Origin: Paralichthys olivaceus | Lineage: Eukaryota > Chordata > Actinopteri > Pleuronectiformes > Paralichthyidae | Length of the DNA: 64,000 nt | NCBI RefSeq assembly: GCF_024713975.1 | Contig: NC_091112.1 | Span: forward strand, 19,998,501-20,062,500 | Reading direction: 5' to 3' | Shown here: positions 1 through 64,000 of the stretch, piece after piece | Numbering within the stretch: position 1 is the stretch's first letter | Layout: each line of letters starts with the position of its first letter | Translations under genes and position numbers: made by a program | Notes under the pieces: model-generated | What the model was told of the DNA's origin: nothing | The model's input: the letters and a program-made list of their open reading frames with translations, nothing else | Databases searched by the model: none

Positions 1-1654
1 GCGATTCAGGGTTGAATGAGCCAAAGGTCAGAATTAAGACCCTAAATTGAGATTGTGGTGAAATGACGAAATTATATTTTTCATATATCTCATTATATAT
101 TTGGATAACATGACATAACATTTAGTTTTTGGATACATCTGATGACTTGTCATCTCAAACATAGGGGGGCATTATATTATTTATAATGCACTTTTAAAGT
201 CTATTGACCAAGCACAATACAATACAATAGCAATATTAATCACAGTCAGTAATACTGTCAGTCAACTATTTGTTATTAAACTACAAACACAAGCAACCAT
301 GAACACAAACGAGTATACTACACCATGAGCAACGAAACCACCAAACATAGGTTACCTGCCGTGTGTGTGTATGAAAGAGAGAGAGGGACAGGCAGATAGA
401 GATGGGGGAGTGAGTAAAGGGGGTGCAGATGAATTTATGTGAGAGCAAGTGCGTCACATTTCAGCTCAAGATGGCTGATTTAACAGCAAGACTTGATCTG
501 AGAGAAAAAGGGAAGGTGTGATTTCACATGTGTTTCTGGTGAGAAGGTAGTGTTGGAAAACTCAGTTAAACTCAGCTATGCCGTGCTCTCTGCCTCAAAA
601 GGCGTGTTGAGCACATGTGAGCATGTGTGGGGATTTACACAGAGAGGGAAAGAGGAAAGAATGCATAAATGAAAGGGCGATCTGGTCGCCTTGGAAAAAA
701 CACAATGAACTGCCTGATGGTATCATGGGACATACACCTTGTGCATTCTTAAGAAAATAATAACAGTCTTGTTGTGACTTCTAGTGACACAAACTTATCT
801 TCTCCCTCCTGTATGATATAATACAGTTTCTGTTGTAGTATACTTCAAGGTTTATAGTTTGACTGTTCGCATGTTGGACCGAGAATCTTCTCTGGTGCCA
901 GAACTATTTGTAATAAACTCATAAATTCAATAAGGACAACCTAGGCAAACATTTGATTCACCACTGTAAACACCAGTTTTGAATTCAGCTGTCTTTCATC
1001 AAACATCTGTGTAGATATTTCTTTATCAATTTTAGGACCGCAGTTAAATCCCATGATGTGGGAGACCACGGTTCAACAAGTTGCAGAAATAAAAAATACA
1101 GTGTTTCATAGCATATATAGAGGATGAAGCGGTCCTTGTAAATACAACACAATATTGCTTACAACAGTAACCATAACACAGACTCTGCTCAAACATAAGC
1201 CTCTTAATTTAGTTTGTTGATCTTTCCAGTGCAATCTCAGCACAGTCCATGGCTGAATACTGTCTGGCCCTTTGCCTCACTCCTCAGACAACTAAAGGGA
1301 GCTGGTTTCCTTAGGGGCAGCGGAAAACAACAGGTATTGACTCTCGGTGCAAAATGTACCCAAAACTTGTTGTGTTTCTGCAGTGGATGTGAAAGCGCCA
1401 TTGATGATGCCAAGTGGTCTCCTCTGGATATGTGAAAAGATATTCAGTAAATAAAAAAAGTCTGTTCATTGACCTGTGAATGACAGATTTTTGGCCTAGC
1501 TCTATGATTCTGTGATTGATGCTCCCTTTGAGTGAGAAGCCTGAAGATCCAGTCTCATCCAATGATAGGCCAGAGTTGGAATTCATACCAAACTTTGCTT
1601 TACAGTGATTGCAGAACTCAAACATTGGAATTCTGATTTAGGCCCCTGCCTTTC
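1..1654. other. gene-free flank
   Basis: No open frame with recognisable protein content and no splice-bounded exon series is visible on either strand. The DNA is AT-rich with short GT and GA runs near 360-390. The short frames at 1214-1625 overlap each other on opposite strands and resemble nothing I know. Confidence 0.5.
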
Positions 1655-2235
1655 GTAGGTATTCTATTATTTAATTGTCCACACCAAGAATGGATGCTCA
1701 GCCCCCTCTAGCCATGTTTCCAGTCTCCCAGGGCAAGTGTAACAGCAAGCAGTTCATGATTTCCAACAAGGGACAAGAAGGGACAGGGGTGTTGAGATTT
1801 GTTTTAAGAGGGAAGCAGCAAGTTCAGGATGGTGGTATATGAATTCTGAAGCTTAGCTGGTGGAGGTGGGGGAGCAATCAGTGTTGTTTGCAGGAAAACA
1901 CAGTGATTGAGGTCAACAATCTGATTATGCATGGTTTAATAGTTCTCAACTCAAATCTGTACACTGTGACACAACAACGGCCTGAAGTCTAGGGTGGTTC
2001 TGTTAAGATCTTTATGATATTCTTGACACTGTGGCAGAACAAAGATCAGAGACCAAAAGGTAAGTTGGCACGGAAAACACACTGTGAGGCACGGCCAGAG
2101 ACAGACACGTTACACACACAAGGCCAAGGGAAAATGGTAGAAAGATGAATAAACAGGGGCTGAGGATGTTATATTTGCAAACACCAAAATCAGATTGAAA
2201 ATCCCTGGCATACAGACAACTTCTATATATTAATT
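1655..2235 (+). repeat. direct repeat, copy 1 (partner at 6798-7266)
   Basis: Long stretches match the segment at 6798-7266 in the same orientation. Shared blocks include the 'ggatgctcagccccctctag' block, the 'aagatctttatgatattct' block and the 'gatgaataaacaggggctga' block. This copy carries about 260 bp (near 1737-1996) that the partner lacks, while the partner has about 115 bp (near 6945-7060) absent here. It ends in an AT microsatellite at 2220-2250. No coding content is seen. It may be an old segmental duplication or two copies of an unnamed transposon. Confidence 0.75.
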
Positions 2236-2841
2236 ATATATATATATACCTACAAATATATGCAAGAAGCTGCAGTATTATAGGACATGAAAAACTATGT
2301 GGTTGGATGGGGCTGATTGCAGGCAGCTAAGTCAAATGATTTACCATTTTCATGTTTTAAAGGCTAAATTATTTATATGTTTACTTAAAGATATATATAT
2401 ATACTCAATAAATAAACTGTCCAGAACCTTGTATTTTCGTTCTTCTGTTTTCCTCTAGTGTTTGTGGAGCTTGTGTGTATGGAGAGAAATTAGAGGAGAG
2501 TTAGAAAAGAGGGGAGAGAAGAGGAGAGAGGGACCAGGGACAGTTGTGAAACCGTTTAAGCTGTGTCAGTCTAGTTGTAATGAAAATAATTAGAGTGATA
2601 TTTAGAGATGTCATTATGTTATTAATGATAGAAGCATTAATTACTAATAACATTCCTCAATTTATCAACCAAACTTTTTGACTCAATGCATTAACTTGAC
2701 ACATTTTTGGGTTTGGACTTCAGCTGAATTTTCAGCTCCTGATAACTTCATGCAGCATTCAGATTGTTTCTTCAGTGCAACTTAAGGTTCAACTTTCTTT
2801 TCCATTTTAAAAGCTGGGCAGCAAGCTCCTCTATATTCCAG

Positions 2842-2902
2842 TTGCTGTGAATTTCCCCACTGAGGGACAATAAAGGAAATCTAAATCTAAATGAAATCTA
2901 AA
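2842..2902 (+). repeat. LINE-type 3' tail remnant
   Basis: The motif 'tttccccactgagggacaat' followed by 'aaagg' and a short tandem tail of 'aaatct' units resembles the 3' ends of fish non-LTR retrotransposons, which typically finish with such simple repeats. No coding part is left next to it. The family assignment is from memory of the tail pattern only. Confidence 0.4.
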
Positions 2903-4779
2903 ATATATGTGTCAGTTTGTATAATCTACTTATGATGCAAGCATTTTATCAGTACTTAGATGACACATTTTCATTACCTGGTTAGAAGATGTATGTGATG
3001 CAGGTATGAGTTCAAAGATTTATTAACGTGACAACAGCTTCAAAAGTGTGAAGCCTAAACAATACAGGCATGTCAAATCCTCAGTAATCAAATCAAGCCT
3101 ACTCAATCATCCATGTAGAAAGAACAGAGCACAGCACTGTGCTGGTTGTATTTGAAAGCAGAGCTGCAGAGCTGTATTATAGTGTGGTGTGGTGTGCGGG
3201 TTGGTTCAGAGATGCTGAACTCAGATGTACTGACCCTCAGGCTGACTTATAGTATTCACTCATTATGAAAGAGATGACAAAAGCTTTCAGGGCCTTGAGC
3301 GGATCAGCAAGAACAAAGAAAATGAATCTGAAAACTCCTCTATCAAATGATAAAAAAAACAACTGCTGTAACAACTGAAGCTCTTCTTACTGCTGTACGT
3401 TTTTTAAGCTTGATCCATAAAGGAGAAGAGGGATGAGCAGTACAGGTTTACACTGTAATTCTTCCTCAGCTCTGCTGAATGTTCTTTGAAGGCTGTATTT
3501 AGTAAGGTTAATCTTCCTCTAGCTATATCACCTCATGAAGCCAGGCTCCAAACTTTGTTCTATTTGTATGAAGCTCTCTTGCTTGAACCAGTTAGTTGTG
3601 TGTCAGTCGTAAATTATTCTACTGTATGAGCTGGCTCCTTTACATAAACAATGGGAGCTAGCTCATGTGTGAGAGCTAACATCTTATTGTTTTGTCACAG
3701 TTCGCCTTGACGCAAAGCTTTATGTGGATCTTGCATACATTTCCCCAAAACATGGCTGAAAAATTCTGAAAGTTAAATGAGACTATAATTTTATCACTCA
3801 CTCTTCACAGTTAACTCTGTGATTGCTCAACTACGCTTTCAAGAAATGCAAAAATCTGAAACCTGTAACCTGACCAAGTGGTTGGTTCATACCTTGAAAT
3901 GTCAATCTGCCCTAAATACAATCAATGTTTCACTTTTAAGATACTGCTGTTTTGAAAATGTTTTGTCATTTTTTTGTTTGTTCCATTATGAGTGTGATTA
4001 GCTACGTCACTATTTCTTTCACATGCTCCACCACTTTCTGTCCACTTGGCTGTCAGATGTAGTGAATTTGTCAAGAAGTTCATGTCGACCTGGGACAGAA
4101 TCTCTTCCTCTACATCACATGAACTGGAAACAAAGTAATTTTGTCTCTCAGTGCCTCCACTGCCTTAGACTATTTTGTGTCATACTTCTGCAGCTTACAG
4201 AAGAAGGCTATTATTCTTCATGACATGCAACTCATTTTTACAGTCTTTGGTTGTGATGAAGACTTTCTGGAAGAGTCTGAATTTGAGTAGCAGTAATTTG
4301 TTGTGGATCATACTGAGCAGCCATATCAGTTTAGTCCAGGTCATCCAACCAATGTCTTCTCAGTTCTGCCTCATGGCCACCCCGCACAAGGACTCTTTCT
4401 CTTCCCTTACCCAGGCCTCTTTCTGTTCCCTGGAGATCCCCAACTTCATTCTTTTGCTTGCTGTGGTGTCATCCAAGTGTCCTCAAGCCCCAACATTCCT
4501 ATAAGACTCGAAACAAGGTCATTTGCAACGTGTTTTTAGTCTAAATGTCCACTGATATCTTCCTATGAGGTGCATCCATGGACCATCGGACGTGCTAACA
4601 TCCACTAGATTGGCCACTTCCAATGAACTTTTAGGCTTAAAACACAGTGTAAATTATCTTGTTTCGAGTCAAATATAAATGTCGGGACTTGCAGACACTT
4701 GGATGACACCACACGAGCAGAGTATGGAGGCATCTTGTGTTTTTTCTGTTGTTTTATTACGTCTGAAATCTCGGTCGCC
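2903..4779. other. gene-free stretch
   Basis: Unassigned AT-rich DNA. Overlapping short frames at 4023-4539 lie in different phases of the same strand without splice signals or recognisable residues. I see no gene here. Confidence 0.4.
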
Positions 4780-4914
4780 ATTACTTCAACTGTATCGGTT
4801 CGGTTGCTACAAAGTTTACTTCTGAGACCCTAGAAGTAAACACCCACCCTCCATTGGCATAGTGGTGAGTAGATGATGAGTAAAATTTCATTTGTGGGTG
4901 AACTATCCTTTTAA
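4780..4914 (+). mobile_element. MITE end, 'GGGTGAACTATCC' type
   Basis: The stretch ends in 'GGGTGAACTATCCTTTTAA', a terminal sequence very common in teleost non-autonomous DNA transposons, preceded by the familiar 'ggcatagtggtgagtaga' internal block. The opposite terminus was not found, so this is a truncated copy and its left boundary is approximate. Confidence 0.5.
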
Positions 4915-5832
4915 GTAACTTCCTATATTCAAATACATTAGTTGACCATGCAACAGGACTCTCAACACAGCCAGAGACAAACCGTGTGCATTTCAGAATA
5001 TTTTATTTAAAAAAAAATTTAAAAACATAAAGTGCCAGCTATTTCAACTGGCCACTGGCTTTGCAGTTCAGGCTTGTTCAGTGTCTCTGTGTGTCCGTGT
5101 CTCTCCTCGTGTCCATCTCAGTCCTTGTGTGTCCTTCTGAGGCAGCTCTGCTGCTGCCTTTTGTACCAGAGGATCAATCAACTTACGGCTCTCACCCGCG
5201 CTGATTGATCCTCTGCTCGAGGTGAAGGTGCTCTCCAACCTACCTCCACAAGACATTTTTCAGAGAACTTAAAATAAACCAACTGCTCTCACTACACTGA
5301 ATACCTGGAGACGAGAGGATATGCACACACACACAGGGAACACCATACTGGTGGCTAATGTTTGCTGTAATTCATTAACTAATTCAAAATTATAGTTGCA
5401 ACTGCAGGTTGCAGCATTTTGTGTCCCTATGGGTAATTTGCTCACACCACTGTGTACCAAACATGTATTCAGACAAATGTATAATGTAACGTCATTATTA
5501 ATAATTTATATAATGCCAACATCATAATTAATTAGGATTCATGACTGAGCTGCTGTGGGTGTGTAGGTGCATACTAAACTCATACAGCCAGTTAAATAGC
5601 TGATGAGCTGCAGCCTGATCAGCCTCCTACCACACTAACATTCTCTTCAAATCTATTACATGCTGCATGCCTTGATTGTCGGGGGACACATGGAGCTTCT
5701 CTTTCTCTTTCTCTATTTCTTATCACAATAATGTCTCATTGATAATTATACAAATAACTGATGTGACTTCTTCCACAGAGTCATTGTGCTTTATCATTTG
5801 CAGATCCAGGATCACTGCACGTGGCTCCACAT

Positions 5833-5931
5833 CGTGGATTGTGATGGTGGATTGTAATGGTGGATCGTAGATTGTGATCGTGGACCACAGATCATGATGA
5901 TGGATTGCAAATCAGAGATTGTGATGGTAGA
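5833..5931 (+). repeat. degenerate minisatellite, 'attgtgatggtgg' units
   Basis: Units close to 'gtggattgtgatggtgg' recur about seven times with drift (gtgatggtgg, gtaatggtgg, gtgatcgtgg, catgatgatgg, gtgatggtag). The array is non-coding and has stops in several frames. Confidence 0.7.
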
Positions 5932-6136
5932 TGCTGACTGTATGCGAGTCAACTAACACAGACAAGAAAGACACAAATATAGATATGGTGAAATACAAGA
6001 AATTGTTTCACATATCAGGTCAGACAGGAAAAAAACACCCAACCTCAAAGTCAAAAGGAGCTCCACAAGGGAAAAAAAGCTGTGGATGATGTGTCAGAGC
6101 ACCAACTCACCCACTGAATAACCGCGCTGCGAGGGA

Positions 6137-6790
6137 CAGACAAAGAGTGCAGGAAATGCCATAAGAAAGGACACTTTGCAGCCATTTGCAGATCAGGCAG
6201 AGTGAATACAATTCAAGAACATGGGATTGAGACAGTTTACCTTGGAGGGGTGTCCACTAGAGATACGTCATAAACATGGACGAAGACACTGAAATTAATT
6301 GGGCAATAAATCGGATTTAAACTGGACACAGACACGGATGTAACAGCCATACCAGCAACCACCTATTTAGAGAAACAGCATGGCACATATCACCAGAGCA
6401 ACAAAGGCACTACATGGACAAAGCAACAACCCTCTAAAGTGAGAAGATATTTCAATGGTGTCATGTAACATAAGGATCACACAACAACACAACCTGTGTT
6501 TGTAATACATAGGTTAGCTACTCTTCTTAGTATAACAGCATTTAAGGCACTGCAGTTACTAAGCCCAGTTGTCAGTATTCAGGAACTGGCAGCAGACTAC
6601 AAACAGCTGTACCCCAAGGTCTTCACAGGCTTGGGATGCCTGCATGGATAGTATGAAATTAAACTAAAAGAGGGAGCCAAGTCCTATACATTGTCACTGC
6701 CACACCATGTGCCACTCCCTTTGATTGACAAAGTTAAAGAGGCTGCAGTTGATGAAACCCTGACCAAACTTTCAGGAGCCATGTCATAAA
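6137..6790 (+). mobile_element. Ty3/gypsy LTR retrotransposon fragment (gag end to start of pol), broken
   Basis: Translation of the plus strand shows a CCHC zinc knuckle (C-x2-C-x4-H-x4-C, 'CRKCHKKGHFAAIC') near 6148-6190. It is followed by an aspartic-protease-like segment where the active-site triad reads D-T-D near 6325. Next comes the lead-in to reverse transcriptase ('YEIKLKEGAKSY', near 6650), a short run typical of gypsy elements. Several stops and frame changes interrupt it, and no integrase or clear LTR pair belongs to it. It is a dead fragment; its right edge abuts the direct repeat at 6798. Confidence 0.75.
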
Positions 6791-6797
6791 TTGGATG

Positions 6798-7266
6798 GTA
6801 GGTATTCAACTATTTCATGGTCCACAACAGGAATGGATGCTCAGCCCCCTCTAGCCATGTTTCCAGTCTTTCAGGGCAGAGTGGTTCTATTAAGATCTTT
6901 ATGATATTCTGGACTCTGTGGCAGAACACAAGATCAGAGACGGAAAAAGACACAGACAGGCTGTAGCATTATTACTGTACAGTGACTGGACGATCTGATG
7001 CATGGGGTCAGTTTGAAATGGCTTGTGAGTTGACTGCAAATTTGAACTCAGGTGTGCAGGTAAGTTGGCAGAAAACACACTGTGAGGCACGGCCAGCAGA
7101 GACAGACACACAGAGACAAGGCCAGGGACTCATCAAAAACAAAAAACACACATAAGGCAAAGTGAAAATGGTAGAAAGATGAATAAACAGGGGCTGAGTG
7201 TGTTATATTTGCAAACACCAAAATCAGATTGAAAATTCCTGGCATACAGACAACTTCTAAATATAC
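6798..7266 (+). repeat. direct repeat, copy 2 (partner at 1655-2235)
   Basis: Second copy of the segment described at 1655-2235, same orientation, about 5 kb downstream. It starts at 'gtaggtattc' directly after the gypsy fragment and ends at 'caacttctaaatata'. The two copies differ by two internal indels of about 260 and 115 bp and by scattered substitutions, so the duplication is not recent. Confidence 0.75.
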
Positions 7267-7480
7267 CTCTGCCTGGTTCTGGCAGGTGTTCTTACACCCA
7301 AAATTAGCCACACACAACCTTCATTACACCTTTTGGAAGGTGCTGCTTTACCAGAATACATTTTGGATTTCGATATTCTCGTCTTTTGTTCAATGAGTGA
7401 GCAACATGACCACAGGTTGCGCCCAGTACAATATGGAGCCTGCAGCCCACAATCCATAGAATCAACTGCCTCAAAACTAG

Positions 7481-7840
7481 TTAAAGGTTCAGTGTGTAGA
7501 ATTTAGTGATATCTAGTGGTGAAATTTTATGTTGCAGCTGAATACTCCTCATCTCACCCTCCCTTCCCAACATGAAGGAGAACCTGTGGTGAACTTCAGT
7601 TGTCATGAAAACTCAGAAGGTTTTAGTTTGTCCTGTTGGGACGACAGTAAAAAACAAGGCGGTAATATAAAGTATGTAAATATAAAGTATTTAAATATAA
7701 AGGGCCCATTCTAGAGTAAACAAAACAATAATTCATACAATTTAGATGAGACACATTAGTGAAAACATCACTAGGATTATTTTATATTTAATTCCTGCCA
7801 AAAATCCCTTTCACCTAAATCTTACACACTGGACCTTTAA
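7481..7840 (-). mobile_element. TTAA-flanked MITE, full copy
   Basis: Bounded on both sides by TTAA, with inverted ends: 'AGGTTCAGTGTGTAGAATTT' on the left and the complement of 'AGGTCCAGTGTGTAAGATTT' on the right. Length is 360 bp. It contains a diverged internal tandem of 'aatataaagta(t/g)(t/g)ta'. A second full copy in the opposite orientation lies at 58054-58362 and a truncated one at 8740-8895. TTAA target sites are characteristic of the piggyBac superfamily, but I see no transposase here, so the superfamily is inferred. Confidence 0.8.
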
Positions 7841-8435
7841 GTACGAACAACTCAAGCTTGTAATAATCATGAGAGAACAACAAGTTAACAAACACAAGTT
7901 AACACAAGAAGCTCAGAGGTCGACTGCTCATACAAAATCACAGCCGCCCCTGGCTTCTGCTGGGTGGCCACCCAGTGATGAAAACAAGTGGTGATGGGCA
8001 TCGAGGGCAGTCTAGTGGCGGCATCCTCTGAGGGTCTCCCTCGGGGAGGCGAATGACATCTTACATGAGCACAGACTCACACAGCACAGTCATGAAAGAA
8101 AACTCAGAACCCACGACAGGGTGAGCGGAGAAAAATGGGGAAAAGAGGAGACGTGGGTGGAAAAAAGGAGAGATGGGGGGGGCAAAGCTACATTGCGTTC
8201 CACATTGGTACCCAAGGCTGATGTGTTTTGTTTTCTTCAGGAAGACCGAAAAGACCCGATCAGCAAGCTCTCAAGATATTTGTAATGTGGACATCTAAAA
8301 TCATTTTTCTTTCAAATCAAGCCTAATTTTACTTAAATCTGATCCCAGTTTGAGTTTTGATAATTTTTCTACCAGTTTGGAACATTTAGTTGTTCGAGGT
8401 TTTAAACTGATCGAGAGTTGCTCTCATAATAAAAC
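7841..8435. other. gene-free stretch
   Basis: Nothing recognisable. The frame at 7746-7994 runs out of the MITE and is not credible as a gene. Confidence 0.4.
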
Positions 8436-8660
8436 TAGAAGGGCAGTCAGAGGGCATACCTCCTCCAAGTCCCCTTATGAGACTACATTTAAATTCACTA
8501 GATCCATTTCATTAGGATTTGCACCAGATTACGCACGCTCAAAAATATCAGTCCCCTTTTCTTATCGTCATCCATGAATTAATCTCTGAGAAATCAACGG
8601 AAATTTTGAAAAGTCTAGTATTCAAGAAAGTGCAAACCAGAATTATCACACAGCATGCCT
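8436..8660 (+). repeat. teleost interspersed repeat (unnamed)
   Basis: Contains the blocks 'acatttaaattcactagatc', 'ttatcgtcatccatgaatta' and 'gaaaagtctagtattcaaga', which I associate with a dispersed fish repeat. No second copy was found in this window and there is no coding content. The family name is unknown to me. Confidence 0.4.
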
Positions 8661-8739
8661 TTGTATGCCTTTGCCAACCAGTGCAGTTTCTGTCAAATCT
8701 TTTGTTCCAGATTCCGACTAGGGCATTGCGACCATTAAC

Positions 8740-8895
8740 TGCTAAAATGGCGGCCTCCTTAGAGAGGGTCCCTTCGCTGTAAATATAAAGTATTTAGATA
8801 TAAAGGGCCTTTTCTGGGGTAAAGAAAACTACAAGTAATACAATTTAGATAAAACGAACAAGTGAAAACATCATGAGGATTATTCTACATTTTTA
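8740..8895 (-). mobile_element. truncated copy of the TTAA MITE
   Basis: Shares 'atggcggcctcc', 'gtaaatataaagtatttaga' and 'catgaggattattcta' with the full copies at 7481 and 58054. Both terminal inverted repeats are missing. Confidence 0.65.
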
Positions 8896-8904
8896 TCTTT
8901 GTAC

Positions 8905-9070
8905 CTTTGACCACCAAAATCAATTCATCCTTCAGTCAAAGTAAATTTCCTCAAGGCTTTCTGGTGTTATTGCATTCACAAGAATAGGATGGAAGGACAA
9001 CCCAAAACACAATGCCTTTGACTAGCTGTTGCTGGTAAAATGGCAAAATAAATTTTTTTCCCATGATCCA
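8905..9070 (+). repeat. teleost interspersed repeat, copy 1
   Basis: Blocks 'tttgaccaccaaaatcaatt', 'attgcattcacaagaatagg' and 'aatgcctttgactagctgtt' correspond to the repeat at 24560-24880. It belongs to a very common fish family that ends in a 'gcctctggccact...gaggca' segment. Diverged and non-coding. Confidence 0.55.
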
Positions 9071-9479
9071 GATCTGCTCCAAAACCTAGTGTGTTCTTTT
9101 CTGACCCATACCACATCCAGTGTGGTTTTATGATAATCCATCCAGAAGTTGTTGTGTAATCCTGCTAACTAACAGACATACAAACAAACAAATGCAGTTG
9201 AAGCAAAGATAATAATAAAAAGCCATTGAGTTTAAAGCAGCATAAATCTAGTTAAACACTGAAACTGTTGAAGACAAAAGTCAAACATTAAGGTAAGGTT
9301 ATTTTTTCACTGGCAACAGTGAATTCTAGTTTCACAAATTTGCCATTTAAACCCCAAGATGAAAGAAATGTACTTGAATCTGAGGTTTTATAATCTCAAT
9401 GAATCTTTGTTTATCAGCTGAATCAGCCTAATAAGAGTTAGAGAGATTTTTTTATAAAATAAAATGTGACTTTAAACAG

Positions 9480-10650
9480 TGTCATGCCAGCACATGACCA
9501 TCATGTGATGTTCATTGAGCCCGTTTTCACCATATGACACTCAACACACTCGAAGTTCCAGCAGGTGATCCTTCATGGGGAACATCTGCATTTATTAATT
9601 CTCATGGTTGTGCAGGTGTAAACTAAATTAACAGCAGAGTTTGCAAATTACCAATTGATGATAACTTTAACTATTTGATTCCATACTTAAATTAAATACA
9701 TGGGAACAATAAACATAAGAAGGAAATGGAAGATCAGGAAAAAAAACATTATGAAATAAAGACTGAAATTCATGCTTTTAGATGTGTCATCAGTAATATT
9801 CACGTGCTTTTTTTGGAAATCAGTAGAACAAACACTCGTTTGTGCTCTTTTGAATTTGTTGACATTGATTTGCATGGCTGATAAATAAATGATAAATTAT
9901 GAAAATACACATTTCTATGTGGAAATAATTATTCTGCTCTTTTTCATTCTGGGGATGCCACTGTTTCACTTATCCATATGTGCCAGATACTAATGCACTG
10001 GGTGTATTAGCTAATGGACAGCAACATTTATGTGCCAATGCAAATGATCGTAGCTGCATCTTGAATCAGTGGAACCATTCATTCACTCTATCCTAATTTC
10101 ATTCTGTTTGGTTGGCAGTGTGGTAAAAGCCTGAAGATCAGCTGACCAGATGGAAACAAAAGCTGATATCTGGATTTGTTGGGTCGATCTTTACACATGT
10201 GTACCCTCTTGGCCTCCTGTAGCCTCCATGTATTCCTTTACCTTCCTGTGCGTTTGCCGCAGAGGGCAGGAGGTCCTGCCTGCTCACTTTATTAGCTGGG
10301 AGAAACCCAGAAGCCATCTTGTAAACAGCCAATTAAATGAAAAGAGATTGTGAGGAACTGCATACCTTACCAGGAGGAGCCATAAACTTTTATAAGAAGG
10401 GAAAAATTTGAGTGTGCTAGAGGCTCTGCTGAGTATAATTGCAGCTGGGGAATTCCCCCTGCCACTCCACCCAATCACTGCTCAAGGCTGCTTGAAAACA
10501 TTACGCTGGTACTGTGGAGTCGAAGAGGAAAAATTCCATGTCTCACAGTTTTATTTATCAGGTGATAAACTGGATAAACTGGCATCACTGGTCCGGAACC
10601 CAGCTGGATGTTTTCAGCCTGAGAAATGGAATGCAAAGTCTTGAGGAATG
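9480..10650. other. unique, non-repetitive non-coding stretch; possible conserved element
   Basis: No repeat signature and no gene. Motif-dense segments occur, such as 'TAATTGCAGCTG' near 10434 (a homeodomain-type core joined to an E-box) and 'ATGCAAAT' near 10038 (an octamer). The frames at 10138-10644 overlap on both strands and show no protein family. Regulatory function is only a guess from composition. Confidence 0.25.
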
Positions 10651-11061
10651 GCAGTGTCAGTAGCGAGCATAGTACGAAGATTAAATTCTACATACATATA
10701 CAATATACCATTACCTTGACAGCTTGACTAAATGATGCAACCACAAACAAGAGCTGCTTTTGCTTTACTTTATATTTGCAACAAAGGCATGGCAATGCTG
10801 TTTAATTTAGTGGTAGACGCAGGGCAAGACACAGCCATTGGTGGTTCTGTCAGACAGATCATATTGCTTTGTATACATTTAGAACACATATAGTGTCACA
10901 CATGGCATACAGAACAGGCAGCACATAGAGAAATAAAACCAGAGAAAGACTGTTGATTCAAACAAGGAGGAGTCGCCTCTACACATCTGCAAAGGGTGTA
11001 AAGGGATCAGGGCCAAGGGGTAGGGGGCATGAGACTCTGATTTATATACTCATTCCTTTAT

Positions 11062-11230
11062 GGCGCTGTTCAGACAGAGCATTAACATGCATCTTGGGTG
11101 ATTCAATTACAAGAGGACAGCTCTAAGTGCAGGTGTTAACACGACCAAGATGGTCTGAGACACGTGGCTTCATTCTTTTAGCAGTGTGAACACGAAGGTG
11201 CCCTCGGCCACATTAACAGGCCGTCTATTC
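11062..11230 (+). mobile_element. MITE-like fragment, 'gcgctgttcagac' type
   Basis: Starts with 'ggcgctgttcagacagagc' and continues with 'attaacatgcatcttgggtg' and 'aagaggacagctctaagtgc', a pattern I recognise from a non-autonomous DNA element dispersed in fish genomes. The second end is not clear, so boundaries are approximate. Confidence 0.45.
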
Positions 11231-12011
11231 AGCTGGTGTCTATCCACTGTGTATGCAGAGGTACAAACACATACAGACACTGGCTTTGATGTCTGACATT
11301 TTTAAAAAGCCTATATAGATGTATTACATGTGTGTCAAACATCTTGGACAAGTTGTCTATAATGTCTTGATTTCTTGAAAATGCATTGCTGCCTCCAACA
11401 AGTTAAAATCATATTTTTATATATTTTGTTCTTGGAAAAAAAAATATTTTTGTCTGTATTTGCATATAGAGCAGGGAAGTGTCACTGGAGACACATGTGG
11501 AGACACATTCTAATACCAGGGCTGAACAGAGTCTGTGGTACACACAGCTGTAGGCAGGAACACTGATCAGCAGGCTTGCCTCGTCTGCACAATCCATTCT
11601 GTCCATTTGATCAAAGGTTGGAGAGCGTGGGGGTGGGGGGGATGTGTGTAAGCATAGCGTCCTCATAAATAGTGAGTGCATTCTGAAAGAAGAAGATCAA
11701 CAGGACACAGGGGACATGTCTCTGTTTTCAATACAAGCTAACATTGGAGACAACCAGGAGGACAACAAAGAGAAATTCTCATCTTATCATCAAGGATAAT
11801 TATACCACTTTGACTTATTTTCATAGTTTTAACCATCCTTCTTTATAGCAATTATAACACTGTAATCACCAAGTTCATCAGTAGCTAAGCTCTGGGATGT
11901 CGTTGAACTGAAGTCATAAGATCAGACAGTTCTAATAACTCATTTGGTAACACTTTTTGCATTTGCAGTAATCTATCTGTGCTACCAAATTATTTTGATG
12001 TAAACACCTGG
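11231..12011. other. gene-free stretch
   Basis: No gene or repeat that I can name. Contains a G-run near 11628-11641. Confidence 0.4.
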
Positions 12012-13244
12012 GGCCTGTACTACGAAGCAAGCTCAACATAGCCCGGATATCTTTCCGTAATCCATCTCGATTTAACCTAAGAAACACTGTCAGGCTTGGT
12101 AGTCACATGAAGCTGGTTACAACCAAGGCTTTCCGGCTCTGGATATTAGCGTGTGCACATAAAAGGGTCTGTGTTTACTGGATATGACTAAGTGAACTGC
12201 ACATTTCACAAACAAGGATTAAAAGAAACACAGTTACAGCCGCCAAATGGAGGTAGGACAGCTGGCAAAAAATCTCTGATTGTGTGAATGTGTAAATTAC
12301 AGAGAAAAAATATATAACGTGACACACACTGTCTGCACTGTCTCTGAGGACACACTGTTTGCAATTACTGGTCAATAAAAACATACAGACCTATGTTCAG
12401 GGGCCAAACCTGACTGTGCACATTTGGTATGTTGGTGACAGGATGTGTCTAGCATACCTGGAAACAGAGAGAGACTGAGATGTACTGGGTGTGTTAGCGG
12501 CGGGGATTGACTTAACCAACCAGACAGTGTTTTATACTTCCCTTATCCTTCCTTTAAGGATAGTGCACACCACAGAACAGCATAGTGTCATTTTGATGAC
12601 AGCTGGCTGCGTGAGGGATGGGGACTATCACCAGGTAAATCTGTAAACTATCTGTCTCCCATTCCACAAAATATTTAATTGCATAGGATAAACCTACTTA
12701 AAGGGAAGGATATGAGTATAAACCTTTGTCTGGTTATCCTACCGCTAACACATCCATTACATCAATATCAGTAACTCCCACGAGTAAAGAAACATAGATC
12801 AATGCAGAGAGTCTGTGGTACTGTGAGCACTTTGCTCCTAGGTGTCAGGTTGGTTATGTTCGGTTTCAGCAGCTTACAAAGGTTTATCATTCCCTCTGAT
12901 GACATTCTATATCTTTCATTACTCAGAGATACTCTGACGACCCTTGTCCTCTTCAGAGACCCTCTAACAATCTGCGCACCGAGCTCCAATTTTTTTTTTT
13001 GCTCCATTGGATGCTCCAAGAACGGTGATGTCATGTTTTTTTAAAGACATTTATTGGTAAGTGGTTGGAGACTTTATACTGCTTGATCTCTTATCTCCCA
13101 ATTAACCTGCTCCGGAGCAGGTTAGCCGTTCAGGATAAGTTACCATGGTGATTTACTCCGATAAGAAGTGAACGACCTTCGTAGGACTGAAAACTCTTAA
13201 CCATACCTGCTTCGTAGTACAAATCCTGCTTCATAGTACAGGCC
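12012..13244. mobile_element. non-autonomous DNA transposon with terminal inverted repeats, ~1.2 kb
   Basis: The left end reads 'GGCCTGTACTACGAAGCA' (12012-12029). The right end is its inverted complement with one mismatch (13227-13244). A second inverted 'cctgcttcgtagtac' block sits just inside the right end (13205-13220). The interior carries no transposase. The frames at 12768-13044 overlap on both strands and are not convincing. A perfect 22-bp palindrome lies at 13103-13124. The superfamily is not clear because I could not identify a target-site duplication. Confidence 0.7.
13103..13124. repeat. perfect 22-bp palindrome
   Basis: Two 11-base arms meet with no spacer (left arm TAACCTGCTCC, right arm its exact complement). 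It is subterminal in the 12012-13244 element, so it may be a transposase-binding or structural site. That role is inferred. Confidence 0.8.
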
Positions 13245-13479
13245 TCAGAAGTCCCACTATTTATAAGCATTATGTAAACATATAATACTTTTCACCATAC
13301 AATAATATAGTTGCATATAGATATTTGATACTGTAAGTGATTGTTGATGTACAGTATTATTTTTGAAGTGTACCTTAAAATTAATATTTTACAAAAATAT
13401 TCTATATTGTTATTCATTATGTTTATTAAGCAGCTTCACCTATGGAAGCCTGTGTAAGGAGTAATACTTGTTGGAAATG

Positions 13480-13517
13480 TATTCTCGCTCACTACATTAG
13501 TGTAGTGAGCAAGAATA
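13480..13517. repeat. 17-bp hairpin with 4-nt loop
   Basis: Arms 13480-13496 and 13501-13517 pair with one mismatch around the loop 'ttag' (core GCTCACTACA / TGTAGTGAGC). The arms are too short for a typical microRNA precursor. It is probably the fused ends of a small inverted-repeat element. Confidence 0.75.
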
Positions 13518-13850
13518 AGAACAACCGTGTTGTAAACCATATTAAATGTTTTTTCTGCTGCTTTTAATAACTAAACAGGGGGACTTAAAGTATAGTGCTT
13601 CCACCAAACATATTTGGAATCTTACATGGATTACTGTAAGTGCAAAAACATAAGTCAATAAAAAAAAAAATAGACAAAACAATGTAACTGCTATTACATG
13701 AATGACAGATATGCACCTGAAAATAATGCCAGGGCCCATAGCAATGATAATTTGCCCATGAGAAAAACAAAGACTGCATCCATTGAACCATTCATCACAG
13801 TTAAGAGACAGATAATGTTATCATGTTCTCAGGCATCAGCAATTCACTTG

Positions 13851-14416
13851 AGCTGTTTTCAGACATGTCCTCCAAGAATTGGGTCCACACAGTCTCCGGA
13901 GTTTGCCATCCACACATGAAGAACGCAGCAGGAGATTCTCCGCACAGGCGCATTCACAACAACACAGAAATCTCCAGCGTGTTCAGGTGAGGGGTGGTGC
14001 AGCAGGCAGAGGCAGGATGTAACATATTACGCTGCGGAGATAACATGTTTTTGTTTAAAGCATATCGACACTGGCGTCTGCCCTTTACCACCAAAAGCTC
14101 TCTTGGCATCTTCCTCTTTGTCTTCTATGTGTATGACACCGCTTTTTGATCCTGAGATATTTGTTTTATTTTTGTTTTTCTGTTTTGTGTCTGTCGGTTG
14201 TGAGAAACATCAACACACCCACTCACTTGTAAATATCACAGAGGATCTCCTGCTACCTTATCATATCTGCTCCTACTAACTTTCTACGAGGAGACTGCAA
14301 GGAGAAAGTCAGCAGAATGTCGGGAGGCTCTCACTCTGACATTTGCATTTACACATAGAGCCCCTTTAGAGATGTTCGGAGGTTCTCCGGAGTTCAGTGC
14401 ATGTCTGAAAGCAGCT
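13851..14416 (+). mobile_element. hAT-like MITE, full copy ('TTTTCAGACATG' family)
   Basis: Ends are 'AGCTGTTTTCAGACATG' (13851-13867) and the inverted 'CATGTCTGAAAGCAGCT' (14400-14416), with 16 of 17 positions matching. Internal blocks 'gtggtgcagcaggcagaggc' and 'acagaggatctcctgct' recur in copies at 41805-42150 (same orientation) and at 24885-25135 and 45520-46070 (reversed). No transposase is present. Confidence 0.75.
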
Positions 14417-15123
14417 TTGGTGACTACAATGTTATCTCACTTGATTCTGTATTAATAACAGCCCAACATAAGACAAATACACCTAAAAATGAATAAACCA
14501 GAATCACCCTGTCACGATCATCACTTCTTATACACATAAAACCAACAATGACATTATTCTGCATAATTATCAAGATGTAACATACTGTACATCACTGCCA
14601 TGCATTGCATTTGGAGTATGGGACCTCAGCTGAGGAAAAGGTCCCTGTTCAAATACTAGTTGTATTTGTCAAGAGCTGTCAGCATTTTATGGGCTCAGGG
14701 GTCCAGGTAGTTTGGTTCAAAAATGATTGCACAGTGGAAAAGATCCTTCATAACGTGACTTCCTTCAATCTCGTCTTCGTTTGGTTGTGCACATTGTGTC
14801 CTGGATACAGGCAAACAAATTTTGGCATCAAGATACAAGTTCATTTTTCACATTGCTGGCAACCCAAACTGAAGTTAACAGTCTGTACGACCTGTAGGAT
14901 CTGTATATTGTTCATGTCCTTCAATTCTATAAACATCTGCCACATTCAGCCAAACAAAAAGCATACTCAATATTCCACGGAAGACTGAGAACATGCTCAA
15001 GTTTTGGAAGATCCTTGTGAGAAATACTCCAAAGTGTCCAGTGCTCAGTTTCTCTCCGCCTTACACAGAATTTAAAAACAAACGGGGCAATTTCTGAATC
15101 CAGGGTAAAATATGATTACTCCA
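14417..15123. other. 3' flank of the tmem200b gene, probably part of its 3'UTR
   Basis: Lies directly downstream of the minus-strand stop codon at 15124. The 127-codon plus-strand frame at 14605-14988 has no recognisable family, no Kozak-like context and a cysteine-rich chance composition, so I do not call it. No clear poly(A) signal could be assigned. Confidence 0.4.
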
Positions 15124-16374
15124 TCACTGAAAAGGTCCAGAGCCAAAGCTCTTATCCCACTGTGAACACTGCTGCTCTAACTGGTCCAGCAGCTTGTCCA
15201 CTGACTCCTCTTTGTTCTCTAGCTTCAGGTATCGCCTGCCACTGCCCAGGTTTAACCGAGGCCAGCTTTGGTGAGTCTGCTCCTCCACAGCATCCATAAC
15301 ATGCCCCAGGATGTTCACGCAAACCTGTGAACCAGCCTCTCTCTTTAAGGCTACAAGCTGATTTATCTGACCCTCCTCACTGGGTGCGTGGAGACCTTCC
15401 TGGAGACGCACACCAGCTCGGGCTATGTGAGGGTTAGTCCTGTAGCTCATACTATGGCAACGCCTCGGCTGGGCAGCTGGAATATCCACCTCGTCCACCC
15501 CCAGGGTGGACATGGAACTGGCAGACACCAGGCAGTTGTTGAGCTTGACAACTGGGGAAGCCTGCACATTGAAGTTGCCTCTCTGCTCAGCACCAGACTG
15601 TATGTTTAAGTCTGTCTGACTGGAATTACATGAGTTGGAGTGGGAGGACTGAAGGTAAGGCGGCAGCTCTGATTCCTGGTGGTGGAGGGCTTCTGTCTGG
15701 AGAACAGCTTGCTGGTAGATGCCCTCCACGCTGTCCTCATCTTCTCTGGGGTGTCTGGTCTGGAGCAGGGGCTCAGAGCTGGCCAGCTGCTGCAGACAGA
15801 GGATGTTGAGATGGGCAGCTGGCAAACTGCTCACCCACTGGTAGTGTTTCGCCATCGAGTTGGCTACTGCTATTTCTTTAAGGTCGGCTGAGGGCACAGC
15901 TGCAGACACAGAGCAGATAACACTACGCATCTGGGCCAGCAGCATCTGAGTCTCTCTGTCCCTGTTCTCATACAGGACCGTGTTGGCACATATGAGGATG
16001 AAGAGTCCAACCCCCATGATGACAGGCCCTAACAGCTTCATCCGTTCATTGTGGATGAGGCTGGCTGTGGACAGGAGACCCTTAGCTCCCAGACTCCAGC
16101 CTGAAGTCTGTGAATCAGAGATACTTTCCCCGTCTGCAGCTCCCAGGATGGAGGATCTTGATATCCTGTAGGGCCAGTAACCTGCCACAGCCAGGGCAGT
16201 TCCGACGACCACTACAATGATCCCCAGCACCAGGAAGGCTCCAGGCATGGAACGGATGCGAAGCTTGCCTCGGATCACCCTGTCCTTTTTCTTTCTGCTT
16301 CGTAAGGTGAAGCGAGACTTTCGCCGCCTGGATGGGGAAGTTGGCTTGACACCTCGGGCCTTTTGGGTCTTCAT
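15124..16374 (-). CDS. tmem200b: TMEM200B-like transmembrane protein
   Basis: Single-exon frame of 416 aa. A basic N-terminus (residues 15-40, many R/K) precedes a first membrane segment at about 45-67, ending in the family motif 'AGYWPYR'. A second segment lies at about 115-135, within 'LLGPVIMGVGLFILICANTV' and followed by 'LYENRDRET'. The long cytosolic tail holds 'SPVVKLNNC' (273-281) and 'SWPRL' (370-374) with 'YLKLENKEE' after it; these are shared with the TMEM200A/B/C family. The 'LLGPVIMGVGLF' version of the second segment is closest to TMEM200B as I remember it. The family has two membrane passes and no established biochemical role. A 5' non-coding exon is likely but was not located. 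Human TMEM200B lies on 1p35 near TRNAU1AP, the next gene here, which supports the assignment. The start codon is the only upstream Met before the basic stretch. Confidence 0.9.
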   Translation of the reverse strand: MKTQKARGVKPTSPSRRRKSRFTLRSRKKKDRVIRGKLRIRSMPGAFLVLGIIVVVVGTALAVAGYWPYRISRSSILGAADGESISDSQTSGWSLGAKGLLSTASLIHNERMKLLGPVIMGVGLFILICANTVLYENRDRETQMLLAQMRSVICSVSAAVPSADLKEIAVANSMAKHYQWVSSLPAAHLNILCLQQLASSEPLLQTRHPREDEDSVEGIYQQAVLQTEALHHQESELPPYLQSSHSNSCNSSQTDLNIQSGAEQRGNFNVQASPVVKLNNCLVSASSMSTLGVDEVDIPAAQPRRCHSMSYRTNPHIARAGVRLQEGLHAPSEEGQINQLVALKREAGSQVCVNILGHVMDAVEEQTHQSWPRLNLGSGRRYLKLENKEESVDKLLDQLEQQCSQWDKSFGSGPFQ

Positions 16375-18365
16375 GGCACAGGTCAGTCAGGAACTATCCC
16401 TCCAGGTCACACCCTGTCAGAGGACTTGAGGAGTGAGGAGATGTTTAGAGTTAATGCAGCTTTAACAGTGTATCTGTATCCACTAATTATGCACAATACA
16501 TCAGTCAGCTTTACTTAGCAGATCACAAAAATGTGATGATTACAAGTGCATGCTAGAGTTATGACCAAATATAAAGCCTATGCTTGAACATATTTGAACA
16601 TTTCTGACCTTTGCCCACTGTTGGCGGTAGTAGTAAAAAAGAGACATGGTTAGACACCGCTATTCCAACTCCCTCACGTGTCAGAGCTGGGGACACAGAA
16701 ATGGTTGAGTGCAATGCATACACTGCAAAAAATAAAGTGATGCCATCAGAACAAGCAAATATAGTCTACATACAGCAGCTTTCATGACTAGATGTTTACA
16801 AATCGTTGTGGGAGAAAGCTGAAACCTCACATTCAGTGTCGGGCATTAATGTGCTACCCTTCAAGAACATGATTAATGAGTTGTGTAAGGGTAAATGTTG
16901 TATGTTGTTAGGACGGATGACATCGCTTTAGTCTTTTGAACCAGAGTGACAGTTGCAGGTAGCGTCTTGTCCTTCTACATCTGTTCAGTACAAAGGATGG
17001 GATGTGAGGGTGTGGAGTCTTTAATGGCCCCTCAGTAGCATTAGGGGAAGAGTCACTGTTGTCCACGATCTGAGACAAACTCATTTGATGATTATTCAGT
17101 GAGTAAAACAGGAGGTGCTTGAGAGCACAAGCTGGGCATTAACTTTACTGCGAGGGAGTCTGCGCCTTTAATGAGGGAGGTCTCTTACAAACAGACATAT
17201 TATTGGCCTGCACATCTATATTACCACATAATGATATCTTTCACATTAGAGTGATCCAGTCCCAACCAACTCTGAATGATGATAAGAATGTTTTCTAAAA
17301 CTACAAAACATTAAGGTTGAGGTAACAACGGTTACCAACGGCAACCTGGACTAAAACGCTGCTTTACCTTTTACTCCTTTTCTTTTTGTCTTTGTTTCTC
17401 CTATAGTATCTTGATTCTGTAGAAAGGGAGTGTTTGTGTGCAGCTGTTTAATAGCTCTGACTGGATATCAGAACACTTTAATAAAAACTATGTCAGGGAA
17501 TCTGGTCTGTTAAACATGTATTCCTTAAGCCAAAACATGAACAATTGGACTAATCAACAGAAGGTAATTTTACACATAATTAAAGTAATTATATTTGTTG
17601 TTGTGTAGTCATTAGTACAGGGATGTAATTTATATTGGAGATGGTAGTTGAAGGTCTTGTATTTAAACCATCTTACTGAAAAGGAACAGATAACATGTGG
17701 ATGTCTGAAATCTAGACATATTTGGTCTTGCCATAGCTTACTTTGACCACTCCATTAGTCGATGGTTGTTTACAATGTTCCAAACCTTCTACGTCTGAGG
17801 TAGCTTGTAAATTCAAAGAGCTACAAACAAAAGCAGAGAACCTCTTGCACGTGTCCTGTTCTCCAGCTCTCTCATGATCATAAACAAAGCAGAATGAAAT
17901 GGAAAAACAGCCCCTAACACTCCCAGTGCAATTACCTGAGTTTCTGAGCATTTAGCAGTGAGACTAAAATGCTTTCACTGAGCTGACTGCCAGACCCCTC
18001 ACAGCTGTGTCACCTCTTCTTATTGTGCACAGCTGGGGCTGGGTGCTCAAATAGGCTTTCACTTCTTTAGGTTTAATGGAGCACAACTCCACAGCATTCA
18101 AGCTCAAAGCACCACTCTTGACTTTTTTATTCGTGAAAGTCTCATTCGTGAAAGTCATTCCTTCTCTTTCCTCTGCAGGTGCAGAAGCATCACAGCGACA
18201 GTGACACCGACATACTGATGAGGAGGATTCTGCACAAATTGCTGAAATTCATGGAGAACACCTCGCAGTGATTCTTCTCTGTGTTGCTGCAGAGGAGATC
18301 CTACAGGTCGTACTGACAGTTTTCTCACCTCGACTTTTATGTATATTACATAAATTAATATTCTC
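16375..18365. other. upstream region of tmem200b, no gene assigned
   Basis: Probably contains the tmem200b promoter and any 5' non-coding exon, but I cannot point to them. One short splice-bounded frame at 18179-18271 on the plus strand is discussed as a finding. Confidence 0.35.
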
Positions 18366-18462
18366 TGCCATCCGTCTGCCCGTCCGTCCATCTATCCATC
18401 TACCGATCTATCCTATCCGTCTATCTGTCTGTCCGTCCCTCTATCTATCCAGCCATTCAGCC
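18366..18462 (+). repeat. CYRT-type tetranucleotide microsatellite
   Basis: Imperfect array of ccgt, ctat and ctgt units (for example 'ccgtctgcccgtccgtccat'). It has a strong strand bias for pyrimidines. Confidence 0.85.
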
Positions 18463-18699
18463 ATGTGTCAGTCACTAATGACTACCTTCCAACAAAGGGC
18501 AACAGAAACATTCTTATTCATCCTGAAAACAAAGTATGCCAAAGTGACCAATACATTCCACAAATTAAAAATAAATCTTCCCACTGCACTAATCACTATT
18601 CTATATTCAAATGTGAGCAGAGATTTGATACCTAACACTGCAGTTCCTCTCAGCTCTACAGATCTTTAAAGCCTCTTTCAGGTTGTTAAGATTTTACAG

Positions 18700-18815
18700 C
18701 ATCAACGCAGTGGCGTGGTGTTCAGCACCTGCACCTCATGGCAGGAAGGTTCTCCCTGTGACCGCCTGGCCTTTCTCCAGCTGCTCTATTCTCCTGCCAC
18801 AGGTTCAGTGGGTTC
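18700..18815 (+). repeat. diverged tRNA-SINE-like repeat
   Basis: The order 'cagtggcgtggtgttcagca', 'cctcatggcaggaaggt', 'cctggcctttct', 'tcctgccacag' follows the layout of a common fish SINE-like element that begins 'gtggcgcagtggttagcac'. It is heavily decayed. Boundaries and family are approximate. Confidence 0.4.
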
Positions 18816-20399
18816 ATTTGTGATTCCAACTTGCTTGGGAATGGTCTCTCTCATGTGTCAGTTTGACACTGGCTCAACCAATAAAGATGCAATTTAACAA
18901 GCCTAAGAGCTTAACCTGCACATACTAAGTATTCTCTCTTATGAGTGAGCTTCCATGGTAAAGTCTGATCACAGTGGTTGATGCCGACATGCATTTGTTT
19001 CTCAGCTTAGAGCATCTCATGGGGCGTAATCTGCTCTGCGGCAGAATTTTCTCACTCTTTACAAAATTATACCATCTAGTATAGAGTACTCTTGTATCCA
19101 TTTTCTAAAAAATATTTAAAGTTTGTTCCATGTTCCTGGCTTTTTCCACAGTTTAAAACTACATTTCGAGACTAGATCTCGACCCCTGGTTACATCACAC
19201 CTGAGCAAACTCCATCTGCTGATGATGAAGGGCCTGAGATTCAGCCACAAGTTCCTGACATAAGCATGTCCAGTTTGAGTTATGATTATTTTGTCAAACT
19301 ACTATTCAGGGATTCACATTTAAATTAAATGTTTAAAATAACAGTTTCCTACATGCCCCTGACAAAGGATAATGACTCACATAAACCTTTTTCTAATATG
19401 GTTGTAAGCAGCATTTCAGTGTCTTTTGAACCCACAGTGAATTGTGTCCAGTACAAGTATCACAACTGTTACTTTGATACTCCTTTCTTGGTCTGAATCA
19501 TGTTTACCTATTCTTTGATATATAGAGATATATAGATATATCTAAATATATCTCTGGTCGGACGCTCTCCAAACTCCAGGGTAAATATGTCACCTTGGGC
19601 TCTGGAGATTATGACTCACATTTTTCACAATGTTGTGAGCCAAAAATGTTGGCATATTTATCAAAAATCTCAACGCATGTTATTCAGGCACATGTTTTGA
19701 AGCTGCGGTGTTAAGATATTAGACACGATCCATTTGACATGCGTGACTCATTTGGTGACATTTTGCTTTGTGTTTCAATCTGAAATGTGCTCTGAAACAC
19801 ACATCACACAGGTCTCTTCTTCACCATTAACAGTGATTGTTTATGTGACTGTGGTCTGTTGGATTACAGCTGCAGCGACAGAATCATAGTGGACTGCATC
19901 CACCAGCTCGGACACATGTTTCTACTGGTAAACTGTGTGATATGCAGCAGGACTGCGTCTGAGTGTGAACACACAACTGAAGCAGAAGATGCTCAGACAC
20001 CCAGCTTCACTGTGGTCGCATTCAATAACACGGCAGTGACACACCGGAGAGCAGTGTGAGCTGCAAATGATCAGCCCCAGTGTCGTGCCTGACACAGGAC
20101 GCATCCCTTCAGTGTGTCATAGACCCACCACACTGTTCGTCTGCTGTGTTCCAACCAGCAGAGGAAGCTGGGCTGGAGCCACATCACTCCTGGGAAGCCA
20201 CAAGTTGTGCTTGATGATGTGTACAGACACTGGGGTGTATGTGATGAGTTTACAGCAGGGTGTGGAGGGGTGGGACCCTCTGTGATGCAAAGGCAACATG
20301 AAGCTGAACAAAACGAAATCCCCTCCATGCAATATGAATCAGAACGATTATGACAACATGCAGCTTCTTTAATAGGCAGAAATCAAGCGATTCATCTTT
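18816..20399. other. gene-free stretch
   Basis: No gene is supported. A nested AT palindrome ('agagatata' to 'tatatctct') lies at 19523-19555. Short frames at 19859-20332 occur on both strands at once and are not credible. Confidence 0.4.
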
Positions 20400-21110
20400 A
20401 CCTTAAGGACGGACAGCCACTGACTGCCGTGCCGTGCTGCGCCGAACCATCTCTCCTAAAATGCTGTGTGGAGGTTAGCGACAGACAGGAGTGCGTCTGG
20501 CTTGTCTGTGCTGCTGCATTCCTCAACAACAACACACACCAGCACAGCACCATCCATACACAGTGTGGTTGGTGGAAGAAACACTGGAGCCAGCGGTGAC
20601 TGCAGCACTTTCCCTGCTGGTTGGACCAGCCAGTCTAACTTCTCCGGGACTCACAGGCCAGTGGCAGCTGACTTCTGGGAACTTGCCTGCATGTCTCGGA
20701 CCCTGTTGCAGCCTCTTCATAGTTTGAGGACGCAGAACCTCCGGATCGTTTGGGACGAGGACTCCCCGGAATGTGCACAACTCAAGACGCTGTCTCTGTT
20801 CCGGAGTATTTACAACAGGCAAGAGGGCAGGAGGAGGAGTCCGCGGTGTCTTCGGCAACTCCTGAGGAACATCTGGCGCAAAGCTCGTCTCACCGTGAGG
20901 ACAATGGAAGCCAGCAGCGCCCCCCGATGCTCCACAGCGCTGCGCTCTGCGCTCTGTCTGCGGACCAGCGCAGTCAAGAGAGCAGCAGCCAACAGGCTCC
21001 AACACTCCCAGCCTTCAAAATAAAAGTATCCCGGCGCCACAGAGTCGACAGCATGAACATAGCCAGTGTCTTCGTTCTTGAATTGACTCGTGTCAGAGTC
21101 ATTTGAATCC
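20400..21110. other. GC-rich island with overlapping long frames; possible first exon or promoter
   Basis: Composition rises clearly above the surroundings, with repeated CpG steps ('gtgccgtgctgcgccgaacc'). Open frames of 185 aa (20466-21023, plus), 118 aa (20750-21106, plus) and 160 aa (20523-21005, minus) overlap. That pattern fits GC-rich DNA with few stops better than a gene. The plus-strand stretch around 'QNLRIVWDEDSPECAQL' looks somewhat protein-like, but I recognise no family. It could be the promoter and first exon of an unlocated gene or a decayed coding copy. Confidence 0.3.
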
Positions 21111-21559
21111 AACTCAGCTGCGCAGAGCAACTGAGAGTACGTTTACTATGTAAGTGGTAAATGTATTTAAGAGCCACAGTTCTGGAACAAATACAACACA
21201 CACACACGGGACACAACTAAGATCATGGAGTCAGAAATAACAGGCACTGATGTTTGTCTCCACCTAGTGGAGGGCAGCTGATGTCACATGGTGTAAAGTG
21301 ACTATTTAAAGTCTGCCAGCAGTGATACATTATAAACTCAACATTGTTTCATTCGGACTTGTAGCTGTGCGCATCAGAGCACTTGGTTTATGGTTTGGGG
21401 GAGGTGTTGGGGGAGGGGCTCTACATGGGTCCAGTGCAATGAGGATCTGCTACCAGGAACCCTTCTGTCACAACAGGGAATCAAACAGGTGCTCAACAGT
21501 GACCTCTGCAGTCTGGGAGCCACCTGAAACATGGAACGCACATCAGTAGACTGAATTCA

Positions 21560-21870
21560 AATATAAAATGGTGTCAAATTGAAAAAGCAGCATAAGACGA
21601 TAGAACAATGTTATTAGAGTTAGATAAAAATGAATGAGGAATAACAGAAAGTAACAGGCAGAGGGAAACAGAAATGTCTTCAGCACTGATTTCAAAGAAG
21701 AGTTGTGGATGACCTGCAGGTCTCTGGCAGCTTGTTCCACAAATGTGGAGCATAAAAAACTGAACGCTGCTTCTCCATGTTTAGATTTGACTCTGGAGAC
21801 AGAAAGCAGACCTGTTCCACACGACCTGAGGGGTCTGGATTGTTCATAACGTAACAATAGAACTATCTGA
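21560..21870 (-). mobile_element. LINE (L2-like) C-terminal remnant
   Basis: Minus-strand translation gives 'VSRVKSKHGEAAFSF' followed, after frame shifts, by 'WNKLPETCRSSTT' and 'KSVLKTFLF'. This is the conserved tail of fish L2-type reverse transcriptase proteins (pattern VPR..K..G..AFS..AP.LWN.LP...R...F...LKT.LF). Only this tail is left, and it is frameshifted. Confidence 0.65.
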
Positions 21871-22743
21871 ATCAGGTTTTGCCTCAATAACAAGCTTTTC
21901 ATTCAAAATGTTCCACTTCTCCTTACTAGTGTGATTCCCAGTTTTCTCCTAGTTCATATTTTGTATATTGATGTGTACAGTGAGGAAATTTGAATATAAC
22001 TTCATTTTTGACTTTGCACAGTCATATACACATTATGTTCAGCTTTGCCAGGGTTCATTGCAGAAACATTAAGTAAATCAGTCAGACATAAACCTGCCGT
22101 AGCTTCTGATGTACTTTAAACTAGGCTTGTGTGAAATCATAAGTTATTTACATATGAAACAATAATACTTGGAGCGGCTGGTTTTTGGTGACTCAGTTTG
22201 TAATGAGACATGGATCCCACTGAGGGAAGTCAACTGTGACAGCAAACAGACATAAGTAATGAGAATAATCATAAAGATACAAGAATCACATCACCTTTAT
22301 TCGTTTTGGGCTTTAATAAGAGAACATCTCACAAATACTCTACTTCTGTTAAACAGACACAAACCTATATGAGGTCAGCTGGTTGTGTACAAGTATCAAA
22401 GTCAATAAATGGTCTATTTTATTTTACAATTGATGCAATTTTAGTTGTAAAGATTTGTTTAATTTTATATTACATGTTTTGTATCCATTTTATTATCTTA
22501 GGACATTTACATCAACACCTTATCCTTTGGATTCAGTGCCAGGTCCATATATCAATCAGAAGTATTTATTGTAACTCAGGAATGTGTGTACACACTGCAT
22601 TTCCATTGGTTTATACACTTTAATGAGATCTATTACCAATGCAAATTTTCTGTGTCCTTAAGAAAATAATTCATGCTGTCAAAATTTCAGTAGACAAAAG
22701 GAAAATAAAACACCCAGGGAGGGTTAAGTCCAGAGAAAATGTT
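21871..22743. other. 3' flank of trnau1ap, probably including its 3'UTR
   Basis: On the minus strand, AATAAA-type signals (TTTATT on the plus strand) occur at 22418-22423 and 22296-22301 and could end the trnau1ap transcript. The plus-strand frame at 22306-22623 has no recognisable content. Confidence 0.4.
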
Positions 22744-25700
22744 TCAGCTGTATATGGGCTCTGGTAGGCTGGATGTCACTTGTTCCTGTTCAACAGAGAG
22801 GTCAGCTGACTGCCAATGACACTCGATCAGAGCGTCATACAGCTCCTCACTGTGCTCCATGAACTTCCTGTTGGCCTCCACCACATCCAGCCCTGGACTG
22901 GGGTCTGCAACACAAGTGGACGGATGGTTACAAAGTGCCAATGTTTGGCCAACCCTGGTTGTTTTTTGTTAAATTGTTGACATTAAAAGAAGAAAATACA
23001 TCCCCTGCAGCAAAAAAGTATGTCTTTAAATGTTCATGATAAAGGGGCCAAAGGAGCTTCGACAGGTACAGAGTCCTGGAATATTTCAATCAGGGTTCAT
23101 ACACATTTTATGACTTGTCATGCCTTTTAGACAAATTTTCATAATCACATATTTCCTGAATCATTTTTGTATCTAGTGGCATTAAAAACTCTAGGTACCC
23201 GAGGTCAAAACATCTGCTAATACTGAACAGCTGAGCAGGCTGCTTCCTTCGGCTTCCACTCTTTATGCTAATGAAGGCTAACCACTACAACCTCTCCAGC
23301 TCCGTATTAAATACAGATGAATATACATCTAAATATCTCACCCTGTAAAAAAAAGTGAATAAATGTTTAACTATTCCTGTGAGCCTTTATTTTAAGACAA
23401 TTAATATTTTATTGTGGGGGCTGTTTGCTTAAAAGATTCCAGATTACATAATCACTGTTTAAATTAAATTAATTGCCAGTTACAAAATGGTACCAAAGGA
23501 GGTATTGGTTGAAGATGCTGAATTATGCATTAAAACTGTTGGATTGACAATAAACTACTACAGGCTGAAGCAATGGTCATAGGACTTGACAGACTACACC
23601 ATCAGAAATCGAACAGATAAATGTAAATAATAAGCAATACACAGTAATAATTAGCAGCCCCTAATCCCGAGACCAACCTTCAAGTCCATCATCCTCCTCA
23701 ACAGCTTCACTCTCCTAAAAAAGAGAGAAATAAAGAAATGTTAGAATGATTCATGTCTGTTATTGGTGACTAATGACCATGGGTGTCAACACAGAGAGAG
23801 CTCACCTGTGGTGGAGGATACTGTGTGTAGTCATACTGCTGATAGTTGTAACCATACCCTCCTCCAGTCTGATCATAGCCCCAGGGGGAGTAATATCCAG
23901 TGTATGGCTGCTGCTGGTACTGGTTGTACTGGTCATAGTTTTGTCTGTAGCTTGAGGTCGACTGCCAGGATTTTTCAGAGTGCTGATTCTGCTGCTGCTG
24001 CTGTCGGTTCCTTAAACTCACAGAGGAGCAAGAGACACACAGATGAACTCCACTAAATAATTCTGCTTGTGCTCGGGGGCACTGACTAATCCACTGGCTT
24101 AAAAAAAAAAAAAAGTACTTAAGACTTTGAGAAGAACTCACTTGTTAGCAGCCAGGCTCAGTCTCAGAGGTTTACTACCCAGTCCCATAGCACCCTGACA
24201 CTCCTCTAATGCCCGCTTCTGCAGCCGCTCATCTGGGAACTGAACAAAGCCACAGCCCCTACAGAGAGACACAGACACAGGGTTATTACAGAGCTCCCCT
24301 AAAAACAACCAAAGTTTCAGTTGGCCTCAAAAAAAACATTATCTTATAACATTGCAAATGCTGCAATGACTAATCACATTTAAGAAGTACTTAAACAAAT
24401 TATATTTTCGTGAACTGTCATCTGTAGAGCTGAGGCACAGAGCCTGAAGAATACAAAGCTGTCCAAGAGCTTCCAGTCTTGAAAGGATCTGCAACAATTA
24501 TTATATAATATATGTTTTCTCAATCCTCAATTTAATTTTCAAATCAATTTCCTAATATATCAAATTCTCAGGAACGTGAAGTCACTGTGTCCAAGTGAAT
24601 CTTTGTGCTAAATTTGTAGAAATTCCTGAAATGTTGCATTCAAGAGGCCAAAAATGTGTTTGGTGGGGTCACAGTGACCTTGGTCTTTGACCACAAACTT
24701 CTAATATGATTATCTTTGAGTCTAAGTGAATGTTTGTACCAAATTTGAAGAGATTTCCAAGAGGAATTCTTGAGATATTGCATTCACAATTCCATACATA
24801 TGTCCATAGGATGGAAAACCTGAAAAACATAATGCCTCTGGCCACTGGCCATCAACAGCGCAGAGGCACGAAAAGAGATTCCATTATGTAGAAGACACAG
24901 ACAAAGATGTCAAGAGAGCATTTGCTGAAAAGGGCCGATGACAATGTGCTGAAGACAACTACACCTTATCTACAGTCTACACTGCAGAGATTTCTGTGTA
25001 GTTGTGAACACACCTGAGTGGAGAATCTCCTGCTTTGTTGTTCATGTGTGAAAGGTAAACTCTTGAGAAAGTCCAGACCCAATTGCAAAGACATGCTGCA
25101 GAGTTCCCGTCTGAAAACTGCTTTAGTAAGGTCCAGACCACTACTATCAAAGAGAAACCCAAAAGTTCCCATAATGAGCAAGCACTTGCAAGTGTGGAGA
25201 GAAAAAAAACTCTCAACAGGGAGAAACAGAACAGAACTGGACTGAATGTGCCTGGCCATTTATCTCGACCGGTCGAGGTGACCAGAGAAAGATTAGTGAG
25301 AAAGGAGAGGTGGGAGGAAAAAGAGAGGGGTTTGTCATGACCTATCAATACTTACTTAGAGTTGCCCATGCTGTCCAGCACTACTTTCCCCCCCCGGCAG
25401 GTAGGGTAGCGGTTGTAAAAGAACTCATAAAGCATCCCATCATCCACCTCTGGAGTTAGATCTCCCACGAACAGAGAATACAGCTGACTACAACAAGAGA
25501 ACAAAACACAGGCTTTTTTATATTACAGCCAATAATAATCATTACCTTAATTTATATGGCACCTGTCAAAACACATTTATAATGTGATTTACAGTTGAAG
25601 GAAAAATGAATAAAATCAAAAACATACATCTGAAGCAAGATGGAGAAAAAGTGACATATTTTTGTCATTAAGTGAAGATTTTAGGCTGCGTCCACACTAA

Positions 25701-27416
25701 ACCATTTCATTTTAAAAACATCAACAGGTTAACATTTTAGATTTGTATCAGAAATAACCTCCTTCCATACCAACACAGCTGGAAATGCATTATTCATGTG
25801 CACTGAGAATGTGCGTGCTCATGTGAACAGGTAGTCTAATCTGCAGTTGTTGCTTAGAGGCTACAATACTACAAACGCAGAACTGCAATGGGATTTCTTT
25901 TCTTGAAGTGAAGATGAGGTGCTACTGTTGCTGACAGTAAGTGTTCGCAAAGTTTTGCATTCACTGGAAGTAGTCAAATTGTGACTGACTGGAACCTACC
26001 AGGAAAAAGTGAGTATTTATTAATATGGGCATCTGACACATTGTTTCCAAATATCTCTCTAATCGACCAGACTAAAACAAAAACCCACAGATTTCAAACT
26101 AAAATGGGGCCAGTAGCATATGCAAAAGTTTAGGGGGGCTTGAAAACTGCCAGGAATAAATGTGGCTAAAGGGATGTGTTTTATAACTGAAACATATTAG
26201 TGTGGACGTAGCCTTACTGGCCATAATCTTCCTTGAAACTGCTTCTCTATTTGGACTCACCCACTGTCTTGTTTCCCAAAGTTGGCTCTGTTTAACTTGA
26301 ATCTTGTGGGCTGTGACACACAGAGAGAGAGAGAGAGATGTAAGTTTCCATAACAGTGTCTCAATTAACCAGAATAAGAAAAAATAACACAGTTACTGTG
26401 GATGAAAAATGCTCTTCATACCGGACTGGCTCCTGGTAAAGCTTTTCCATTGATTTTGCGGAGACACCTCTCAGCAGTGGCCTCATCTGTCATCTCCACA
26501 AAACAGTATCCCAGGGCACCCCTGGATGACAAACCACTTAAAAATCAGAATAAAATAACTGTAAAATTGATAGCTGCTTGTAGAAAACATCCTCACCCTG
26601 TCATCTTGTTCCGTAAGATCCGCACATTGACCACCTGCTCCCCCATGGTGGAAAAGGCTCTGATGATGAACTTCTCGTCCATGTAGGAGTCCAGCTGCAG
26701 AGAAAAACAACTGAATCTGGTGAACATTCAGTTAAGACAAGAGAACTGATAGAAACAACACTGTTTGAGATCATTTTCACATTTTATATCATAAAAATCT
26801 ACAGTATAAGGATGATGTCCATTCAAAAACCTGTTCCACTAACAGAAAAAAAGGTTTCACACATCTAACAGGGGGTCTGAGACAGTCTGAGGTTTGTCCA
26901 CGCTGTTCTTGTTCAGGTTTAACAAATCTAAAGATCATGTTTGATTTCCACCTACTCTGGACAGACCTGGATAGAGAGAACAGTTTAAACTGACTTTTTC
27001 CAGGTGTCACGTTGAATAATTGTTGACAGATACAAGCCCAGATTTGCTCTATGCTTCAGATGAAGACAAAAGGTTTCCCATGAATGTTTCCCTTGACCTC
27101 GTCTCACCCTGCTGCAGGTTCGAATTCATTACATCAGTAGGACATCTCTCCCACAGCAGTGGAGGAAGTGAACTGTGAATGTTTGCTTTGCTGAATGCCT
27201 CAAAAAGTTCATTCACCATCGTGTTCCCCGCTAAGCAGGATTAACCAGCAGTCTGTCAGACACTATACTGACAAACACGACAAAGCTAAAGTCCGGATCT
27301 GCTCAAGGAACAACACGCAGGGCTAATGCTAAGGCAGCTAATACGGCTAACATTAAACAATTTGTCGCAACTACGAAATGTGAACAACTCACGTTCCCCA
27401 TCCATAACGTGCTCAT
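22744..27416 (-). CDS. trnau1ap: tRNA selenocysteine 1-associated protein 1 (SECp43)
   Basis: Nine coding exons join in frame to 307 codons plus stop: 27393-27416, 26597-26694, 26422-26521, 26261-26310, 25356-25487, 24142-24258, 23806-24010, 23678-23714, 22744-22904. All introns are GT-AG. The protein starts '[15 protein letters not shown]' as SECp43 does. RRM1 covers about residues 3-85 (RNP1-like 'GYCFVEM' near 45-51) and RRM2 about 94-175 ('LFVGDL' at 96-101, 'GCGFVQF' at 136-142). Residues ~176-242 are Q/Y-rich with a five-Gln run, and an acidic stretch then leads to the conserved '[17 protein letters not shown]' end. Human protein is 287 aa, so this one is slightly longer in the Q/Y region. 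SECp43 binds tRNA-Sec and assists selenoprotein synthesis and Um34 modification. Introns hold three MITE or repeat insertions. Confidence 0.95.
24560..24880 (+). repeat. teleost interspersed repeat, copy 2 (trnau1ap intron)
   Basis: Blocks 'gtcacagtgaccttggtctt', 'tgtaccaaatttgaagagat', 'gagatattgcattcacaatt' and the closing 'gcctctggccactggccatc' match a repeat that is extremely common in fish; it is related to 8905-9070. It lies in the intron between the RRM2-coding exons. Confidence 0.6.
24885..25135 (-). mobile_element. hAT-like MITE, truncated reverse copy
   Basis: Reverse orientation relative to 13851-14416. It shows 'gagaatctcctgctttgttg' and ends 'cgtctgaaaactgcttta', a decayed terminal repeat. 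It lies in a trnau1ap intron next to the 24560-24880 repeat. Confidence 0.6.
25683..26214. mobile_element. MITE with 17-bp terminal inverted repeats (trnau1ap intron)
   Basis: Ends are 'AGGCTGCGTCCACACTA' (25683-25699) and its inverted complement with one mismatch (26198-26214). The interior includes 'aaactaaaatggggcc' and has no coding content. The ends resemble fish hAT-type non-autonomous elements, but a clear 8-bp target duplication was not seen. Confidence 0.75.
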
Positions 27417-27540
27417 GGTGCCGGTGAAGATGTGACGACTACAAGGTGAATTTAAAGTGAAGCTGAGACTGTAATTCAGGGTGAAACTTCCCCGATGCTC
27501 ATGATGATGCTAGCTAACTAGCAGCGTGAAACTCCACCAA
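27417..27540 (-). promoter_or_regulatory. trnau1ap proximal promoter / 5'UTR
   Basis: Only about 124 bp separate the trnau1ap start codon (27416) from the GAA tail of an upstream LINE, so the core promoter must lie here, inside the LINE or beyond it. The context of the ATG on the minus strand is 'ggcaccATGa', a good initiation context. No TATA box is evident. Confidence 0.4.
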
Positions 27541-28985
27541 CACTTCTTCTTCTTCTTCTTCTTCTTTGGATTACCGCGAATTGGCGCGTCTTCTTCTGCT
27601 TCTTTTGGCTTTTATTGGCAGTTTGCAAACAACGATTTGGTGCATTACCGCCACCTTCTGGACTGGGGCGTGAACATCCATTCAAAATGTCTAAATTATA
27701 TTTATTATTCTGAGATAATAATACAGCATTCGATAAAACTTGCTTTTTCCAGTTGTTTTGTAGGATAAGTCTTAAATCAAACTTCACTTATTTCAAGGCA
27801 TTCTTTTATTGCTCATATTTCAGACAGTGTACAATAAGATGATGAACTGTTTCCTCTTACCCACAATAATCATTTTCCTGTGTCATGTTTTCCTATTTTT
27901 GGCAACGTACTGTTTAGTCCTGGATATGACTGTTTCTTCTCTCCTGTTTCCTCCTGCCCATCTCATTCCTCCCACTTTCCTTTGAATTTGGTAAAACCTT
28001 CGTCCTTTCCTGTCTTCCTCCAATAGCTTCTGCCACCTTTCTTTCAACCTCGGTTTAATGGTGCTCTTGGTATCTGCTTCACTGAAGTTGGCTTCCACAT
28101 CAGTGCAGCTATTTTCTTTGCAGTCTCCTTAGAAAGTTTATCTGCCATTCCAAAGAAATGAAAGAATAGAAAATAATAATAAACCCATATCCTTTTAGCC
28201 AAATCTGTGTCTCTGATGCATTGAATAATCTCACAGCTAATCTTGCCAGCTGTTTGTCTGAAGAGACCTGACAAAGGTGATATCATATTTCCTGCAATGA
28301 AGTAGAACATGTTCAACTCTTCCTGCCTGGCTACAGTGTGGGCATTTTCCAGTTGGGTGCTTTCCAATTTTATGCAATGTTTGGTTGAGACCTAAATGAC
28401 CTATTCTCAAACAAGTGCTTTCCTTCCTTCGTTTCCAGCCCACCTTTCTCCCTGCACCAACACGTCTTTGTATATTATATTGATGTCTTCCTGTTTCATT
28501 AATTTCCCAGTACTCCTCCCATGTTGATTGTGCACATGTCCTAATGAATTAGTCTTGGCTAGCCCTAACCCAGAATATCAACATGTTCATTCTCCCCCAC
28601 ACCAACATGAGCAGGAACCCAAAGGAAGCATTTGAGTATACCCTCAATCTCCATTCTATCAGTTCTAAGTGATGATGTGCCAGATTGTGTGATGGTTAAT
28701 GCTGGAAAACTGTCAGATGCAATAACTCTTCTTTATTTATTTCTCCTCTATCCACTGCAAGGCCACTAATATTACCAGTGGTGTATACTGATACATGATA
28801 CTCTTCTCTTCAGGTGGAAATCATTCACCAGGACAAATACTGCTGCACCTGCACACCCTGTGTCTGGATCTTTGGGACCATCTGTGAAAATAAATACTGA
28901 CTGGTCTATGCTTGGCAATGGGAATAACCAGGGAGGAATGGAAGAGATTGTAAATGTGGGGTGTATTGTAAATGACATAATCCTA
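27541..28985 (-). mobile_element. LINE with RNase H domain and GAA tail; two broken fragments in tandem
   Basis: Read on the minus strand. RNase H starts near 28900 ('FIFTDGPKDPDTGCAGAAVF') and continues to 'LWVPAHVGVGENEHVDIL' near 28570. Then follow 'NIQRRVGAGRKVGWKRRKE' and a CCHC-like knuckle with 'LRIGHLGLNQTLHKIGKHPT' and 'VEHVLLHCRKY' (28443-28250). A second, partial copy of the same junction ('MADKLSKETAKK', then 'FYQIQRKVGG') occupies about 28160-27883. The 3' end finishes in (GAA)n (27541-27567 on the plus strand). Stops and frameshifts show it is dead. RNase H plus this C-terminus fits the I-like group of non-LTR elements; the exact clade is uncertain. Confidence 0.75.
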
Positions 28986-29016
28986 TGTTTTCTGCTTTTG
29001 GATCACCAATCAAATG

Positions 29017-29315
29017 CAGAACTAATAGACTGAGGAACAGCTTCTATCCATGGGCTGTCAGAACACTGAACTCAATAAAATAACTCCTATACAATCCAAC
29101 CATAACTACCTACTTTGCACTGCAATCAACCACAACTCCCTCCTCTTGCACCTCTCTTTGCACTATTTGAATAGTTTTCTTGTCTGTAAACATGTTTATT
29201 TTATTGTTATATGTTATTTCTTTTTTTACTAAATGCACGTTTCAGTGGTAGCTGCTGTAATTTCGCCATGCTTCATTGTGCGATGACATTAAAGGCATTC
29301 TATTCTAATCTACCT
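29017..29315 (+). mobile_element. LINE 3' end (Rex1/CR1-like)
   Basis: Translation begins with 'RLRNSFYPWAVRTLNSIK' then a stop, the typical last residues of fish Rex1/CR1-like reverse transcriptase proteins. A 3'UTR follows that ends in 'aaaggcattctattctaat', a pentanucleotide-type tail. The body of the element is missing. Confidence 0.65.
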
Positions 29316-32300
29316 GAAACTCAGGAAATTGGAGTCATGTTCCCAGCAGTCTGTTAAAATGCCTTTAGCAGGACACAAATTACAGTGCCGCTGGAGATTA
29401 ACCCAGTATCCCAACATTAGCTTTACTCCTCTAATCCTAAATGGCATTAGAAGAGTAATGCCATCATCCATCAACCTGAGAGAAAGTGTCACTGATAAAT
29501 ATGTTAAATAACAATGGACGATGTACATTACTTTACGATGTTCCACTCTCCACCGTTTATACACTGGAGTATTCTGCATCTACTCATCAGTACCCAAAGA
29601 TCTAAATTTCAAAGTGTTCCTCCACTGCCTGGCCTCCTCTGTAAGATTATCTCAACTATGAACTTTCCTAAATGTTTGAGCCAAAAGTTCTGCCTTTTCT
29701 AAGTGGTTGGCAGACATTTTGTCCCCACTATTCAGCCCTAGAAAAAAAAAAAAATCGCGAAATGTCCCAGATTACCTGAATTCACTCTATTGCAAATCCT
29801 TGTTGCCAGGGACCGAGTGAATAAGACATAAATATAAACAAAACCATCATATGCTGTGAGGCATCCAAAACATACACTTTTAGTCAAAAACACATTTCGT
29901 GATAAACACCTAACAACCATGTTAATGTTCATAATAAAAACTGATTTTACATAATCATCATCCAATGCAGGGTGATAATTACTTTCCTTCAAAGTTTTAA
30001 AAGGTAAAACGATCACAGACAGAGGTCAGACCCTCTGTAACTTCCGATCCAATTGATTTCGATTTTGTGTGGTCAAGCAAAAGAAAAAATGATTGCATGT
30101 ATTTAGTTTTTTCACAAATGTGCACTTTTCTACTGAAAACCAAGTTAGTCAGTGGTTTTACATATGGAAATGGGGAAATATCACTGTCTAGGTCCACCTG
30201 ACAACTCACAGATCATTGGAGCTTCACGTGAAAGACTCGAGCTGGCATCAGTCTATTATTGCTATTCACAGTTCTTTAACTTTGTACTCTGCTTTTTGCT
30301 CATCTCACTTTTTAACACCTGCTCAGGATCATCCCGTCATTTGTGAATATGAGCCACACTCAGCCTCTCATTCTGTTCGGACTCCTGCTTGTCTGTTCTA
30401 TTTGGAATCGGGACTGTAGAAACCAACTCCTCTACTGAACCTGATAATCAGCCTGCTTGTTCACATTCAACTCCTCTTACTGTAGTTCTTTGATTTAGGA
30501 CATTGAAACTCCTTTTTGTCTCCGTCCCCTGGTTAGAGTGCAGCTAGTACCAATTAACAGTAAATAAAATAACCAATTAGAAGAGGGTAGGACATGCAGG
30601 ATTAAAATAGACCAAACTTAAACTAACCATAACTTAAATGTACAAAAAGAGCAAACACACAGAATAGATAGAGAAGGCTTGACTATACTGTCTTCAATGG
30701 GCAGTGGATCTGATGGTGTATGAGAGAAAAAGAAAAGAAAATCTGTATTAACTGAAGTTTATTGACAATCACAGAAACAACTGGTTGAAGTAAGCCTCTG
30801 GAAAGAGGGCATTGAAAAGTGCTAAGGAGAAACACAAAATCATTTAAATGTTCCACAGCAAACTAAACAACTGATTCTCGCTTCAAATACTTCGGAAGAT
30901 TTTTTAAATATTGTTTACTGTTAAGTTGATACATTTATACCTATATAACCCAAGTGTTTGTAATACGTGACAATGATCAACCTGCAGATATAAAAATATC
31001 ATCAGCCGTCATGCACAGGGTTGTGACCTCATTAACAAACTTGTAACACAAACTGTAAATTTGGAAACAAAATAAAGGCCTGCCTCTAAATGATCAATTA
31101 CTGATTCAGGTTTAGATGTAAAACATAAGTAGAGATAGAATCATCACATCCAAGAGAAAACCACAGTGAAGTGTCTCACTGTGTAACATTCAGGCTACAT
31201 CTGCAGCTGCACATGGTGATGTTTTCTCAGTATAATCATTTTAGGGTACAATTCCAATTTGACAATAAGGTGCTGACTGCCCAAGTCTTGAACCAATACA
31301 TCAGTTGTAATACAAATCTCATTTTAATTGTACAAATATTTCAAGGACATGTCCTTGAGACAGATTTCTCCTGCACTGAGATATGCATATGATACTGAAC
31401 TTTCATTCTGGAGCTTGTGAAAAGTAGTTTGGCAAATTTTTTTTATAGAAATAAATCCTAATTCAAGGCCCACAACAACTAAACAAACAAGTACATTATA
31501 ATGAAAACCATAGTAAGCAAAGTGGGTCATTGTATACAAATGATTTCATATAAGATTACCAAAATAAACCTCCTTGACTTTGTCTGATGTATGTGAATGT
31601 TGGAGTTGATTCAACACACACAGCTTGTATGTGGATCACACACAGACCGAGGAGATTAGTGAACCTGTCAACAGCAGAGGACGGTTTCAAAGCCCATCCA
31701 CATCTTGATAATATGAAAGGTTTAAATGTCTGCGTCGCCTGCACTGAGCAGCAGGTGTAAGGCAGTGATACAAGACAGGAGCTCCACGTGATAAACTAAA
31801 TTGGAGAGTCAAACCAGACATCTGTGATGAAACAGGAAACTGAATAACAGGAAAACGTGGTTGAATATGGAGGCCTGACCCTTAATGCTAACTTCTAGGT
31901 TTTTATGTCTGAGAACTCAGAGTAATTATTGTAAATCGTTATCTCAAGATAAACTAATCTGCTTTGACCATAGTATAATTACCTACCACTCTCTACATAC
32001 AGCAGCTCATGTGATACTACTACAACTTTACAAGGATGACTAGACAATGAAGGATCTTGTAATATAAAGCCATGTAACCGTGGTCATAGCAACAACGTTA
32101 TGTGCAGGCCTTCTTCCTTTCACCTTAGACTGCTCTCTTCTAAAACACCACTTGAGCGTCCTGATGACCACAGAGCTTTACCTGATAACTTGGGATAAAA
32201 TCAGAGTTAAAGCTGCAATGTGTATGATGTGACTCTAGCTCCCCCCTGGTGATTAAGTTTTAAAAAAGACACTGTGGTAGACAGCATATATAAAACTATT

Positions 32301-33384
32301 TTATCAATGTAACTTCATTTTCAGTTATCCTCAAAACTGTGGCACCAGTCTCTAAAAGCAAAGGAAGTTTGTCTAGCCAATCAAGGAAAAGTGACTAGAA
32401 CCGAGCTCTGGACTTATCACAACCTGCGTGTCTGTCGACCTCTTCCATGACTGTCAAATATGTTCTGACCGTTTTCTGCTGAAATCTTTGTGGATAAGTA
32501 GCTAAATAGAGAATTTGGAATTCTTCAAACAAAGTTCTATATGATCAATTGCTTCTTTAACCACTTTTAACAAAGAAAAAACGTGAGAAGACCTTTTTGA
32601 ATCACTGAACGAATTGATGATGTGTGCTGAGATGTAGACGTCTGAATCCTGGCTAAAAACAACAACAAGACACTCCTGTGTATTAACTCTCCATGCAAGT
32701 GGATAAATCATTGAGCTGTCCGCAGGCAGCACAGTTCATGGTAGAATAAGAACAAGATGTTAGAGCGTCATCGTCATACTCTGTTATTATGCTCCATTCA
32801 TTAATGAGGTACAACATACATTTTTCAGTATGTGCATTTTAAGTGCCACATGTCTGATGGTCCATTGACATTGAGGGGAACAATCATCTGTTGTGATGAA
32901 TATAATCAATTACGTTGAATATCTTTAAAGCTACAATAATCAATCATTTAAAAATGAACAATTTACATCCAACTCTGAGTTACTACCAACCTCTTAACCG
33001 TTTTGATTTTCCATCCTTTGACACTGAGTCAGTTTGTATTTTAGATTTGATATTTACACTCCTTCTAACTGTATTCTTAATGTTGCTATCTGAATAAACA
33101 TTCATATTTCATTTTTATTTTCATTTATTCTTTTGGATTTGGTTTTCAACACCACATCGACATTGTAGCATTTTTTCTGGAGGTTTGATCCGCCAGACTA
33201 ACTGAAAGGCCTGGATGGGTGTGGAGGGCTTTTAACTAAAACCCATGAAATGAAGCACAATAGAAAATAGAATTAGGGCAGTGTGAAAACATTTTGGGAC
33301 TGACTTTAGTTTCATAACTTAGTTGAGTTTAATCTCAATTATGAGTTCAGAGTCAGAATAGAACTGTTTTTATTCTTCTTGTGC
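29316..33384. other. unassigned stretch downstream of sacm1l
   Basis: No protein family is recognisable in any frame. The half nearest 33838 may include the sacm1l 3'UTR (several TTTATT motifs near 33105-33130 would read AATAAA on the minus strand). Small frames at 29310-30419 are on both strands and not credible. Confidence 0.35.
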
Positions 33385-33445
33385 TGTAAAGCGCTTAGAG
33401 TGTTCATCAAGACCAGAAAAGCGCTGTATGAATACAGACCATTTT
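33385..33445 (+). repeat. SINE/L2-type tail, 'gtaaagcgctt' motif
   Basis: The sequence 'gtaaagcgcttagagtgttc' followed by 'aaaagcgctgtatgaataca' is a very common teleost SINE/LINE tail. Upstream parts are not distinguishable. Confidence 0.5.
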
Positions 33446-33838
33446 CACCATTTTACTAAAAAGTGAAAATATTCACATGGCCTTGATCCTCTTCTACAAA
33501 TTGTTGTTAAAAATGGTTAACAAATACAAAATGAGCAGTAGTCAGATAGCTTACTCCCATCATAGACCCTATGGAACAAAGTGAACCCCAAAGAAGCAGC
33601 AACCTAAAGACACAGTATGAGGAATGTAAACCATGTAAAGGAGTGTGTGCAGTACCACTGAAGATAACCAGTTGAGAAATGACAGAGAAACATATGCGGA
33701 TGAGAATGTCTGCAGGGCAGTGTGGAGGCAGCAAATGGGTCTAGATACCAGACGTGGGGTAGTAGATGGTGACGATGACGAGGTATATGAGTCTGCTGGA
33801 CCCAGGTGCTCCTTATACACACAAGCGCACACCGTCAC

Positions 33839-36800
33839 TCAGTCCATCTTCTCCTTGTGAACCAGTTTGGGGGCGTCCACAAAGTCTTGGCCATTAAACA
33901 AAATGCTAGTGGCTGTAATGGCACTAGCAGCCCCCCAGAACATCACATATGCCAGCGTTTCTGTCCATGTGTCACCTGGAAGATAAGCAGCAGTCATTTA
34001 CGCTGGTTCTCAAAACGGCAGCAACTTTAAATTAAGTTCCTTATCGAAACATTCTGTTGAAATGACGTTGGTTTAAAAAACGCAATGTAAGTGAAGTCAG
34101 ATTTTCTTTGCACCACAGTTCTCCTCTCCTTACAGCTTCTTTTTTACTTTTTGTCTGCAGCCCTGCCACACACATGTAGGTCCAGACTGAAGAATCTTTT
34201 TAGGCTTCAAGGAGTTTTTCTTTTGTTTCACACCAATAACTACAGTGCATATGTTTTCTGCAGCTAACATAGAGCTGTACTGTGCTACAGATGGAGGACT
34301 GGAGTTTCTGCTGACATGCTGCCCTCAGCGTGGAGATAGTACAACAGTTCATTGCGGCCACTCTCGTGCTGTTCGTCCCTATAATAACTACTGCTGAACC
34401 ACTAACCACATTCTGTGAATGTCCACATTTAGTTGGTGTTCCTTCTCAGTCTGATCAATCAATCTACACAGATAATCAGACAAATACTGGTAAAACTTGT
34501 CAGGTGTAAAACAGAGTGTGCCATGCAGCACATCTCACTCGTCTTTTGGTGCAGTCAGACAGGATTTGATTTGCTTCCCTGCAGCTGCCAGGGTTTAATC
34601 TGAGTCGCATATGCATATAATCAATAGTCACGCAATATGCGTTTTAAGATATGTTAGTATGGAAAGAGATTATTTCTGAAACAAAGCTAAAAGGCTGTCT
34701 GGACGGAGAGATGCCATATTATTATACAGAGCCTTACAATGTTTGTAAGGAGCAGTGCAGCTCTTTACCCAACACAAATACACTTTAAACATTATCAGCA
34801 GAGAGGAACCTACCAGCCATGAGAAGACACACGATGCACATGGAAAATGCAACCAGCATAATGATGGGCAACTGCAAAGAATAATAAAAATTCATTGGAT
34901 TTAACCAAGATTCATATTCACAGTTGCTGCTGACTACAGAGACAATACTGATGTACTGACCGTGAGGAACTTCCAGTCCTTCTGCACACGAAGGGGAGTG
35001 GGTCCATCTGACTCATCGACAGCAAAGTTACCCAGAAACAGATCAATGGAATCCTGCAGCCAGGTCACAAATCATAATTTCATTAAGAGTTTGATCAAAA
35101 TATTAAACTTGAAACATAATTACACAAGCAGTTTTCTTCAGGAGTAATACATCAGCAAAGTGCTACATACATTTTTATATATATATATTCTGACAAATCA
35201 TGTCATATACGTCATACCTGTCTGAATCCATCAGAAAAGTTGTTTTTGTAGTAGCGGATCATGGAGTTCCAGCCATCCATCAGCAGCCCCAATCTCGTCC
35301 TCTTCCCTGTCCTGATGGAGAAATGACCTCTGATTAGACAGCAGATTATCATAACAACATTGCGGAGGGCCTCCAGAGTATGGCACACTTTAGTCAGTTC
35401 ATATTTGTTAGCACACTGTACCTTGTGAAGTCTGTTTTCAAGGCTCCAGTTCCTGCGTACTGAACTGCACAAGCATTGGCATTGTCAGCCCATGCTGGTT
35501 AGAGAGCGCACACACAGTGAACACAGTGAGAACACGCAGAGAGGTTACACTTTCTACTTAAACACACAACACATGCTAACAGTCAAGTCACACCAGAACA
35601 AGAGTTACCATTCTTGTAGATCTTTTCAAACTCAGCCTGCTCTTCTATTTGCTGGCCCACATTCAGAACCCCCATTCTCTGTCAAAACACAGCCAGAATA
35701 CATACAGCAATATGGTCAACAGTCGGGATTCAAAAGTTGTATTTATTTCCACGGTAGCTGAAAACATGCGTTTAAAAGGGTTATAACAAGCTCAATCCAA
35801 AGCGTCAAAGTGGCAATTCATTTACTGAATTAAAAAAACTTTGATGCTTCATATTTCTAAATGATTCACAGGTCAATCGAGCTACACAATGACTGAGCAA
35901 ATTCTATCTATGACAGAGAACAGACTTTTTTTATCAACATAGCCTAAACTGGAATAACAAATATGTTCTGTGAGGTACATATACAACTCATAAATTAATA
36001 AATATATTCTGCCAGGAAGTGATGGCATGATGTGCACTCTTGTCTCATTATTTATGAACTTCTGCTGAACATCCAATTTCCCAACAACAGTAGAAAATTC
36101 CCGCCTCAAAAACTATAAGACTTGAAGACATGCAATAACCATTAAAACATATATTATGAAACTATTGTGTGATTATTTTACTGTTCTTAGATGCTCAGCA
36201 GCAGTGGGATTAACAATACCTGGAGCTGAGACTGTAGGGAGCGCCGGGCCAGCAGACTCTGGATGACATTGGTCCGGTCCAGGCAGTCCATGCAGTTACT
36301 GCGGAAGACTCCTCTCTGCTGGGCCACAGTCTTCCCCTCTGAGCTCACCATGAAGTAGCTACACACAGAGACAATCTGAATACTCCTTTACAATAAGCAA
36401 CATCATATTCCCCTAGAACTGTTACTGATTAATCTACCTGTATTCATCCTGTGTCTCAGTGACAGTTTCTACCAAGATCTGCAGACGGTCCCACCGCATA
36501 TGGCTGCACTCTTTGTGGAAGTCGAAGGCGATGTAACTGAGGACAGAGGAGACAATGAGACAGTGAGTCATCACGTAAGTTAAATCAGGTTGGTTAAAGC
36601 CTGAGGGTCCATCGGTTCAGAAATGGAAAGTAACTATACAAGAAATCTCATACGTGATTAAAGAACGACATATAGTTAGAAATGAAAAGTGGAAGAGGTA
36701 TGAAGCATCAATTAATTTAGAAAATTATATAAAATGAGTTTAAAAGGTTAAAGTTTTCTCATTAAAATTAAATTCTTTGCTTGGTTACAGAGGCAGCAAA

Positions 36801-39800
36801 ACCAATATAGTCATTCTAGTTTGTAAAGAAAGCTGAATGGACAATTTAAATGTCTAACAATTACTGGGCAATAACACAGTCAGTCCATTCACGTTTGCTT
36901 CAGAAGCATTCAGATATTCAATATAATTCCATCAAAATAAACCAACACAGCTTCCACTGCTGAACACAGTATTTGTTATTTGTTAAATATAAACACATTT
37001 TCTCTGTTTGTCTGTCGTACTCTTAATGCACTGTCAGTCTGCTACAAAATCCAGTTCTGGACTGACACCACAGATAAAATGAAATGTATTGGGGGGGTGA
37101 TGCATATGCTGCATGCATCAATATATACCACAATGGGAATGCTAGATTATTTATATTGTAATAAAGCCATTTCATCATGATGTCATCGTGACGTCAATTA
37201 TGCTACATGATGAAGATTAATGGTTAATCTAAATAAGCTGTAGTTTGTGTCTCTAATATTATTGGCAGCAACATGTAATGCTGTAGTGCAGTGTTGATAA
37301 TGGCATCATTATGGTATTATTCTTCCATAGGATTACAGATTATTTTGTCCATCTATATAAACTCTAGGTTGTGTCTATAGTTCAACAGGATACAGAGATG
37401 CCTGGAAATGCATTTTTGAACTACATGATGTCATTTTCTGACTGTGACTTCTTTATGACATCACCTATCACACACAAATATGATAAGTAATAAAGGAAAT
37501 AATTCTACTAATTATAACCCTTCCAACCATATTCTGACCATATTTTTGTATATCTTGACCTTTGACTGATCAGCTTCAAAAATTAATAATCTGGAGATTC
37601 ATAACAAGTAATAATCACATCAAGTTTGGTGAGTCTGTGTTGTCGATTTTTTTCGCGTGCACACAGATACTCACACACATGCACGCACACACACAAACAG
37701 GGTAATAAGAGAGCAGAATAAAACCCAGGTACAGTGATTGTGCAGGGGAAAGAACAGATTACTTACCTGCTGCAGTTTTACTGTAACCAGGTTACTACAG
37801 CACATGTGTTCTGTGTGACTGTGTACTCAGTGACTATAAAAACTGTGCAATGCATTGAGGGACACTTACTTGAGCATACCATTGTTCATGACTGACACCA
37901 TGTTGGCAAAGGCCTGTTCTAGTGGCTTCTCTGAGCCCTTCTGATTCACCTGCAAGAAGAAGAAAACCCCAGTTGGCCAAATATGAGTAAAGAGTCTTTT
38001 ATATATGTGTTAATAAAAAGAGCTCAAAAAAGGGCCCTCACCAGGTTGAGAATGGTTTGCTTCCCGTAGATGAGGAGCTGAGACTCAAAATGCCTCTGGA
38101 AACCATCCATCTGTACAAAGGTACAAGCTGTTAACATCCAATTTTCATATCTATCACTATTCTAAAAAGACACACAACACATCCTCTTACGCGATTGGTG
38201 GCTTTGCTGATGATAGGTTTAGGCTTGTATTTGAGGTTTGGCCTCTGACTCCAGTAAAAGGGCATGGAACCTCGTGTCTGGGGATGAAAACATTGCCAGG
38301 TCACTTGTGAAACTGTGAGCTTCTCAAACTTATATGCTTTAACATCTGAGTTAAAAGTGGCACAGAGAGAAGGATCCATCATTTAACAGTATTCCAGCTG
38401 GACCAGCCCTCATACTTGCCTGTACAAACGAAGCCTTTGCTCCCTCATACAAAACGATTTGCTCTGTCTCCACGAAGTTAGCAGCATGGCCTTCAGAGTC
38501 AATACCTGTGAAGACAACAAGACACTCTTATGAGCAGCGCCAGTGGTGAGGTCGACAACGTTATACCCTCTGCTACTGTAGAACAGAACACAAGCTCATG
38601 TTAAATGTATTTATAATGCGCATATATATATGCTTCCAGTCTTATCGAACGCTCAAAGTGCTCTATCACACACCATTCAAACACTGCCGGCACAACTGGC
38701 AATTTGGGTTCAGCGTTCAGTCGACATGCAGACTGGAGGAGCTGGGAATCAAACCACCTACCTTCTGGTTAGTGGACGACCTGCTCAATCTCCTGATTCA
38801 AAGCTGCTTGCCAAAGCTACAGCCAGCCGTGGTTTGTCTCCACAGATGACAATGCAGTTTCCGGCTTGTTTTTTTAAATGCATACCTCTTACGTAGTATC
38901 TGACACCGGCCCGGAAGCAGCTCCTTCTGGATATGAGGATCCACTCGAAGATCTTCCCGTTTATACGACATGGCTTCATGACAATGACTGGATCACAGTG
39001 GTCAAGGAAAGGCTCAGTTCAGCATCTCATCTCATCCTCTTTGCTACTCTACTCTACTCTCATTTCATCTCATCTACAATGACTCCAGACAGCCCATGCT
39101 CCACAATAAAATTTGAAAAAACTTCAGTGAAAAGGATACATCCATGGACAACAGTAAGTGCAAACTTATGAAGCTATGGGAAAATAGTCACACATGTTGT
39201 TATGAAATAAAATGTACAAACAAAAGTACAAAACCACTGCATGGCTGAAGAACAATTGGGCCACAGGTCAGGACATTTGTTACCTCTGGCTGTGCAGCCA
39301 GTTCTCTCAGCAGGTTCCCGTTCCACACAAACCTCTGGTCTGCCTAAAAACCACAACACACTATTCGTCATTCACACAAGCAAAAGCATATGACAACACT
39401 TTACAATAAGGTGGTGTATCTGATACATTACCAAGTGACTTTAGATAATGTAGTTTTATGTAATTATCTTTAAATGGAATATATACGTAAATAATTTGAA
39501 CATTTGATATATCTCATTTTAAATAATAATAATAATACATCAGAAATCCAGTACTTTATGATCACGATTATTGTAAAATAATCTATGATTGATTATTTAT
39601 GATAAATCACTGACTGTAGTGTGGACAACTGGATATCTCACCCTCTCCAGTAGACTCATCTCCTGGAAGTCGGGGCTAGTGTTGGCCAGCCGTTGCAGAG
39701 TGTGTGTCAGGTCGTAGTCAGTGCAGAAGTAGAATCCGTCTGTCGTCAGCACATTGTTAATCATTGACAGGAAGGTCTTATTCTCTTGAGACTGGAGGAG

Positions 39801-42800
39801 GAAAGAAAACAGACTTTCAGTGTGCAGGAAAATTCCTGATTATGCACTTTGCAGAGTGCAGGAAACTGCAAACTTGTACATTGAACTTGTATGTGTACAG
39901 GATTTATCCTTTTCAATCCAGACACCTCAGCTCTATCTTTGTATGACTGACAGGCATAAAATCCATTACACACCATGGCTTGTATTTATCAAACTCCTGA
40001 GAATTACACCAAGGTAAATATCGGCCCAGGTATCATCAAGCATCAGGTATCGAACTGCAAAAAGCCCAATTTTGCAAAGATAGGAAAAAAAAAAAATATT
40101 CTGAAATCTATACCAGAGGCAGCATCTCTGCATTAGCTTCCAAAGAATATGATTCTTTTTAAAGCTTTAAATGGCCTGCTCTCCCAATACAGGTCTGAGC
40201 TTCTTTGCCTCCTTTCCACTCCAAAAACTCTCAGATCCCCTGACCAGATGCTCATGGCTCTGCCTTGGTCAGTTGTTCTAGGTTTTTTTTTGTTGCTGCT
40301 CCAAACGTTTAGAACAGTTTACCTTTTACAATCAAGTGTTCCACAGACAAATTTAAAGTTAAACTAAAGACCCACAGGTTTTTTCAGGCTTTTGAGTGCC
40401 CCGAGTTGTTGTATTCACATTTTCAGGACCATCTGACAGAGCAGGTGTAGTGTGAGGTGACATTCATGCTAGATTTAGTCTAATACAGCACTGACAGTTG
40501 TATCAGAGTGAGTTTTGTGCTTTTTTGAGCTTTGTATATTTCTGCCAGGCTAATAGGATCTGACTGCTAAGCCAGTTAGCACAGAGAGGGAAGCCTGACA
40601 TTTCACTGTTCACTCACTCCATCTGCTTTCTTACATTCCTGTCACTTGGTCAGCTCTTAGCTTTCCTGGATGGCCAGTCATGACACTACGAAATAAAACC
40701 CACAAACGAACAAACCACACTAATTCCCTACAACCTACGGAAGAGTATTTTGGTTGGGCAAAAATGAGAAGAGAATTTTTTTTTCTATTTTGCATTTCAA
40801 GAATAAAGTAAAAATGTTAAGGGCAAAGTTCTTTTTTCCAAATCAAGAATAAAGTTGAATTGTCGAGAATAAACATTAAATTTTAAGACTTAAGTCAAAC
40901 TTTTAAGAATACATCAAAACTACTATCATTAGCAGACTGCCTCTACAAAAGCCTTGTTTAGACGAACTAGTAGAAACTGTACTTCAAAATCAGTTTTAAG
41001 AAGGAAATATTTTCTTAGCTCATTAACACAAGCTGTTATCAGACATGACCTCTTGAGGAACTCCGGAGAATTGGGCCTGGAAGCAGCTACAGTGTGATAA
41101 TCAGTATAAGGCCTTTGAATAGATACAACATAAGCTTCGGAAGCTGGAACAAAATTAAATATTACTCTGATTTAATTCACCTTTATTCTTGGCGTTTTGA
41201 CTTTCTCCTCCAAATTTCCACTCTACTCTCGAAATGCAAAGGGATTTGAATCATACAGCTTCAAGCTAAGATACATGTTTAATTAGCATAACAAAATGGA
41301 AGGGGCCACAGATTAATAATGCACTGCCTGCTTCGCTGAAGTCAGATAGCATAGCATGCTACCAGAATGCAATAAATAATGATCATAATCATAAGATCTC
41401 AGTCAGATAGAATAGATGTCTGAGAAACCCAAACAGGTTGTCTGAATTTATACTTAATTCTTTTTAATGCATGATCTGTTGAGTGCAATGTGTTTCTTTT
41501 ATTTACATTTTATGGTTCAGCCTGGAAAAGCAATTTTAATAGTGTTGTACAAAATACAACACAATTAAAATGACAATATAGGCTTTGTATTATGGCTTGT
41601 ATTATTCTAATATTCGAATTTCCAAACCACTCAGCAGCGGCATTGACAATCTATTATCAGGAAATCTATTATGGACATAAGTTGTACTGTGACTGCTGTT
41701 GGTCAAAAAGGTCATGAGAAAATAAGGTGACAAACTGTGGAAATGTAAATGTATGCTTTGCGCATTCAATCCAGCGGAGGAGGCTAGCAAGTGGTACTAA
41801 ACACCGTTTTCAGACATGATCTGCAAAGGAACTCAAGAGAGATTCTCCGCTCAGACGGGTTCACGACAGCAACAAATCCTGTTTTTAAGGTTATAAGGTG
41901 AGGCGTGGTGCAGTGCAGAGGCAGGATGTAGCATGTTATTATTCTGCTGCTGAGATCACATTTTTGTTTATAGCACATCGCAACCGGCATTGGCTATTAT
42001 CACCACACACTCTCTTTACATATTCGTCGGTGTCTTCTGTGTGTGTGGCACCGCTTTTTAATGCTGAGATATTTGTTCTCTTTTTGTTTTGTTTTGTTTT
42101 ATTAAATTTTGCTCTTAGTAAATCTGGCAGAGGATCTCCTGCTGTGTTCAAGCTAATACAGACTTTCACTTAACACACAACTGCCTAGGTTTTATTTGGG
42201 GAAGTGAATGTGCAGCAGTGGAAGGTGTTAATACAAGTGCATTTTTCTACATTATCTTTACACTACAGTACTGAGCGCACAAGTTTTCTGACCTGGATCT
42301 CGGAGAGGTGTAGCACTGTCTTCTTGTAAGAGATCACGTCAAAATCCACAGCCTTCCACACTGCGTGGCCCAGGAGGCTGCCCACATTCCTCTTCCTGGT
42401 GATAACGATCAGGTACATCCCTGTGTGGTGAAAGTGGTCAGCCACAGCTGTTTCACTGTCACAGAATACAGAGCTGCTCCACAGAGCACTGACAACACAG
42501 TATTGTATTACAAAGGAACCTACCTGCTACCAGGCGAATGGTTCCCATGATGCCACATATAGGCTTGGTGACTGCCGAGGGAGGGACATCCTTTTTACCT
42601 GTGAGAGCAGCAATGTGTTTAAAGACTTAGATGCTTTATATAAAAAGGAGTGATATTCTAACTTTAATCTAGATTCTAAACTTTGAACGAACTTGATAAG
42701 ACTAATAAAACAAAGACAAACATACCCATATGGCATATAATGTGATCTATGCCAATACTTTCACCCATATAATGTACCATACCATACTGCATCATTCCAC

Positions 42801-45800
42801 CAAGCTTTGTGGAAACATGTCCAGTTGTTTTTGTATATTCATGCTTATAGATTAAAAGTAACAGTTTTATGACCGTGTATCAAGGACATCACAAAGACTT
42901 TCTACCTGTAAGGGTCATCTCATTTGAAACCCTGTCAATTGCCAGCACAGCATCAGCCCCCTCATCACAGGCTTCAATGAAGAACTTCTCTGGAGTTGTG
43001 TGCCTGGGAAAGAACAAAGAAAATGTTATTCAGGAGTAAAACTGCAGCTTGCTCATCACACACATCTATGCCATGTTCTCCTGCTCCAGCACACATGTAT
43101 TTAAAGCTGTGGTGAGAAGAAAAGCATCAAATCAAAATGCAGGTTTGATGAACATGACAGGGGGTTCAGTGTACTTCAATGGCAAAACCCCGTCCCCAGA
43201 AGTGAATCCAAATAAAGCACCAGGTGAGTGAAAAGCATATGGATGCAGTCTGACTCCGTGTCACATCCATAGCTATGTGACCCCTGAACCCCCTGCGGAG
43301 GTCTTTGTGAAGGACAATGATTTTATAACCAATGGTCAAGTGGTGTTGGGATCATAACACCATGTACTGTAATAACAGAAGCTACAGTAAAAGTCCAGGT
43401 ATGCACATTCATTCAGGTTATCATCATACTCTCTCCCCATTTCTAAATGACTGACAACAAAAACAGCTGGAATAGGAAAAGGCAAAAAGAAGCAGAAAGT
43501 CTATTGTGAGAAACCGTTCATAATTAAATGAAAGTCTGGTATGGATGCAACTTTCCTATAAAACCACTTGATTGAATATTCAATTAGATCGACCAGAGAT
43601 GGCAACATCTTGAGAAATACAGCTTTAAATCCCTGCGGTAGAAAAAAATGATCTTCTATTCAGCCTCAGGGAAGTTTGGAGCTCAGGGTGATGTAGTGAA
43701 ACACTCAGCTGCTGTAGCAGTGACAAATCCATACAAACACTGTATTGTTGGCCTTATGTAATCTAGACCAAACTAAACATGCCTGTGCTACACCCACACA
43801 AAGTAGTTTAAACAGTTCAAAATCACACTTTGATGAATTTCAATAAATACACTGATAAATAAATAGTTGTAATGTTAGGAATCCGAGTGAAAAATATAAA
43901 TATTAGTAATGTAGTTATATAAATGATTTGAAACCTGGGGTTCAGAACTTGAAACTAATGAATAGCAGCTTAAGTCTGAGTGGTCACGAGATGACTAATA
44001 CGATAGTGAACGTTCTTCTGCTTAACTAATGATGTAATCATTCTTGTGCTTGTTTTTCTTGACTAACTTCAAGGTTCTCAAGAAGAGCTGAAACCCCATC
44101 ATTAAGATAAATACTGAGGTTATGTCATGTCATTTCATTTGCAACCACCGCCTTCACGAAAAATGAGTCTTTAAATGTAAAAGAAAGAATAATGTGACAT
44201 TTATCAATGTCAAAATGTTTTAAACATTTTTATCTCTTGAATATTTAATGTTCGTTAACACATTCTTTTGCAGGGATTAGATTAAATGGATGTAATAAGA
44301 CTCAGTCTCACTTAGCAATGGGAAGTTAGAGAAGGTTGTGCCCACATCATTTTCAGAGCCCAGGCTCTATCACTCTATGGACAACTGTTCTCCACTCTGA
44401 CAGAGGGGTTGATTCTGCTTTTGTCCCTTTATCTAAAACGCCTGCAGTGTGTGATCTAAATGAGGACCACCCTCTCCCACCCAGCCTGGACCCTCACAAA
44501 TTTGCAACTAGAATCAAAAGATCCATCCAGGATGCCATCTCCACTGCCTCCTCTCAGTCCTTGCATACCTTGAAAATAACACCTACATCAAAAAGCTGTC
44601 TGGTGATTTCAATTCAGCGTTCAATACAACTACATCACTTGACTACCCTACTCTGCAGTTGGATTTAGAATTTCCCCACAAAAAGGCCCCAGATAGTGCA
44701 GATTGGCAGTCAACCCCTCCATTCCGGTGGAAATCTGAGAACCTTCTAAGGTTTGTGCACTCAGCTCCCTCCTATTCCGACTCTGCACCAGTGACTGCAT
44801 TCTCAGATATGGAGAGAGCTGTATTATTAAGTTAGCAGAGGACACCACCATCATCATCATCATCAGCCACGTTACAAATAATGAAGAGGATTCATATCAG
44901 TAGGGACTCAACAATCTTGAGTGGAGCACAAGAGAACAACCTGCTGCTCAATGTCAACAAAACCAAGAAGCTCAAAACAATTCTTTAACAAAAGTTTTTT
45001 TTTTAAACATGAGAAGGGACATGAATCCCAGGCTCCTGATAAATGATCATTGTTTGACCCATTCATCCACCATGACCTCCTCTATATGCTTACTTTGTTA
45101 CATGCTACCCAACCTGACTGCCTACTACCACCTTTCTGGCAGAAAGCCCTGATCCAACCTCGCCCACTACTCTCTACACTTCTTTAAAATGCACAGTAGA
45201 TGAGCAACACTCTGGTCATGATCACACCAACAATGTACAGGTGGTAGGGAACACAAGTAGGACTGAACAGTTTAACTAATAATGCAACATTAACAAAGGT
45301 GTGTCGGGAAAAGCACACAGAGCTCTGTCAACTTTCAACAAAGCTGTAGCATGACTGGCTCTTAAGTCATGAGAGCCAGTGAACAGTTACCATACAGAGA
45401 GGTGTGTGTCGTAATCCAACAGTCATAGCTCCACCTCTGAAAGGAATGTACAGAACTGGATGTGGACAATGGATATATTATCTACCTACTGTCTGTCTAG
45501 CTTCTCTAAGACATGGACCGAAAATCAGACAACCTCCAGAGATGCTCCAGTGGGACTGTATGTGAGAACGCAAATGTCTGAGTGACAACCTCTGGACTTT
45601 CTCCATCCAGCCCACTAGTAAAAACTGAGCAGAATATCCGAATGAGCCGATGTGTGAAAACAGCAGGGGGATCGGCTGCAGGATTCTGAGCGAGTGGGTG
45701 TGTTGATGACGTTTCTAACATGTGACTGGACAGATGCAAAACTGAAATAAACGGAAAGAATACACATGTCGGGATGAAAAATGCTTGCCACACATGTAGA

Positions 45801-46788
45801 AGACACCAACGAAGATGTCAACGCTTTTGGTGTTCAGGGCTGACACCACTGTCGAAGTGCTGTAAATGAAAACATCTCCACAACGTAATTTCTGACACTG
45901 CATCCTGTCTCTGCCTGCTGCACCACCCCACACCTGAACGCTCCAGAGACTTCTGTGTTGTGAACATGCCTGACCTGAGAATCTCCTGCTGCGTTGTTCA
46001 CTGTATAAGACAAACTCCAGAGAAAGTCCAAACCGGACATCCTCTGGAGTTTATGTCTGAAAACAGCTGTATGTGGATTTCGGCATTAGGTACATTCACT
46101 ATTATTAAAAATGTCAGTTTCATTTTATCACAAGCATTGACCATAAAATCTTCGCTGCAGATAAATCAGGTAGGATGAAAGGAAAGTTTTCTTCACTTCA
46201 CTCTGCAACAAAGACTGTTTACTAAATGCTCTGCACACAGACAACACAACTTCTATTGTAGAAGTGTTACAAGAGGACTCACTAATGACAAGGAAATACT
46301 ATGAAGTAGACTGAAGCATTAACACAGGCCAAGACAACTCATTTCACACAGGCACGTATAGACAGCCACGCTAGCTTATAAAAGCTTTTACATATATTCA
46401 ATCTCTGAACCCCCATCAGGCCGTTGATGACACGGAGCAGGCTAAACACACATCCCCTGTGTGTGCGTGTGTCTTTGTGTGTGTGTGTCTTTGTGTGTGT
46501 CTGTCTCTGTGTGTGTGTTTCACTCCACACTCTTCATAATGAATGAGTGTGGAGTGAAACTTGACTGCTTCTTGCTCTACCAGCCGAGCCTGTCAGCGAA
46601 CTTCAGCCGCTGTGTCATCTGACCCGACGCCGCTCCCGGACCGCGGCTGCGCTCTCATCCGGCTCGCGAGCGTCGCCTCTTAGCTGTCCTCTGACGGACA
46701 TGGACGTGAGGAGAGCGACCTGAAAAACAATGAGGATTAACGCTATTGCGTGTACTTACAAATTGTATCTTTCGTAGGCGGTCGCCAT
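33839..46788 (-). CDS. sacm1l: phosphatidylinositol-3-phosphatase SAC1
   Basis: Twenty coding exons join in frame to 586 aa (human 587): 46760-46788, 42906-43003, 42524-42598, 42293-42420, 39642-39791, 39284-39343, 39140-39173, 38886-38987, 38420-38505, 38191-38277, 38042-38110, 37870-37949, 36438-36536, 36220-36358, 35609-35678, 35422-35494, 35218-35311, 34961-35053, 34814-34871, 33839-33975. The Sac domain carries '[11 protein letters not shown]' and the catalytic CX5R motif '[12 protein letters not shown]', with Cys388 and Arg394. Two membrane helices lie near 523-542 and 549-569, and the C-terminus is 'KEKMD'. SAC1 is an ER/Golgi enzyme that removes phosphate from PI4P and PI3P. One donor is GC (after exon 9) and exon 7 is only 34 nt. 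Introns hold LINE and MITE debris; intron 1 (3.8 kb) and intron 4 (2.5 kb) are the largest. Whether it is the a or b paralogue cannot be told. Confidence 0.96.
38640..38840 (+). repeat. teleost interspersed repeat in sacm1l intron
   Basis: The order 'cttatcgaacgctcaaagtg', 'gacatgcagactggaggagc', 'gggaatcaaaccacctacct', 'gttagtggacgacctgctca' follows a common fish repeat. It lies in the short intron between sacm1l exons 8 and 9, so it is a transposon insertion rather than coding sequence. Confidence 0.6.
40135..40490 (+). mobile_element. LINE (L2-like) C-terminal remnant in sacm1l intron 4
   Basis: Plus-strand frames contain '[16 protein letters not shown]' and '[13 protein letters not shown]', then after a shift '[15 protein letters not shown]'. 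This is the conserved end of fish L2-type proteins. It is antisense to sacm1l, broken, and has no RT core. Confidence 0.65.
41036..41100 (+). mobile_element. end fragment of hAT-like MITE
   Basis: 'tatcagacatgacctcttga' followed by 'ggaactccggagaatt' is the terminal part of the 'TTTTCAGACATG' MITE family. The rest is absent. Confidence 0.45.
41805..42150 (+). mobile_element. hAT-like MITE, copy in sacm1l intron 4
   Basis: Starts 'accgttttcagacatgatct' and shares 'gagattctccgctcagac', 'ggcgtggtgcagtgcagagg' and 'cagaggatctcctgctgtgt' with the full copy at 13851-14416. The right end is truncated. Confidence 0.7.
44330..45250 (+). mobile_element. LINE reverse-transcriptase remnant in sacm1l intron 1
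   Basis: Plus-strand frames show pieces of a Rex/CR1-type RT in order: '[19 protein letters not shown]' (like the F-A-Y-R..RS..DA motif), 'DFNSAFNT', a damaged catalytic-site region with 'IIKLAEDTT' where FADD would be expected, and '[14 protein letters not shown]'. Frameshifts, stops and loss of the FADD aspartates show it is dead. It is antisense to sacm1l. Confidence 0.7.
45520..46070 (-). mobile_element. hAT-like MITE, reverse copy in sacm1l intron 1
   Basis: Reverse of the 13851-14416 element: 'gagaatctcctgctgcgttg' and 'ttctctgctg'-type blocks, ending 'ttatgtctgaaaacagctgt' at 46070. Length is close to the full copy. The left end is decayed. Confidence 0.7.
46455..46520 (+). repeat. 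GT microsatellite
   Basis: Interrupted (GT)n array with 'ctttgtgtgt' units, directly joined to the perfect hairpin at 46517-46560. It lies in sacm1l intron 1. Confidence 0.85.
46517..46560. repeat. perfect 16-bp inverted repeat, 12-nt loop
   Basis: Left arm GTTTCACTCCACACTC (46517-46532) and right arm its exact complement (46545-46560). The loop 'ttcataatgaat' is itself nearly self-complementary. It sits about 200 bp inside sacm1l intron 1. Confidence 0.85.
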
Positions 46789-46990
46789 TTTCGCTCCGTT
46801 TACCTGACCTCAGTGACGACACTGTGGGCGCTGTGAGTGTTGCCAGATCCAAGGGGCAGAACCCGGAGAGGGCGTAGCTCCTCATAAGAGCTTTTCCATT
46901 CCAGCCCGTGAGAACCTGGCATCCCCAAAATGCGCTGCGGCTGGTGGTACTTGTAGTTCTCTCACTGCCGCTGTGCTGCCCGGCGTTTGC
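46570..46990 (-). promoter_or_regulatory. sacm1l CpG-rich promoter region and first exon
   Basis: CpG density is high on both sides of the sacm1l start codon (for example 'gacccgacgccgctcccgga' and 'gctcgcgagcgtcgcctc'). No TATA box is seen on the minus strand, as usual for a CpG-type housekeeping promoter. The divergent, TATA-containing snoRNA host gene starts at 47640, about 0.85 kb away, so the space between them may act as a shared promoter zone. Confidence 0.55.
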
Positions 46991-47610
46991 ATGTAAGTAA
47001 ATACTAGAAATAAGATCTCTAATTTCTTTCAAATGTCCACTGTACACTGTGAATTCGTTTTTAAAATATTGACTCTGATTCACAGATGATGCTGAGCAAA
47101 TCGGAAAACAACGAAAAACGTACTCATAGCCATATATTTATGTACAGAATATGCTCTTGTCATGCACGGGTACATGTTTGATTCAGGTATTTATTTCATG
47201 CTATGTATATAGTTTTTATTCATCAGTAATAATAGCTAAGAATTATAGATAATAATCACATTTTTTGATGTACACAGACCACTCTTGTATTTGACCCATG
47301 TCTGTAATTCTATTAATTTGAAATAGATTTTTTTTTAAATCCCAAAATAAACACCTCTTGAATTCACATTTTACTTTGTCAAGATTGTTCATGTCAATTT
47401 ATTTTTATGCCTTAATAGTGTGTAACAACATATATGTACATTATGGTTATAGTGTAAAACTATCTCTTAACTGCGTTATTTTACTTTCCTTTCTTAAAAT
47501 GTACTTTTATGTCATGATAATATAGAATTTGCACTGATTTCGGTGGCCGTCAAAAACCGGCAGTATTCAGGACACCTAAAGCAGGCGGAGCTGTTAAGGA
47601 CCCGTATGTA

Positions 47611-47640
47611 TATAAACCATGGACGGGCCCATGTGCAGTC
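47611..47640 (+). promoter_or_regulatory. TATA box and 5'TOP start of the snoRNA host gene
   Basis: TATAAA lies at 47611-47616. A C followed by pyrimidines ('CTTTCG') begins at 47640, 29 bases downstream. A 5' terminal oligopyrimidine start is characteristic of vertebrate snoRNA host genes and ribosomal protein genes. The exact start site is inferred. Confidence 0.65.
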
Positions 47641-48590
47641 TTTCGTCGAGGCCGCAAGATCCTGACTGACGCAAAGGCATACCGAGAGGAAATCCGAACA
47701 AACAAGCTCTCCCCAGAGAGAACTAGAGGTAAATGTAACGTTTGGTAATTGTTTTTTAATTTGCTTCTCAGGTTTGTGTGGTGACAGGACGTGATAGAAG
47801 GGACTGCTGCGTCTGCAGTGGTTTTTCTGTGCTCGCCACGTGGTGTGGTGAGGAAAACGTACTTGGCCTAAACTCTGATCTTTGTTCCCCTGCAGACGAT
47901 AAAATGAACCTTCACTACGAGTCTGCACAGCTCATGACAGAGTGTCGAAGGAACTTTTGCAGAACCACTTGGAGGGACGAATGAAGTAAGTGCTTATCAG
48001 ATCATAGGGGTTCAAACAAAGTTGGATACAATTAAACCAGAAGTGCTTTACTGTTATGCATTTCAAAATCTAAAATCTGATTTCTTTAGTTATGATTTAA
48101 ACAAAAACATAGATTATTGTGTGGAAAGATGTCAGCATTATGTAATTATGTTTGAACATCTGCCTACTCATGAGTGATATAGACGTGTTGTTCAAACATG
48201 GTAGCAGCACCAATTAAAAATAAATCCCCCCCCATCAGTTTAAGGACTGGTGCTTGAGTCATAAACACTAGATCTAAATGTGACTGAATTTGACTCAAAA
48301 TGGGCAGATTTTAGAAGATGAATGTCTGACCCTGAAAAGCAATACTAAGCATTAAACTATAACTGCATGAAATATGACTGATAATTGGAAATTCCCCACT
48401 CTGCTTTTTCAGGATCAAGAATGATTGATGCAGAGGTCAACTGGGGCCTCCTCAGAGCTCTGAGGGGAACATCTTTGTTCCCTTGACCCGGACCTGTGTT
48501 CTTCTTTGGAACAAGAATAAAGTCTGTGGCCATGAACTGATGGTGAGTGTCTGGGACACCATGTGGCCACTATATGCTGTAAAACCCAAT

Positions 48591-48661
48591 ATGGCACTGA
48601 TGATTCACTAGACTAGAGTCTCTGATAAACCATGAAGCTCTTTCACAGTGCACTGAGCATG
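48591..48661 (+). ncRNA. snord52: C/D-box snoRNA, SNORD52-like, copy 1
   Basis: C box CTGATGA at 48597-48603, D' CTGA at 48622-48625, C'-like 'catgaag' after it, D box CTGA at 48653-48656. The terminal stem is weak (atggc/gcat with a bulge). The guide before D' ('gactagagtc') is the perfect complement of the 28S rRNA segment GACTCTAGTC. The D+5 rule points at the U of GAC-U, which I equate with yeast Um2421 (snR78), the site assigned to human SNORD52. The segment before D ('ttcacagtgc') is complementary to the 28S bases a few positions further on (GCACTGTGAA). It ends ~70 nt upstream of the intron 3 acceptor. Confidence 0.8.
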
Positions 48662-48804
48662 AATATAGCTAGTTCTTTATGCTAATGCAAAGATCACCAC
48701 TGGTTCTAATACAGTTCCTTGTTCTCTTCAGGTGTCTACATGAGGGGGACTAGATGGCGCCTCCTCTAGGTAAGTGTGGGATCTGAAAGAGCTCTGTTCT
48801 CTGT

Positions 48805-48882
48805 TTATGTGGAATGATGACATCATAGACTAGAGTCTCTGATAAAAGCATGAAGATGTTTCACAGTGCACTGACCACATAA
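48805..48882 (+). ncRNA. snord52: C/D-box snoRNA, SNORD52-like, copy 2
   Basis: C box ATGATGA at 48814-48820, D' CTGA at 48839-48842, C'-like 'catgaag', D box CTGA at 48871-48874. An 8-bp perfect terminal stem is formed by TTATGTGG (48805-48812) and CCACATAA (48875-48882). Both guides are the same as in copy 1 in intron 3. It lies in intron 4, about 530 nt from the acceptor, which is further than the usual ~70 nt, so its processing may depend on the strong stem. Confidence 0.85.
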
Positions 48883-49500
48883 CCACAGCAGAGGTCTGTG
48901 TTTCAACCCATTTACTACAGTTCTCATATTACTGGTTGATATATTAAGACATTATCATTGTACACAACCATGAAATGTTCATTTCAACATTCCTGTGTAC
49001 TAAAGCGGCATAATGATAGAACAAAGACATGTCTAAGGTGTCGAGTTGAATCATCTCAGTTAATTCTGACAGTAAGCACAAACATATTATCAAATGCAAA
49101 TGTTTGGCTGATCCAAATTTAAATAAAGCTTCTCCATTACCAATTAAAAAGAGCACGAGGGACTTATAAATAGTCTACATCTGGTAAATCACACTGAGGT
49201 GTTCAAGACATGAGACTATCACTTAGAAACTAATGCCCCAGTTGTCCAGGACCTTGCAGAAGTTCATTTTGACATTGTTCTAAAGTAGTGAAACCTGCTA
49301 TTCTCAAAGTTCAATATGACTGCAGTAATTGGGTTAAAACAGTCAAAGCTGGTGTGTGAAGCTGATCTTACCCTTGTTGCATGTGAATGACATTTTTTTT
49401 TTTGTGTTCTCTAGCTCATCCTCCAACACATTGCGAGGGGGTGAAGTGACCGTTGTGCAGCTGTAAGTAACAACATGTGAAAGTAAAGCCATATTAGTTT

Positions 49501-49568
49501 TGTCGATGATGATTCATATTTCGGTTCGACTGATGTTTACTGAAGTTTACTCGCAGCGCACTGAGACA
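49501..49568 (+). ncRNA. snord48: C/D-box snoRNA, SNORD48-like
   Basis: C box ATGATGA at 49506-49512, D'-like CTGA near 49530, D box CTGA at 49561-49564, short stem TGTC/GACA at the ends (49501-49504 and 49565-49568). The guide before D reads 'ctcgcagcgca', which resembles the 'CGCAGCGC' guide I recall before the D box of human SNORD48. It ends 68 nt upstream of the intron 5 acceptor. The SNORD48 name rests on that guide match and on sharing a host with SNORD52-like RNAs. Confidence 0.7.
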
Positions 49569-49948
49569 CTTTCAGCGCTTCTGTTGAATGTTTTGAAGCC
49601 CTAACAGTGGTGAAAATGACTGATTTCTGTCTTCAGGTTTAACTGAGGCAGCTCAAGCTAGATGACACCCTGGCACAATAACTGGACCAGGTTGGTATTG
49701 ATGAGTGTTGCAGAAAGTAAAGCTGGTTCCCAGGAGTGATGCTGAAATGTTAAGATTTCATTTCACCCCCTACAGGCGCTGCACCAGTGAGGTTAAACTG
49801 CCACAAGTGTCAATACTGGTCGACAAAAGGTCATCCAGGAAATGGAGCTGGCCAGTGGGCGTTGTCCTGTAATGTGTGCACATGGCTTATACTGACCTGC
49901 AATAATGGTTTGAACTGATGACATGCAGATGGATTTCATGAAGTTTTA

Positions 49949-49954
49949 AATAAA
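49949..49954 (+). terminator. poly(A) signal of the snoRNA host gene
   Basis: AATAAA in 'ttttaaataaaataattg', followed by a T-rich stretch ('ttgtctttttt') about 20 nt later. It closes the last exon of the host gene. Confidence 0.7.
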
Positions 49955-49975
49955 ATAATTGACAACAGACTTGTC

Positions 49976-50880
49976 TTTTTTCCTCAGTAATTGCAGGTTG
50001 AATGCATAAAATGAATGACTGGAAACTTATTGTAACTTTATTTTGATGGAGCTTTAGCTTAATCTGGGAAGTTGCAGATCTTTGTGACCTGAAGACTGCT
50101 CTCCTACATTTCACCAAGCATTCATAATGGTGCTTCTAATGACTAAAACAAATGTAGATATTGTAATGGGCCCATGGTGTCTAAAAATGCGATACCTCTA
50201 CACTCACATTTTATTAAATGCACACATTAGGTTTCTGTTATGTAGACAAATGAGTGCTTATCTCCAGAGATGATTTCATAACTATATCACAGATGGTACA
50301 GCTTTGAGACTTTGATTTCATTAAGTAATTGAAAGTACAAACTTTTGGTTGTGACATGCAGCTACTTGAATATATTTTTCCAGAAGCCAAGCCTAGTGAT
50401 GGGGTTCTAATTGTGGATTTCAACATTTGACACAATTTGCCTTTTCAAATACACTAATGCCACAATTGTCACTTCACTCAGACATTGTAGTTGGTATAAA
50501 TCCTTGAACATTGACCCACCCTGCCAATTATGTTGGATGTTTTCTCATCAATGTTGTAAATATTTTGTTGACATACTCTGTCACAGGTTTATTTGTAGTT
50601 CCTTACTCACACTGAGGGTGAAGGGCAGAGGATGTTGCACCTGTGGGACAAACTGGGGTTTGTGAATATGAGATATACAAATTATGTGATCTGTGTGAGA
50701 CTGCATGTCTTAAGTTTCTAAACCCATGTTGCGTATGTTCAAGCCTAAGTGCTTGTACTAAATGTAGCAGGGCCTCCGGTCACATCACTCATGAAATAGT
50801 CGACTCACTGGGGGCTGTTGCGGTAAGTGTGGTGTGACCAGGGTAAATCACAGAAAGTTTATTTTGAAGGCTCAAACCAA
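49976..50880. other. spacer between snoRNA host gene and c6orf47-like gene
   Basis: No gene supported. The frame at 50411-50665 has no family resemblance and no splice context. Confidence 0.4.
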
Positions 50881-51133
50881 ACCGGTAGTTCGTCGCAGCA
50901 GTTGAAGCCGCCTCAGGAGCCTGTGCTCGGCTGGGTGACAGAGTCAGTCTCAGTATCTGTGGTCACCCTGAGTGGAAGCTAACTTCACTTGTTCTCCAAA
51001 CACAACGAACACGCTGGTGGGTTTACAGCAGGATCCGGAAGTCGAGGAACTTGTTCTGCGTGTCGAGTTATTTGATGCTAACAAGAAGCTAGCTGCGGTC
51101 TGGAAGACGAACAATAGCCAACATCGCCAAAGG
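50881..51133 (+). other. probable 5' non-coding exon of the c6orf47-like gene
   Basis: A CpG-containing stretch ends at a strong donor ('cgccaaagg|gtgagt') at 51133. A matching acceptor ('tttgtttccag') ends at 51362. The following exon leads through in-frame stops to the coding start at 51841. The transcription start is not defined. Confidence 0.45.
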
Positions 51134-51840
51134 GTGAGTTTTCAAACATCTGCCACTTTCCGGAAAACTCACATGTATTTGTAAACAATTAACCATCTTG
51201 GGTTAGCTGCTAACCAGTTAAACTTACTAGTTAAAGCCCAGTGGTTAGCTAAGACAACAATGAAGGTGCCAGTAACAGTGGCTAACTCGTGTTGACGTGG
51301 AAGATGAAGTCAAAATTCACGCTGCTCAGCTGAACTGTACATGTCTTTGGTTTTGTTTCCAGTATGAGGACCGACACGGGTTATTTCTGGAGACGAAGAC
51401 TCTGAAGCAGGAACGTTAATGTTCGTTTGCAGCTGTCGTGGAGCCGGAGACTCGGTCCGTTCAACCGACCAGACTTGATTATCGGACACACAATGTTGAG
51501 GTATTGAAGAAACACTGCAGATTCAAATGTTGCCAGGTTAAAACAAAGGCATGTAGACGAGTCAGTTGATCTAGAAGCACTGTAATGTCATCGAGTAGGA
51601 TCACCTCTTCTGTCAGCTGAACTGGCCTCACACACCCTCAGGTGTGTCCCTGGCTCGAGGACGTCATTTCCCCTGGCCCGAAACCTTGTGAACAAGTATA
51701 ACAACTTCATAGCTGCATCGGAGGTGCATGCGTACTTTTCCTATGTGCTCACAGAACCGCGCAGTCGACTGACACAAGAAGAGCAGACAACAGAGCATCC
51801 GCAGGCTTTTCTACACCTCCAACAAGCTCACTGAGAAAGG

Positions 51841-52752
51841 ATGACAGCTGTGGTAGGCAGAGCACTGGGCTGGGTGTGCTCATGGGGCAGAAGTGTCGTG
51901 TCAGACAATACCTCAGCGGTAGTAGTCAAGGGCCAGAAGTCTGACTGTAGCAGCCAGAGCCGCAGGGGGTGGACCTCTTGGCTCTGGGGTGGGTGGAGAC
52001 GTCAAAGTGACCAAAGTTCTCCAGTAGAGGAGTACTGGGAGGCTCAGGAGAGGGTTCCGCCCTTGGAAATTGAAGATCTCTGTGCAGGGAAGCAGAAGAC
52101 TGTGGTAGATTCTGGATGGTGGAATAAATATCTCCCAACTTACAATTTGTGGCCAAGAAAATCAGAACCAAGCACACTAAGTCAAAGGAAACATGATGGT
52201 CAGAGTCGAGGTGCATGGGATCATGATGTCGATGGGGACTTTTCCGACTACATAACACCACCCCCATCTCCTACACCTCCTTCCTCTCGGCTGACATCAC
52301 CTTTTCGACTCTTTGCGGACAGCTGGAAGGTTGAAATCCTACCAGAGCACTACGAGATCTGTTTCAACTTCCTCCGACACTTGTTTGACCTCTTTGTTGT
52401 TGGCTTCCTGTGGACTGTGTCTCCTCCTACAAAGCTGATCCTGGAGGTGTTGGGAGTGCAGGGAGCACTGCGGCTGTGGTTTCATGGTATGGCCATGTTT
52501 TTTGTCTCCACAGTGGGAATGGCAGGATTACTCTGGCTGATCCAGGAGTATCTCTCCCAGTTTGCTTTGATCTATGGCATCATACAGGCAGTGGTGATCT
52601 CTGTCAGTGTTCGACAGAGTGTGATAATCGGCGTGGACGAAGAAGAAGAAGATGAAAAGGACGAGGAGGGAAAGGAGACTAATGAAATGACAGATTGTAA
52701 GAAGCATAAAGAAAAACTTGTGTCTGTTGAAGACAAGGTGAAGACAAGTTAA
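51841..52752 (+). CDS. c6orf47: C6orf47-like (G4) protein
   Basis: One coding exon, 303 aa. An in-frame TGA nine bases upstream (51832-51834) makes the ATG at 51841 the first possible start. The N-terminal half is low-complexity and Trp-rich ('WTSWLWGGWRRQ' 44-55, 'GWWNKYLPTYNLW' 92-104) with a proline run at 140-149. The C-terminal half has the family core: 'YEICFNFLRHLFDLF' (171-185), 'LEVLGVQGALRLWFHGM' (201-217) and 'YGIIQAVVISVSVR' (245-258). It aligns with the human C6orf47 core of similar layout (L..LGL.G.L.LWLHG...LQALVLAVSLR). About three hydrophobic segments suggest a membrane protein. The tail is strongly acidic (EEEE at 267-270, then a D/E/K mixture), longer than I recall in mammals. 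No biochemical function is established for the family. A donor 7 nt after the stop (52759/52760) and an acceptor at 53217-53218 suggest a 3'UTR intron. Confidence 0.85.
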   Translation: MTAVVGRALGWVCSWGRSVVSDNTSAVVVKGQKSDCSSQSRRGWTSWLWGGWRRQSDQSSPVEEYWEAQERVPPLEIEDLCAGKQKTVVDSGWWNKYLPTYNLWPRKSEPSTLSQRKHDGQSRGAWDHDVDGDFSDYITPPPSPTPPSSRLTSPFRLFADSWKVEILPEHYEICFNFLRHLFDLFVVGFLWTVSPPTKLILEVLGVQGALRLWFHGMAMFFVSTVGMAGLLWLIQEYLSQFALIYGIIQAVVISVSVRQSVIIGVDEEEEDEKDEEGKETNEMTDCKKHKEKLVSVEDKVKTS

Positions 52753-55700
52753 ACTTATGGTAAGCCCTTTCATTCCCCGATGTGATGTAAAAGGTTACAT
52801 TTGCCACTTGATAAATGTCACCGAACTCCAAACTTTTTATAATTTCTTACTGATTGAAATTGTGATTATTTTTAATGACTGCATGGACTGAACAATAACA
52901 TTAGATAGTCAAGTGTGTTTCTTCACTAAGGATTCAATGACAATTTGTATGAGGTTTTTCGATGGATTAATTCTAATTATTTTTGACTTAGGGAATATTG
53001 TACAATATTAGAGAATATTGTACATTTAATCAATCACTCACTCTCAGTGCTACATACCTTTATTCCATAACATTAATCTGAGAGCTATACTAATTGCACA
53101 TCGGGTAATAATTCTACCAAATAAGTTGGGCCAACCTGACCTTGTTTCTAACCTGTTGGACTGTCTCGACCTGCCAAGGTCGATCAACTGTTTATTAAGA
53201 GTTGTGTCTTTTTCACAGATGCTGAAGTTCCTGTCTATTCAGCTGTAATAGACCTCGTCTGGGTGTTTGACATCACAGCAGTGGTACTACACACAGACTG
53301 ATTCACTTCACTACGGAGTTCTGCAGTGACTTGCCAACTGTATTGCACATTCATTACAGAGTCATAAGAGTTGAACTTATGTCACTTTATGTTCAAAACT
53401 ATTAATCTGCATTTTGTACATGTCTGTCCTCATGTGATAGTACGGTCACCCCCCAAAATATTGACACTAAAAGCCATAGAAAGGTGTAATGTCTCTTTCA
53501 GTACATTACTACTCTAATGATAGTCAGAAATAATTGGGTCCATGAGTGTTCAAGAAATGCTTTCTAAATTAAAAAAAAGAAAGGTTCCCTGCATTAAGGA
53601 AATTTTGCAGTTTACCCAGTGTTCCCTGTGCTGTGGGGCTAATTTAGTTGTGAGGCTATATAAGACAATCACCTGGTTAAGGACCTTCGATGCATTCTGG
53701 GTGAGAGAAGATGATCAAATTTGAAACAGAAACAACCAAAAAACTGGTAGAAACTACTCGATCAATAAAGAGTAAAATCATTGTAAGGACTGACCGTGTT
53801 CAGGGACAGAGAAGTCTTTATGCTTGTTAGGAAGTTCAAACAGTTCCTTGTACAACCAGAACATCGAGTGAACAGAATTAACTGTTGCCACAGCAAACAA
53901 GGGAACTGCTTCCACACAGACTGGGGCCTGATGTCTTCTCTGCTTTGACTCTTGTGCTCAATTTCTGTGGAGTAAATGTTCAAAGTAGATCAATTCTTAA
54001 TTCGAGCAACAGACCAGTATCCCTCGGTTCTGAAGCTTGAAGTGAAACTTTTGTCATTTAAGTTACGGTCACATTCGTCATCTGTCCCTGCAAATATTGA
54101 ACTCCTCTTTCATTTCTGTTAAACTAAAGCTTGTATAACATACACACATTTAAAAATGCACCTGTTGACTTGCTTGAGTGTTTCTTTTGTTCAGCCTTGA
54201 TCTGTGAATTCATGCAGTGGTCTGTTAGAAATGCTGACTCACTTTTTTTTAGTTATTCTAACACTCCATTATCACCAAGTTTTGTATGATTACACTTTTG
54301 GACTACAAACTGTAATATTCCTCTTACACAGTTTACAATCTGTTTCCACTCTGCTTAATATTGATTAACCCCATCAGACCTGTGAGAACACATTCCTTTT
54401 TCAGGGTTGTTATGTCAAACAGAGGGCTGATGTAAATGTACCAGGAGGATGGATGAACAAGTAGCAACCACCACTACTGACCTACATTTTCAGACATGTC
54501 AATCAAGCACACACACACAAGATGATACTTTATTAAAGCCATAAGATCTCTTTCACTCAGCATTGACCTCAGATTTTGGTCTTCAAAATAAAATGAATGA
54601 GTATCTTGAGACGAACACATTGAATGAAATTCAGTGTTTTTTTTAGTTTTTTTTTTAAAATAACAGCGATGGAGGAATTGGCTCCACTGCTCAGCTTTGA
54701 CCGTTGCTGTTTGTTCATTTCCACTGGTCAAGCTGTTTTGTACTATATATATATTTTGACACATTGAATTTAAGAAGACTATGACAGCCCTGTGTGACCT
54801 GTGGAAAAACATTACCACATACACTATGTTTCACATCACACTGACAATCTATCCAATTCTTACTTCTCAAGAACATGACACTATTATTGTTGCTTGTTGT
54901 GGGAGGAACACTATCTGCTTAGAGACTAAGTACGGACATACAATACCAGCAGCACATATGAATGTGTTCTCTGTATACACTTGTTATTTGCCTTATGTCA
55001 TTTTCTGTGCAGTGATATTATTTGTGTGAAACACTGAGAATGTAGGCTCCACGTTTCTTACAAGTTATTTCCTTGTCATGCTTTCCATTTAAATGCTTAC
55101 AAATGTAGAGCCCAGCAGTGTAATATGTTTTACTGCACAGATGCATGTTTTGCACTCGACGCTCTTGTTGTATGTAACTTCATTTGACTTGCAAATATTT
55201 TGTTCTATTTTCTAGGTTTGCTTGCTAGTATAACAGCCTGTGGTTGATATTGACATGAGATTGTACATTTGTGTGCACAGTGTACGAACAAAATTAGAAT
55301 TTAAAATGCATAACTACAGCTAAAATGAAAATCAAAACTTGTGTGATTTGTCGCAATACTGACTTCGAAGGGAATGTGAAATGTTGTCATTTTCATATGT
55401 TAACTGCAAACTAAACTAAGCTCAAAAGATACATTGATTAACAAAATATAATCTGAAACTATTTTGACCATTTACTAAGTTTGTTATAGTTTTTTCTCAG
55501 CTCCAGCTTCTCAAGATTCAGTTCCTTTACCTGATGTGATAGTAAATTAACTATTTTAGCCTTGAGAGAATCATGGAGGGATTTTTTTATTTTTTATTTC
55601 CTAGATTGTTACAAATGTACTATTGAAAATAAAATGTTAAGTCTTATCCATTTGAAACTTTGATAACAGCTTTATGTAAGCTAACATTGACAGATTTTAT

Positions 55701-56694
55701 GAGGCATGTGAGCTTACTGTCACTTTGAGGTAAAAAAAACTGTTCAGTGAGCAATGTTGTTATTTGGTGTAGTTTGCCAATAGTTTTCATCCTGAAAAAT
55801 AATAATTTGAAGACTTGTTTCTGTCAGTATGGAAATTGCATTTTAAAATTGTAATTATATTTATATCATATACGCACAAATGGAAAATGTATTTTTAATT
55901 GGATTCCACAGTTTTGTGTTGATATAAGTAGGTGCAGTCTTAAGAATAGAAAGAATGTTGTCTTGGGCTTTTTTGTATTGCACCAAAATTTCTATCAACA
56001 ATTAGAATCCTGAAAAGGTCCCAGTGTCTTCAACCTTTATTGCCTTTTATTTATTGCTTGCTTGTATAGAGCTTTTATGATATTCACACTCCCCTGTAAG
56101 TAAAAGGTATTTTTCTGTGAGGAGCCAGCTCATTTATAAGTACTGTAGGTAAATAAACTCAAGTAGAAGAAGATTCTGTTGTGACCTAGCACATGTCATT
56201 TATCAACCCAACATGACGCTAGCTATATAAAACTGATGTTCTGTCATTGGATCACCTGGTTGTCTGGGTTTTGATTTGATTAGATATTATGAAATATTAC
56301 ATAGAGTCAAACAAACGCAATCACAGTGTACTAATTATGCTCGGATGTGTTTTTCAGTGGAACCAGTACAATGTCCTGAGGCAAAGTAACAATTGTTGCG
56401 ATCCAAAGATGGATAACATTAAGTTAGGCCACGCTGGTTGGTTTGCATGTTGTCCACAGCTACATTTCAAACATCACAGTATCTGATGCCCCCATTTTTG
56501 AGCACAAGCCTGAAACGATGTACATAGAATAAAGTTTCTACTGTGTGTCAGCCTTTTCGTTCACATAATCCAGGTCTGTCTCCTTTGTGAGGAAACGTAA
56601 AGTTGTACACCACATTAATATTAGATTTAGTAAATAACAGAGGCACAGATGTAGTGGAAATGTGAGTAGTTTTGTTTTTTTGTCCCATTAAAAA
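52753..56694 (+). other. 3'UTR and downstream AT-rich flank of the c6orf47-like gene
   Basis: A likely 3'UTR intron spans 52760-53218. Poly(A) signals AATAAA occur at 53764-53769 and 56528-56533, so the transcript could end at either. No protein-coding exon is recognisable. The 54474-54824 and 54781-55029 frames are on opposite strands and not credible. Confidence 0.45.
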
Positions 56695-56729
56695 AGCACC
56701 TCAATAAATGTAGAATTTATTGAGGTGCT
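56695..56729. other. perfect 15-bp hairpin carrying AATAAA on both strands
   Basis: Arms AGCACCTCAATAAAT (56695-56709) and its exact complement (56715-56729) surround a 5-nt loop. Each arm presents AATAAA on its own strand, so it could serve as a two-way poly(A) signal. It lies about 170 bp past the last plus-strand poly(A) signal of the c6orf47-like gene. Confidence 0.6.
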
Positions 56730-58053
56730 GTGAAGACGCACAGATGGGAAGGTGGCCTTTGAATGGATGGATTAAAAATTCAAAAGTACCTGCTGGTTTT
56801 AAAAGTCAGTGTCTTGTCGTACTGCAGTGATGTAACAGACAAAGAAAGAACTATTTGACCTAACCCCTTATACATGACTGACCACGAGACAATTGTTGCT
56901 TGTGTCCTTAATGTTACACTTGCTGCTACAAATCAATAATGGATTCAGCATCATCTGATTACAAAAAAAACAGCAACAGTAAAATGTCTTCCACTCTGCT
57001 GGATTAATGCTTTTTTTCAATTCACTGTAAAATGGAGCTGAAAAAGATGAATCTCCTCAAAATCAATTCATGTTTGATGCCAACTGAAAATCAAACCAGC
57101 GAGCTGCTGGGGCTCTTTAAGCCCTTGTCCAGCCCCAGGTTCACTGTGTGCTGAGGTAATTAAGTCCGTACAGGATTATACACCTTATAAGCACACTCAA
57201 TCACACTGTTTGATCTTACATCTTCAAGGAAGGGGCTCAAGATAGTAATGGACCCAACTAAAAGAAGCAATATTACTATTTGGCCATGTAGTGGCAGCAG
57301 AACAAGCCAAAAAAAAAAAAAAATCTCATTCATTATCATCTTGTGAAGCTGATATGGAGACTGATAGCAAACATTTGACTATGTACACATTCAGCAGATA
57401 CACAGCAAACGTCAGTGAATTGGAGTGAAGTTATAGGATATATATCAATTTTTTTACAATTTCAATCATAGGTAATATATCAAAACATATTCTTGTATTC
57501 TCTGACAAAGTTGTGTTGGCTGTATGACAAATTTGAGGACTTGCTTAACTACAATTGATATGAGTCAGATGACTCAAAATGGCTTGACTTTTTCCTATTT
57601 AGTTAAATATTAACTTTTCTTTTATGGAGGAGTAACATTCTGTTTTTCAAGTGTAACACGCTTAAACATGGCAAACTATCAGGATGCAGCTGTAGTGGCC
57701 TAGTCCAGAGTATTTTGTAAATGACTCTAATAAGAAGAGAAAAGTGTGCAGCTCAACATTTTTGCAACAATCACAACTTTCCACATCTGTCACAACAAAA
57801 CCCACAAAGATGCATGTTTTTTTTTTCGATAACTTGTTGACTTTTAGTTACTGTTGAAAATAAAACTCGACTTGTCATGACCCCTGTCTATCAGGGTAGA
57901 TCATCAGAGTTTTGTATGACTTGACTTCTGATTTGCTCGACTTGCAAGCACTCGACGGGACTAGGTTCTAACCACAGTAAGTTAGGACATGCTCGTGACT
58001 CACTACCACCTCTGCGTTATGCTACACTGCAGATATGAAATGTATTCATCTTC
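56730..58053. other. gene-free stretch
   Basis: No gene or named repeat is visible. Contains a 15-A run near 57310. Confidence 0.4.
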
Positions 58054-58362
58054 TTAAAGGTCCAGTGTGTAAGATTTAGGTGAAAGGGAACTATTGGCAG
58101 AAATTTAATCTAGAATAATCCTCATGATGATTTCACTAGTTCATTTCAACTAAATTGTATGAATTGTAGTTTTCTTTAGCCCAGAAAAGTTCCTTTATAT
58201 TTAAATACTTTATATTTACATTGAGGGGGGTCCTCTTTACGGAGGCCGCCATGTTTTTTACATTAGTCCAGACTGGAAGGAAAGGGTGAGGTGAGGGGTA
58301 TTCAGCTGCAACATGCAATTTTAACACTAGATATCACTCAATTCTACACACTCGACCTTTAA
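58054..58362 (+). mobile_element. TTAA-flanked MITE, full copy 2
   Basis: TTAA at 58054-58057 and 58359-58362 bounds 309 bp. The left end is 'AGGTCCAGTGTGTAAGATTT' and the right end is the complement of 'AGGTCGAGTGTGTAGAATT'. It is the inverse orientation of the 7481-7840 copy and shares 'ggaggccgccatgt' with the truncated copy at 8740. Confidence 0.8.
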
Positions 58363-61300
58363 GGTTATCAGCCCCACGTGCCTTAATATAATATATTTTC
58401 TCCAGCTCTATTACTGTATATCCTTAAAGCCGCAACGGACTGCGTGAATAGCCAGTGCCATATATACATGTTATGTACAGTATTACACAAGTGTGTACGC
58501 CAGTTTAATCACAGTTCAAAACTTTAATTCACATTAAATCTGCTCTCATTATGCTTAAAAGTATATACAGAACGGTGCATTACCAGTACAGCAATGTACA
58601 TATGTAACAATGTCTGTGTTTGGATAGAACAGAAAATGGGAGGCATAAATGAAGTGAATGAGTGTGTTAGCCACATCCCTGTCACTAATCAAACATGGAG
58701 GCGGAGGAAAGAACCTGTGTCAGGTGAGTTTTCATACAGATTCTATGTCCTGTCCTGGTCTGGACCCCATCACCTTCAGGGATTCACCACATAACTGCAA
58801 TGAAACGCTTCAGTCACTCTCACGCAGTCACAGACATGAGTTCATAGAGTCAAGTCATAGATTTCTCTTTTACTTCTAATATGCAGCTGAATGTAATGGG
58901 AACCTATGGGTGTCCAAGATATTGAGTGGATAAGGGTATTAACAATTAAAAAACTCCATTCTTACTTCACTCATGAACATCAAACACAAAGAAACCCTCC
59001 TCTAATGCAGAAAGGTGTAGGATTGTCCAGTGAAAATAAATTCTCAAAACAAATCAATCATGCAAAAGAAAAAGCAGCAGAGGGTTTAGGTTAAAAATAC
59101 CAGCACTCGTTCTGTTAATGAGGTTTAATCAAATCTAATGTTGTCATACAATGAAATAACAGAGTGGTCTAATGAGCAAACTGTACAGAAAACAGCTTTG
59201 CAAAAGTAATCATAGGCGAAAAGCTTTGTATGGGGAGCTGGGAACTGAGCTGGCAGCTATTGAGCTCTGGTAACTGAATTAATTAACTACATGTTTTTTG
59301 TTTAGACCCAACAGAAACTGTTCAGTTCACGACCCACAGCCCCTTCCTCATAGATAGTTGAATTCATCCAGGCACACAGCGTGTTATCCAGATAAATTCA
59401 ACATAGCAGCAGGGTCCATTTTTATAATCTCATAAAAGCAAACATCTATTTTTGTGCAACAGCTCCTCACCTTCAAACATATTCTAATTAGTCAGAACAG
59501 GATTTTTAAGACCCGTAGTGACAACAACAATTCAGCTTTGAATAATTGAATAATATATCAGCCAATAATGTCTTCAAATATATCGCTTAAAATCAGTTGA
59601 TACAGTATCAGTCTTCAGTTCTTACGGTGAAATAAAACCTTAGACTGCCAAAGCCTGATGACTGATACCTCTGATTAAGCTAATGTGGATCCTGATCAAT
59701 TCAATACATCAACACAGCTCAAATCCTGGATCTATAAAGCATACATACATGAATATATGTTACTCTTTTGTCTTTCAATTGATTATTCAAGTCAAATGTA
59801 TTCCTTTTGTCCATAGAAGAAACCTTTTTAATTTTTAAATTAAATGATTTAATCATTTTGTACGATTATTGTACATGTTCACTGCTTGGTTTTACACCAA
59901 CAGATCTGGTCAATTTTCTCTTTAATATAGTGAGGAAAGGATCAGATCTAATACATAAAAATGGCTTAATTTTTCAGGACACCCTTTGAGGGGTTTGTGT
60001 TTAAAGGCTTGTTGCTATGACAACAACTAGCTCACAAACAAATCAAGGCTTTCGTTAAATCAGTAATTGAATAAAATGTATAGTTTATTACCCAGATGGA
60101 GCAGAGCTCTCTGATGTTTATTACCTTGCTCTGACATATTATACTGACAGTGCTGAAAGCTTGTGGAGTAATAATGTAATCACTTCTATATTCTGTCAGT
60201 AATTGTTACAAAATAATCAGACAATAAATGTTAAAAAGGGATCTCTGTCGATGTCCGCTTTTTTTAATCCTCACATCATGGAGTATTAATGCAATGTTAC
60301 TACAGACGGTGGTTGATTGCATGTTGAGCATTAGCAGGTATAGAATTAAGACCAGCAAATAAATAAAAAAATAAAAAGTGATGTCCAGAATTATTTACAA
60401 TTAACTCTGCCACTTTGTCATGAGCTAAATACACAGGTAGACTATCTGTCCCTCTCCTGCTCTCCAAACTGTGTGCTGCGTTCCAGAGACACCTCAGAGT
60501 CATAACGTCCAATCTGCTGCTGGAGAAAGTGCAACGTGATTGATGGAGCATAAAGCAAAGGTTTTTAAGACACTGACGTTTGTTTAAGCTCCTTCGTGAC
60601 AAATCACAGTTGATGAACATTTTCCAAAGCACTCTACACTGTTGTGTTTACTACAGTGTGAAAATGATACTGTCTGACACCTGCAGCTTGCATTCTTGAA
60701 AATGACCCACAGGTAGGTAATGTACATGCTTAATTAAACCATTAATCCATGTTTGTTTGACGTGGTGACATCACTGTACACCATAAACCACAGAAGAGCG
60801 TGACTAATGTTTTTATTCGTTTTAGCTCATTTATCACAAATCAGTGTTAAACCATGCTGCTGCGCTGCAGAACATTTTCCTTGGCATGCTGCACTCTTTC
60901 ATCATACACTTTGATATTAATATTTCATAACCTATTAGTGATTAAATAAGCTTTATCTACAGAGAAGTACATGGCATCATTTGATCAGCATTATATCATG
61001 CTTTTGAAAATGCTCAGCTCAAATTGAAGACGCATTGTGTGAGGTGTGTAGCAAAAGCAAAAACACTGGGACAGTCCTTTAGATCCTATTATCATCACAG
61101 CATGTGTCCTTTGTGTTAAAAGTTTTAGATAAGAGGAATTTAAGATTGTATATATCATTCATTCATGTTAATTGGCACAATACTGCGCATGCTTTTATTT
61201 GTTAAAAACATATGTTGATTTGTGTAAATTGGACTTTTATCTGCCAGATATGTGTTGCTCTGTGTTTCTCAAAGCAGCAGGACAGATTCTGACTCATGAC

Positions 61301-61425
61301 TAGAACGCAGCATCAGACCTGCCTGTACCTCAGTGATGTAACTCAAAAAAGGAGTGCAGTTTTATAATACGGCAATGCTGTGGTGAGAAAACACTCCAAA
61401 TCCCACAATCAGCCTACAAAGCTCA
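58363..61425. other. 3' flank of ppp1r11 and unassigned DNA
   Basis: Some of this probably belongs to the ppp1r11 3'UTR on the minus strand, but I cannot place its end. No other gene or clear transposon is seen; the 110-codon frame at 60300-60632 is unsupported. Confidence 0.35.
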
Positions 61426-63126
61426 TTAGTGGGTATGAGACCCTCCAGTGTTTGGGGGCACTGTGGTCCCCCCAGCCCCTCTCTGTCCATTGCCTCTCCT
61501 TCCATGGCCCAGGATACAGTGAGCGCTGCCACACCCTTCTTCATCATCATCTCCCTCGCTTTCAGAAGAGGACTCTCCAAACTGTCGGGGCTTCTCGTAG
61601 ATACAGCAGCCTGGAACACAGCATAAATGATTAGAATGGATCCAGGTGATCTGCAGCTACTGTTAATGCCTTCACTCCCTTTTTCTAACACTTCTGAGGA
61701 TGTTATAAAAATAGCCTTTCAGCTGCTGTTTGAGTCGTGCAGCAGGAGGATGAAGAGGAGGAATAAATTATTGCCAGCTATGATAACCTTGCTAGTAGTA
61801 AGTCTCTATGTATATGTGTTATCATAGCAAAATGTGGTCATAGATATTGGAGACAGTAATTTGGCAGACCGACGGATGGCTGTCTGTCTTTGGGTAGATT
61901 TTGTCACAACACAACTGTGCAAGTTGTAGCAACAAAACTATTGAGTACTCATGTAATAATGCATTAAGTGATGTCTGTACGCTTCACGGTACATCTTGTG
62001 TTGTGTCACAGGTTTAACCGTGTCTCATAAACTCAACAAAACAAACACAGCTGGGTGGCTGTGGCTGAGGGGTAGAGTCAAAGTGTCCTTGGGCAAGATG
62101 CTGAACCCTGAATGGCCCCTGATAGAACAAAACAAAGTGCTGCAGCATCCATTGCGAGGCCCTGACGGTGAAGAAGATGCCAGAAGAATTGAAATCTTTG
62201 CTGGACTCGACTGTGAAGGCTGTTAACTTTATCAAGACCCGACTAATGCCTCTGGTCTGTTTCACTTTCTCTGCGAGGAGATGGTCAGCGAGCATGTCCA
62301 ACTCTTGCGGTGGGTAGCAAGAGGGAAAGTGCTTTGGAGGTCGTTTGAATTGCGGAGGACAAAAACTTCCCCTTGTCTGATGTGTTTGAAGATACTGTGT
62401 GGCTCAGTCAACTGGCATACTTGTCAGACATACTCTCTCGTTGAACAAACTGAATTTAGGACTACAAGGACTCTCCATCCATCAACATGTAGGACAAAAA
62501 TCAATGCAGTGATGAAAAAGATGGAGTTGTTCAACATCAAAGTCAAGGCAGGTGATATTTCAGCTTTCCCCACTTTGGAGAGTTTTCGGTCTGAAAACGA
62601 CCTGATTTTTAATAATGGGGTCAAAGACAACATTGCTGTGCACATCCTCTCACTCAGGCAACAGCTCCATGACTATATCCCAGTGATGGCAGAAGTGAAA
62701 GAAAGAAACCCGTTCAGCATCTAAACAAATGAAATACCCAAGGATTTCACTGTTGGTGAGCTGGAGAGTTTAATATAAACACTAAAGTCTGCTTTCAAAA
62801 GAGAGTCGTTGATGGACTTTTGGATTCAGCAACACAGTGAATACCCTGCACTGTCTGACAAAGCCCCAAATCAATAAACAGGACCCATTAAACATCAATC
62901 AATAACAATTTAAAAAACAGTCAAAGTAGCTCTAGCTTAAATTCAACTATCCAAACTAAAGAAATGTATCCATTGTATGAATAGTGAAGTGTGTGCTCAT
63001 GAAAAGGAGTAACTCACACTTTGAAGACCTTCTTCCAAGGTGCTCATTGTCAACGGTGTCACTGGACCACTCCACCTTCTTCTCAGTCTTCCTCTTCCTC
63101 AGCTTGATTGTCAGGCTTCTTCCCTC
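61426..63126 (-). CDS. ppp1r11: protein phosphatase 1 regulatory subunit 11 (inhibitor-3), 5' end missing
   Basis: Two coding exons are present: 63018-63126 and 61426-61610. They join in frame (AAG T|GC) and end at TAA (61426-61428). Exon 2 encodes '[20 protein letters not shown]', which includes the PP1-docking motif KVEW, then '[16 protein letters not shown]'. Exon 3 completes the zinc-binding run '[15 protein letters not shown]', an acidic stretch ([11 protein letters not shown]) and '[11 protein letters not shown]', followed by a Gly/Thr/Pro-rich tail. PPP1R11 inhibits PP1 catalytic subunits and has a RING-like Cys cluster reported to act as a ubiquitin ligase. The first exon, encoding the Thr/Val-rich N-terminus, was not found before 64000 and is presumed outside the window. 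The intron holds a hAT transposase fragment in antisense. Human PPP1R11 lies in the MHC region. Confidence 0.93.
62215..62872 (+). pseudogene. hAT-type (ZBED/SCAND3-like) transposase fragment
   Basis: In order along the plus strand, across frameshifts: 'VNFIKTR', 'LFHFLCEEM'-like, '[20 protein letters not shown]', then '[20 protein letters not shown]', '[10 protein letters not shown]', '[16 protein letters not shown]', 'NPFSI', and finally '[19 protein letters not shown]'. This is the middle-to-C-terminal part of a hAT transposase related to the ZBED and SCAND3 group. Stops and shifts break it at least twice and both ends are missing. It lies inside the ppp1r11 intron on the opposite strand. 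Confidence 0.75.
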
Positions 63127-64000
63127 CTGCAACATGTAAGAGGTCTGCTGTAAAATACCTGGTATCACATGTAAACTGGGCCCACTGGTTGACTGTTTAA
63201 TCGCTCAGCAAGATGTATATGCTCCCAATGCCCACACCACTGGAAATAATACACGTCAAATACCTACAAATCCTCTTTCAAGGCTTTGGTTTTTATGGGT
63301 GCTGGGAAAAGGTAAATGCAAAGGGTGATTAAAGGGAATACATTTAGTTTCAAGTGTGGAATTAGATTGTAAATGCTAAATGATTTGGAAGAAATCTTTT
63401 TTAAGTGATCAACTTAGACCAGTCAGGTTCTTCTGCACCAGATTGGGAAAATAATTTGTTTAGAGAGCTGCAGTTTGTGCATGGGTGGAATTGGTGTGTT
63501 GAAACAGGAACAGACAAAGTACAACTGTTACCCACAGATTAAAAAAACTACACAATTCAAAATATAGTTAAGCATTTTTTTTTCAGACTCATGTCCATAT
63601 CAGTAGTAAAATAAAGTAAATAAAAAAATTCAAAATGCAGCACAAAAATATAGCATACAATCACCACACTTAGTAAATTCACAGGGATTAAAACACATAC
63701 TGACTTTTGTTCCAGTGCTTCCAAAAACAAGATAAAAATAAGGCTAAGTAGAACTTTAAGGCCCTTATGATCACATATTTAGTGTCAGTTAATCTAAACA
63801 TACAACTATGTATAAAATTCCTTAGCAGAGCATGAAAGGTGGGGACACTGCTGGCCACAAACATGCGGTTTGCACTTGTTTATCTTGGAAGCTTGAGCAA
63901 AAATCTGAAAGGATCATAACCTGCCACCTGAAGATTTTTCAGTTTTGCATGACTATAGCTGCATCACACGTGTGCAGTGGAGTACAGTCACCTCTAAAAA
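63127..64000. other. ppp1r11 intron 1 (partial)
   Basis: Upstream of exon 2 on the minus strand. No exon encoding the expected Thr/Val-rich N-terminus is recognisable before the window ends. Confidence 0.5.

Follow-up and report, generated by a model that had tools for sequence, protein, structure and literature searches.

A probable teleost counterpart of SNHG32 in Paralichthys olivaceus, with two SNORD52 copies and a guide for the SNORD48 site

The DNA analysed here, a window of 64,000 nucleotides (64 kb) from Paralichthys olivaceus (positions 19,998,501 to 20,062,500 of contig NC_091112.1), contains on its forward strand a predicted spliced, non-coding gene of the 5'TOP type at 47640-49975. 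With a probability of about 0.82 we read it as a host gene for snoRNAs that is orthologous, in teleosts, to SNHG32 (C6orf48), in which the snoRNA order has changed and from whose introns three C/D RNAs would guide methylation at 28S U3925 and C1881. An SNHG32 counterpart fits best because no other SNORD52 was reported in a genome-wide search, one intron carries a guide for the SNORD48 site, and a C6orf47 homologue lies immediately adjacent. The gene is of an ordinary kind and the result a useful annotation: a likely fish SNHG32 is now located next to C6orf47, and a 2005 zebrafish MHC survey lists C6orf47 and C6orf48 both as 'NF', not found (PMC1309616). Among the open-licence papers listed for these snoRNAs, for SNHG32, C6orf47 and C6orf48 and for fish host genes, none has a title or abstract opening that mentions a fish SNHG32. 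Searches may miss it because its exons are short and the Rfam SNORD48 model appears blind to the fish RNA; passages of one survey report that automatic searches fail on fish snoRNA homologues and that non-mammals have more C/D gene copies (PMC3349704).

The gene model was read from start, splice and poly(A) signals. A TATA box (TATATAA, 47609-47615) lies 31 bases 5' of the presumed start, and exon 1 (47640-47728), whose start is inferred, opens at 47640 with a 5'TOP-like CTTTCG and closes on the donor GAG/gtaaat. It is followed by exon 2 (47896-47985), exon 3 (48413-48542, bounded by ttttcag/GATC and GATG/gtgagt), exon 4 (48732-48769), exon 5 (49415-49462), exon 6 (49637-49690) and exon 7 (49776-49970), which has an AATAAA at 49949 and an approximate 3' end. 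The first-pass annotation had proposed seven exons with no long frame, and both points were borne out in the sequence: the splice sites are consensus, the six introns (167, 427, 189, 645, 174 and 85 bases) are all GT-AG, and the predicted spliced RNA of 644 nt has a longest ATG-initiated ORF of 41 aa, a length expected by chance (ORFs of at least 41 aa arose in 340 of 500 dinucleotide shuffles of the RNA). Its first ATG, in exon 2, opens a 26-aa frame that stops at the end of that exon, with five junctions downstream. A stop codon with several junctions after it is the usual mark for nonsense-mediated decay (NMD), and the host RNA would thus be expected to be NMD bait, a fate known for other snoRNA host genes (discussed in passages of PMC7415794 and PMC6954239). 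On sequence evidence, then, the seven-exon, 5'TOP-like, non-coding gene model holds, with transcription and splicing as predictions, and the locus is a nearly complete snoRNA host gene.

Searching the 64-kb window with 4,227 Rfam families gave a single match over its cut-off, to SNORD52 (RF00276, cut-off 45 bits), at 48810-48877 on the forward strand of intron 4 (50.8 bits, E 3.6e-8). A permissive Rfam scan of 2,601 bases added a second SNORD52 on the same strand in intron 3, at 48593-48659, which falls below the cut-off (36.5 bits, E 1.4e-5). The intron 3 copy, SNORD52a, has a C box whose first base is off consensus (CTGATGA) and a terminal stem too weak for our relaxed C/D scan, and it ends 72 nt from the 3' splice site. 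Vertebrate intronic C/D RNAs usually lie about 70 nt from the 3' splice site, and a strong terminal stem makes up for poor placement in the intron. SNORD52b, the intron 4 copy, lies 537 nt from its splice site, a placement that its 8-bp terminal stem would compensate. No further SNORD52 was reported at E <=0.001 in the 588-Mb, 25-contig genome, where 64 of 302,945 first-look candidates were scored. In the six introns the relaxed C/D scan turned up one extra weak candidate, at 48315-48381 in intron 2, which we rejected as a further snoRNA because its stem is just 3 bp long and the splice site is no more than 31 nt away. No intron was found to hold more than one C/D RNA, in a scan which, having missed SNORD52a, could miss other weak-stem snoRNAs.

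Guide pairing was scored by the fifth-base rule against assumed segments of human 28S. On those segments the D' guides of SNORD52a and SNORD52b form 13 and 12 bp, respectively, each with one G-U pair and each with U3925 opposite the fifth base, while the D guide of a third C/D RNA, on the forward strand of intron 5 (49501-49568), forms 10 bp, again with one G-U pair, and has C1881 opposite its fifth base. U3925 is the SNORD52 site and C1881 the SNORD48 site (as given in passages of PMC5597630). Over both strands of the 64 kb, a CTGA accompanied by a guide of at least 8 bp to C1881 or U3925 occurs at the three snoRNA places only. Guides of at least 10 bp beside CTGA were observed once for C1881 and twice for U3925; shuffling gives expectations of 0.045 and 0.005, respectively, per 64 kb. 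Full C/D form together with a guide was found at two places in the window and in none of 200 shuffles, the strict form filter dropping SNORD52a because of its off-consensus C box. As to the assumed rRNA segments, one of six strings from the two, a 22-base string round C1881, is printed reverse complemented in PMC3025933; strings of the U3925 segment were not found in print, an exact 23-base piece of that human segment had 0 matches in the fish genome assembly, and 28S pieces had 0 and 0 matches in viral contigs. For zebrafish 28S, 60 methylation sites are reported in passages that name neither SNORD48 nor SNORD52 (PMC8393311).

The third RNA has boxes C, D' and D and a 4-bp stem (up to two unpaired bases beside the boxes were allowed in the scan), lies 68 nt from the 3' splice site of intron 5 and matches no Rfam family at cut-off. 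With SNORD48 (RF00282) it shares the D box, the C1881 D guide and an ordinary C box, whereas the rest is unrelated by both the Rfam model and shuffle tests. Its score against that model is 9.1 bits, with the cut-off at 36 (E 9.1 in a 91-base scan), and the alignment is local, spanning the 13 model positions 49-61, in which the D guide runs into the first bases of the D box. Compared with an assumed human SNORD48 sequence, its body does no better than chance, 548 of 1000 shuffled bodies being equal or better, and it is absent from the SNORD48 matches of the whole-genome search. From the sequence, it should better be labelled as a guide for the SNORD48 site that falls below the cut-off of the family model. 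The first-pass annotation had described two SNORD52-type and one SNORD48-type RNA as the set of human SNHG32, and had looked to the two Rfam models for confirmation. The SNORD52 pair stands, one copy over the cut-off and one under it; the SNORD48 label fails by the family model and survives by the C1881 guide, so that the refuting outcome named in that annotation, a lack of Rfam hits to these families, came about for one family of the two. On the whole the first-pass annotation was right. The SNHG32 counterpart itself gains from the absence of any other reported SNORD52, the SNORD48-site guide and the adjacent C6orf47, and loses something by the recognition of SNORD48 through its guide only and by a snoRNA order unlike that of the addax.

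The low family score and the shuffle-like body would also suit a third RNA that is no SNORD48 homologue at all, another snoRNA having taken over the C1881 site or the pairing having arisen by chance; the rest of our explanation may stand in either case. Position adds to this argument. In the MHC region of the addax the order of transcription is SNORD48, SNORD52, ZL8 (passage in PMC7053375), against SNORD52, SNORD52 and the C1881 guide in the fish, so that, by comparison with this sole mammal, the third RNA follows SNORD52 as ZL8 does and may occupy ZL8's place. We nevertheless regard non-homology as rather unlikely. A 10-bp guide with the correct spacing has the low expectation given above, full C/D form beside a guide for either site arose in no shuffle of 200, the host gene is of the same kind, and the Rfam scans of the locus list no ZL8 match at E <=10. 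Nor was a better SNORD48 reported elsewhere: none reached 36 bits genome-wide among the 66 of 64,840 candidates scored, and the best matches, at 25.9 and 24 bits, are at chance level, since the same search at E <=1 also found matches in 11 of 14 control genomes, all prokaryotes. Both were rejected as SNORD48 on their own sequence as well, the 25.9-bit match having no CTGA after CGCAGCGG and the 24-bit match no CGCAGCG on the strand read.

The host gene has MHC-region neighbours downstream and non-MHC ones upstream. Downstream, the host gene is followed on its own strand by a C6orf47 homologue (DUF4661) at 51835-52749 (Pfam PF15576, 7.3e-14), whose frame aligned by tblastn with human C6orf47 at 34% over 91 aa (2.8e-15). 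Exons of a valyl-tRNA synthetase follow, starting about 2.8 kb past the right end of the window; one of two exon frames was matched in PDB and one of three in Pfam, the scores are mixed between VARS1 and VARS2, and the GST domain of VARS1 was not found at these exons. Beyond lies a GNT-I family gene, presumably MGAT1. On the other side, exons of SACM1L occupy 33842-43002 of the reverse strand (of six exon frames compared, four match Syja_N, and two of these four exceed the Pfam cut-off), with a PDB match of one frame to SAC1 (8.6e-4) and a tblastn match of human SACM1L. Its first coding exon, recognized by eye from MATAYERYN at 46760-46788, lies head to head with the host gene about 850 bases from the start at 47640, so that the two may share a promoter region. 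Further upstream are a DUF2371 frame that we take to be TMEM200, a TRNAU1AP match just below the Pfam cut-off (24.7 bits, cut-off 27) and, about 92 kb before the window, an EPB41-like FERM_C frame (gene name by eye). In human, EPB41, TMEM200B and TRNAU1AP presumably lie together on 1p35.

C6orf47, C6orf48 (= SNHG32) and valyl-tRNA synthetase (VARS2, NM_006295) stand together in a gene table of the human MHC class III region (PMC1309616), and C6orf47 and the synthetase gene are thus common to the human and fish loci. At a threshold of 1e-3, neither LSM2 nor CSNK2B was matched anywhere in the 264 kb of C20:19898501-20162500. SACM1L, TRNAU1AP, TMEM200 and MGAT1 are, by our assumption, not genes of the human MHC (6p21), and synteny with that region is therefore partial; the host gene likely sits at a synteny breakpoint where an MHC-like piece joins other blocks, with SACM1L between. 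The same four genes, together with the snoRNA order unlike that of the addax and the intragenomic mobility of snoRNAs named in the title of PMC3511168, could also be accommodated if the host were not an SNHG32 orthologue and its snoRNAs had moved into an unrelated non-coding transcript. We consider such a transfer improbable, as the C6orf47 homologue and the valyl-tRNA synthetase gene directly follow the host gene and the search of the genome, at 64 of 302,945 candidates scored, reported no other SNORD52. That the locus codes for a protein, or is the dead copy of a gene, can finally be dismissed as very improbable, for although exon 2 opens a 26-aa frame and SNORD52a has an irregular C box and a weak stem, the longest ORF is no longer than in shuffles, the splice signals are intact and no second SNORD52 locus was reported among the scored candidates of the genome.

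Under the orthology that we prefer, the fish gene resembles human SNHG32 in some respects and departs from it in others. Human SNHG32 (C6orf48, G8) is non-coding after re-annotation (passage in PMC7073466), and the fish locus is likewise without a long ORF. The human introns carry SNORD48 (PMC3068486) and SNORD52 (PMC7415794); those of the fish carry SNORD52, doubled, and a SNORD48 counterpart recognizable by guide only, which has a different body and is placed after SNORD52. The neighbours on one side differ as well. The fish SNORD52 copies share with the Rfam family the boxes, the D' guide and the U3925 target. With the 5'TOP hosts of the gas5 type the locus has in common a TATA box, a TOP-like start, short exons without frames and no more than one C/D RNA found per intron, but it holds a different set of snoRNAs; a gas5-like host in chicken has a TATATAA box with 5'TOP (passage in PMC2653536), and zebrafish snoRNA host genes use both TOP and canonical starts (passage in PMC6954239).

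In the mechanism that we propose, polymerase II would start at the C/T-rich site near 47640, and splicing of the seven exons would yield a short transcript without coding value that NMD probably degrades. The three C/D RNAs would be trimmed from the released introns 3, 4 and 5 and would bind fibrillarin and its partners, after which both SNORD52 copies would guide 2'-O-methylation at the fish equivalent of 28S U3925 and the SNORD48 counterpart at that of C1881. The locus thereby offers a testable prediction for methylation of fish 28S, in which A1892 may be included for the following reason.

Each of the three RNAs can pair a second time with rRNA just 3' of its main target, which suggests, tentatively, that they could be double guides or rRNA clamps, with Am1892 as a possible fish-specific mark. 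Through its D' guide, the third RNA forms 9 unbroken bp (-12.1 kcal/mol) and would direct methylation to A1892, 11 bases from C1881; shuffled guides did equally well or better in 37 of 5000 cases against the 3' flank alone and in 280 of 5000 against the whole C1881 segment. We know of no methylation at A1892 of human 28S. The D guides of SNORD52a and SNORD52b form predicted duplexes of 12-13 bp round C3937 (-16.0 and -13.9 kcal/mol), equalled or bettered by 9 and 13 of 5000 shuffles against the 3' flank only; in these duplexes the sixth guide base is mismatched and a bulge interrupts the helix, unbroken pairing in the U3925 segment is at most 5 bp, and the two results are not independent, as the copies share the D-guide sequence. 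Among the 793 15-mers that precede CTGA on both strands of the window, the RNAs themselves included, 4 reach -12.1 kcal/mol, 8 reach -13.9 and 1 reaches -16.0. Unlike the fish copies, the consensus of the SNORD52 family does not pair next to the rRNA target (-4.6 kcal/mol, 867 of 5000 shuffles), and human SNORD48, in the sequence assumed here, is also without the extra pairing (-7.5 kcal/mol, a value without shuffle control). Additional base pairing is already known as an aid to methylation (van Nues 2011, cited in a passage of PMC6124571). We keep the double-guide reading tentative because the choice of flank followed inspection of the sequence and because human rRNA stood in for that of the fish.

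The wider region also contains repeated and retroelement-like sequence. Within the window, frames at 27886-28548 of the reverse strand look by eye like the terminal part of a reverse transcriptase of LINE type; two of the three were compared with Pfam and gave no match at 0.01. Also by eye, frames in L015 (5127-6113, reverse strand) and L016 (7414-8514, forward strand) resemble a LINE-type reverse transcriptase, and long frames in L016 (2-3636, reverse strand) and L017 (8301-9911, reverse strand) a Gypsy-type retroelement. About 82-100 kb past the right end of the window, a 416-aa coiled-coil frame is tandemly repeated every 2.8-2.9 kb, with three full copies in L011 (1874-8891) and, in L012 (447-9999), three more and a further, frame-broken one that runs up to the end of L012; one copy compared with Pfam gave weak coiled-coil matches only.
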